This document shows, one piece after another, positions 1 to 64,000 of a stretch of 64,000 nucleotides of DNA. The number at the start of each line of letters is the position of its first letter. Position 1 is the first letter of the stretch. This stretch comes from Zingiber officinale (taxonomy: Eukaryota > Streptophyta > Magnoliopsida > Zingiberales > Zingiberaceae), in assembly GCF_018446385.1 (NCBI RefSeq), contig NC_056001.1:7025600-7089599 (forward strand), written 5' to 3'. The notes beneath the pieces were generated by a model. The model was not told the origin of the DNA. It worked only from the letters and a program-made list of their open reading frames with translations, and did no database searches. A program made the translations under genes and the position numbers.

Positions 1-122
1 ACAGAAATCAAGATACTTAAATGAAATTAGACAATCACACAAGATTTCTCTCGATAAAGGGGAAATTTTCAAAAACAACTCTCAACAATCCAATGGCAAA
101 CAAGAAGTGCAAATAGGATTAC

Positions 123-285
123 CGGAACTCGATCGGGATACTTGGCGACCATTTCCTTGGATTCCTGGAGCCGCTCCTCTGCAAATACGGTGGAAGATCA
201 AATATCGGAGGAAAAAAAAAGTAGACTTCGAGATTAAGGACAAACCGAAGGTAAATTCTTGTTTGAAAGGCCTGATGTGCTTCAT
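123..285 (-). CDS. ATG8: Autophagy ubiquitin-like protein ATG8, first two exons (partial, runs off left edge)
   Basis: ATG8 is the ubiquitin-like protein that is conjugated to phosphatidylethanolamine on autophagosome membranes. Exon 1 runs from the ATG at 285 down to 246; the intron is 245-179 (GT-AG); exon 2 is 178-123, followed by a GT donor at 122. The joined exons give 33 residues: a start like MKHIRPFKQEFTFEERL, then QESKEMVAKYPDRVP. This is the N-terminal helix and the conserved KYPDR-P segment of ATG8, most like the short-N-terminus ATG8h/i group. The intron after RVP falls where I recall ATG8 genes having one. The remaining roughly 85 residues, including the C-terminal glycine, lie outside the window. 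It is head to head with the SAM synthetase gene. Exon structure is seen; family is by motif recall. Confidence 0.82.
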
Positions 286-838
286 GGCGTGAAAACACAA
301 AAAGGATTGGGATTAGGGTTTCGGTCGATGAGCAGGCGCGGCTTGCTCGTGACAACCCGTTCGTTCCCTTTTAAGCCACGCCTTCGAATTCCACAAATCA
401 GAAGGCAACGAAGGTGCCGTTTATCCTTATAATTCCTAACGATCGTTATCCTATTAATATTTTCAATATAAATAATATAATATATTTTTAACAATTATTA
501 AATATAAGGTTTAATTTACCCTTACTTTGATTCGACGCCGAGAAATTAAAAGTTGAAATTACTGAGAGAGGATCATTTCGATGTTCCGTGCTTTGTTTGT
601 TGTATCCGATCGTAGCCGGTCAGCAGAATGAACCTGGATAGCACGTGGGTCCAAGTGGGGACTGGTGAGGCCGAATAACCGGGAATAGCCCAAGTGCCGG
701 TGGCGGCTGATAGTTTTCGCCATGGGCATCTGGATTGTGGAATGCTTTAAATACACCGAAGCGGGGGTTCCTGATCCTCCACGTTCGAAGGCCCTCCTTC
801 TTCCTCCCTTCGTAGCGCCGCCTCGATCTTTCGATTGG
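286..838. promoter_or_regulatory. Shared promoter between ATG8 (-) and SAM synthetase (+), with SAMS leader exon
   Basis: About 460 bp separate the ATG8 start codon from the SAMS TATA-like box. On the plus side there is a G-box core CACGTG at 642-647, a TATA-like TTTAAATA at 746-753 and a pyrimidine-rich leader. The leader ends at 838, where a GTGAGC donor begins. No other gene is visible here. Bidirectional use is inferred from the head-to-head layout only. Confidence 0.55.
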
Positions 839-2481
839 GTGAGCAGATCTCTCTTCTGCTCTCATTTACATTTTCCGTTCTTTCTTTTCTTGTTTATTTT
901 GCCTAAGTTTCGTTCCTATGCTCGTTATATTTTTTTAATGATCAGTGGATCTTGCCGCTTTTAGTTGTTTGCCCGAGATTTCAGTAGTTGAATTAGAATA
1001 TTTTTGGTTTCAATGGTTCTGGAGTCCATTTTTCGTGATGATGCTTGGTGTTTTATAGATCTAGGAAGATCTTGATTGCTTCGAGTTAATATCTTAGTTA
1101 TATCGGTTTATGCGAAATGCTCCTTCTGTGGGAGTCATATACCGAGTTATACATTCTTTTCTCCTTTTATTTTGCAGTAGGATTTAATTCATAGCATATC
1201 GGTATTCGCTCCTTTCTCCTCCATAATTTATTTCTTGGAAGATTTTGGAAACAAGGAATTTTTGGTAAAAATCGTTGTAGTTTCCTACTGTGGTGTTCTC
1301 GTTATAAGTTCCTAATTTACTGCTATCAATGTGATGTAGACATTGTTTACAGAATTACTTGGACGCTTTAAGTCAGGCAGTCCTGTTTTTGTTTACCCTC
1401 AAGTATATATGCGCTATTGAATGGCCAGTCTGGTTTTGTTTCGTAACCTCTATTTGTTTGCTTAGATCTGGATTGGGATACCTACCTACTGGGTATTATT
1501 GAAGTCGAGGAAAACTTAGATCTGTTAATGTATCCAACTTAAAAAGCTTGACCATAATTCCAATTAGAATGACGAACAAAAGAGCTTGCTATTATTTTGC
1601 TAGTCTCATTACTATGTATGTAAGCTGGACAGTAACAAACCTCATAAACATTGTTAAGTTGGTACGTTTATCTCTAGGCTTGTTCAAATATCAAACATTG
1701 AAGAGATATGTAGTGTTTGTAAATTAACTCTCATTCTTCGCATATCTTTTATTCTTATATAAAGGGAGTTAAATGAAATTTATATTATAAATGTACTTTA
1801 AACAAATACAATGTTTGCTAATGGTGATGAATTAAATATTACATTTGATATACCATCTAGGTACACCATTAATATATAGTGAGCTTACATGTCTCTTTTA
1901 AACAAAATTTTCATTTTTGTTACGAAGCTTGCTGCTTTGGTGAATACAATCGTAAATGTTTGTTTATGATTTCATTTTATTTTTGTTTGTTCGATGCCTG
2001 GACTATCTTGTTCTGCTTCATCCCTAATTCAGGAGTGGGGAATTTGATGGATGAATTACTTTGGGAATAGGCCTTTAGTAAAGCTCTTTAAACTTGTATT
2101 TACTACTTTAAAATTTTGAGGGAGCTGTTTAATAAGCTTTGTTATCAAAATGTTCTTTATAAACATACCTTTAGTTCTTTTAATTTTGTTTTGGAGCTGT
2201 TTAATAAGTTCTTCATTATCAATACTTCTCTAATCATGACTTTGGCACTAGTTGTGCTCGGTAAGATTTGGTTTCATTATAGTTTGCAACTCCTACATAT
2301 TCCTTTTCCTCTATTAGGAGATGCATACTTTCACTAGAATTACTGCAGTATTATTAGCACACTGAGTTTTCTTAAAGTTACTCTCTTCCTGACGAAGGTA
2401 GGCCATTATAATTATGTATACTTTGAGTCTAACAAAAGTATCCTGAGTAATTTAGTATCTTCTATGTTGACCCGACTTTAG
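839..2481 (+). other. 5'-UTR intron of the SAM synthetase gene
   Basis: GT at 839-840 and AG at 2480-2481 bracket 1,643 bp of T-rich sequence without a credible gene. The AG lies five bases before the SAMS start codon. A long leader intron is common in plant SAM synthetase genes and often boosts expression; that role is family knowledge, not shown here. The short open frames inside look random. Confidence 0.75.
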
Positions 2482-2486
2482 GTAAA

Positions 2487-3674
2487 ATGGAGGACACCTT
2501 CCTTTTCACCTCTGAATCTGTCAATGAAGGACACCCTGACAAGCTTTGTGATCAGATTTCTGATGCAGTTCTTGATGCCTGTCTTGAACAAGACCCTGAC
2601 AGCAAGGTTGCTTGTGAGACATGCACTAAGACTAACATGGTCATGGTTTTTGGTGAGATCACCACCAAGGGCAGCATTGATTATGAGAAGATTGTCCGCA
2701 GGACTTGCCGCTCAATTGGATTTACATCCAATGAGGTAGGGCTTAATGCTGATCACTGCCAGGTGCTTGTAAACATCGAGCAGCAGTCTCCTGACATTGC
2801 CCAAGGTGTTCATGGGCACTTCACTAAGCGCCCCGAGGAGATAGGAGCTGGTGACCAGGGACACATGTTTGGCTATGCAACAGACGAGACTCCTGAGCTG
2901 ATGCCTTTGAGCCATGTCCTTGCTACTAAGCTTGGTGCACGCCTCACTGAAGTCCGCAAAAACGGGACTTGCTCCTGGTTGAGACCTGATGGCAAAACCC
3001 AAGTCACAGTCGAGTACCGCAATGATCATGGAGCTATGGTTCCTCTCCGCGTCCACACTGTCCTCATCTCCACCCAGCATGATGAAACTGTCACTAACGA
3101 TGAGATTGCTGCTGACCTCAAGAAGCACGTCATCAAACCTGTCATCCCTGAGCAATATTTAGATGAAAAGTCTATTTTCCACCTCAATCCCTCAGGTCGC
3201 TTTGTGATCGGTGGGCCTCATGGAGATGCTGGCCTTACTGGTCGTAAGATCATCATCGACACATACGGTGGTTGGGGAGCCCATGGTGGTGGCGCCTTCT
3301 CTGGCAAGGACCCAACCAAGGTTGACCGCAGCGGTGCTTACATTGCAAGGCAGGCAGCTAAGAGCATTGTGGCCAGCGGACTAGCTCGTCGTTGCATCGT
3401 CCAAATCTCTTACGCAATTGGTGTCCCTGAACCTCTATCTGTGTTTGTTGACACTTATGGCACTGGGAAGATCTCTGATAAGGAGATACTGAAGCTTGTG
3501 AAGGAGAATTTTGATTTCAGGCCTGGGATGATTATCATTAACCTGGACTTGAAGAGAGGTGGCGGTGGCAGGTTCCTCAAGACTGCAGCGTACGGTCACT
3601 TTGGCTGGGATGATCCTGACTTCACCTGGGAGGTAGTTAAGCCACTCGCATGGGAGAAGCCAGACGTTAATTAG
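2487..3674 (+). CDS. SAMS: S-adenosylmethionine synthetase (methionine adenosyltransferase)
   Basis: A 395-residue intronless frame. The enzyme makes S-adenosylmethionine from methionine and ATP, feeding methylation, ethylene, polyamine and lignin synthesis in the cytosol. Visible landmarks are the N-terminal [14 protein letters not shown] segment (about residues 10-23, substrate binding), the GAGDQG signature near residue 118, the glycine-rich [16 protein letters not shown] signature near 270-285, and the C-terminal [11 protein letters not shown]. Length equals the usual plant enzyme (about 393-396). The start is fixed by the conserved N-terminus directly after the leader-intron acceptor. 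No disabling change is visible. Opposite-strand frames across it (for example 2712-3155) are shadows. Confidence 0.97.
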
Positions 3675-5136
3675 ATTACTATAATCTGTTCTAGTTGTTA
3701 CACATACTATAAACTGCCAAACTCTGATCCTGAGTGCCTACTTGTTAGCTAGCTTAGATGATGCTTCGTACACAATTCACATCTGTTGTCAAGTGGTCTT
3801 TTTTGATCGTTTTTTACTTTCTCTTTTAGCCAATCGCCATACATTTTCTTTTTAATTTTTGTTTCGCCTGTCTCTTTGTCAAACTACCCTCAATTTTATG
3901 GAATTCATTAACACTGCAGAGAAATCTCAATGCTAAATAATAATTGAAATTATCACTGTATTCAGTTTCAATTTCCAATCACAATACGACTTTGGAAATT
4001 TTGACCGCGTATATATCCAATAACAGAGCACTCGAGTTGGTGGATGGTGCCTAGCGCTACCCCTAACAAAATCCCATTTGGCTCTAAGATGAGCTAGAAT
4101 ATTTGGGATTGAACGGTCGTTCAATGTTTTACGTCTGATTCTTTAAAGGGTCTTTGCTCTTTAGAAAATATCTTTTTTAAATAATACTGCGGTATTATTC
4201 TATATATCTATACTAATAATAGTGTTGAAGTTTTTTTAATTCTGTATTTTAGAAAATCCTTATGGGTATAGAATAAATTAAATAAATAATAGACATTGCT
4301 CGATGGCTTATAATACATATAGCAGTGTTGAAGTTTTTTTAATTCTGTATTTTAGAAAATCCTTATGGGTATAGAATAAATTAAATAAATAATAGACATT
4401 GCTCGATGGCTTATAATACATATAGCTTATCTTCAACTCTTTTGAGCCACCATGGATCTTTCATGCTTTTGAGTGTAGTCTGCCGACACCTTTATCGTTG
4501 TTACCGTAAAAAGTTTTCCTTTAAAATAAAGTGCTCCCTCTTTCTTTCCCATCTTGTTTAGTCAATGGCTCTAGTTGAGTCGTGGGATATCCAATAAGTA
4601 AATCTTTAGATTAAAAAAACATTAATTCATCTTTTTAAACCAATAAAATTCGACGACGACATACCTTATCGCTCGCTCGGAGAATAGAAGTGGAAATGTG
4701 GAATATCCAATCCCAATTCTGGTACAGAATCAGGTACGGATGGCTGCCTGTCAAAAGAAGATATGGTTCGTGTTCTGTTTGTTCGACGAATAACAAATTC
4801 CATCCACCTATACAGTCCTTCTTTACTCCATATTACCAATTTTCATCAGATTGTGACCGTCCATGAAAATCTAACGGCCAGTAGACCTTGGTTCAAGTCA
4901 ATCTTTCCCACGTGCCCACCCCCTAGACTAGTCAACAGCACAGCTCATATTTTATCATGCGACCCGATTTCGCAGCTCTTAACTTTACCGCCTCACTTGC
5001 CGGCCTCCTAATGAACCCCATGTAAGCCAATGTGAAAGTGGCGCGTCGTCGTTTTGGGTAGCAATCGGGGTTCATTTTCCAGTGAAAGTAACAAAATGGC
5101 AATCTCATCACGGTGACGCAGATGCCACTGGCAGAG
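3675..5136. other. Intergenic region between SAMS and the PTI1-like kinase
   Basis: SAMS 3'-UTR, then AT-rich DNA containing a perfect two-copy tandem duplication (listed separately), then the kinase promoter. A CGGTGACG stretch near 5110 and a TTTAAAA box at 5137-5143 probably belong to the kinase promoter. I see no gene. Confidence 0.6.
4221..4426. repeat. Perfect two-copy 103-bp tandem duplication
   Basis: The block starting agtgttgaag at 4221 is repeated base for base from 4324. Each copy is 103 bp and AT-rich, and ends ...tacatatagc. No mismatch is visible between copies, so the duplication is recent. Confidence 0.95.
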
Positions 5137-5885
5137 TTTAAAAGCGATTGCCGTCCTTCGCTTCATTTGGGACTTCCATCTCATCTCCGCTCGCTTATCC
5201 TGCGCGCCACCTACTATCGTGCGCGCCGCCGCTGGATCCTCGTCTCTTTCTTTCAGAGTCTGGTGAGCTTTCTTCTCCACAGCTTAATTTCTTCAGTTTC
5301 CGGTCAACTAAGGGTTTCTTTGTCGCTATTCCATCTTCTCAATAGCTATTTCTTATCTAGTATTTGTATTCATATAATTACCTAGGGGCTTTAGGAGATC
5401 AAAATAACTCATATGTGGATGATGTGAATATTAAATGAACCTGATTGTTTTAATTTCGTAAAGATTCGATGAAATATACTCGCCTTAGTACTTTTATTGA
5501 AAACAAAAGTTCTTAGAAATAGACCGTTTAAGTTTGCTTGTTTTAGCTTGGAAGTGTTTGTAGTCATCGACAATGTGACTATAGCAACAAAGAACAAGTA
5601 AAATTATATTAAAATCTCTCTTTGAGCCTTATCGGGGCATGTGACTCTCCTAAGAGCAGCAATTTTAAGAACGAAGAGAACTCGTCTATGCAAAAATTGT
5701 TGACCTCAATCTGTGCTACAATGAACAATAAAAGAAACTCCATTGTGAATTGGTTTATCTGTTAAGAACCCCTTGAACTTTCCATTGATTATAGTTCTTG
5801 CTGCATTTTCAATTGTCGTTTCTCTTTTCCAGAGCTAAAAGCAATTATTTCAAGATAAGTGCAGCTGCATTTGAGTGAAACAATC

Positions 5886-8800
5886 ATGTGCTTCAGTTGT
5901 TTTAGGAAGCCCAACGTCCTACCTTCTTATCATGAGGGACCATCTGCTAATGCAGTAGGTAAGTCTGTGATTTGATTCGAGGATAATAAAGTCTATGTTG
6001 ATAAGTGATATAATTGTTGCTTGAAGGCTAATGTAGTAGGTAAGTCTGCAATAGGGATAATAAAATCTATGTTGATAAGTCATACAGTACAAACAAAAAA
6101 AGTCATACAGTTGTTGCTTGAAGGCTTAACACAAAGTTTAAGTTTTTATATTCGAGATTGCTTCCTTATGCTTTTTCTTCATCTGTATATCAAAATAGAC
6201 AGTTTATTCTACATTTTAATTTTAGCCTTCCCATTTGGCCATTTATGCCAACTATGTTCTTCATCTGTATATCAAAATATTTTGCTTTGCTGGGGTGAAT
6301 TCAATTTTTACTCTGTAGGAAAAAAATTAAAGAGGAACTTTTCATAAGTTTTTCATGTATGTAAACCTATTTGCTAAAATCTGTACGAGTTTAACCAATT
6401 TTCTTAATAATGCAGGACAGGGTCCTCATCATACTCCAAACTTTACTCCTAATAATGCCCAACCTATTAGAGTCCAGCGAATTGAAGTTCCTTCCATTCC
6501 TGTAGATGAAATAAGGGAAATCACAAAGAATTTCAGCAATTCAGCTTTGATCGGAGAGGGTTCATATGCTAGAGTTTTCTTTGGTACCTTGAAAGATGGC
6601 AAACAATCTATCATCAAAAAGTTGGATGATACTAAGCAGCCTAACCAAGAATTTTTAGCCCAGGTGGTTATCATTGCAATTGATTTTCTTCTTCTCAAAC
6701 AAATTGTGTTTTCTTTTTCCTCTAAATAAAATATTTTGCAGGTATCTATGGTGTCCAGGTTGCAACATGAAAATGTGGTAGCGCTTCTGGGTTACTGCAT
6801 GGATGAAGGAAGTTTACGTGTTCTTGCGTATGAATATGCTTCCATGGGATCCCTTCATGATATCCTACATGGTGTGTACTACAATTGCATTTTGACGCAT
6901 TTTGTTAATACTTTAACTGACATCAGAACTATCGTTTATCTTGCCTAAGATTCAAGTTAGGTTTTAATTTGATATGCTTGGTAATGGAAAGAATTGATCC
7001 ACTGGCTTATTAAGCAAATAAGTTCATTTAACATGATGACAACAATGGAAATAACTAGAAAAATATCTAGGAGAATATAGTTTTGAGCTTGTAACTTTGG
7101 TGCAATCTTAAATGTTTGATTGGATACCTTATACTTTCATAAATCAGTAAAGGAACTTGAGGTTGGTCCTAATGCACAGGATTGATCAGTTTAAAACTAG
7201 GCTTGAACTTGTCGATCCAGGTTTTATATTAATCTTAAGCTGATAAGGATTGTCCCAATTTATATATTTATGGCCTAGCAAGGATTTGGCCAACATAATT
7301 GTTTCAAGTTGATTTTATCATCAGAGTGATCCTTCTTCAGCAAGAATTTTGAGTGAAAATAAAGTACCCTAATACCAAACTCATGAGCAATGCATTCTTT
7401 ATATAATGCGCATGAAGCCTACTTAGTTTCTTTCTAGCAAGCATTTTCCTTTTCAATTCTCAACCATTATAATGTAATATCAATCAACCCTCAGGGCGAA
7501 AGGGTGTTGAAGGGGCAAAGCCAGACACAATTTTGCCATGGGCAGAACGAGTTAAGATTGCCGTGGGGGCTGCAAAAGGACTTGAATACCTGCATGAGAA
7601 AGCACAACCTCGAGTCATTCATCGTGATATCAAGTCCAGCAATGTACTTCTGTTTGAGGATTATGTGGCAAAAATAGGGGACTTTGATATATCCAACCAG
7701 AGTCCTGATATGGCAGCACGCCTGCAGTCCACCAGAGTTCTTGGAACTTTTGGTTATCATGCTCCTGAGTAAGCTATTCTATGACTTTCCTATAAGATTT
7801 ACTAGTTCCATAGGAAAGTCAAATTAATGAAATAACATTTGACATAGAATTCTGTCTTTATTCAAACACAAGCATCAAAGTTAAAACTCTTGAGAAGTCA
7901 TTTCTACTTTGTCAATGAAATTGATTTATTTTGTCATTTTTTGGATCATATATGAGGATGAATCCCTCACATTGTGGACATACATTCAAATGCCTAATTA
8001 CTTTGGGATAACAAGCAGAGGCACTGAAATTAATCTTTTGAGATGGCTTGGAAGAGCTAAAAGTTAAGGCTTTTTCACCTTGCTTGGCAGGTTTGCCATG
8101 ACAGGACACCTTACATCCAAGAGCGATGTCTACAGCTTTGGTGTTGTTCTCTTAGAGCTTTTAACTGGACGAAAACCTGTGGATCCGAGTTTGCCACGAG
8201 GACAGCAGAGTCTTGTGACATGGGTATCAACACTACCTGCTCGCTTCTCTCTCTTTTTTTTAGAAGGAAAAATGGAATTCTTGACTCCTCCTTCAAATTG
8301 ATCATTTGCAGGCAACACAAAGGCTAACTGAAGATAAAGTCCACCAAATCGTAGATCAAAAACTAGGAAGAGACTACCCTCAGAAATCTATTGCAAAGGT
8401 GTTGAACTTTCCTCACTAATCTTGCAGTCTGATTCATGGATGCAACTGAACATTCTTTTGATGTTTTATATTCCTTCTATTAATATTTGCTAATCACTAC
8501 CTTTCTTGTGATGTTAATGTAAGAATTGTAATCACTCGTAACAACAACATTAGTCTAGAGCATTCTTTCTAATTCAATTTGAAATAGAACTAAGTATACT
8601 TAGTGTATAAATTCTACTAAATTACCATTGAACATCGACTAGAAAATAGCCTCACACTATGTCCCTGTGTTTTATTTTGGTACATATTTTTGTATCAGTA
8701 TTATCCTTAAATTTTCAATTCCTTCAGGTTTAGTCATTTTAACAATCAAATTAGAACATTAGTGCACCTTATTGAGAAATAATAAGAAATTGTACACCTT

Positions 8801-9216
8801 TACGATATCTGAAAGTTTGTATAGCTGTATAAAACAAAAGTCATACTTATGAAATGAGAGTAATAGTTGAATGGCTTTTGAAATTTAACCTGGCACAACT
8901 CGATTCGAGAGGTATTTAAAAGATGTAATTGTAACCTATAGAAGGAAAATGGATAAAACCCATAGAAAAGACATGAAGCTACTTGATAAATGTAATTGCA
9001 GCCTACACAAGTTCATCTAACAGCTTGCTTCTTATTGCAATTGCTCATGCTCATTTGCTTATCCTTTTCCCATCTTGGAAACAGTATGCTGCCGTAGCTG
9101 CTTTGTGCATGCAGTATGAAGCTGAACTCCGCCCAAACATGAGCATCGTTGTGAAAGCTCTCCAGCCTCTATTGAATTCTAAAAATGGTTACCCTGGCGG
9201 TGCATCGAGATTCTAA
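5886..9216 (+). CDS. PTI1-like protein kinase (receptor-like cytoplasmic kinase), 7 coding exons
   Basis: Coding exons: 5886-5958, 6416-6663, 6742-6871, 7495-7768, 8091-8223, 8312-8398, 9085-9216. They join in frame to 358 residues. A 5'-UTR intron is 5263-5832. PTI1-like kinases act below receptor kinases and AGC kinases such as OXI1 in defence and oxidative signalling; this is family knowledge. The Cys-rich start (MCFSCF) suggests S-acylation and membrane anchoring. The kinase domain shows the glycine loop GEGSYARV (71-78), lysine 92 in IIKKL, HRD (193-195), and the family hallmark run [10 protein letters not shown] then FAMTG...[22 protein letters not shown]. The DFG site reads DFD (213-215); relatives I recall have DFN. 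The last exon ends [15 protein letters not shown]..., typical of the family. Best guess is an active or near-active kinase. Confidence 0.93.
5946..6125 (+). repeat. Local duplication in kinase intron 1 that copies the exon-1 splice donor
   Basis: The 22-bp stretch at 5946-5967 spanning the end of exon 1 and its GTAAGT donor recurs at 6027-6048 with one change, followed by a matching downstream stretch (ataataaa-tctatgttgataagt, then ttgttgcttgaagg). The copy spacing is 81 bp. Confidence 0.85.
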
Positions 9217-9586
9217 GGCACTCTCTTTTCTTCTTGTTCCGGTTGCTGGTGACGATACAAGTGTTTGATGCTTGTTGCCCAATGCCATCCTAATTGTGAG
9301 ATTATTGTTTCCTGCCATGCTTGATTTGTCTTCGCAATGCATTTGATAACACTACGATTTATGCATGCGTGATCTGTGTCTGGTTGTCCCTTTCTTGATG
9401 GATGAGATGAGCTTTATAACTGTGGACTTACATGTTGCTTAGTAATTGTATACACAAGTTACATACATTAAAAAAAATGATTTCTACTGAAAATGAGAGC
9501 GTACCCGAGTTTTTTTTAGTTTGATAATAAATATAACATACGATTAATTATCATACTTCATAACATATATATATTTTAATAGATCA

Positions 9587-9632
<46 letters not shown>

Positions 9633-10154
9633 GATGCGTTTGAGTTAGTATACTTGAAATTTATATTATATCTGTAAATTTATTAAAATTGGTGTTGTAG
9701 ATCCAACAATTAATTCTATTAAAATAAATTCCTTTTTAGGAATTAGGAGAAATATAGTATAGAAAAATAGGAAACGCCTAACAAAAGTTAAATTTTGTTA
9801 TTGGAAAGAAATCCCTGAAAATGAAAAGAGGAAAAACAGTAGGGGGTTGGTTTGGTTAATTTTTTTTTAAAATTTTTTGAGAAATAGGAAAATATTGTTT
9901 GGTTGATAATTTGTATGTGCATTTTTAAGAAAGAAAAGAATATATTATTTTATAAAAAAAATAGAAAATGTTTAAAAGTTAGATTCATGTGTTTTTATTC
10001 AACAAAAGCGTTCCAGATTCTCGACACAAGTATCCGAAAGAATATTCCGATCTCTCTCTATTTGGGTGTTGTCAATAAAGCCCAAGCCCATCTGCGATTG
10101 GTTTATCCTTGAGCCCAGCTCCAAGGGGGAGGCCGTGGTGGAGCGCCTCATGTG
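9217..10154. other. Intergenic region after the kinase, with an (AT)n tract
   Basis: Kinase 3'-UTR, then AT-rich DNA. An (AT)n microsatellite of about 40 bp lies at 9590-9629. No gene is seen before the DSP-like exon at about 10155. Confidence 0.6.
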
Positions 10155-13069
<2,915 letters not shown>

Positions 13070-14045
13070 CCTGGAGCAATAATTCTTTCGCAGCACTAAA
13101 GAATTGGAGGATCCTTTTTCTCTGAGAGAGAGTTTCATACTAAATTCAATTCTATGCTCGTTTTCCTGTTTTTACAAATCTCCTCGTGTTCGATAGCAAG
13201 CGGTTCAGGTGCATTTTTTTTTTAGTTGAAGATTGCTTGCTGCTACCAAATCTGGAACAGGCGTGGGGAACAATCAAATTAATGGCGCACTTCATTTCCA
13301 AGTTTCAAACACTTTCAAAGTTGTTGATATTAAGAGTATACGCCATTTGAGCAAATATAAATTAATAATTAATTTTTTAATACCTTTTTTTTTTGTATGA
13401 ATTGCTTTTTCTATATAATTTTTAAAATTAAACAGTACCTAGAATTAACTTATACTACTTAATCTAAATATAATTGAACAATGCATGGTGCCAACTCGTC
13501 ACTTTTCTAAACACGGCTCGCATCTTGAACATTGTCTTTGGAAGCAAGCAAGTTCTGTTTTTTGCATGCTTCATAAAGCCATGTGTTCCTGCTCGTACAC
13601 CAGTCACTAGGGATGTGAGTTGGGTTGAAGAATCGTTATGGCTGTTAGGCTTGTTGCTTATATAAAGAGAAGTGGTAATTAGGCTAAACGCGATTCAACC
13701 TGGTCCCCTGCCTCTGGTCATGCCAGTGTGTAATTTTGGCGTGCAAGCAAAACATGATTAATTTGGTATTTAAAAAAAATATATTAAAAAAATAAATTGA
13801 ATATTATGGAATTAACTATATTTTTACAAAAAATTTAATAAATTTTCTTTTAGATATTACAAAATTTTCTCTTGTTTTAATTTTAATTGCTATTTTATAA
13901 TAATTATTAATATTTATTTAGTTATTAATATATCATCGGCCCATGAAATTGGCCATACTCCAGATTGACATGTCTATTCTACCCCGAGCAAATAGGAAGC
14001 GCCACCATGTTAACAATTGATATTGTAAAATAAAAACTCCTCTAA
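13070..14045. other. Intergenic AT-rich region
   Basis: 3' flank of the DSP-like gene and AT-rich DNA. I recognise no gene or RNA here. The short open frame near 13474-13665 has no recognisable content. Confidence 0.5.
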
Positions 14046-14445
14046 AAAATATCAATGTCAATTTCTAATATCTTTAAATTGAAGATAAATAAATCACTTT
14101 ATTAAATTTAGACATCATTTTTTATTGCATACTACATTAACTACCTTAAAATTTTCATTATATCATTTTATTATTATTATTTTTCACTCTCTTTTATTTT
14201 ATTTTTTATTTTTTCTTTCCCCCAATATTTACTCTTCATTATTCAATCAATTCTTTTTTATTTTTTCTTTCTCCCAATTTAAATGGTATTTTGATATCTA
14301 GGGAATGAATTGTCTTGTTTAAATTTAAAGAAATATGACATCTAAATTTAGCAAATGGATAAAGTATCTGATATAATTATATTTTTTACTTAAAATATAA
14401 AATTTAAAATAAATTCTGTATTTAGGTAAATTGATATAGATACTC
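14046..14445 (+). mobile_element. Second, diverged copy of the same Tourist-like MITE
   Basis: The reverse complement of the 10838-11247 element aligns through most of this block, including the cactttattaaatttag, ctctctttcatttt-like and aatggtattttgatat-like stretches. The ends are degenerate (left AAATATCAATGTC, right TGATATAGATACTC), so the borders are approximate. Confidence 0.65.
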
Positions 14446-15392
14446 TACATTATAGTAAACCGAGATCTCTATCTTTATCCAGGATCTCTTTTATTGGAGC
14501 ATAAATGGAATATAAAAATCATAGTGTCAAAATATTGAACACGATTTTTTTTAAAAAATAATAAAATATTTTTTAAAAAACCTGAAAGTGAGGCAACGGA
14601 GGGAGGTAGCCAAGAAAGGTTGAATGACCAAACCCACTACATAAGCTTTTGTAGCCTGATAAAGATCACTTTTGTCGTCCAAGCCCAAAGAAAAAGAAGG
14701 CGACTTTAGTCTCTTCTCCACTCGCACTGCTTCCGTCAATGCATTGTGCCACCTGCTGCCTCTTCTCCTCCCACTGGTTCAACAACTCACCTTAGGCGTG
14801 GTTCAAGAAAGCGACCTCCTAGTAAAGGGGAAACCAATAAATTATTATTCTGCGATAATCTGTTTTCCGTAAATAGATTGCTTTTTATTTTGCAATTTGC
14901 AGCGTAATAATCGATATAATATTTAATTAACTACCATAAGCAATTTTGCTCATTATTTATTGATTTATCGTGTGTTGCCGTTGCGGAAGCCCACAAACCA
15001 CAGCAGGTGACCACCATGTGGGTGTTTCCTTGCAAGCAATCCCATCCGTCCATTCCATCTAACGGGAACTCCCTGGTGTCTCCCTTGAGACAGCGTCTAG
15101 GAAAAAAAGCTCATCTTTGCACCCGTATAGGTCTAGAGTCTATGCCGTTGGACGTGTTTAAACGAAAGCACGCAGATTACCTGCTCCCTGTCATTAAATA
15201 GGCTGCGGATGATAAACACTTTACTGATTTACTCCACGTTCACCCATATCTCTTTTGCTTTCGCCTGTACTCGACTCTCTCACTCTCTCAGCGGCGACCC
15301 CAATTAACCCACACCCTCCACCTGCCTTCATCCACCAAATAGATAATAATAATAAATAGAAAAATAGGGCAGCGGGAAAGCAGCGAAAACCT
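14446..15392. other. Upstream region of the ARM-repeat gene
   Basis: AT-rich to about 14930, then more GC-rich with pyrimidine-rich stretches (ctctctcactctctc at about 15275) that look like promoter and leader of the GC-rich gene that follows. No other gene is recognised; the short frame at 15007-15201 is unsupported. Confidence 0.45.
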
Positions 15393-17186
15393 ATGACTTC
15401 CGCCGCTTCCGCTGCCGCTGCCGCCGCCGCTGACGACGATGGTGACGGGACTCCCGCGTCACCGGCTGAGACCCTTGAACTCATCCTCCGTCGCCTCCTC
15501 CCTTTTTTGCTATCCGCCGCTCTCTCTGCGCGGACTCTTGTTGGCCGATGGCGTCTCCTCCACTCTAAGCTCTCCCTCCTCCTCGCCGCCCTTTCCGACG
15601 CCGCCGGCTCCCCCCACTGGCCTTCCAACCAGCTTTTCAGCGATCACCTCCTACCGTCCCTGCTCTCCACGCTCCGCACCCTCCGCTCCCTCTCCGCTGT
15701 CTGTCTCGACCAGGACCTTCCTGGAGGGAAGCTCCGCCTCCAAAGCGACGTCGACATCGCCACCTCCGGCCTCTCGCTCCACCTTCACGACCTCCACCTT
15801 CTCCTTCGCTCCGGCCTGCTTCACCACGATGGTTCCCTCGCTTCGCCTGCAGATGACTCCGCAGCGATTGTTCTTCCGCTCCCGGCCCCCTCCGCTTCCC
15901 GCGCTGTGCTCGCGCTCTTCGTCCGAGACATCTTCGCTCGTCTCCAGATCGGCGCGCTAGATCTCAAGGGCAAGGCCCTTGATTCCCTCCTGGAGCTTCT
16001 CGCTACCGACCCTGCGAAGATCTCCCGTCTTGTAGTCGAGGAGGGCGACCTTCCATTGCTTCTTCGCCTCCTCGATCCCTCCGCCCACTCGCTTCTGCGC
16101 GACCGAACCGCAGCAGTGATTTCCATCCTCTCCACCGCCTCCGATGCCTCACGCCACGCTGTCTTCGAGGAGGGCGCCCTCGGCCCACTTTTGCGCCTCC
16201 TCGACTCCGGACCGGCGGTCCTGAAGGAGCGAGCGGCCATAGCGATTCACGCACTGACAGCGGATCATGGCTGCGCTTGGGCAGTATCTGCCTACGGCGG
16301 CGTCTCGATTCTAGTCGCCGCCTGCCATTCCGGATCCGGATCACCATCTGTCCAAGCCCTCGCTGCCGGTTCCCTCAATAACGCGGCTGCAATCGACGAC
16401 GTTAGAGCCGCGATGGTGGAGGAAGGTGCTGTCTCAGTACTCATCGAACTACTTTCAGGAAACCTCGAAGCCCAAAAGAACGCCGCCCTCTGTTTGGCTT
16501 CTCTGGCCGCCATGGGCGGCGAAGAGATTCGCAACGCTATCCTCCAAGAGAACGGCCTCACTCGTCTCCTCCAACTCCTCCGAGTCGCGTCCGACCCGGA
16601 AGCGATAGATCACGCCCTGAAAGCGATCAGCGCCTGCGCCCTCGCCGTTTCTCCGACGGCCACCAAACTCCTCTCTTCATCCCCGCCGCTCTTCGCCCAA
16701 CTGACGGATCTGATCAAGCGCGGGAGCGCCGGGATCCAACACTCCGCGGCGGCTCTTGTCGCCAACCTATCCCCTAGCGAAGACATCAAGCGAACAATGG
16801 CAGAGGCCATGCCGGCGCTTATCAAGATGATGGAGAACTCCAAACCCTCGAGCGCGCAGGAAGCAGCAGCCGCGGCGCTCACTTCGCTGGTGGCCGTACG
16901 GGCAAACCGCCGCGAGCTATCGAGGGACGAGAAGAGCGTGACTCGTCTGGTCCAAATGCTAGACCCAAGGAGCGAAGCGGTCGCCGGGAAGGAGCTTCCA
17001 GTGGCGGTGGTGCTCGCTCTCACATCCGGCAGCAGCGGCGGGGCTCGGAGGCGACTTGCTGAGGCCGGTGCGTGTCAGCACCTGCAGAAGCTGGCGGAGG
17101 CTGACGTACCGGGCGCGAAGAAGGCCTTGCAGCGGATCACCGGCAACCGGCTCAAGAACCTGTTCTCAATTTCCTGGCCTCAGTAA
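15393..17186 (+). CDS. Armadillo-repeat protein (U-box-less, At5g50900/At2g05810-like), intronless
   Basis: A 597-residue uninterrupted frame, strongly GC- and C-rich at third positions, unlike its AT-rich surroundings. An alanine/aspartate-rich N-terminus (residues 1-25) is followed by a leucine-rich helical region with no U-box, then from about residue 200 tandem armadillo repeats. The repeats are visible as recurring EEGALGPLLRLLDS, LKERAAIAIHAL, ALAAGSLNNAA, VEEGAVSVLIELL and AQKNAALCLASLA units. The end is basic (KKALQRITGNRLKNLFS), as I recall in the At5g50900/At2g05810 group. ARM proteins of this kind are protein-binding scaffolds; no enzymatic role is visible and the cellular function is unknown to me. 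The first ATG gives the full repeat frame. Frames on the other strand and at 15439-15960 are GC-driven shadows. Confidence 0.88.
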   Translation: MTSAASAAAAAAADDDGDGTPASPAETLELILRRLLPFLLSAALSARTLVGRWRLLHSKLSLLLAALSDAAGSPHWPSNQLFSDHLLPSLLSTLRTLRSLSAVCLDQDLPGGKLRLQSDVDIATSGLSLHLHDLHLLLRSGLLHHDGSLASPADDSAAIVLPLPAPSASRAVLALFVRDIFARLQIGALDLKGKALDSLLELLATDPAKISRLVVEEGDLPLLLRLLDPSAHSLLRDRTAAVISILSTASDASRHAVFEEGALGPLLRLLDSGPAVLKERAAIAIHALTADHGCAWAVSAYGGVSILVAACHSGSGSPSVQALAAGSLNNAAAIDDVRAAMVEEGAVSVLIELLSGNLEAQKNAALCLASLAAMGGEEIRNAILQENGLTRLLQLLRVASDPEAIDHALKAISACALAVSPTATKLLSSSPPLFAQLTDLIKRGSAGIQHSAAALVANLSPSEDIKRTMAEAMPALIKMMENSKPSSAQEAAAAALTSLVAVRANRRELSRDEKSVTRLVQMLDPRSEAVAGKELPVAVVLALTSGSSGGARRRLAEAGACQHLQKLAEADVPGAKKALQRITGNRLKNLFSISWPQ

Positions 17187-18398
17187 CGAACAAATCCATC
17201 AGTTAATCTCGCCACCATCAATCATCAAGGTCTTGTTCCACACAATAACTACGTCAAGTTAATGGCAATTTAGATTAGATTCGACGTAACTAATTCCATA
17301 CATTAATTGTTCTTGTTTCAGGTATTACTAAAGGCGCGGGAAAGCGTAGAACGCAATGTCACAAGAAAAATAACAACAAAAAGGAGTGCGTTTAGTTAAA
17401 TAAATTGCAAATAGAGTAATAGCCGGTAATTGGATAGTAGTAGGTAGGTTGGTAAAGCGAGAGAGGAGAGGAAGAAGCATGCATGGATGCGGAGTTTTAG
17501 GGTGTATCCTTGTGCTATTAATTTGTTTGTTTACTTAATTTTGTTTGAGTCTTTTGTTTCTCATATTTCAAATATTTGTTTGATGGTGAGTGATGCGGTG
17601 GTGTAATTATTTTAAAAGAAAAAACAAAAACAATGTCCATCTGGGTATTTCCTTCCGGCACGATCTTAGTATCCTATTTGGTGTTCTATGGTTGCATTTG
17701 CCCGGGCAGCTAAAGTCCTTTGGATGTTTGTGTGGGATCTGTCTTGCCGCAGATAAATTCGCTCTGCATTTCTACGGAGGCAGTGACCCCTTTGTGTCAT
17801 CTCATCCGTGATCCATGTACACATTCACTTCACATGCATTTGTCATATTGCTGTTCTGACAGAAGAGAAAAAAACAAAAAGAATTTAAATTTTTTGTCGT
17901 TTTTTTATCTGGAGTTCGGTCTTCGGTTTTTTATTCTTTGGTGGTTTTCTGTAATTTTTGGCGTTTGGTAGATGAACCCATTTGAGTTGATTAACCAATA
18001 TTAAAAAATAGAAGGCAGAATTCAATATTAAAATTGTATTTGTGTCCTTACTCTACTTTTAGTTTTATATTTAACATTTTGTTTATTATTAGTTTAAAAA
18101 ACATCTTATTTCGGTAATATGAATCTTAATTGAGAGTTTGTAGAATGATCATTATGTTTAAAAGGATCGCGACTCCATTGCTTTTGAGGAAACCAAACAA
18201 AGAGCGCAATCGGACCGCACGATTCTCATCGGACGGCTGATGAACCTGCGTCCGCCGTCTGACTATGGCGTTGGCCTTGTTTTATAGTTTATACTGTCCC
18301 TCCACCCACCGAATTCCGCGTTGGGCTCCACCACGAAGTCGAACGGCTCTCTTTTCTTCCCCTCCGCCTCAAGTGCAGAGCGCGAAACTAAAAAAGGG
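17187..18398. other. Intergenic region between the ARM gene and EHD1
   Basis: ARM gene 3' flank, then AT-rich DNA and the EHD1 promoter. Short open frames (17590-17971, 18263-18571) show no recognisable protein. No mobile element is recognised. Confidence 0.5.
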
Positions 18399-18406
18399 TA
18401 TAAAAA
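18399..18406 (+). promoter_or_regulatory. TATA box of EHD1
   Basis: TATAAAAA lies about 118 bp upstream of the EHD1 start codon, in a pyrimidine-rich promoter and leader context. Confidence 0.7.
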
Positions 18407-18523
18407 GCGCCTCCCGTTTCTTCCGCCTCCAAGGCCGAGAGGCGAGAGATTGACGAGCCAAGAGCCCCTTTCTCCTCCAACAACTACTCCATCTCCTCTC
18501 GATCGATTCCGTATCTCGCAGCG

Positions 18524-21500
18524 ATGCATCTGCTGTCGTCTTCGAGGTCTTCTTCCTCCAAGGAGCAGCAAAAGACCTACCAGGACTGGTTCGCCGTTGC
18601 CGATAAGGGTCAGGCTTTCGATCTTTTCTCCCGCCTCGGATACCTTCTCTTTCTGTTTTCTTATTTTGCTGGACCTCTCGGTGCAGATGGCGATGGGCGC
18701 ATCACCGGAAATGACGCCCTCAAGTTTTTCGCCATGTCGAAGCTTTCCCGTCCCGAACTTAAGCAGGCCAGCTCTTATCTCTGTCTTTATTATTATAATT
18801 TACTGAAGAGGTTCCGTTTTATTGCCTCTGGAGTTTGCTACTTGGAGAAACTAGGATTCCGTAGCACTACTATAGCAATATGGTTCCTTTGCTTTCTTAT
18901 GCTTTTTAATTTGTAAATTCATGTTATTTATCATCTACACTATCTATTTCGTGGAAGGTAACTATTTTGCAGACGAACGACTGCAACTATTAAAGGGTAA
19001 TTTTGTGTCGCAATAAGGTTACTCCGTTGCCATTATTATCACTGTCAGAATCAGAAGAAAAGGCTCAGGAGAATTGAATTTTTTGTCCTACGGTTTTCTA
19101 TTGGATGACTATAATTACGCAAACGTTTGTGGGAGTTAAACCTGCGTCAATTTAAAATTGAGACCGTTGATTCTGGAAGGCCAAGCCTTCTTTAATCTAC
19201 ATTAATTAGTTCTTAAGACTAGCAGCTTATCTATATTGCAGTTTACTTTTATGCGTGTATGTATTACATTTCTTTAAAAGTTTAGTTCCATGTGTATAAA
19301 TGTACTTAAATTGATGGATTTGGATTAGGAATAACAATTTCCAGCTCCCGTCAAAAAACCTTATTAATAGCCGTCCTGTCTTGTCCTAAGATATAAACGG
19401 GCGAGGATGGGATCAAAATTTAAACTTGCATACCTGGGATAAGGCAGGAATGAGTTTATTTATAATATATATTTTATAGATAATAATACACTGATAATTT
19501 TCCCATATGAGTATTTAGTAATATTAGAGTTGCACCTTTTGGTAAATTATTGATAATATATTTTATTTTATTATTCCACTTTGATCCACTTGTTGAAAAT
19601 AAAGAATTGGTTACTTTCCAGCAACTCAAGTAATATGCTGCACACTGGATGTGTTTTGTTCTAGGAATGCCTTGTATGGAATTTCTGGTCTTAATTTGAT
19701 TGTCTTGAATTGTATCAATGACAATTAAACGACAGGGGTAAATTGTTAAAAATTAGCTTGTGGATTCTGTTCTCAATCACATGAACTTTGTCATTGTTAT
19801 ATTATGTGTTCGGTTCTCCTTCATACCATGTGACTAGATTATTTGTGCTTTCACACTAACTAGTTAACTTTCTCTACAGGTCTGGGCCATTGCTGACTCT
19901 AAGAGACAGGGTTTTCTTGATGTTGAAGACTTCATCAGTGCTATGCAGGTTTTGGTTTCAATATAGTTTTCATTTTATAAAACATCTTAATCAAACACTA
20001 AGTTCTCTTAAGTGTTTACAATGGACAGCTTGTTGCATTGGCTCAAGCAGGTCATGAGATTAGCTCGGATGTACTTAAGCATGCAGGTTACACCAACGAC
20101 CAAATGATATTTAGGATTGTTATATTTTGTAGAATGTATATCTGATTGTACCAATCACTTTTCCTAACAACAGACTTGGAGAACTTAGGCTCTCCAACGA
20201 TGGAAGGTTTGGATGCTCTACTAGCTGTAGGTCAATCATTCCATTTCTACCAAAAATCTTCATAATGTGTGAAACAATATCACCCTCTAACATATTTCTG
20301 CTGACGATTTTCTAGAAACATAAGCGCAAGGAAAAGAAAAATGAGAACCATTCGGATGGTAGGGAGCTTATTTATGAAAACTTCACTTCCTCTTGTTCAT
20401 ATTATTTTACTTGTCTGACCCTTCTGGCGATTGCTGTTTTTGGCATCTTCACAAGTTGTGCCAGCATCAGCTAGTTGGTTTAACTCAAAATCATCAAAAA
20501 AGGTATCTTTTACAGAAAACTGCTTATAGTTTACATTGGTTTTCTTTCCTGAAGTTAATTTGTGTTTGTATCTGGTTGTTGGTAATAAGTCCTTTAAGTT
20601 CTATTACCTCAACAATTGCTTGCTTGAAGAAAGTCTATATTAATAACTTTGTTTGTTTGTATTTGATTCTAGGTACCTCTAAGTGCTGTTACCTCAATAA
20701 TTGATGGCTTGAAGAAGTTATACCTTGAGAAACTTAAGCCTTTAGAGGAGACCTATCAATTCCATGATTTTGTTTCTCCTTTCTTGGTAGGTTTTAGTTC
20801 CTAAGATATCAAACTGAAATGACCTTGAGAAAAGATTCGTAGATTTAAATCTGTTACTAGTTCGGACCCTAATATTTACAACCTTTTTTCAGACAAATAG
20901 TGATTTTGAAGCCAAGCCCATGGTCATGCTATTGGGACAATATTCTACTGGAAAGACAACATTCATAAAACACTTGCTGCAATCTGGCTATCCAGGTCTG
21001 TCAGAGCAATATTACTTGTGTTCATGTTTTTTCTTTTCTATCCCCCATGTCTTGGTCATTTGCACTAATGGCTAGTAGCCACCCGTGATTTACCTCCTCT
21101 GTGTTGGCCTAGGGACGGGTTGGCGGGGGCGCTGGGGGCGAGCGAATCGCCTTTTTGCCACATGTTTTTTCTTTTCTATCTATTCATCTTAGTCTTAGCA
21201 AAAGTTGTTGATTCATCTTCATCTTGATTTTATGTAGGTGCTCACATTGGGCCAGAACCTACAACGGACAGATTTGTTGTTGTAACAGTAAGTTTTATTT
21301 CTCTACTTATTTTTTTATACAGTCTATTTAACATAAATATAACAACAGCAACCAAGCCTTATCTCATTAGGTGGGGTCGGCTGTATGGATTCTTTTACGT
21401 CATTGAGTTCTATCTTCTACTATATCATCATCTATAATTAAAATAAATTTTATCTTGTTTTACTATTGCTAACCAGTCGTTTTTGGTCTTCCTCTTTCTC

Positions 21501-24500
21501 GTTTAATATGTGTGTTCGTCATAATTTCACATCGCCTAACTAGAGCATTTATTGATCGTCTAAGTATATGCTCGTACCATCTTAAATGTGTCTTTCGAAG
21601 TTTTTCCTCAATAGATGCAATTCCGACATTCTCTCTAATGCTCTCATTTCTTATTCTGTCCATTCTCGTATGTCCACACATCCACCTTAAAATCCTCATC
21701 TTTGCAACTTTCATCTTTTGCTCATGTGCTCGAGTCATAGCCTAACATTAAACTCCATATAACATAGCAGGTTTAACTGCGATTTTGTAGAATTTTCATT
21801 TAAGTTTCAGAGGTACTTTACGGTTATATAATACTCGACGCTCTCTTCCATTTCAACCATCCTTCTTATATTTTATGTAAGACATCTCTCTCAATCCTTT
21901 CATCATTTTATAAAAATGATCCTAAATATCTAAAGCTCTCGGTTATGGACAACTCATCATTTCGTATCTTAACAATTATCACATTATGTCTAATATTGCT
22001 TAACTTAAATTCCATATATTCTGTCTTTATTCTACTAAAGCTTAAAACTTTTCCCTTTTAGTGTTTCCTGCCAAGATCCTAGTTTAGCATTTACTTCTTC
22101 ACGTGTTTCATCTATCAAAACAATATCATCTGCAAACAACATGCACCACGGCTTGAATGTGTGCAGTGAATTCGTCCATAATTAATATAAAAAGATAGGG
22201 ACTTAGAGTTGATCCTTGATGCAACCCTATCTTTATTGGAAATGATTCAGTTACTCAGAAATCTTTACTCTAGTCGTTACATCCTCGTACATATCTTTAA
22301 TTAGTTCAATATATATTACGTTAACACCTCTCTTTTCTAGAATTCTCCATATAATTTCTTTTCAGATTCAATCATAAGCTTTTTCTAAGTTAATGAATAC
22401 CATGTGTAGATCTTGTTTTTGCTCCCAATATTTTTTAATTAATTGTCTAAGAAGATGTATAGTTTCTATTGTCGACCTTTTAGGTATAAACCCAAATTGA
22501 TTTTCCATCAACGTGGTCTCCTTCCTTAATTTTTTTTCTATTATTTTTTCCAAAAGTTTCATAGTATGACTCATTAATTTAATACCCTATAGTTTGCACA
22601 ATTTTGTACGTCTCCCTTGTTCTTATATAAGGAAATTAGAGTTTATCCTCCATTGATTAGACATTTTTTTCGTTTTCAATATCATGTTAAATAATTTTGT
22701 AAGTCATTTAATACTTTGTTTCCCTAGGCACTTCCATATCTCTATCGGAATATCATCTGGTCCAACGACTTTTCCATTGTGCATCCCATTTAAAGCTTGT
22801 TTTACTTCTGAAGTTTGAATTATATGATAAAAATTTAAATTTTTATACTCATTTGACCTACTTAAATTACTCAAGTTAAGTTGGTCACTTAAACGTTCAT
22901 TAAAAAGTTAATGAAAATACCCCTTCCACCGCTCTTTTATTTCTCCATCATTTACTAATATCCTATTATATTTATCTTTAATATATTCCATTTTGATAAG
23001 ATCTTTTGTCTTCCTTTCTTTCACTTTAGTTATCTATAAATGTCTTTTTTCCCTTTTTTTTATCTAATTTTTTATATAATCATTCAAAAGTTTCATTTAT
23101 TGCTTCATTTACTACTCTCTTAGCTTCTTTCCGGGCTATTATGTATTTTTTTACGTTTTCTTCGTTCTTAGAAATATATAATTCCTTATAAGCTAATCAT
23201 TTTTCCTTCACTTTCTCTTGTACTTTCTCATTTCACCACCAAGATTCCTTACTTAGTGGTGCATGTCCCTTTGACTCACCAAGTACACTCTTAGCTACTA
23301 TTTTCAACTTTGATACCATCTTATCTCATGTCGTATTAGAATCACCGTATATTTCACCTAATGTCTGTAGTTCTACCTTCGCCTTAAATGTATTTTGCTT
23401 TCCATCCTTTAACTTCTACCATTTAATTTTAGGAGTTGTATTTATTTTCTTTCTATTTATACTATATTTGAGATGTATATTCAACACTACTAACCTATGT
23501 TGGGTAGTTAAGCTTTTTCCAGGGATGACCTTGCAATATTTACAAATCTTTTTATCTTTCTTTCTAACCATAAGAAAGTCAATTTACGATTTATTATTCC
23601 ACTTTTGAACGTGACTAAGTTTTCTTCTCTTTTCTTAAAAAATATATTAAGGTCATATGCTATCGCAAAATCTAATATAGTTTTTCCTTTCTCATTTCTC
23701 GTTCCAAATCCATAACCCCATATATCCTCTTATATTACTCATTTTTTATTCTGATATGCCCATTTAAATCATTTCATTTAGCGAAATGTTTTGTAATATT
23801 TCATCTAAGTCGTCCCAAAACCTTGATTTGGTAGCTTCATCTAATCCTACTTACAGTGCATATACGCTAATTATGTTCATAGTTTATTTCGCCACTATTA
23901 TCTTAAGGGCTATAATTCTATCCCTTTTTCTAACTACTCCTGCAACTTCATCCTTTAACGAACTATTTACAACAATACCCACTCCATTTCTTGCTTTATT
24001 CTTTCCTGTGTACCATAACTTAAAACCCGAGTTCTCTATCAGTTTTGTCTTCTCACCTACCCATTTTGTCTCTTGCACACACAAAATACTAATTCTTCTC
24101 CTAATTATCATATCTACTACCTCGATTGATTTACCAGTGAGAGTTCCTATATTTCATGTTCCAAATCTTAGATTATTAGTTTTCCTATTATATTTGTTCT
24201 TATCCAACCTATGGTGTGAAAACTCTTGCTTATTTAACACTACACCCAAGTTCTCATGAAGATGTAGCGGTCCTTGCCGATACGTTACAGTCGGATCTTG
24301 CAACACGAACTCTTGCATATTTAGCACTACAATCGAGTTCTAGAGATGCAGTGGTCCTTGTCGAGATATTATAGTCAGACCCTGCAATGCGTTCATTCCG
24401 GGGAATAATCTAGCATTAGCACAATAGTTTAATGGATCTATTCATTAAATATTTGTCATAGTGTTAACGTTGGTTGACAACTTAATGCAACTCTCCTCCT

Positions 24501-26185
24501 TTATCCGAGCTTGGGACTGACTATGACTGATTCATCACGGATGGAGATAGTCTATTTAACTTAAATGTAAAATATAAATATAAATTTGTTTTATAATTTG
24601 ACAGCTTATAGTCGACCATGATAGTTGCTCCAGATAAAATCTTAGATAGACTTCATCTATAGATAAAATCCATTTTGTCAAATCCCAAATAGTTGAAACA
24701 CAAAGTGTTTGTTTGTTTGTTGGGTTTCTGTTTGCTCTATAACTGACTCTTGTTTCCTTGTATAACTTCCTTGTATAACCATGAAATAATATTCATGATC
24801 TCATCTTCCTTGTATAACCATGAAATAATATTCATGATCTCATCTAGTCTTCTGTCACAGATATGCTTTCAGTTGTATTTGTTTGGTGTTATTTGCTTCT
24901 GATGACAGTGTCCTACAGTCGGGACCAGATGAAAGGAGCATTCCTGGAAATACCATTGCTGTTCAAGCAGATATGCCATACCATGGCCTCAGTACATTTG
25001 GAGCTTCATTTTTATCAAAGTTCGAGTGTGCTCAGATGCCACACCCGGTAGTGAATTGATCTGTAACTTTTGCATTAAGATATTTTATCGACAATGAAAT
25101 TGGAGATCCAATTATGGGCCTTTGTTTGTGAAGCTTCTGCAACACATTACATTCGTTGATACTCCTGGCGTTTTATCTGGAGAGAAGCAAAGAACCCAAC
25201 GCAGTTATGACTTCACTGGAGTAACGTCTTGGTTTGCAGCGAAATGTGACCTCATCCTGCTACTTTTTGATCCCTATAAACTTGACATCAGTGATGAGTT
25301 TAAGCGGGTAATAGAATCTTTGCATGGCCATGATGACAAAATCCGTGTAGTTCTGAATAAAGCAGACCAAGTTGACACCCAGCAGGTTATCCTTAAGCCT
25401 TTTTCTCTCTCATCATAAAATGATCGAGGCAAAATCTTATTGTACTTTTAGCTTAATGTGTAACATGTTTCTTTTTCACTGTTCATCAGCTTATGAGAGT
25501 TTATGGGGCACTATTGTGGTCTCTTGGGAAAGTTCTAAACAACCCTGAAGCTATGCGAGTTTACATTGGGTATGTTATAATTTCACATGTTAATTAAACC
25601 CAATGGTCTCATTTTTTCTCAAAGGATGTGACAAACGAGTTTACCTATGAATCCAATAGAAAAGATAACTTTTTCATCTGTGAGAATCTGACTGGCTGTT
25701 AATGGTATTTGGATGCAAAATTTAGTCTTGCAAACCCCAGATGATTGACTTGGCATCTAAGATCTCTAGTGTATCATGCTCTGATTTCCCTTAAAAATAT
25801 ACAGGTCGTTCAATGACAAACCGATAAATGAATCGGCAACTGGACCTATTGGAAAGGATCTATTTGAGAGAGAACAAGAAGACCTGCTTTCTGATCTGAA
25901 AGACATACCAAAGAAAGCTTGTGATCGCCGTGTAAGTAGCTATTAACTCGTTTTGAATTTCCGTTATATAGTTTTTTCTAATATCCATTGTTCTCTTTAT
26001 CATTGTAGATCAACGAATTTGTTAAGCGTGCAAGAGCCGTCAAAATTCATGCCTATATAATTGGTCATCTAAAGAAAGAAATGCCATCGATGATAGGCAA
26101 AGCCAAGACTCAGCAGAGGCTCATTGACAATCTTCAAGATGAATTTGGAAAGGTTTACTATCCTCCATCACTCTACATGGACATG

Positions 26186-26252
<67 letters not shown>

Positions 26253-26970
26253 ATCAGCTTTAAGATATATATACTTGAGTCAAGTCGACAGGTAAAGTTG
26301 AAACATGTGAAGGGAAAAAAGAAAGAGAATACAACAGTAGTAGATGCCTGAAGAAAACATGTCAACTTCAAACATTTCATTATCCTTTCATTTAAATGTT
26401 GAAGGTAAAGGGGAGTCTTGGCGCAATGGTAAAGTTGTTGCTTTGTGACCAAAAGGTCATGAGTTCGAATCCTAGAAATAACCTCTTGCAAAAAATAGGG
26501 TGTGTGCACCGGATTGTCCTTTTTTTAAATGTTGAAAGTTTGTAGAGTTTACTAACCCTGAAACTATGCAGAATTTCACCAAGGCAATCAGTTTTTATTA
26601 GAAGGATGACAAGAGAAGAAAAAACAATTAACTTTCACCGCTTGTTTGAGCCATAAACTGCCTGCTTATATAATCACTAAGGACATTCTAGCCTACTTTG
26701 CTGACCTCAATTTCATGCATGCAACTCGTTGGATTAGTATAGCAGTCAACTTCTTGGGATGTAAAATGCAAGTCCATTGAACAGGTACAAAAGGAGTTTC
26801 ATTTACCACCTGGAGATTTCCCTGACGTTGACCATTACAGAGAAGTGTTGAGTGGATACAACCTCGACAAGTTTGAGAGACTGAAGCATAAAATGGTACA
26901 GGCTGTGGATGATATGCTGGCTTATGACATTCCTGAACTCCTAAAGAGGTTCAGAAATCCATATGAATGA
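18524..26970 (+). CDS. EHD1: EH domain-containing ATPase/GTPase EHD1, 16 coding exons
   Basis: Exons: 18524-18608, 18687-18766, 19880-19948, 20029-20086, 20174-20226, 20316-20358, 20456-20502, 20673-20786, 20893-20995, 21238-21287, 24919-25047, 25134-25385, 25490-25569, 25805-25931, 26009-26152, 26785-26970. They join in frame to 539 residues (Arabidopsis about 545). EHD1 is a dynamin-like ATPase that tubulates membranes and works in endocytosis and recycling. Visible parts: N-terminal EH domain with EF-hand loop [12 protein letters not shown] (about 28-40), P-loop GQYSTGKT (198-205), DTPG (286-289), NKAD (352-355), and a C-terminal helical region ending FRNPYE. Unlike animal EHDs the EH domain is N-terminal, as in plants. 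Intron 2 has a GC donor; intron 10 holds a LINE, intron 15 a SINE, intron 9 a short retroposon, and intron 7 a ghost copy of exon 8. The protein appears intact. Confidence 0.95.
20591..20637 (+). repeat. Decayed duplicate of EHD1 exon 8 inside intron 7
   Basis: The stretch cctttaagttctattacctc... up to gaagaaagtctat closely mirrors the first part of exon 8 (20675 onward: cctctaagtgctgttacctc...gaagaagttat). It lies about 85 bp upstream in the preceding intron. The AG-GTA acceptor of the real exon is not preserved. Confidence 0.8.
21043..21160. mobile_element. 118-bp unclassified short retroposon in EHD1 intron 9
   Basis: A GC-rich block (contains gggacgggttggcgggggcg) is flanked by a perfect 20-bp direct repeat: catgttttttcttttctatc at 21023-21042 and at 21161-21180. 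A long TSD points to target-primed reverse transcription. I see no clear tRNA A/B boxes and no poly(A), so I cannot place it in a family. Confidence 0.75.
21339..24548 (-). mobile_element. Near full-length RTE-clade LINE, antisense in EHD1 intron 10
   Basis: About 3.2 kb, the usual RTE length, flanked by an 18-bp direct repeat with two mismatches (agtctatttaacataaat-type, 21321-21338 and 24549-24566). On the minus strand the endonuclease shows CVQETKWVG and GVGIVVNSS (about 24111-23884). The reverse transcriptase shows [10 protein letters not shown]...FGFIPKRST (about 22574-22368), where the first catalytic block reads FINLEKAYD instead of FIDLEKAYD. An [15 protein letters not shown] block lies near 22130. 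The C-terminal [14 protein letters not shown]...RLRWYEH-like region lies at 21738-21469. The 3' end reads (minus) gccgaccccacctaatgaga...ggttgctgttgttat, the common plant RTE tail. Many stops and frameshifts split the frame, so it is dead. Confidence 0.9.
24766..24843. repeat. Perfect 39-bp tandem duplication in EHD1 intron 10
   Basis: The 39-bp unit starting cttccttgtataaccatg occurs at 24766-24804 and again at 24805-24843 without visible mismatch. Confidence 0.9.
26188..26249. repeat. (TA)n microsatellite in EHD1 intron 15
   Basis: About 60 bp of uninterrupted TA dinucleotides shortly after exon 15. Confidence 0.97.
26406..26523 (+). mobile_element. tRNA-derived SINE (Au-like) in EHD1 intron 15
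   Basis: About 118 bp with an A-box-like tggcgcaatggtaaag, a B-box GTTCGAATCC at 26463-26472, the downstream cctcttgcaaaaaatagggt stretch I associate with plant Au SINEs, and a T-rich end. It is flanked by tttaaatgttgaa at 26391-26403 and 26524-26536 (13 bp, perfect). Confidence 0.85.
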
Positions 26971-29799
26971 TGATGACACAAGAAGTTGATGATGAGATAG
27001 CGTTTCATGGCCTTCAAACCATTACTCTTTTTGAAATTTCTTATTCATGGAGGGAAATGGTGAGCTGCGGTTTCATATTTCTTGTATTAATTGTACTGAA
27101 CTATTCTTTGTGGGTCACTGTTGATTTTGTTCGACAGTACCTCATCAGCAAATTCTACGATTCAATTGCAACACTTTCTACAGGGATGAAAATGTGAAAT
27201 ATTCAATTGTATCCCTTGTTTATTCTCATGGAGCTCAAAATTGGATGTTGAAATGTTTACAGATTTTAAGCTCAATACATTTATATTTGCAAAATAATAA
27301 GTAAAGCAAAGCTTCCTCATGCTCAAGTGGTCTGATCTGTTAATGCTAATCAAACTTTACTTAGCATCCTTTAGTTGTGTATCCTATGTGAAGAAATTTT
27401 TTTTATAAATTCACCATAACCGTAGATTGAATCATGGATGTTTGAATAATAATCTAGATATTCTATCGTTGTATCGTAACACGGAGGGCTTCACTTCTAA
27501 TTTAATCATCGTATATAAAGTAGGCTCTTGCATAGCTGTGATAAACTGATAATGTCATAATAGGACATTGTGAAGCTTTTGTCTTGTCCAGTTTCCATGT
27601 AGAAATGGCTTTTAATAGTAAAATCGAGAAATTTTAACCAAATAAATGACTTTGTGACGATGAAGCCAACGATTCTTTACTAACAACAAAAATACGGTGC
27701 CCAGTTTTATATTTAAAAAATCATTTTATATCCTAACATATTTTGAGAATTTTAAAAATATTAAAATGCTCTTAAATTTTAAAACTATCACTGTTTTAAT
27801 AAAATATATAACCTCATATCATTATTTCAAGGTCCTGGACTCTGGAGCGTACCGAGGAGGAGATACGCATGTTGTACGATGGCCGACGCGCCAAGCACAA
27901 TAAATTTAAACAATAAATTTTAGAAAAAATGCTTCTTCCTGCATGTTTCACTTCTTCCACGACTGGAGTGTGGTGAGGAATTTTGAAGTTCCCTGTATGA
28001 GCTCTTGCCTTTCAGGTACATTTAGTTTCTTGCATGACGGCAAAATTTCAAAATTAATTGTTCATAAAATTTAATCTGATTTTCAATCGCTTGTTCTAAA
28101 ATGGGGGGAAAATAGTTTTACCTTTCAAACTTTTATGATTATCCTTCTACAATTTATCTATATGAATGTTGTAAAATATTGACTATATTATTATCATTTC
28201 AACTCAAACCTCCCACCCAATATTTTTTTATAAATATTAAACCTGTCCTCTTCGAAGGTCTATATCTTGAGATCTAGAGTTTGATATTGACTATAGAACG
28301 GGTTGAGGAGTAATGGAGGTAAGTACAATCCGACTTTATAATATTAATTTTTTTAAAAAAATAATTAAGAGAGTTAATTGTCATATAAGAATAAATTATG
28401 TTATTACATATATTTGTTTTGGATGAAAATGTTTGAATTTTTATTCTGTATACATAATGTAATACATATTTAAATTAGTATCTTATATCTATAAATTAAA
28501 TTTGATAAGAGTGTCAAATTGATACAATAGTAGAACACAAAATAATAATCGAGAACCTTAGTAGTAAGCTAGTGGGATACTACATTTGATTTTAGTAAAA
28601 TGGCCGAAAAATATATTAGTCAATTTAAGATATTTATAAAAAAATTTACGTTTATGATGTTATCAATTTTAAGATATGGAACTAAATAGAATCATGATCA
28701 TATATATCTTTTAAAATTATTAATAAAATTTTAAATTATTTTTAATATGAAAAAAATAATATTAACATAATTATTCATGAAAATTAGTTACTAAAAATGT
28801 CCCTATTGTAAATAAAATAAATAAGATTTATATGCATAAATATCCTTTTTTTTTTAAAAAAAACGAGCATATACATAAAAATATATGCAGCATACGTTTT
28901 TAGTATTTAGAAGACACATAAATCAGATATAAAATATACAAATAAATCGTCGCTACGTTGCCACAATTAGGATAAATGAATTAGCAAATTAGTAGTTCCT
29001 TATCCCGATTAGGAATGTAAATAAGTCTAGTAAAATTTTAGGGTATTCAAATTTATTTAATAAGATAGTCGAATTATTAAATTTAATCAAACTTTGAAAA
29101 TAATTGTTCAAACTTAATTTATCTTTTATGAACTTAAGCTTATTTGAAATTTTACTGGAGCTTAGTTTATTTAGATGTTATCAGATTTTCAATTCAAATT
29201 TGACTTGAGCTTAATTTGAGCTTAGTTTAAGCTTGATTCATTTAGATATTATTGATCTCTCAATTTAATTTTTTTAATTGTTTAAATGTATAGTTATTTA
29301 ATTGATTATTTGAATTTGATAATTTAAATTTATTTATTTTATTTTATTATTTATTTAATATATTGAAAAGAATTTTATTAATAAATTTGATTATAAAATC
29401 TTGGAACCTAAATATATATATATATTTAAATTTATTTATTTAATTTAATGAATTATTTAAATTTATTTAATTAATTAATTTTTAATATTGAATCACCATA
29501 AATAAACTCATATCAGATTAATTATCAGATTAAATTACTCACTGAACACATGGTCCATTTACGGCCTTAATCCCGACTCCACTTTCAACGATTAGGAGAA
29601 ACCAGCGTCAGAAAAACATTAGGACCTTCTTCCCAACTCGTTTCACCTTCCAAGGTTTCTCTCCTCTGCTCTGTCTCGCCCTCCTTCCTTCTCTGATCCC
29701 TCTATTTGGTTTCTAACCGATCTCAGTGACTAGGGTTTCTGCTGCTCGGATCCGAGATCACCTCGAGAATATCTTCGACGCGCGTCCTGGATAAAGGAG
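26971..29799. other. Intergenic AT-rich region between EHD1 and ARL1
   Basis: EHD1 3'-UTR, then AT-rich DNA. From about 29000 to 29520 it resembles the dispersed repeat at 37675-38195. The ARL1 leader begins at about 29600 (pyrimidine-rich, ctctcctctgctctgtctcgcc). The frames at 26967-27197 and 27697-27903 show no family. Confidence 0.5.
29000..29520. repeat. AT-rich dispersed repeat, degenerate copy
   Basis: Contains blocks such as gaatgtaaataagtcta and gaacttaagcttatttgaaattttactggagcttag. These resemble the reverse complement of the 37675-38195 block (gtgtaaatgaactaagccg, gaagctcgattcaatgaaagcttacttgagctc). Borders and family are uncertain. Confidence 0.35.
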
Positions 29800-32700
29800 A
29801 TGGGCATCCTCTTCACGCGGATGCTCTCCTCGCTCTTCGGCAATCGTGAGGCACGGATCCTCGTTCTAGGCCTCGATAATGCTGGGAAAACCACCATTCT
29901 CTGTGAGTTACCCCCCGCCCTTCCTTCTTCCTTCGCTGGTTCCTTGGATCCGGAGGGTTGATCTAGTTCTTTGTTCCAGATCGGCTTCAGATGGGCGAGG
30001 TTGTTTCTACGATACCAAGTCGGTGAATTTGCTCTCTCTCTTTCTTTATCTCTCTCGTCCTTTCTCTGCGTCATTATTGGAGATTGGGAGATGAGGTTTT
30101 TCTTTTTCTAATGGTTGAGTGTCTTGCTCCATTTGTTTTTTGTTTCAGCGATTGGATTTAATGTGGAGACGGTGCAATACAACAATATCAAGTTGCAGGT
30201 CTGGGATCTGGGTGCGTCATTCACTCTATGATATTTCCGCATCTCTGATCTAATTGCTTTCTGTTGAGTGACACTAGTCTCGTTAAATTGACATGTTTGA
30301 TTGATAAGATTGTACAGACACACTTGTGTTTGATGCTTTCATCCTTTGCTTAGTGGAGTTTGGCTAGAATCTTAGAATGATGACTGGTGCATATTTGTGA
30401 TCATTCCAATTATTCAAAGTGTAAGCATCCTCACTTTTCAATTTTACATAACTAAATGGTTCGTGCAAAATAGAAGATTAACTAGATCCACCAAGTGTGA
30501 ATTGGAGCCTCCAAGATTATAGAATGTGCCAATGCGGCATCAATGCTCATTGCTGGGCATTTGTTATAGGCCTCGCTGAACTGGTCATTGGGTTAAGGAA
30601 ATGTCTTGATATATTACTTCAAAAATATAATTTTTGCTCTTTCATTCGATAAACGTTAAGAGAAATTAGGAATTGAAGCAAGATTATAGAAATGAGTTAT
30701 GTTGATGATAGACTTGCATAAAACTTGGTATAGTTTTTTCTCTTAGTTGATGAGCATTACTTGATCCCCTCTTGCATAGCTCAAGTTAAATACAAAATCA
30801 TCATTTGTTCTTGCTTTGGTTTACATGGAGGAGCGAGTAATTCTTCCTCTGACTTATTGACATTCCTCATAATTGATATTTCCATTCATATACATTTAAT
30901 ATACATTGTGTTGTATGCCACATTGGTGAGTTGTCAAACTTGATCCTGACTTAATGAAACCCTTTGTCCTTAGTGCTGAGGTGTCACAATCATGTATTTG
31001 TTAGATCATTTTCGCCTAGCAAGCCTAGTGCCAGCCCTGATATTTTTAGTTTGGTGGTATGAAGGTATTTTTTTTTAATAGGCAGAGATTCATTTTAGAA
31101 GAAAATAGTCCTTTTGTTTTCAAATGTTCTAGTCTTTAATAACAGTTCATAAATTATTAACTATTCTATTGGATATTTGAACTCTCAGAAGAGGTTGAGG
31201 ATTGTGTTAGGCTTTGAGAAAACATCATCACTCTTAACTACTAAACACAATTAAAAATGAAAAGAAAGAAGTAGATATTAGAAGTGAATGTGGATTTTCC
31301 TAGGGTTCAATTGTGAGATCATGTAGCCAACTCCAAATAATTGGGAATCATGCTTTTCTTGCTTGCATGTTTGTTGTTGTTTTTACCTTTTTGAGGATAT
31401 ATCTGAAGTCATCTCGGCATATATTTTACAATTACTTTGCTATTTCTTACACTTGTTTTTTAATCATTTTGCTTCTGACATGACTTTATTGCTTAACTGA
31501 ACAGGTGGACAGACAAGTATCAGGTAATCCCTTCCCACTTTTTGTCTATGATTTTTACTATGGTTTCTCCTGCATCTGCTGAAGATACGGTTATTTCACT
31601 TGTCCATTTTCAAACTCTTTTTTATTATGGTGTGTTCCCTTTGAGAGAAAGGAAGAGAGAGAAGAAAATGGGGAGATAGAAAAAAAAAACAGCATTTTGT
31701 TAGGGAGAGAAAGGTATGGGAAGGAAGTGAGAGATTTTCTTCCTTTCTCTCAGATTTGATCCATTCAAATTGGTTGGAAATTATAGTCTCAAACACCTTG
31801 CCCAGTTGCCCTGCCCAAGTGTTTTTTGATCTTCATTTTCAAAAAATTTGAGGATATATTTGCATTTTTTTTTGTCCCTCCTTGTTTTCATCCCTTGCTA
31901 GAGAAAAATATCTTTTTTCCCTCTTCCTTTCATATTCCATCTCTACCTCTCCTTTCTTTTCTATTGTCTATTCCTCTAAAGAATTACAATATCAAGCTCT
32001 CATCTCTTTATTAGGACCTCTTGTTCTTCACATCAAACTATGCTGGTTCTTCATGTTTCATAATGCATTTAGTGTCGTTGTAAAAGTTGGAACGTATATT
32101 TGTTTTCTTTTCAGAGTATTGCCCCAATTTTTACATGCATGATTGCAGAAAAATTGAGTCATATTTGTAATTTTGTATTATCTTTAATCTTGTGTGAGTT
32201 TTCATATTTTATGTTCTCATATTCATTATAAATCATACTGATGTTTGAATATTTATATAGCATACGGTCATCCTATTGGCCAACCCACTAGTACAACCAA
32301 TAAACTAGTGACTGATAACTGGAGTAGTCCATTGGCCAGTGTGAATCTAATACCTATTAGCAGATATGTTTTATCTGTTTCTACATGTGCACTAAGTTTT
32401 TGATGCACTGTAATAACTAGCAGGTCATCATGACTTTTTCCATTTTTTGTAGACCATATTGGAGATGCTACTTTCCAAACACTCAAGCTATCATATATGT
32501 TGTTGATTCGAGTGACACCGATCGATTGGTTACTGCTAAGGATGAATTCCATGCTATCTTAGAGGTATACAAGATGTACACATGCTTTTATTTGTGTAGT
32601 TAGACTACATCCAATTACATCTGAAATAAAGTAGACAAACACACATTTTACTAAGGAAGCCCATTTAATCTAACATTAGATGGCATTGTAATTGTCTTGA

Positions 32701-35700
32701 TTTTTTGTGTCCACACATAGTGTCAGACAAAGAATTTGAAATGTAGAACTCTTGCTCTTAGTTTTGAATCTTAGAGAGTTAGAATATGAATGACTACAAG
32801 ATTTCAGCATGCGGTGATGATTTCAGATCCTTATTTACTTGTTATTTTTTGGCTCGCTAGGAGAAGTCCATTCTAATAACTTCTTCATTTGTAACATCTA
32901 TTTGTGGTCATTTGTCTATCTGCCACATGTTTCTCTGATTAAAATAACATCGTAAGAAAATAAAGACCTTATTGGAAGCCATTAAAGAACTATGAAATCT
33001 TTAGTATGTTTCTCATATGTCACATTATTTTGAAGCTCAAGAACTTAAAGAAAGTTCCACATTGGACAGGATCATGATGGAATCTCCATTCTTGATCATA
33101 TAATTTTAGAAAATTGCATATATGCATGTCTTAAGTTCCTGATTTCTATCCATTTTCCATGTCTTTGGATTTGGGTTATGGAAACAATCACATTAAAAGA
33201 AACGCCTTTATACATCAATATAAGAGATTTTAACTTTTTCTGATTAATTCCTTGTGTAAATCTGCATGATTCGCAAATTTCGATTTTAGTTACTGTTGTT
33301 TAAATTGTCAAATTCCCACCATAGTTGTTCTTGGTAGTAGCATTGTGATGTGAACACCGAGGTTGACGCCTTTGTTGAACATCGCTATAGTTGGAAGCAA
33401 ATTAATTACTACCTAATTAGCTATTAGAAATAAATTAGTCATTGCCTAATTAGTAGAAAATAAATATGACATAATTTAACTGTAGAAAACGAATAATGAC
33501 CTAATTAGCTTTTCTATTTTTGATTCCTTGTTTTCCTTTATAGTTGGTCTTTCCTAATCTTGTCATGTTTGTCTTCTTATATAAGGAGTGTCATTATTAA
33601 TAAAGAGGGGAGAAAAATTGAGCAATTAGGACTCTGTCTAGGACGAGTCTTCCCCCTTGAGTGATTTGGACTCTGTCTAGGATGTCTTTTTTCCTCCTTC
33701 CTTCCCCCCTTGCGTGTTGCGTGACCAAGTATGGATCCGGATCTCGACCTGTGACTCGATCCTAGACTCGGGACTATATCAACTTGGTATCAGAGTCGGC
33801 CATGGGTGACACGGATCCTATCACATCCCAACTCAAGGCCTTCATGGAAAGATTAATGTCACAACAACAAGTTTTCATGCAGCAGATCACTTCCCGTCAG
33901 TGAGGACTAGAGGAACACATTGTCGAAATTTCCCGTACTGTTCAAGATGCTAGACAACGACCTTTGCACACTGCAGACAACCCTACTAGCGCAGAGTATG
34001 ACCCTTCTAGAGGCTCAGAGGTCAGACCTAAATTGCCATCCAGCGGCACCATGGCTCCGCGATACTCAAAGATGGAGTTCCCCACCTATTCTAGAGAAGG
34101 GGATCCGTTGAGCTGGGTTAAAAGGTGCGAAAAATTCTTTACCAACCAAAGGACCACAGAGGCTGACAAGGTTGGCCTTGCTGCCTTCCACTTGGTAGGG
34201 GAAGCCCAACTTTGGTTTGATCAGGTAGAGCAAGAAGAGCCAGAGATGACTTGGAAGCAGTTTAGAGACCACTGTCATATCCGCTTTGGCCCGCCCCTAA
34301 GCAACAATCCTTTAGGAGAGCTAGTAAATCTGAAGCAAACATGCTCTATAGAAGACTACCAGCGCCAATTTCAATCTCACCTCGCTTGGACCTCGGACCT
34401 TCGACCACAACAACAAGTTGACTTATTCACTGCAGGGCTAGTCGAAGATCTCCGTATCGACATCGTACTGCAGAAGCCTGAAAACCTAGGCATTGCAATG
34501 AATATGGCCAGGGCACTAGAACGGAAGCAGTGCTTCCATCAAGGTGAGGGGCTGCTTCGCACGAATTAGGGCGGGACCACAACTAAGCTCAACACCAGTA
34601 GTGGAGGCCCTCCTTTGGCGAAGACCAGGACCCCGGACATCAGAAAGGAGACTCCACCTGTTTCATTTTTCAAGCGTCTGACTCGCGCCGAGATGGCAGA
34701 ACGGAGAGCCAAGTGCCTTTGTTTTAACTATGATGAATCCTACTCCACGGGTCACAAGTGTAAACGCCTGTTTTGGATTGAAGTGCCTGATGATGACAAA
34801 GAAGGTGAGGAAGAGGGGGAAGTGAATTCAGAAATTTCCCTTCACGCTATTAGTGGCATTATACCCCGCTTTCGAGCTTGAGGACAAGCTCAGTATCGAG
34901 GAGGGGAGTGATGATGTGGACGCCGAGGTGGACACCTTTGTTGAACATCGCTATAGTTGGAAGCAAATTAATTACTACTTAATTAGCTATTAGAAATAAA
35001 TTAGCTATTGTCTAATTAGTAGAAAATAAATAATGGCCTAATTTAGCTACTGCTATAGTAGAAAACAAATAATGGCCTAATTAGCTTTTCTATTTTTGAT
35101 TTATTGTTTTCCTTTATGGTTGGTCTTTCCTAATCCTGTCATATTTGACTCCTTATATAAGGAGTGTCATTATTAATAAAGAGGGGAGAAAAAATTGAGC
35201 AATTAGGACTCTGTCTAGGACGAGTCTGCCCCCTTGAGTGATTTGGACTCTATTTAGGACGAGTCTTTTTTCCTCCTCCCTTCCCCCCTTATGTGTTGCA
35301 TGACCAAGTACGGATCCGGATCTCGACCTGTGACTCGATCCTATACTCGGGACCATATCACATTGTTATATGTTTGGGACAAAGATGGCTTGATGATAAT
35401 GGACATTGATGGTTTATGCTAACTCGTGAAAGCAAAATCTCCAGTTTCTTAGAAACCATAAATTAGTTAAGGTGCATCTGTAGTTTTAGTTTATTATGAG
35501 GCAGATATAATTAGAATTTAGCAGAACAGAATATAAATCACACCATCAGTAGTATTAGTTTATTATGGGCATATGCATGCTGGTAAAGCACCCTATACTT
35601 TCTTATATTATCAGGATTCTTTCGCCTATTAATTCTATTTTATTGTTTATGGTTATATATTTGATGGCAATCCGTCTTTGTTTGAATCTTTTTTTGTAGG

Positions 35701-36478
35701 AGGAAGAGCTAAAAGGTGCTGTTGTCCTTGTGTATGCTAATAAGCAGGTTAATGAATTATCCTCATCTGAGACAAGTGCTTTGTTGTTTCTTTTCTTTCC
35801 CTTGAATTGCATTTGGATTTTGGAGGTTGAGTTATTATTGTTCATTCATTTCCTTCCATTCTCTGAGAGACTGTAAGGTGGATTGGCTGGCATTAATTCA
35901 TTCCTAGTAATTCTCAGTTTTCAACATGCATGCATAGTATAGCCATTTAGTGAATATAAGATGTTTTTGTTACCCTGCGGAATCACTGTCCCTATTTCAT
36001 GATATTCAGCACTTGGCAGTTAACAAAATGCTAGTTGGAAAGAAACTGATCAAAGTAGGAAACCTGCGTCCTGAAATATGCAAACTGCTGCATCAGTTGT
36101 AGTTGCAGTCCTTAATTGGAAGTGTTTATTAACAGAAGACTTGTTTTGTTGAACTTATCTATACTGATATGCAGGATCTCCCTGGCGCTTTGGATGATGC
36201 TGCAATAACAGAAGCCTTGGAACTTCACAAGATCAAAAATCGACAGTGGGCTATCTTCAAAACTTCAGCTATAAAAGGAGAAGGGCTATTTGAGGGCTTG
36301 GATTGGTAAGAACTTGCAAATGAACACCACATAACTAGGTCTTTTGCTTTGTTTTCTCGGAAACAGTTTGTATTATCATAATAAAGTCGTCTTAGATAAT
36401 TATTCTAAGCAGCTTCACTTAAAAATATTTTTTCCAATTATTTGATGCAGGCTTAGCAACACTTTAAAATCTGGCTGA
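29800..36478 (+). CDS. ARL1: ADP-ribosylation factor-like GTPase ARL1 (ARF3/ARLB1 type), 8 exons
   Basis: Exons: 29800-29902, 29980-30018, 30149-30211, 31505-31523, 32453-32564, 35700-35747, 36175-36305, 36451-36478. They join in frame to 180 residues (Arabidopsis about 182). ARL1 is a Golgi small GTPase that recruits GRIP-domain golgins to the trans-Golgi. Visible: N-terminal Gly2 in MGILFTR for myristoylation, P-loop GLDNAGKT (24-31), switch [31 protein letters not shown] (switch II), NKQD (126-129), TSA near the C-terminus, and an end [11 protein letters not shown]. Exon 4 is a 19-nt micro-exon coding for GGQTSIR. Intron 5 (32565-35699) is inflated by a 2.0-kb LTR element on the same strand. 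The coding sequence itself is intact. Confidence 0.96.
33346..35360 (+). mobile_element. Non-autonomous gag-only LTR retrotransposon (TR-GAG type, Ty3/gypsy-like gag)
   Basis: A 2,015-bp element with LTRs at 33346-33781 and 34912-35360, both starting TGATGTG and ending ATATCA. It is flanked by the 5-bp TSD CATTG (33341-33345, 35361-35365). A primer-binding site like tggtatcagag begins near 33785 and a purine-rich tract (gaggaggggag) precedes the 3' LTR. The interior holds a gag region (about 33800-34880) with a Retrotrans_gag-type core ([22 protein letters not shown]) and a zinc-knuckle-like CLCFNY...GHKCK. There is no protease, polymerase or integrase. The LTRs differ by roughly 7% by eye, so the insertion is perhaps a few million years old under a grass-type rate. 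The gag frame is broken at a small number of places. Confidence 0.9.
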
Positions 36479-36906
36479 GTTAAATTTTTGTGAGACCTTG
36501 TGTACGCAGCCAGTCAAACTCAGGAGCGTGTATTCTGAAATGCTGCATTGGGTGTATGTTAAACTTTGATTTCACATCTTGTTGGTTCGTAGTTGATTGG
36601 TGGAAGATGTCAAGTATGAGTTTTACGTGTAAAGGGTTGAAGTCATTGGAGTAAATCATTTTACCTTATTTTATTCTACTAAATTTTCTTTGGAACCAAG
36701 GAGAAATTCAATTCAAATATGATTTGCTGTATCAATCATCTGAAATACTGTTACAGTACTTGCTTTAGGAGATGCTCTGAGGCCCATTTCCATCTCAGAA
36801 GTTGGATGGTCTGAGCCTCATTTTCATCTCATATTAGTAGAGAATTAATTATTTATTGGAATTAAATTTAATAGTAATTAGGTTTATCTCCTCTTCTCTC
36901 TCTCTC

Positions 36907-37046
36907 AATTTCGACGCCGACGTCTCTTGTTGTCAATTTCGACATCGACACCCCTTGTTTCTGATTTCAGTGCCGATACATTTTGCTGTCGATTTCAACG
37001 CCAATGTCTCTTGTTGTCGATTTCAGAACCAATGTCCCAGCATCGG
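36907..37046. repeat. Degenerate tandem repeat, about 28 bp x 4.5
   Basis: Successive units begin aatttcgacgccgacg, aatttcgacatcgaca, atttcagtgccgatac, atttcaacgccaatg and atttcagaaccaatg, several ending cttgttgtcg. Confidence 0.75.
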
Positions 37047-37674
37047 CAGTCGTCTGTGCTCCGGACAGCAGCTCCTAAGGGTGTCAGGCAGTAGCAAAAG
37101 GTTGCTTCCCCTTTTTCACTTTGTGTCGCGGAGTTGCCTTCACCATTGGGCACAAAGTCAGGTCTTGGTTTCTCTTTTAGATTGTGTCCTCTCCTTCCTT
37201 TGGATAATATCGAAGTGGAGACGTGACTTAATTTAGAGAAATTATTTTGAAGATATCTCGGTACGAATATCAATCGAGATAATTATTGTGAGAATGGTTA
37301 GTCGATGTCGTTTCTTCTATTTGTCTACAGTAGGTATAATTTTTTTATGAAAGTTTTTATTTTATTCTATGGATATGTCTGTATACGTGTATATGTTATA
37401 GGTATGTGTGGAATGTGTGTTATAATAATTTAGAAAATTATTATATTTTATTTTTGCAATATAATTTTTAAACCGCACGTATAAATCCCAACATAATTGA
37501 CAGCAAGGATAAAGATTAGAATACTCAAAAAAACCGTTGTGTGATTTTTGTTTTTGTTGCGTTTTGATATATACATTGCAATCAATTGAATGTGAGAAGC
37601 GACGACAAAAGGACACGATCTCAAAGAAATGACCACAGCCAATAATTTATTACTAATACCGTATTATTAAGCTG

Positions 37675-38195
37675 CAATCGAGTCGAATCGAGAGACGAGT
37701 CAAACTTTTAAATATTTAAATTTGATTTATTTATAATCGAGTTAAGCTCGAGGTTTATTTAATGAATATATTCATACCTTACGAATTTATTAGAATTTTT
37801 ACCGAACTTAATAAATATAAATTATAAATTTAAATATTGATTAAAAATTAAATTATATATTTAGAGAAAATTATAATATTCTTATTAAAATTTATAATTT
37901 TATTCTAATAAATAAATTTAATATATTTGTCTAGATATTTCATAGGTAGAGTCTATATGTTTCATAGATAGAGTGTAAAATCTATAAATTCAATATCAAA
38001 ACTATTATTCTTTTATTTAAAGTTAATTCATGAGTTTAACGAATATGTTCACAAGTTAACGAGCCGAATATTGTGAAACTTGAACTTGGTTTGTTTATCT
38101 TAACAAGTCTTATTAAATGAGCTCAAGTAAGCTTTCATTGAATCGAGCTTCAAATAATTCATAAACGGCTTAGTTCATTTACACCCGTAACTTAA
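37675..38195. repeat. AT-rich dispersed repeat with GAGCTCGA-type blocks
   Basis: Blocks such as atcgagttaagctcgagg, aacgagccgaatattgtg and gaatcgagcttcaaataa, and a gtgtaaatgaactaagccg end on the opposite strand, match a pattern common in monocot intergenic DNA. A related degenerate block lies at 29000-29520. Family unassigned. Confidence 0.4.
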
Positions 38196-38325
38196 GCAGC
38201 AGACAATAGTGAGATAACATAACAATATATCAAAATGATTAAAGTGTTTTTCTAAAATAAAATAATGAGATTAGTAGGGGAAAAAAATTATGAGATTGGT
38301 CTACCAAAATATATATTATAGTTAA

Positions 38326-39125
38326 TGATGCGGTGGTAAAGAGAGTTCACCAAGTATGAGTTAAAGGTAGGAACAATAGTCGACGTGGAGGTTAAAATCA
38401 AGGCGGTCAAAGATAGGAAATCGTCGGTTCATCAAAGTCGCCCGAGCAGATGTCAATGGGCCGAGCGAGCATGAAGGGTCTAATCGGCCCGGAAGCTCAT
38501 TGGAGCAGATTGTTCATCCGGCCAAGACGACTATAGAGAGGACATCATATACTGACAATTGTGACTAAATGAAGGCTAGTCCGACCGGACTGCTTGTCTG
38601 GCTGAGCGAGGAACAACCTATTGAGCCGAGTGACCATGGAGAAGAATTGTCTTTAGATCGGGGAATATTGGCTGTGTGGCTCCTTTGCTCGGCCAAATAG
38701 TAGGATCCCTTGCATAGTTCACCATATTCTTCTGGTAGTCCGCTAACAAGGGGTATGGTCAACAAGTAAATTGTACGACGAAAGTTTCTACTATCATGTC
38801 AGAGATTTACATACTCTATTAAGAAATGATGTCAGAGATACTTTTCTCATATATCTTTTCATTATAGAATAGTTGGAAAAACATGCATGCGCCTTGAGAA
38901 ATGTACACATATACTACTGGAGCACTATATAAAGGAGGGTCATGTACGATAGAAATATGTGTTATTTGTGTTTGAACTCCTGTTGTTACTATAATTCTTT
39001 GTTATCTTTTTTACTATTTTGATGACTAATTTTAACATCAAAGACGGACCTCTTACCTAGTCAGTCGCTAACATTTGTAATTTTGTAAAATGGAATAGAG
39101 TTTTCACCATTTTCGAACCGTATCA
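38326..39125 (+). mobile_element. Solo LTR, 800 bp, probably Ty3/gypsy
   Basis: Starts TGATGCGG and ends CGTATCA, flanked by the 5-bp direct repeat GTTAA (38321-38325 and 39126-39130). An internal promoter-like ctatataaaggagg lies near 38925. No internal region or second LTR is adjacent. Gypsy is suggested by the gcccgagcag/ccgagcgagc-type sequence; this is inference. Confidence 0.85.
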
Positions 39126-40136
39126 GTTAATATATACAAATAATGTATATTTTTAATATGGAACATGAAGGATATCATTGATTAATTAATTTGGTTATGA
39201 TATTCTAGAATACATTTTCTATTTCTTTACTTACCTGACTTAATTGCCGATCTGATATTTCATGGAGGGGCTGATTGCGACCTGTGCTTTTCTGAAATTG
39301 ACAAAATGAATAGAATATCATGATATATACGGGTAATCAATCAGTAGATTCATCACAACAGCGTCATTTAATTTTCATCTCTCTCAACTTCTACCGGTCG
39401 CTAATAAATTCACGTCTCGTCAGCAGCCCACCAACAATGTCATAAATTCGTTCCAATAAGGTAGTCAAATATACAAAGAGAGGTCAATGCTGCCTACAAC
39501 AGTTTTTTTATACCAATTTTTTAAAAAAAAGGTTTCAACTTAGATTATTAGTATTTTTTTTGTTTAACAAATTTATTAAGTTAATTTTGAATCAATTCTA
39601 ATTAAATATAATAATGTTTTTATTATAAAATTGTCTGTCAAGGTACTGCAGCATCGTCATTTCTAGCTGGTTTCCTGATGCGCATTTATAATCGGTAGCA
39701 GAGGCCATCTCCGGTCTGCATTCTGCAAGGTCTATTTATTTGCCTGGCGGGCCTCCATCTCTTTCTTTAGTTAAGTGTTTGGGGGCAGAGATGCCCATAA
39801 TATTCAATCAATATAATATTCATTACGTAAAGCTTTGATCAAATTATTGTGCACCACATGAAACAAGAGGCACAATTCAATTAAATAAGAGGCGTTTCAT
39901 TAATGCCCTTGTTTTTTCTCTCCAGAATACCCTCACCTCTTAACTCCCCTACGAGAAAAGGAGAACACAAATTAAAGAAAAAACATTAAAATTTAATCAA
40001 TTATTTTAAAATGTATATAAAAAATATGTAGCGTGTAATTTATATTTAGAACTTTTGACATATTTTAAAAGTTATGTAATATATTTTGGCCTTGACTAAT
40101 TTTTTTAAAAAATAATAATACTTTTTAAACGAAATT
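39126..40136. other. Intergenic AT-rich region
   Basis: No gene, RNA or mobile element recognised between the two LTR relics. Confidence 0.5.
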
Positions 40137-41138
40137 TGTTGGAATCCCAAGGTTGTTTTGGTGTGATCAACAAGTTAAGTTAGATCCTGAGTGTTTCTAA
40201 CATTATGTCTAAATGTGCAGGAGCTTAGGAGCACAGGTAGTCGAGTGAAAGACGCAGCTAGCGAGAAGGACGACACGCGGTGCGTCCGAGCGACGAGGCG
40301 CTGCGGAAGAGTACACCGACAGGCGAGAAGGAAGCGTGCGATGGTTCCGAGGGACGAAAGCCGGAGCGGAAGACTGCTCGAGGAGCAAGAGACGCAGTTA
40401 GCGAGAAGGAGTGCACACGGTGCGTCCGACGGACAAAGACTGCAGATGAGTACGCCGGCAGACGAGAAGGAAACACGCGACAATTCCGAGGGACGAGAAG
40501 TCAGAGCGGAAGCCCACTCGAGAAGACCGGAAGTTGGGTTCGGGTGAGCCCTTTTCCGGATGTCCGAGATCACCCAAGCGAGCGGATCAGAAGTTGAAGA
40601 CTCGGACCGAGGCGACCAGAGCCGGAGTAGAGGATCCGGACCGAATAAGTTAACCGGAGTTGACTTTTGGGTCCGGGGTGCCCGGAACTAACCGGGGCGC
40701 CCGGAGTTGACTTTTTCACAGATCAAGTCAAAACTCGATCTGAATGTTGGAAGATAAAATTTTATCCCCCTAGGGTACCTGGAACCCTCAGGGCGCCTCG
40801 ATCAAGGTTATAAATATATCTTTGCTCTAGAAGCTTTTCAACAATTCAAAGCAATTCATTTCCAACGCTTGTACCCTTCAGTTTTAGATTAACTTCTTTA
40901 CTTTACACTTTCACTGTTGTAAGAGGCTTCTCTGTCCGAAGGAGATACTGGTATGACATTCCTTGAATTAACAACCTCCTTGGTTGTAACCAAGTCAAAT
41001 TCGGTGCCTCGTTTTTTTGATTTACTTTCTGCTTACTTTAATTTACAAATGTTAATTTAAGAATTCGAGAAGGTGTTTTTGTTTTTGTTTTACAGGACTA
41101 TTCAATCCTTCTTTTTAGTTGGCCGTAACGGTCCTACA
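40137..41138 (+). mobile_element. Probable solo LTR, Copia/SIRE-like
   Basis: About 1.0 kb beginning TGTTGGAATC and ending GTCCTACA (imperfect inverted ends TGTTGG/CCTACA). It has an internal TATA-like ttataaatatat at about 40810, GGCGCCCGG-type blocks near 40700, and a ctattcaatccttct end stretch like other Copia LTRs. I see no matching TSD (left aaatt, right gtgat), so the borders are less certain. It contains a 140-bp tandem duplication. Confidence 0.65.
40251..40528 (+). repeat. Two-copy 140-bp tandem duplication within the LTR
   Basis: gacgcagctagcgagaagga at 40251 and gacgcagttagcgagaagga at 40391 start two diverged copies that both run through ggtgcgtccg, gagaaggaa, ttccgagggacga and agcggaag. 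Confidence 0.85.
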
Positions 41139-43344
41139 GTGATCTAGTTTGAATGTTCAAGGAGGTTGATGATTTAATTAGATTTAGAGGGGTAAATTTG
41201 ACCAAAAAAATATTGACAAGGGATTTTTGTAAAGATAATTTTTTTTTAAAAAAAAAATGAATAGACATATTAAAAAGGGCCACGCTTCTATTTTTCCTAT
41301 TCATATAAATGCAAATGTAATAGTCGGCATTAATGAGGTATGCTGGACTTTGTTGATTGTTGTTCAATTAATATGACGTCGACTCTCTGTAATTTGAGGA
41401 TGGACCTTACTTTTATAATTTTGTTTTCGTTTGATTTTTTTTTTTAAAAAAAAAAACGATTCATCGATACGAATTGTGGGAATAATTTCATGTTTGACCA
41501 ATCGTTGACACAAGCTGACCAATTCGAAGGCTAGGAATGAGATTTGTCTTTGCTTCGGCGGTGAAGAGGAAGGAACGTGGTGGTCGGCAGCCACCGGGTG
41601 GTTGCAGGAAGTAATGAATGAGGGCGGCCAATGCCGCATGGTCCATGGCGGCATGGCGCCGGACGTTGAACACGTTCACTTAATTTGGTCAAATCTGACG
41701 CCGGGTTCCACGCGTCAGTGCGGATCGCGCGCAGACGAGGTCGACGAATGATTAACTGATCGAGCACGACCCGATCGAAGAGGCGCGCCAGGATTAAGCT
41801 GATGCGCGCTATACTCAAATAATCTCCGCTCACAGAGAGGGATCAACGGAGACAACTCTACTCGCAAGAGTCACATCGATGAGCTAGCTAGCTAGCTAGC
41901 TCAAATAGCACGCCTATCTGCTTGCCTTGCAGCAATATGATGTCTTTCTCTTTGGTCGTGGTCGTCGTCGTCGTCATCCATGTTCGTTGGTCATTATATT
42001 GCTGACTTGCTGCACATTAATGACAGATGCAAAAAGCAAGGCCAGCCCCCAACTGACTGTGACGCATCCAACACGCAGGTAGCCCATCGATCGATATGTC
42101 TGCATTTTCAGCCAGCATTTTGCAATACTGTATTAATTAATTCCTCGCTAACTAGTTGCTCCGCTCTTCTCTACTAGATTTTCCTCCCTCTTTACCTGGT
42201 GGCCAACCTGTGGCTTCCTGCTTTCACACAAGGCATTGATGGAGCGATGCAGATTGCTGTTGATTATGGCTGGCTTCAATGTCAGACTTTCTTTCAAAGC
42301 AGAGAGAGGTGCGTATTTCTCTCTTATAAACACGACAGGCAACGTGACTACAGGCCATAACTTTATTATGGATGGAATTAATTTTTGTAACTAATTTATC
42401 GTGTTGAGTCGGGTAAGATATATATATGTATGCATACAGTGTCTCAGATGTGATTCGGGAAGGTGACTGAATTCACAAACATTATGAGTCAGATAGGACT
42501 AATTATATTAATAAATATATCCTAAGCGCCTAACTTCAAATTGTTAATTTATTAATAAGGTGTTTGATTGAATGCCACTAATTAGATTAATGATTTCTAT
42601 ACACCCCATTGTCTTTGCACTTTTCTTATTATATTGTTTTTTTTAAAACAAAAAAAAAGAAAAAAAATAATTTATTTATTTTCAAAATTAGAAAGGATAA
42701 TACCCTCCTTCCCTCCTTTTTGGCATTCCACATATACTCCTCCCATCCCTGTAATAAATTTACATAACATGCAAACTTCATAGATAAATAAAAATCAAAA
42801 AAGTGATGTTTATTGATTTCGACGCTTTATTACTAAATGCAGATCTTACAAAAGTAAGTTTGAAATGTTTTCCATAGAAATTCACGATAATAATTTGGTC
42901 TTAAAGTAATTTATAAATTTCTAATAAAATCAAAATTTTAATAAAAAATGAAGAAATAAAGAAGTAATATAACTACCGTTTACCTTTATCATTTTAATTA
43001 AAAAAACCGTTTTGTCTATATATTGTTGGTTTCATAACTAAGATTTGAAGGAATTTTTTGTCAAGAATGATTTAGTATTTAATATGGTTTTGATTTAAGA
43101 CCCTGTGTGATTAAGATTAAAAAATTATAAAATAACTACAATTTTAACTCTTGACTTTTTAATTTGTCTGATAAAGTCTATAAACACGATTTAAAAATGA
43201 GGAAAAAATAATGCAGAAGAAGCTTGGTCAATGCTAGTTAAGTTGAATATATCCATTGTCTCCTCAATTTGAAAATTGGCCCATCCTTTCTTTTTGCGCG
43301 TTAAATAAATGTCCTTGTTGAAGTACAAAAGACTTTGGCTTGGC
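41139..43344. other. Upstream region of CER3, mostly non-coding
   Basis: AT-rich DNA with a GC-rich block at about 41480-41850 that has no recognisable gene. A short (GCTA)n run lies at 41886-41901. The minus-strand frames at 41364-41833 overlap each other in different phases and show no family. From about 43200 this is CER3 promoter. Confidence 0.45.
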
Positions 43345-43354
43345 TTTATATAAA
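43345..43354 (+). promoter_or_regulatory. TATA box of CER3
   Basis: TTTATATAAA lies about 150 bp upstream of the start codon, followed by an A/C-rich leader free of introns. Confidence 0.75.
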
Positions 43355-43500
43355 CCGAGCAGATGCAGTGTTGTAAATACAAACATATCTCATCATCACA
43401 CAACAAGCTAAGTGTGAAGAGAAGGAAGAACAATTCCAACTCCATAACCTCTCAAACTCTCTTACATCTCCACGTTTCTCCCTCTGCACAGAAGATCAAA

Positions 43501-46500
43501 ATGATGGCTGCTCCTCTGTCTTCTTGGCCATGGGCCAACTTGGGACTCTACAAGGCATGCGAGCAATACTCTTATTTTAATTTACTCCCTGCTCCATCTG
43601 ATCGATTTGATTAATTTGAAAGATGAACTTGGCGCAGTATCTGTTATGTGCGCCACTGGTAGCCAAGGCCATCAGTGACTGGAACAGCCATGAAGGAGGA
43701 GTAGGATGGTCTGTTCACCTTCTTATCCTCTTCATCCTGAGAGGCATCATCTTCCAGCTCTCGCACACCTTCTCCAACATGCTTTACCACACGAGAAGAC
43801 GGAGGGTCATCCCCCATGGCCTGGATTTCCACCAGATTGACCAAGAGTGGGACTGGTGATAACCAACTACTGCTATAACTCATAATTTTCTGATCGTTTA
43901 AACCATTAGTTTAACATGTACAGATTATTTGTCTGGAGCTTTGCAGGGATAATTTTCTGATATTGCAAGCTCTGGTTGCATCCTTGGTGGTGTGGCAAGT
44001 AGAACCAGCGTTGGACGGGGTGCCTGTGGTGCAGAGCAAGGGATGGCTGATGTCTCTGTCGCTGCATGTGGTGGTCTCTGAGCCTCTGTTCTACTTGCTT
44101 CACAGGAGCTATCACAGAGAATACATCTTCTCTCACTACCATTCAATTCACCATTCATCATTGGTACCCCAGCCTATGACGGGTCGGTATTTATTTTTAT
44201 TTTAAAAAAAAAACTTAATAAATGCCATTTAGATGAAGAAGGATGTGGATACATAATTTTTTATTCTACAATTAAGTGATATTAATTGTCGTAATCGTTC
44301 AATTAATAGTCACGCCTAGCTAATTTCTCATCATCCCAAGTTTAAGTATGACTTTCTTTTGAATGCTATTTTCCTTTAAATTAGCTCGGAACTTTAAGAT
44401 GTTCTTGTTAAAAGTGCAGACGTCTAAATTTTAAGAGATACTGCAGTTAGTAAATCAGTTTCACAAATTTGAGAGTTAAATTTCAGTTTATGTTTATGAT
44501 TTGATGAAGGTTATAAATCAGTGTCATCTAGTGGTGAGGAATCATCAACCAATCAACTTAACTATGATCATATTATAGCAGTTTTTGTGTCAATATATAC
44601 TCAGAGTACATCTATCTAGAACATTAGCCCACTTTTCAAGTATTTTTAAATACTTCATACGTATCGTTTTTAAGCAAAAATTAGCTTTAGAGTTTAGTTG
44701 GTAGTATATCCAATCCAATTAACACCAGATTAAACTGAAATAAACTATTTATATATGACTAATTTTTATTCATACAGTTCACGTGAATCAGTACAAATTA
44801 ATCCAAAGGTCCGGTCAAATAGTTGATCTTTGAAGCAATTTTAAGATCTTTTAATTAATTTCATTAAGGAGGAAAAATAGTATATCCAATCTCAATTTGT
44901 TGTGGTACTGGAGCAGCCGCGTTTGGGACGCCACTGGAGAACCTGGCGATGACGGCTGTGATGGCGCTGCCGCTGCTTGGATCCTTCGCCGTCGGCTATG
45001 GCTCTGTGGGTCTCGTGTACGCCTACGTGCTCGCCTTCGATTTATTGAGGTGTTTGGGTTACAGCAACGTGGAGGTGTTCCCCGCACGCATCTTCCACTC
45101 ACTGCCCTTCTTACGTTACCTCATCTACACTCCCACGTGAGTCACCTTCATTAATTCATCTATTCATTGATTAATTATTTATTTTATCACTGTAGTTGAT
45201 TGATTATAGTTACCTGATTTGAGACAGAAATGCAGTTAAGTGACATTTCTTATACAGCAGCTAGTTAATACATTAATATTAGGGTGAATTACATTTTACC
45301 CCCGAGGTTTACTTAAAATACGAAACGACCCTCATGATTTCAAAAGTAAAAAAAAGTCTCTAAGGTTTGACTAAAGTAACAAAAAAGTCCCTTGACTGAT
45401 CAACGATAGTAGTCAACTGGCAAAGATAAGAAAAAGACATATATACTCCTGCGTTTCAGCGGGAAAAAAAGTAAAAAATTATCTGAAGTAGCTGAAAATT
45501 AACTAAAGTAAAAAAATTACTGCAGCTTAAGAGAGTCATTTTACCGATCGATTGTGTAAACCCTAAACCTACAAAGCCAGAATATCTTTGATTACAAATT
45601 CCTTACTGAAATGTAATCGATTACTCTTTACAATGAAAGAAACAAAACGTGAGAAAGAGGAATCTGGTTGGGAGCATAAGACGAGGAGAACGGCTGGTTG
45701 TGGTTTGGAGCATAAGACGAGGAGAATGAATTTTTGCAATAGATACATTTCGATAAGAAATTTGTAATCAAAGATATTTTGATTTTATGAGTTTAGGGTT
45801 ACACAATATATCAATGGAATGACTCTCAAGGTGCAGTAATTTTTTACTTTAGTTAATTTTTTACTTTTTCCCTCGCTGAAATGCAAGGGTATATATGTCT
45901 TTTTCTTATCTTTGTTGACTACTATCACCGACCAGTCAAGGGACTTTTTGTTAGTTTAGCCAAACTTTAAGAGTTTTTTTGTTACTTTTGAAATTACGAG
46001 GGTCATTTCATACTTTAACCAAATTTCAAGGGGTAAAATGTAATTCGCCCTTAATATTAAGTGTATATGTTTGCCCATAAACGTCAACCTACTAGTACAC
46101 CTGTAAAAATTTATGATGGCATTAATGAATGATTTATTTCTATTCTACAAGTAGCTAGTAAATACGACCACATAACCACTGCTGTACGCCTGCATTTGTT
46201 TTTTATAGAATTCATTAACTGCACACCATCGTGGTTGCGTCCTGTTTTTCAATGAGTACATTTAATTTTTAAAAAAATGTATTGAGTTGATCAGGAGAAG
46301 AACATTGACTAGCTCAAGAAATTATGTTGCTTTCATATTCTCAGCAGCAGCAACACATCTTGCATCAGTTCAATACAACTAAAGGGAGATTCAAAATTGT
46401 TGGCAGGTATTTAAGCATTCACCACAAGGAAAAGGATTGCAACTTTTGCCTTTTCATGCCCCTCTTTGATTTGCTGGGGAAGACGATGAATAAGAAGTCA

Positions 46501-48192
46501 TGGGACTTGCAGGAGGAGATAAGCTCAGGTGCTTAATTGTTCTTGTATTTTTTTTTCTCTTTCCATTTTTTTGAATTATACATTGTGTACAAAATCAACC
46601 AACCCAGTACTGAGCATGTAGATTATGATCGGAATGAAATATCTAATAATTAATTTGTAAATTGGAAGCAGGGAAGAATGATCGGGTTCCAGACTTTGTC
46701 TTCTTGGCGCACGTTGTGGATGTGATCTCGTCCATGCACGTACCCTTCGTGTTTCGCTCGCTCTCTTCGAAGCCATTTGTGGCTAATCCCTTGTTGTTGA
46801 TATGTTGGCCGTTAGCCTTCGTGTTCATGCTCTTGATGTGGGTGTTCTCCAAGAGTTTCACCCTCTCTTTCTACTACTTGAGAGGCCGCTTGCATCAGAC
46901 CTGGGTCGTCCCGAGATATGGCTTTCAGGTGAAAATAATTAGTCAGTTGGCTAGCACAAGAACAAATTAAAATACGATTCTCAGTTGCTTATTCTTGTTA
47001 ATTGTTTTTTTTTGTCATTGTTGCAGTATTTTTTGCCCTTTGCGAGAGAAGGCATCAATGAGCAGATTGAGATGGCGATACTGAGGGCTGATAAGTTGGG
47101 AGTTAAAGTCCTTAGCCTTGCAGCATTGAATAAGGTTGGACAAATTGACCACTTTTGAATTAGTATCGAAACTAGCTAGCTGAAAGATTTGACATATGCA
47201 TTCTGATGAAATTAGTACATATTTTTGTTTTCTATCTAGAACGAATCGCTCAATGGCGGTGGGACGCTATTCGTGAGCAAACACCCAGATTTAAAAGTTC
47301 GAGTCGTCCATGGCAACACCTTGACGGCGGCCGTCATCCTGAATGAGATCCCGAGGGATACTGTAAAGGAGGTCTTCTTGACTGGAGCTACGTCCAAGCT
47401 TGGGAGGGCAATCGCGCTCTACCTTTGCAGAAAAAATATACGAGTGCTAGTGAGAGCCCATAAACTTCTAATCAATCTCTCTCTTACATCAACACTTGCA
47501 TCAATATAAAGTATTCCACTGTTTCTTGATTGTTTAACTACTGTCACTAGATGTTGACTTTGTCGACCGAAAGATTTCTAAAGATCCAGAAGGAGGCCCC
47601 GGCAGAGTACCAACAGTATCTCGTTCAAGTGACCAAGTATCAAGCAGCAAAAAATTGCAAGGTGCTAAAAAATTGCAATTATATATATATATACATATCA
47701 AGAAAATCCAACTTTAAACGAGTGAAATTGTTGCAGACTTGGCTAGTTGGGAAGTGGCTCTCACCCAGGGAACAGAGATGGGCGCCGACAGGCACACACT
47801 TCCACCAATTCGTGGTGCCTCCCGTCATCCGCTTCCGAAGGGACTGTACCTATGGAAACTTGGCCGCCATGAAACTCCCCAAGGACGTTCAAGGACTAGG
47901 ATCATGTGAGGTATATTATATATATGTATAATCAATCACAAGTCCAATTACAAGAGGTTTTCTATTAGTTACCTATATACAAATTCATCCAAGCTCGTAT
48001 ATAATATAATTAATGTGAACATTATATTAATAATAGTACACGATGGAGCGAGGTGTGGTGCATGCTTGCCATGCCGGAGGAGTTGTTCACTGCTTGGAAG
48101 GTTGGACGCATCATGAGGTTGGCGCTATTGATGTGGAACGGATTGACGTGGTGTGGAGAGCTGCATTGAAGCATGGGCTGACACCCGCTTGA
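43501..48192 (+). CDS. CER3: CER3/WAX2/YRE (GL1-1-type) very-long-chain alkane-forming wax protein, 11 exons
   Basis: Exons: 43501-43554, 43638-43855, 43947-44182, 44917-45136, 46407-46528, 46672-46928, 47027-47134, 47240-47449, 47551-47661, 47737-47910, 48037-48192. They join in frame to 621 residues (Arabidopsis about 632). CER3 works with CER1 and cytochrome b5 in the ER to turn very-long-chain acyl-CoA into cuticular alkanes. The N-terminal half is a membrane-bound fatty-acid-hydroxylase-like domain with His clusters HRSYH (143-147) and HSIHH (156-160) between hydrophobic segments. The third cluster reads YLSIHH (244-249), lacking the first His found in Arabidopsis relatives. The C-terminal WAX2 domain shows [42 protein letters not shown] and [13 protein letters not shown]. 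Intron 1 uses a GC donor; intron 4 holds a MULE MITE. Appears intact. Confidence 0.96.
45282..46050. mobile_element. Mutator-like MITE with ~330-bp terminal inverted repeats in CER3 intron 4
   Basis: 769 bp bounded by a perfect 9-bp TSD TTAATATTA (45273-45281 and 46051-46059). The left arm begins GGGTGAATTACATTTTACCC and the right arm ends GGGGTAAAATGTAATTCGCCC. The arms (about 45282-45630 and 45728-46050) match over roughly 320 bp with modest divergence. The short centre contains a 20-bp motif (ggagcataagacgaggagaa) twice, 36 bp apart. No coding sequence. A 9-bp TSD and long TIRs are Mutator hallmarks. Confidence 0.9.
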
Positions 48193-48590
48193 AGATTTCC
48201 ATTGTAATTTATGTTCACAACTTAAGTAGCATTCTAGATATAAAATCATCACAAGTCACACGTAATTAATGCTTTTATCTGAAAAATTCGAAACTAGATA
48301 GCTCTCGCCATCAAAAGTGTACACACTGTAGTTGTTCATCCTTAGTGGCTCGTTCGTATGTTAGGGATCAAGAGATTGTAATAAATCATTAGTGAAAGAA
48401 AGAGTATGTGAACAGACGACTATATATTCATGAAATTAAATTGTGGAACCGTCTTTAATTAATTCCTTTTGTTTTAAAGACTAATTAAATAATAAGATTT
48501 TAGAAAATCTAAATCTATTTTGAAATTCAAACTCCTAATAAATTTATGATTTTTTTATGACATAATCTTTTCTTTATTATTCTTATTATA
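48193..48590. other. CER3 3' flank
   Basis: Likely 3'-UTR to about 48480, then AT-rich DNA up to the gypsy LTR. No gene seen. Confidence 0.55.
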
Positions 48591-49530
48591 TGTTGATACG
48601 GCGTATAAGTAAGGGGTCCGAAGAGACATGACAGTCAGAAGTCAAGGAGATGTTCTGATTAGGGGATGTGGCAGTCAGAAGTCAAAGGGACAGGCAGTCA
48701 GAAGTCAAAGGGCTAGACAGTCAGAAGTCAAGGGAACGTGGTAGTATGAAGTCAAGGAAAGAGGGTGGTTAGGCCGCCCTGTCTCACCTACTGCATAACT
48801 CCCGGTCGATCAATGATAGGTCAGGTATCCAGATCTGAGACACAAGACCGAATAATTCCTGGCTTGTCACTGACCAATCAGTTCTTACTCACTCGGGCCT
48901 TACTTGGGTCAGTTCACATAATTTAGCTCATTTTCCTTATCTAATGTCCCGACACGGCAACTTGGGCGAGTAGTCTCCCGAGCGGGCCGCAACTGAACTT
49001 GAGCAGGCACAGACAGCACTAAAGGACAACAGGGTCAGAATCGTAACTGTCCGTTAGAGAATAATTGTCATCAGCAGGGGAATATTCTAGTGATCAGCCA
49101 TTCTCAGGAAATAGAACCTTCTTTCAACCAATAAGAGGGCACCATGTGCCCTCCATCACCCAACAGACCTTGACATCCGACATTCTCTGATATCGGTCAG
49201 GCTCCAGAGGTACACAGTGTCATATAAAAAGGGAGGTCCTCTCCCTTGAGCAGGTACGCTCACTTGCACATTCACACTCGTCTTCTACAGTTTTTTTCTT
49301 TCGTACACTATTCTTTTGGGAAAAAAGTACTTGACTTGAGCATCGGAGGGCTTGTGCTGGGGACCTTTTTCTTAATTTCTGGTCTCTAACATTCTGTGCG
49401 CTTGTCTGAGTGTGCGCAGGGCCTAAGTACCACTGGTTTCATCACCGTCGTCCTTTTATTCCACTTGGGGGTCTATTTTTTGGTACACATATGCTAGGTG
49501 TGTCCAAGTCGCCTCTCCGTCAACACCAAC

Positions 49531-51275
49531 TGTTAGGGTCGATTTGTAGCTAAAGAAGGGGGGAGAGGGGTGAATAGCTCATCACGCTTCGTTTGCTGGC
49601 TTTGGTGTTGTTGATTTGCAACGGAATGAACTTGAAACAAGACTCACAATACTAACATTAGGATTTACTTGATATCTACCTCAAGAAGAGGTGACTAATC
49701 CAAGGATCCATACATGACACGCTTTCCACTATGAAAAACACTTATTCTCGGTAACTACCGAAGGCGGAGAAGCCTTGTACAAACTCTCAATATAACAAGA
49801 AGAAAAAAAAGAAGCGAATACAAAGAAAATCTTACAAGATTTACACAAATAAAACCCTAGCTAGCTTCTTCTTCTTGTGTGAAATGCCTCTTGACCTTGA
49901 AAGTGCAGCAATACTTTGCTTCAACAAGCTTCAAGAACAGGCGAGATCATCTGAGAGAAGAATTGGAGAGATCTGGAATGAAGGAGGCTTGCCACAACTT
50001 TTTCTGTGCGCTTCCTTTGCAACGGTCATATTTCAATTGATTGACCAATCGATTGGGGAGGCTTGAATCGATCAGTTGATCTATTTAGAGTGTCTCTGTG
50101 CTCTGCTGTAAAGGACCTAAATTGATCGCCCAATCGATTCAGCCTTCATCGCGTTGCGCGAGAATTCTAGTCCCAATCGATCGACTGATCGATTGGCGGT
50201 GCCCAATCGATCGATTGGGGAAGTTTTTGTGCTCGCTATTTAGGCTCCCAATCTATCGGTCGATCGATTGGGCTTCTGTTTATCGTAGCACTCTCTCAAT
50301 CAATCAGCTAATTTATTGAGCTTCGGTTCAATCGATCGGTTGATCGATTGACCATCCTTGACTTGTTTAACTCAAGCTCAAGGGTTCCCAAATCCAATAT
50401 CCGGTCAAACATGACCTGTTGGAACTCCTCATGCTTAGCATCTGGTCAACCTTGGCCTGTTGGGATTTCTTCACCAAGTGTTCGATTAATCCTTTGACTC
50501 ACTTGGACTTTTCTCCTCGTACCAAGTAACCGGCCAACCTTGACATACTTGGACTTACCGTCTCGTGTCAAGTGTCCGGTCCTCCATGACCTACTTGGAT
50601 TTTCTTCCACCAGATGTCCGGTCATCCTTGACCCATCTGGATTTCCTTGTGTCAAGTATCCGGTCACACATTTGACCTACTTGGACTCCCCAACACCAGG
50701 TGTTCGATCAACCTTAACCCATTTGGATTCCCATGTGTCTGGTTTCACTTACCAGTTCTTTCCATCTACCTAGCTTCACTCATTAGGACTTTCCATTTGC
50801 CTGGCTTCACTCATCAGGATTTTCACCTGACTTCACCCACTAGGATTTTTCCACTGCCTGACTTCACTTACCATGACTTTCACCTGCCTAGCTTCACTCA
50901 CTAGGCCTTTCACTTAGCTTCATTCACCAGGATTTTCCAACTGCCTAGCTCCACTCACTAGGTCTTTCACCTGACTTCACTCACCAAGATTTTCAACTCC
51001 ATGGCTTCACTCACCACGACTTTCCCTTGCCTAACCTCCAGTTAGGACTTTCCCAGCCAAGTATCTAGTCAACTTTAACCCACTTGACTCTTTTTCACAT
51101 CAAACTGGTTAAACCTTGACCAGAGGAGAATTGCACAACAATATCCCTAATCAGATGATTGCTCCTGCAATCTCCATATATTGTCAAATATCGAAATCAA
51201 ATCAAGACTCAAACTTGAGCCAACTCAAGTTTAGTCAACATGGTCAACCTTGACCCAGATGATATTGCACCAACA
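49531..51275 (-). mobile_element. Nested solo LTR, Copia/SIRE-like, 1.75 kb
   Basis: Starts TGTTAGGGTC and ends GCACCAACA, flanked by the 5-bp TSD CCAAC (49526-49530 and 51276-51280). It is inserted just after the 5' LTR of the gypsy element. Orientation is minus: the opposite strand reads TGTTGGTGCAATATC at its start and gctattcacccctctccccc near its end. It contains a palindrome-rich tract (about 50030-50350) and two arrays of hairpin-forming repeats (about 50390-50745 and 50760-51060). Confidence 0.88.
50390..50745 (-). repeat. Array of ~8 diverged ~43-bp hairpin-forming repeats in the solo LTR
   Basis: Units have the plan stem - TCCGGTCA-like - TGACC - stem - GGAYTTCYT. Stem pairs seen: CCAAGTG (50474) with CACTTGG (50500); CCAAGTA (50522) with TACTTGG (50546); CCAGATG (50610) with CATCTGG (50634). 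Arms differ between units but still pair. Confidence 0.8.
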
Positions 51276-51553
51276 CCAACGATATCTCAACCGACCTTCG
51301 TCTGACTCAGATTCTGGACAGGATCAATTTAGCGTCGTCTGTAGGAATTTTCTTCACCTATTCTAGAACATGATAATGGAGGAGATCGGAAGAATCAACG
51401 TCACCATCACAGTAGGAGACTACGAGCTGTTCAAGGAGGCCAAGAGACGAGTGACTTCCAAAAAACACACTACTGCTTCACACCCATACAAGATGCCTAT
51501 AATTTCCAAGGACCCGACCCATGTCTCGGACAGGGGTCTAAAAGAAAACAACC

Positions 51554-51730
51554 CAAGGATTTCTCTCATGTCTTCTATCGCAAGTCCTACCCAAACTACT
51601 ATAACAAGGGCCAGGACTATTATAATAAGAGAGAGCAACCGCAAGGATTTCCCTCATGTCTTCTATCGCAAGCCCTACCCAAACTACTATAACAAGGGCC
51701 AGGACTATTATAATAAGAGAGAGCAACCGC
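51554..51730 (+). repeat. Two-copy 88-bp tandem duplication in the gypsy gag region
   Basis: caaggatttctctcatgtct at 51554 and caaggatttccctcatgtct at 51642 start two nearly identical copies encoding a Tyr/Asn/Lys-rich stretch. Confidence 0.92.
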
Positions 51731-53444
51731 AAGCTTCCATCGCTGAGAGTTACCCACCCAGAGATACGAAGAAGGGGAAGACCATAATCCTCCGGGAAGA
51801 ATCGAAGGAGATGCTCGAAGAGCAGGTGCTATTCTCTCTAAGAATACTCAAGGAAAAGCTACCAAAGGGGTACAAGCCCCAGCTATTGGAGAATATGATG
51901 ATAGCAAAGATTCAGAAGATCATCTCCGAAAATTTAGAAACGCTGCGTTGCTACACAAATACAACGACGTCATCAAGTGTCGAGTGTTCTTAAACACCCT
52001 GTCTGACTCGGTGCAAAAATGGTTCGATGGATTGCCGAACAGATCCATCACTTGTTTTCGAGACTTCAAGACCGTTTTCCTGCGTCATTTCGCAAGTAGC
52101 AAGAAGTATCAAAAGACATATCACTGTCTCTTAGTCCTCAAGTAAGATTCTGCACAACCCTTGAGGAGCTATATCAAACGCTTCAACCAGGTAGCCCAGA
52201 CGTCCCGTCCGCTACCTCAGAGATATTGATGAGTGCCTTTTCCCATGGTTTGGTGGAGGGGGAGTTCTTCCGAGCCCTCATCCGAGAGCCTGTGAAGAAT
52301 TTTGATGAGATGTTGGGGAAGGCAGCCAACTACATCACGTAGAAGAAGCCCAAACGACTAAACAGAAAGCAGACAAGGTGTCTGCTACTGCCAACAAGCC
52401 GGAGAACAGGCTGTCCCAACCTCCAGCTCGGCCTTTTCCCCGTTCTAAGGACGCTCAACTAGGATTTTTGCCCAGTTAGGAGTCTAGGATGGCTCAACAG
52501 GTAGAAGTTGTTCAAGCCACTAGACTCAGTCAGTCGGGGCCTCGCTATTACACTTACAACATGTCCCACACTCATTCCACTTGAGATTGCATCTAGTTCG
52601 CCCGTGACTCTCAGCGTGCAACTGAATTGGGTCTGCCTCTGCCTCTGCCTGAGATCGCGCCCAAGCTTTAGAGGCTGCCAGCCAACCAACCTACTGTAGC
52701 AGCTCAGTCAGGTAGATCCCTGTCCGAAAATACAGGTCAGGGAAACCAGCAGCCATGCTGGGGTAAGGAACAAATGGAATCTTTCGAGGAGAAGAATAGG
52801 GGAAATGTCGTCATTCGAGAGATCAGCATGATCTCTGGAGGATCCACTGATGGGACTCCTCCCAAGCTTGAAAATCTCATGAATGCAGCTTGGAGATATA
52901 TGCGGTAGGATGCAGCCGGAAACAAGGTGTAGGGCCCGTTATCTGTTTCGAGCCGCAAGACCTGGAGGGATTGGATCTCTCTCATGATGATACCCTAATA
53001 ATCAAAGCTATCATTTCCAACAGCTGGGTGGCTAGGGTTTTCGTTGACACCGGAAGCTTTATCAATGTACTGTTTAAGAACGCCATCAAGGGTATGCAGA
53101 TCGACGCTAGTGAGGTCCAGCTCATAGCCATTTCATTGTACGGGTTCGCTAGTAATGAAGTAAGACCAATGGACCAAATTAAGCTAGCCATATTTCTGGG
53201 TAGTAAGCCCCTGGTGAGGACCCAGAGGAGCACTTTCATAGTAATGGATTCTCCATCCTCCTACAATGTCATCTTGGGAAGATCTGCATTGCACGAGTTT
53301 AGAGCGACGATCTCTACCTTCTATCAGAAGATGAAACTTCCTATGGGCAACCAGGTCGGGGAAGTTAGGGGCGAACAACTGGTCTCCCACAGGTGTTACG
53401 TCGACATGGTGAAAATGGAGGCTTGGAAAGTTCAGAGAACCTAG

Positions 53445-53959
53445 GATGGAAGAATCCATGTCATACAGGAGGAGTCTCTGCCTATAGTAGAGGAACTCAT
53501 CCCTTGAGAGAAAGATATAAGGCCTGGAGATGAGCACTACAGACATATGAGCAAAAAACTCGGTCAGATAAGCTTGACCTGGATTAAGCTTTCAATGAGG
53601 CACTTCAAAAGTCCTCAAGTCATAAACGTAGGGCTTAGTTAAGTCCTACTACACTCCTTTTGCAAGCATCAAGTGAAGCTCTTCAACCCTGGTTGGCTGT
53701 CTCAGCCAGGACGGGCAAGGATCTAGAAAGATCTCTCATATAAAGCTCTTTTATCTGTTGGCCTAGCGAGCTCTACTTCACTTACGCACACAAATCTAAC
53801 CCAAGGAAAGTAGGAAAACCCCTTTGGAAAGTAGGAACTAAGAAGCCATAGACAAGTTTTTATATATAGGAAGTAATACAATGTGCTAAGACAAACAGTC
53901 ATTTAAATTAAAAAAAAACATCATCAGCATTTCTTTAATGATACGATGATGGTCTAGGA
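53445..53959. other. Gypsy element interior without recognised domain
   Basis: Between the protease region and the antisense ORF region there is about 0.5 kb where a polymerase would be expected in a full element. It contains no recognisable reverse transcriptase, RNase H or integrase motif. Confidence 0.5.
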
Positions 53960-55927
53960 AATCCTCTGGGGTCGAACGACAAGTACCCTCCCTCTTATAG
54001 TTGTTGGATTGCTCCTACTGCTCCATAGGTCAGTGATCAAACGAAGTGATCTCCTACCTGAGAGCCAAACTCCGGAGAGCGTAGGTACTCTGCTTGATCA
54101 GTCAAACGATGCTCGTTCTCCCCCGCCTTATAAGTTTCCAAGGCCTGGGTTGAATGAGACAGAGTAGATCGAGCTTGAGACAAGTCTGCCTGTAAGGAGC
54201 CTTGCTCTGCAGCTTGAGAATCCAGATCCCTTCTATGGTCTATAAGGATCACGTCCTTAGAATTGAGTTCCTTGGTCAGGCGATCTATCTCTTGCTTGTG
54301 CATGAGCCTGAAGTCCTCTAGGGCTGTAGTTTGACGAGCCAACTCTGATTGTGCCTTCTCCTTGAGGGTTAGCTCCTCTTGGTACTTAGCCTCAGATGAC
54401 TAGTGGAGAGCTTCTAGTCTCTTCTGGTCATCCCGTAATCGGTTAGCCTCCAGTAGGGCTTCGCTCAGGTTATGTTCATGGTATGCATTTACCTTTCTTA
54501 AGGTCTCCACCTCTGCCTTTAGTTGGGACACGACCGAAGAGGGGTTAGAAAGTTGAGACTCCAGGTCGGAGACACTATCCTTTAAGATCTTATTTAGCCG
54601 ATGTATATATGAGAAAGTCTGACTCAATCGCATCGACTAGACAAAAGTCTATTCATATAAACAGGAAGATAGAAGAAAATTAGGATAAGAAGAAAGGAGC
54701 AATAAGAGAAATTGAAGGCTTACCACGGTGCACCTTCGGATAACCGATCCACTTGAGCTGGCAACAGGAGGGTATCCATTCGCTACATAGTCTCCTCCCA
54801 ATGAACCGCTAGTTGTCCCCGTAGTAGGATAAAGCTAGCCTAGGCAGCGGGGTTGCGATGCAGTCCCCACTCAGAATGTATAGTGGCATGGAAACGACAA
54901 TGCCGAGACCGGGATGATCTGGGAGCGATCCCGCAAGGGCCAGGTTGAGTGGAAGTAGGAGGTCCAGTGGAAGAAGGCTTGGCAGGAGCAATGGGGGTAG
55001 ATTACCACTTCGGATCGATCTCTTATTTAACTACCGGGGCCTTCCCTCGATCGACTCCTGACCGAGCTCCTGGAGAAATAATAGGATCGATCGGGAGTTA
55101 TAGATCGGGGACAGAAGGTGGCGCAGTCTGGGGTAGTGGGGCCGTAGCATGTGCCTCGGTTGCCGGGCGAGATCCAATAGGTTTACGCCTTGGCCGACGC
55201 GAGAGTGGCTACTCGTTCGAGTCGGACCCCTCTTCCGGAGTTCGGGGGTGATGAGCGGGAGGAGCAGGATGAGTCTGCCTCGCAAGCTCTGGAATAGAGT
55301 GTGCAAGAGGCATCGCCTGAGGGGCGGCAGGATGAGAGACGATAATGGCAGCCACCCCGAAAGCGGCTGAAGTGGAATGTTGAAGACCCCGCCTACCCAA
55401 GATTATGCACCCTCGGTGATTTATTTCCAAAGCGCTTAGGGGGAGGGGTCTGGTCAAAGACGATCAAGCGAGAGTGTCGGCTGCAGCAAAATGAGGGTTA
55501 GCACGAAAGGTAAGAGAAAGTTAAGGTGAAGATAATACTTACCAAGGGAGTGCAGCAACTCTGAAGGAATGAGACTCAACCTAAATAAATATAGGACATC
55601 CTCCAGTAACATGATGCTCAGATCGAAGCACCAACCCTCTAGCTGCGACGATGCCTCTACGAAAATAGGATCTGAGCGATAGTCTCTCAGAGGAGGCGTC
55701 GAAGGGATAGAGAAGCGCCACTCAGTAGGCCACTTGATAGCAGAGGGAAAGCGAAGGAAGAAGTATTTATCTTTCCACTCCGTTCTAAAGGGGGTAAGGG
55801 TGCAAAAAGGTTAGTCTGGATACGAGTCTAAAAGCGGAAAATACCCTTACTATGACACCGGGGAGTGAAGAAGTAGTGAAATAGGCGAGGAGTTCAGTGA
55901 ATATCACACAAGTCACAGACAAGGACG
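53960..55927 (-). mobile_element. Antisense extra-ORF (aORF) region of the gypsy element
   Basis: On the minus strand, 55927-55560 encodes FFLRFPSAIKWPTEWRFS and EGWCFDLSIMLLEDV-type sequence, like the N-terminal domain of the 'putative gypsy-type transposon' family (Transposase_28-like, by recall). A proline-rich middle follows, then coiled-coil stretches (54633-54400: DLESQLSNPSSVVSQLKAEVETL; 54342-54037: KQEIDRLTKELNSKD). GTAAGT-type donors and pyrimidine-AG acceptors near 55545-55480 and 54720-54640 suggest the frame was spliced, as reported for Grande-type antisense genes. Broken in several places and cut at 55927 by the Copia-like insertion. Confidence 0.6.
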
Positions 55928-56185
55928 TGTTGGATCGTGAAACGTCGATAGAGGGGGGTGAATATCGATTCAAAAAACAACGTTGAAAAGAGTTAAGCAC
56001 AGCGGAATTTAAAAGAACAGACACAGTAATTTTACTTCATTCGGAGCCTGTGACGACTCATACTCGAAGGCCCGTACCCCGTGAGTACATTCGTTGGGCA
56101 ATCACTATCAATTCGAATGATGATTACAAAATAATTAAGTATAAGAATTGACAGAAATAAAATGCCGACAAGAGAAGAAGAATTA

Positions 56186-57997
56186 TGTTAGCTAGAGCCC
56201 TAGAGCCAATCATTTGATGATTGTATTTTGGACTTGTTGTATCATATTCTATATAAATAAAGACATTTGATTTTTGGTTATTATACTTACTTGTATTGGT
56301 GCCAAATAAACTAAGTATAATAACGTCCTTGAGTAGATGATCCTCACCTATATCAATCGGTTAGTTGAACCGATAGTGAGATGATATAGGGAACACTACT
56401 CTTAATCATTCCTAGTCGAGTATTAACATTCAGGGACAATGTTAATGCAATAAGACTAGCATGTAGGTCAACTCGATGACTTGATCTCACAAGTCATGGA
56501 TATAGAGATATCAAGTTGACACATGAGTATACATTAGAGAATGTATACTGAATGACCCGCCATGAGAAAGTATCATGGATCGTTATATGAGTGTCATATA
56601 CTTTCTCATGTGGCTATTAGTATGACTATTAGTCCTTAGACCTGAAGTCACCATGGATCCCTACATAAGGAGTTATGTACTTTAGTTTCGTCAAACGTCA
56701 CCCGTAACTGGGTGGACTATAAAGGCGATTACTGGGTATGTAACGAATTATGCAGAGGGATGTGAGTGATGTAGATGGGATCTATCCCTCCTATATGACG
56801 GGAGAGACATCGATATTCTTGATAGAGTGAGACCACGAAGTGCATGGTTATGCCCAAATGAGTCAATATGAGATATTGAGCTCATTTGATTTAGTGAGTC
56901 TACTTGGAGTTCAAGATTTAGATTGATTAGAGGATGACACGGTCTATGCCTCACATTGATCAATCTAGATGTCTAGGATAGAAGGACACTTGTCATATAT
57001 TGTGAGGAGTCACAATTAGTAGTCACAAGGTGATGTTGGATCTCAACATTCCTGTAACTTGGGTAGTAATGATGTGTTGCTAGATACCGCTCATTACTTA
57101 TGCTTCTAAATGGGTTTAGGAGCATTGCCAACGTTACAAGAACCTATAGGGTCACACACAAAGGACAATTAGATGGAGATTAGGTTCATTTGATGAACCT
57201 AAAGGATTAGGTTCATTTGATGAACCAAATTGGATTAAGAGTAATCCAAGGTAGGCTAATTGAGTTGGACTCAATTTGGTTCATGTGTTAAGTGAGTCTA
57301 ATTTGGACTTAAACTTATTTAATTAATTTAATTCAATGAATAGAGATTCATTAAATTAAAATTGACTTGAACCAATGGTTAGATTAGATCAACCAAGGGA
57401 GAGAAGTGGTTAAGTTTGACTTGACATAAGTAGGAAGATGAAGAGTCAAGTTTTGACTTGACTTTGACTTGACCAATGCCACATCATCAAGGCTTCTTCA
57501 TTTGGTCAAGTTTGACTTGACCAAATGCCACCTCATGGGAGTTACCAAGAGTGGTGACTCTTGATATTCCATGGGAGTTACAAGCCAAAAATGTGGCCGA
57601 CCACTTTTATTCATGAAAAGGAGTTTCATTTTTCATATATAACTCCATCTTCTTCTTCCTTGGTTCTCTTCTCTCCCTCTCCTCCTCCACTACTGATCTC
57701 TAAGGTTGCTAGCACATCCTTAGAGGTTTTTCTCCATCTCTTGCTTGTGTGGATACACATAGAGAAGTGTCTACTTTGACACTTTCGAGATCCGGCGAAC
57801 CGAGGACGAGCGGGATACGCGAAGGGCTTCGCTTCAAAGGTATAAAATGTTTTTTCTTTGTAGATCTACTGTAGATCATAGTTTGAAACTCGTACTCGTA
57901 TTTTTGAAAGTTTTCTTCGCACGAGATCCAGTGGCATGGGTGATTCGGGGTTTTCGCGACGCGAAAAAGCGGTTTTCGCGGCCCGAAAAACCCAACA
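56186..57997 (+). mobile_element. Solo LTR (Copia-like), 1.8 kb, nested in the left LTR of the antisense element
   Basis: Starts TGTTAGCTAGAGCC and ends AAAACCCAACA, flanked by the 5-bp TSD AATTA (56181-56185 and 57998-58002). A plus-strand TATA-like catatataact lies near 57636, followed by a pyrimidine-rich leader. It contains short palindromic direct repeats (ggttcatttgatgaacc at about 57180 and 57209). Confidence 0.9.
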
Positions 57998-58507
57998 AAT
58001 TAGACTTAAGAAAGCGCTTTGTCGGAATAGCCTCGCGGCGTCGCAGGAGCGTAGAGCAGTAGAGCAAGCAGTAGATTCTCAATTCTGAATTAAAGCTCCC
58101 CTCTGACCCTCCTTTTATATGAGGCTCGGGGCGCCCCGGATCCCTTCCGGGCGCCCTGGTGGGACGTGGCAGGTCCAACCAACAAGCTCCACGTGGAGAC
58201 GCGCGAGTTTGGATGAAATTTGCCTCCCGGGCGCATGGACCCTGTTTTCCCGCAGAATCCGTCCTGCAAAACAAACGTTAGTCCGGAGGCAAATAATAAG
58301 TATGCCCTGCAAAATAGTTTGTTAGCACAGTTATATAGATAAGCAAAAAAGAGTATGACTTAGATTCCGTCTTTCCGAGACCGGAATCTAGTCACGATCT
58401 CAACTTAGATATCCAAAATGGATCTAAGCCAGATCGACGCCTAATGTTCCCTTCCCGGGAACGCGTCCTCACAGTCACTCCCCTCCAGTGACTTACCTTA
58501 CTTACCT

Positions 58508-58753
58508 GCCAGACGTCCGGTCAACCTTTCGACCCGTCTGGACTTCTTGCCAAGCGTCCGGTCAGCCCGTCGACCCGCTTGGACTTCTCGCCAGCTATCC
58601 GGTCAGCCCGTCGACCTAGCTGGACTTCTCGCCAGCTATCCAGTCAGCCCGTCGACCTAGCTGGACTTCTCGCCAAGCGTCCGGTCAGCCCGTCGACCCG
58701 CTTGGACTTCTCGCCAAGTGTCCGGTCAGCCCGTCGACCCGCTTGGACTTTGT
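58508..58753 (-). repeat. Array of six 41-bp hairpin-forming repeats in the Copia-like LTR
   Basis: Six back-to-back units of exactly 41 bp. Each has a 7-bp stem enclosing TCCGGTCAGCCCGTCGAC-type loops. Stem pairs by unit: CCAGACG/CGTCTGG; CCAAGCG/CGCTTGG; CCAGCTA/TAGCTGG (twice); CCAAGCG/CGCTTGG; CCAAGTG/CGCTTGG. Confidence 0.95.
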
Positions 58754-58875
58754 CTGCACACTCGGTCAGAGTGTTAGATCACAACAAACCTAACTTAACC
58801 TGATTTGTCATTCATCAAAACCTGAGTTAAACCGTTAGTGCTAACCGCACCAACAATCTTCCCCTTTTTGATGGA

Positions 58876-60179
58876 ATGACAACCTGGTTAAGTTAGTAAA
58901 AAATATGCGAAAAAGAGTTTAAACATTTTGTTCTAGTATGAGGTTTAAGTTAGTTTTTAATTTAATTTTATTTTTCTAACTTAACCACCTATCCCTCCCC
59001 CTTTGACATTCATCAAATAAGGAAGACAAATTAACCATTCAACAATACAGAATGCATAAAAAACTGTAGGAAATTTAGGTTAACTTGGGGGAGTAATTTA
59101 GCTTTCGTTTCTTAACTTTTGTAAAATAACTAAGTTTTGAAAATAGCTAATTTAGTAACATAACTTAGTATTTAGTACATTTTGAGTAATTTTGAAAGAT
59201 AATTTTTGCAAAATAAATTGACTTTGCAAAACTTAAGAAAGAGAATTTTAAGATCAAATTTTCAAAGTAAGTTTCAACTTTAAAAACACTTTTCAAACAT
59301 GTGTTTTTAAAATCAAAATTTCAAGGTTTAGATTTTCAAAATGCGTTTCAAGTTTGAAACACTTTTCAACCATGAGTTTTCAAAAACAAAGTTTCAAGAC
59401 TGAGTTTGAATAAATTTACTTTTCAAGACTGAGTTTGCAAAGGATTCAATTTTCCCTTAATTTAATTTCTCCCCCTTAAGTTAATACTAAGGTTTGGTTG
59501 TGTTAAATTTCAAAGCCCTAACACATTTGTCTAATTTAGTAACACTTATATTATTATCTCTGTATCCTTGGTATAACTATTTATTTGAATTTGATTAATC
59601 AATTATTAATTAATTTTAGATTCAGGCGCTTAACTTTAGTTTAAGGTTAAATAAGATAAGATTTTATTAATTCAATAACAGTTAAGCATTATCAATAATT
59701 TATTGATTAGTTTTTACTTGATTTAATAATTTAATACTTAGTGAAATAATTTAAATTTCATATTACTTGATTGAGTTGGTCAATGAAAGTGTTAGTTATA
59801 ATAATAATTATTATTTTTATTTATTTATTTAATTTTTTTAAAGGGATTTCTAAAACAGCATTTAAAAAGATTTTAAAATGATTTTGTTTTATGTCAATTA
59901 ACATACGTTTGATTCAGTTTTGATTTTAGATTTAAATTAATATTAGTGGTTAATTTAAGTTTAAGTTTAATTTTAAGTTTAAGTTAAAATTTTTAATTTT
60001 AATTGTAATTTCAATATTAAGTTTTAATTTAAGATTTAATTTTCAGTTAAGTTAAATTAAAAAATAATTTTAAGGTTAAAATGATATTTATGATTAAAAA
60101 TGAGTTTAAAGTCAAAATAATAATTTTTAAAGTGAAAATAATCTATAGAAATTTATTATTATTATTACTATCTTTTTAA
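58876..60179. other. Interior of the antisense Copia-like element, AT-rich non-coding
   Basis: Highly AT-rich, with recurring stretches such as aagtttcaa and ttaagtttaag. No open frame of note. It grades into the minisatellite that follows. Confidence 0.6.
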
Positions 60180-61700
60180 GATAACAGAATTTTATTATAG
60201 TGAAAAAATAAGAAGAATTTTTCAAAATGATACATAATTTTTAAAATAGTTTTAAAACGATTTTTAAAATAGTTTTTTTAAAATAATTTTTAAAAGTTTT
60301 TAAAATAATTTTTGAAATAATTTTTAACTTAAAATAATTTTAAAAATATTTTTAAGTTAATTAAAATAATTTTTAAAAGAGTTTTTAAATAATTTTTTAA
60401 ATGAATTTTTAAAATAATTTTTAAATGAGTTTTTAAAATAATTTTTTAAAAGAGTTTTTAAATAATTTTTTAAATGAAATTTTTTTTTTAAAAGAATTTT
60501 AAAATAGTTTTTAAAGAATTTTTAAAATAGTTTTTAAAGAATTTTTAAAATAATTTTTCAAGAATTTTTAAAATAAATTTTCAAGAATTTTTAAAAATAT
60601 TAAAATAGTTTTACAAGAATTTTTAAAATAGTTTTTTAAAGAATTTTTAAAATAGTTTTTAAAGAATTTTTTAAATAATTTTTAAAGAATTTTTAAAATA
60701 GTTTTTAAAGAATTTTTAAAATAATTTTTCAAGAATTTTTAAATTAGCTTTTAAAGAATTTTCAAAATAGTTTTTAAAGAATTTTTTAAATAGATTTTAA
60801 AGAATTTTTAAATTAATTTTTAAAGAATTTAAAATAGTTTTTAAATAATTTTTAAAATAATTTTTCAAGAATTTTTAAAATAATTTTTCAAGAATTTTTA
60901 AAATAGATTTTAAAGAATTTTCAAAATAGTTTTTAAAGAATTTTTGAATTGGTTTTTAAAGAATTTTTAAAATAGTTTTTAAAGAATTTTTAAAATAGTT
61001 TTTAAAGAATTTTTAAAATAGTTTTTAAAGAATTTTTAAAATAGTTTTGTAAAGAATTTTTAAAATAATTTTTCAAGAATGTTTAAAATAGTTTTTAAAG
61101 AATTTTCAAAATAGTTTTTAAAGAATTTAAAATAGTTTTTAAAATAATTTTTAAAGAATTTTTAAAATAGTTTTTTAAGAATTTTTAAAATTGTTTTTAA
61201 AGAATTTTTAAAATAGTTTTTAAAAGAATTTTTAAAATAATTTTTCAAGAATTTTTAAAATAATTTTTAAAATGATTTTTTTTAAAAGGATTTTTAAAAT
61301 AAATTTTTAAAAGAATTTTTAAAATAAGTTTTAAAAGTTTTTAAAATAATTTTTTAAAAGAATTTTTTAAAATGATTTTTTAAAAGTTTTTTTTAAAAGA
61401 ATTTTTTAAAAGAATTTTTAAAATGATTTTTAAAAGTTTTTTTGAAAATAAATTTTAAAAGAATTTTTAAGTTAAAAAAAATTAAGTTTAATTTTTAAAA
61501 TAAATTTTAAAGTTAAAAAAATTAAGTTTAATTTTTAAAATAAATTTTTAAGTTAAAAAAAATTATGTTTAATTTTTAAAAAATATTTAAGTTTAATTTT
61601 TAAAATAAAATTTTAAGTTAAAGAAAATTTAAGTTTAATTTTTAAAATAGATTTTTAAGTTAAAAAAAATTAATTTTAATTTAATTTAATTTAATTTTAA
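60180..61700. repeat. AT-only minisatellite, ~23-bp unit, ~1.5 kb
   Basis: Dozens of imperfect copies of gaatttttaaaatagtttttaaa. The array is densest at about 60490-61260 and decays at both ends into (TTTTAAAA)-like and gttaaaaaaaattaagttta-type variants. It contains almost no C and G only at fixed positions of the unit. Confidence 0.92.
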
Positions 61701-62328
61701 TTTAATAGTCATCTCACCCGATCTATGTTGTCAATCAGGGAATCCTATAATTTTGTGAGATGAATTAAGTTCAACTTTTAGATTTGTTTTTAACTTGTGT
61801 TATATTTAGGTTTAGCTTTGGGTTCAACAAATAGGCATTCTCTGGATAAACTTCTGGGCTATGGTGAGTCACTCGGACATCATTAAAGTAACCATGTCTT
61901 CAAGGTTTTCCAAATAGTCCTATCCACTGGACTTAGTACAAAATCGTGGTCTAACTGGTTAGGATTCATTAAGGGTAGCTTCGGTCAGTTTCACTTAGCC
62001 AGATGCACCAGGTCGAAGTCATATCTTCCTAGACATGCATAAACTAAGCTTCCCTAACATACTATCATCCAAAACTTTACCAGTACCATTTTTCAAGTTA
62101 AACTTGAACCCTCTTTAACTAGTCCTAATTATCCTGTCGGGTAGGTTGGTTGGGGTTACCCTTTTCGGGTAGGTTGGTTAGGGTTACCCTGTCGGGTAGA
62201 TTAGTTTTGGAGATGCCAGCTATTCTGGAGCCTCCCCCTGAATTATTGGTCATTAATTTAGTTTTTTGTTCTGGGTTTATTATAGTTAAGTTTTGGTTAA
62301 AATTTAATGTTTAATTTGTAATTTAGAT
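61701..62328. other. Interior of the antisense Copia-like element, non-coding mid part
   Basis: Normal base composition with a short tandem motif (gtcgggtaggttggttrgggttaccct-like, three copies at about 62137-62205). No open frame recognised. Confidence 0.55.
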
Positions 62329-63414
62329 TCAAGTTTTTAATTTTGAATTAATTAAATTAGTCAAATTATCTTTCTTCAAGAGAATGTATTTAATATTTAA
62401 ATTTTCTTTCAATTTCACTTTTATTAGGTTAATTGAATTATCTTTCTTTAATAGCTTATTTTTAAAGTTTAAGTTTTTATTCATTTTTAAATTTGAATTA
62501 ATTAAATTATTTGAATTATATTTCCTTAAAGGTTTATCTTTTGACCTTTTATTAATTGTTAATTTTGAATTTTTCAGATTATCTTTATTTAATATGTTAT
62601 TTTTAATATTTAATTTTAATTTTGTTAAATTTAGTTTTGATTTTATCAAAGTGTTTGATTTTATTCTTATATTTTCTTTATTTTTTAAGTTGATATAATT
62701 AGTGGAATTTATTAGATTATTCTTATCATTAAAATTTAATTTTTTATTAATTAAATTATCTTGGGTTTGGATAGGATTTTCTAGATTAATATTGTCTAGA
62801 TTATTAAATAATTTATTAATTTTATCTAGATCAATATTGACCTTGTCATCTCTATCATTTGAGTTTTCAGATTTGTTTAGGTTCAAGTTTGAATTTTTTA
62901 AATTAATTGGATTTATTTTATCAGATAATATCCTAGGGGTATTTTTGTAATTATTGTCAACTACATTATTTTCACATATATTTTCAGAAATAACCAGATC
63001 AATGCTCATATTTTTTAAACTACTATTAGCAGGGGTATTTTGGTAAATATCACTAACATTGAGCGCAACCCCTAATTCAGTAGGCTTTTCGATTGGATCT
63101 AACCCGAGTTCGGATTCGATTTTTACTTGATCCTCGAGTTCCATCGGCTCCTCGTGAAGTTTGATCAATTGGGTCCAAAGCTCATGTGCATCTTTGTACT
63201 TTTTTACTCTGCATAAAACATTGTTAGGTAAAACATTACAAATGATTTTACTTACATTTGTGTTTAGTTCTGAGTTCTGAGAAGGTTTTCTCAATATCAG
63301 CCAATAATCAAAGTTTACGCTTCCTAAGAAGCATTCCATTAATCGTTTCCAATAGTTGAAATCTTGATCGTATGGTGGTGGTTCGTGGGGGTTCCGTCCT
63401 TCTTGAAGAGTCAT
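62329..63414 (-). mobile_element. Gag-like frame of the antisense Copia-like element with Asn/Lys-rich tail
   Basis: From the ATG at 63414 the minus strand encodes MTLQEGRNPHEPPPYDQDFN, then a Copia gag (UBN2-like) core with YWKRLMECFLGSVNFDYWLI and KYKDAHELWTQLIKLHEEP over about the first 110 residues. The following 250 residues are low complexity, dominated by Asn, Lys, Leu and Ile. No zinc knuckle is seen. The frame is open through this stretch and lies next to the primer-binding site, as expected for gag. Confidence 0.75.
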
Positions 63415-64000
63415 TATTCTTGCACACAGAGAAACAGAAAAAAAAAATCCCAAGACTTGGTCTTGGATTAGCAGTGCTGAAAAAAAATAATATTTCACTA
63501 TTTTAAAAAAAAGTAATAAAATATTATTAAAATATTAATAAAAATTTAATAAAATATTTTTAATCAATATTATTTCAAAATTTTGAAAATGTAATATTTT
63601 GTCAAAACTAACCAATGGTGAAGAGATGGCGATGTATTTTTCAAAAATAGTTTTGGAGGGGAAAAAAAATGAAAGACGTAAGGTTTTATTTTAAAGACGA
63701 ACGATATCTAATTTTTTTTAAAAAAACATCCCCCTTTGCTTGATTGGTGGTTGCACCAAATCAGAGCGGTACCTGCTCTGATATCACTTGTTGGATCGTG
63801 AAACGTCGATAGAGGGGGGGGGTGAATATCGATTTGAAAAACAACGTTGAAAAGAGTTAAGCGTAGCGGAATTTAAAAGAACAGACACAGTAATTTTACT
63901 TCGTTCGGAGCCTATGACGACTCCTACTCGAAGGCCCGTACTCCGTGAGTACTTTCGTTGGGCAATCACTATCAATTCGAATGACGATTACAAAATAATT

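Follow-up and report, generated by a model that had tools for sequence, protein, structure and literature searches.

The LTRs of Sireviruses contain RM boxes, which are repeated palindromic, CpG-rich motifs located upstream of the TATA box, some of them with CGGTC..GACCG cores (Bousios et al. 2010, PMC2829016). There, the primer binding site (PBS) is given as TATCAGAGC following CA/ATTGG, with T replaced by G in six elements, the terminal polypurine tract (PPT) octamer AGGGGGAG is placed 10 bp before the 3' LTR, and box I of the tobacco Tnt1 LTR is described as symmetric (PMC2829016). The palindromes of maize Sireviruses, reported in a 2016 study, are clustered in the cis-regulatory LTR and combine strong predicted structure with high variability, all of which is shared by the array described here; the maize motif, CACCGGACNNNGTCCGGTG, is unlike that of the array, and mapping of small RNAs was reported for maize (PMC10760457, PMC5311732). 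The first-pass annotation of the array, made from the sequence alone, knew of no named LTR feature of this kind, a statement overtaken by the palindromic Sirevirus motifs upstream of the TATA box published in 2010 (PMC2829016).

The array is found in a window of 64,000 nucleotides from Zingiber officinale, the whole stretch of DNA analysed, and belongs to the 3' LTR of an element that is read in sense on the minus strand (Table 1). The earlier assignment to a Copia-type LTR is supported. The window copy has two LTRs, a PPT and a PBS. The outer 5-bp flanks, GGACG and GGATG, form a target-site duplication with one difference. The terminal PPT, AGGGGAAG, agrees with the published octamer AGGGGGAG at 7 of 8 bases and stands at the right distance from the 3' LTR; it is followed by AT and then TGTTGG (58857-58850, minus strand), which is the AT/TG attachment site of Sireviruses. 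At the other end, the sequence reads CA/AGTGA and then TATCAGAGC, so that the PBS, also a Sirevirus hallmark, is exact and the intervening bases contain one mismatch. A C run (ATTCACCCCCC...) was recognized by eye within 40 bases of the end in each LTR. The end motifs resemble the published Sirevirus motifs, with deviations (PMC2829016). In the windows that cover the LTR's first 500 bp, the observed/expected CpG ratio is 1.03-1.13 and the GC content 0.51-0.65, a CpG level that agrees with reports of CpG islands in such clusters (PMC2829016). The array covers LTR positions 110-347, in U3, starting about 110 bp past the LTR start, and besides the tabulated TATA box there is another TATA-like match with its start at 58337. 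The 5' LTR has its own six-unit array, with a type order identical to that of the 3' LTR array.

No pol was found in the internal region of the window copy, which looks non-autonomous from its sequence. The GC content is only 6-12% at 60000-61599, an internal stretch built of short repeats. For the 401-codon frame, Pfam returned nothing at E<=1; its N-terminal part appears to resemble Copia gag, and the remainder is rich in Asn and Lys. In two other copies (L090 and L091), a stretch of 3 kb ahead of the 3' LTR holds no frame longer than 70 codons and is AT-rich, down to 7% GC. The insert of about 1.8 kb inside the 3' LTR is perhaps a solo LTR or a small LTR element.

Table 1. Positions of the array, of the features of its host element and of a second array in the window
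Feature	Position	Strand	Remarks
Palindrome array, six 41-bp units	58509-58746	minus	33-bp palindrome and 8-bp spacer per unit
3' LTR	58855 down to 55928	minus	aligns to partner LTR at 93.6-97.8% in three pieces; ends TGTTGG...CCAACA
TG...CA insert, ~1.8 kb, inside 3' LTR	56186-57997		AATTA on both sides
TATA box CATATAAAAGG	58114-58119	minus	~390 bp downstream of array on the sense strand
Terminal polypurine tract AGGGGAAG	58858-58865	minus	followed by AT, then LTR start TG
Inverted repeat at PPT/3' LTR junction	58790-58820 / 58866-58896		74% complementary; Sirevirus hallmark
Upstream polypurine octamers AGGGGGAG	58995-59002, 59469-59476, 62232-62239	minus	exact; Sirevirus hallmark
Internal region	58856-63788	minus	largely AT-rich; one 401-codon open frame
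Open frame, 401 codons	62332-63534	minus (sense)	just inside 5' LTR
Primer binding site TATCAGAGC	63775-63783	minus	just inside 5' LTR
5' LTR, part inside window	63789-64000	minus	ends CCAACA; remainder beyond window end (locus L003)
Second array with palindromes of this type, diverged	50393-50730	+ as read	arms CCAAGTG, CCAAGTA, CCAGATG; in another repeat

When 58490-58770 is scanned for palindromes (arms of 7 bp, loop of 8-24, at most one mismatch), the units start at 58509, 58550, 58591, 58632, 58673 and 58714. The arms pair at 7 of 7 positions in five units and at 6 of 7 in the sixth, whereas 100 base-composition shuffles of the array region contain on average 0.18 perfect palindromes (maximum 2) and 2.55 palindromes with at most one mismatch (maximum 5). 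The same array is called by TRF at 58514-58750, with a period of 41, 5.8 copies and 88% matches. Along the + strand the arm types, named after their four variable positions, run GACG, AGCG, GCTA, GCTA, AGCG and AGCG, the last one with one mismatch. The six-unit layout of the first-pass annotation holds, apart from full pairing in the sixth unit, as do the three arm pairs that it listed (CCAGACG/CGTCTGG, CCAAGCG/CGCTTGG and CCAGCTA/TAGCTGG) and its near-constant loop, the 19-nt loops varying little. It also had the odd unit keep its pairing through a G-U change, which would hold only in antisense RNA: the sixth unit, CCAAGTG/CGCTTGG, has a T-G pair on the + strand only and an A-C mismatch on the minus strand, which is the sense strand. 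CpG deamination would explain this mismatch. The six units represent three arm types, with a one-base change in one unit, and they are not six independent observations.

Five of the six units have a GGTC/GACC pair nested inside the loop, the unit at 58632 having AGTC instead, and in one predicted fold it is paired together with the arms in some units. CGGTC...GACC is followed by CG in the AGCG and GACG types and by TA in the GCTA types. Over the window, GGTCA...GACC gives 14 matches at 10 places, against 1.07 matches expected. GGTCA/TGACC is similar to a W-box, which makes WRKY proteins the first candidates among plant factors. The region of the second array (50380-51130) contains three perfect 7-bp palindromes, compared with a shuffled mean of 0.39 and maximum of 2, and eight with at most one mismatch, which is no excess over the shuffles (mean 5.49, maximum 9). 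Beside the second array lies a 31-bp tandem array (50744-51033), some units of which look by eye like CCTAG...CTAGG palindromes, and an 88-bp tandem duplication of 2.1 copies with 96% matches is found at 51549-51733.

As in RM boxes, the units are palindromic, CpG-rich and present in many copies, and they occupy the LTR's upper half, ahead of the TATA box; the RM-box cores CGGTCAGACCG, CGGTCGACCG and CGGTCTGACCG are close to the array core (PMC2829016). The dyad symmetry of the unit and its place in the LTR relative to the TATA box are those by which RM boxes are defined. The array differs from them in its 33-bp composite palindrome, its interrupted core, in which the CGG-CCG core is only partial, and its several matched 7-bp arm types. 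The distance to the LTR start also differs, and published RM boxes are nearer to the TATA box than the array is (Table 1; PMC2829016). RM boxes number at least eight copies per element and the LTR of the window copy has six, so we class the array as an RM-box-like variant, not as a plain member. None of the literature titles found concerned covarying arms in such arrays; what is new in detail is that a single array combines one constant core with several kinds of matched arm pair.

The 19-mer of the loop occurs 41,825 times (20,812 + 21,013) in the 3.1-Gb genome, its reversed control not at all, and 35,300 of the genomic sites with this loop have CCANNNN and NNNNTGG arms. Among 61 sampled arrays of at least three units, the PPT and LTR start were found upstream in 28 (24 of these at 116-121 bp) and the PBS downstream in 20, while 13 had neither and none had both, a split expected for a mixture of 3' LTRs, 5' LTRs and decayed, cut-off or solo copies. 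A TATA-like site follows within 700 bp downstream in 50 of the 61, at 357-452 bp in 48 of them. Array length and unit order vary between copies, with a sampled maximum of eight units. The unit sample is not random, being composed of loci similar to the window and of the first places on contig C1. Its 381 units were reduced to 368 by dropping the window unit at 50652 and 12 units from L060, an overlapping locus, and 358 of these, with at most five mismatches to the template, form the covariation set, which includes 34 units of unclear type and six mixed-arm units other than GACG/GACA. The ungapped scan misses or misreads units with insertions or deletions, and the genome-wide counts of arm types, mixed forms and pair-4 mutants all require the exact loop.

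In this larger alignment the arms covary strongly, as the first-pass annotation had anticipated. When the 528 column pairs from 193 distinct units are ordered by corrected mutual information, the four variable arm pairs take places 1, 2, 3 and 6, and 85.4% of the arm cells are Watson-Crick, against 13.7-24.8% when slid by 1-3 positions. The remaining seven pairs of the stem (1-3 and the inner ones) rank 20 to 233 of 528; they hardly vary and carry no weight in either direction. A sister family with a 17-nt loop, found at 2,306 places, has matched arms of other sequences (AGTG, GATG, GGTG, AGTA and AATG), one of which occurs only once among the 100 units listed. In these 100 of the 2,306 matches all four variable pairs match in 70 units, where 25.4 are expected and 2000 shuffles reach a maximum of 39. 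The covariation ranks and the matched arms of the sister family together argue that the units stayed palindromic through changes in their arms.

The assumption that the changes within this array are independent compensatory events is not supported. Exact matched pairs make up 264 of the 368 sampled units (AGCG 87, GCTA 107, GACG 47 and GACA 23), and the variation consists mostly of four inherited hairpin cassettes that are reshuffled whole. This corresponds in part to gene conversion between whole units, named at first pass as a process that would undo its case; there are 16 unit orders among the 34 arrays that have at least four units of clear type. Genome-wide, the two commonest matched types number 9,283 and 12,220, against 154 and 119 for the mixed forms, a mixed share of 1.25% (273 vs 21,503 matched) where random arm pairing would, by our own arithmetic, give about 49%. 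Mixed units are rare because whole units are exchanged; they may be removed by selection, or they may seldom be made, as exchange favours like units. Among the matches listed, a partner with the same unit was present 4-13 kb away for 56 and 48 of 100 matched units, for 8 and 2 of 100 mixed units and, counted by eye, for about 16 and 8 of 100 pair-4 single mutants. We rejected these partner-LTR rates as proof of selection, since the density of matched units is far higher and a recent variant should be present in only one of the two LTRs.

The genome-wide compensation test covers a single pair (pair 4 of the GCTA type), for which there are 12,220 intact units, 491 left-only, 311 right-only and 18 double mutants; independence predicts 12.5 doubles, a ratio of 1.44. 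In the 368-unit sample, stem co-mutations number 15 against 4.55 expected, and those of non-partner arm pairs 18 against 18.1; four of the 15 belong to L031 and L032 and probably have a common origin, and a misaligned unit of L022 is counted twice. All column pairs of the sample together give 462 co-mutations against 284.6, a ratio of 1.6 that we read as reflecting differences in copy age. On this basis compensation within inserted copies is not evident at pair 4 and was rejected as a reading: the sample looks positive, but the pair-4 ratio is close to that of all column pairs. The units of inserted copies decay, with no clear compensation at this pair, and the first-pass proposal of a fold maintained in existing copies is not supported. 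At this pair of the GCTA cassette (58591-58664 in the window; counted genome-wide) the left-arm mutation is 1.6 times as frequent as its mirror image in the right arm, an asymmetry that arises although the arm sequence is identical on both strands.

We infer that the array is probably a variant of the Sirevirus RM boxes, and that its units most likely serve as double-stranded DNA sites that regulate the promoter, the role, the factor and the selection all belonging to this inference. The array would act from U3, upstream of the TATA box, in an abundant Copia family of Sirevirus type whose examined copies appear to be without pol. Each unit is one 33-bp DNA palindrome, with a near-constant core and arms that come as a few matched pairs, and would be bound, for example, by a factor acting as a dimer or by a factor of which two copies face each other. 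Whole-unit exchange would make the arrays grow, shrink and reorder, and palindromy would be kept in transposing copies and lost in inserted ones. The Tnt1 LTR also has symmetric, repeated elements in U3, linked there to transcriptional activation; Tnt1 belongs to a different Copia lineage, and its elements differ in sequence and have few copies. Against this explanation, fixed factor sites would not obviously require arms that change as matched pairs.

The hairpins might instead fold in the RNA of the element (in the 3' U3, in antisense or in read-through transcripts), for an RNA function or as a template for small RNAs, which we consider unlikely. The array folds better than shuffled sequences on both strands, but the excess is weaker on the sense strand (z -2.59, 4 of 200 shuffles as good; z -2.79 when folded as DNA) than on the antisense strand (z -4.22, 0 of 200), and in its minimum-energy fold the sense strand pairs units with one another over a long stretch instead of forming six hairpins. 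If pairing in the sense RNA were kept, changes that leave a G-U pair should outnumber their mirror images. Over 11 pairs in the 368 units there are 123 A-C and 105 G-T mismatches on the + strand, a difference in the direction of sense G-U pairs that is driven by the inner pair 11-26 (29 vs 5), while the seven arm pairs give 73 changes that keep G-U in the sense RNA and 83 mirror images. The asymmetry at pair 4 (491 vs 311) also runs toward G-U kept in sense RNA, and the other pairs lean either way. Small RNAs of maize concentrate on Sirevirus palindromes (PMC5311732, PMC10760457), as an RNA template would have it; targeting by small RNAs would, however, be expected to select against the fold, and an array upstream of the TATA box would be carried by the main transcript only near its 3' end. 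A maintained RNA fold, the level at which the first-pass annotation had in part placed it, was rejected as the main reading for its position upstream of the TATA box, the lack of a consistent wobble bias over the arm pairs and the weaker folding excess of the sense strand. On the same three grounds double-stranded DNA sites are favoured, without proof; pair 4 and the inner pair 11-26 stand against them.

Matched arms could also arise by palindrome correction, in which a template switch within the hairpin, during reverse transcription or replication, copies one arm to the other without selection. Between the AGCG and GCTA types each of the four variable pairs is different and the loop is identical, a pattern that copying of an entire arm could leave, and the sample shows its co-mutation excess in the stem and none between non-partner arms. 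We regard this origin as quite unlikely: the 18 doubles against 12.5 expected make such correction rare in inserted copies at pair 4, and repeated correction might erase the unpaired TCC bulge and the loop, both of which persist. It could still operate in the transposing lineage. In another reading, which we hold to be very doubtful, arm complementarity would matter more than arm sequence: the constant core would be recognized and the arms would be variable clamps, perhaps forming cruciforms in DNA and renewed as matched pairs when one arm is copied during reverse transcription. If true, the array would be an LTR cis-element largely independent of the sequence of its arms. A neutral minisatellite, in which a palindromic unit that arose by chance was spread by unequal exchange with its arms as passengers, agrees with the variable length and order of the arrays and with the lack of clear compensation at pair 4 in inserted copies, but is highly improbable given that palindromy was kept through changes to five further arm sequences in the 100 sister-family units listed and that the array keeps its LTR position in most sampled copies.

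For annotation, these results are a warning that covariation in one tandem array is not independent evidence for a maintained fold. The tens of thousands of natural variants in this genome could separate a DNA site from an RNA fold and from template-switch correction. Within a single genome, and in two families, the palindromy of LTR arrays has been preserved through several changes of their arms.
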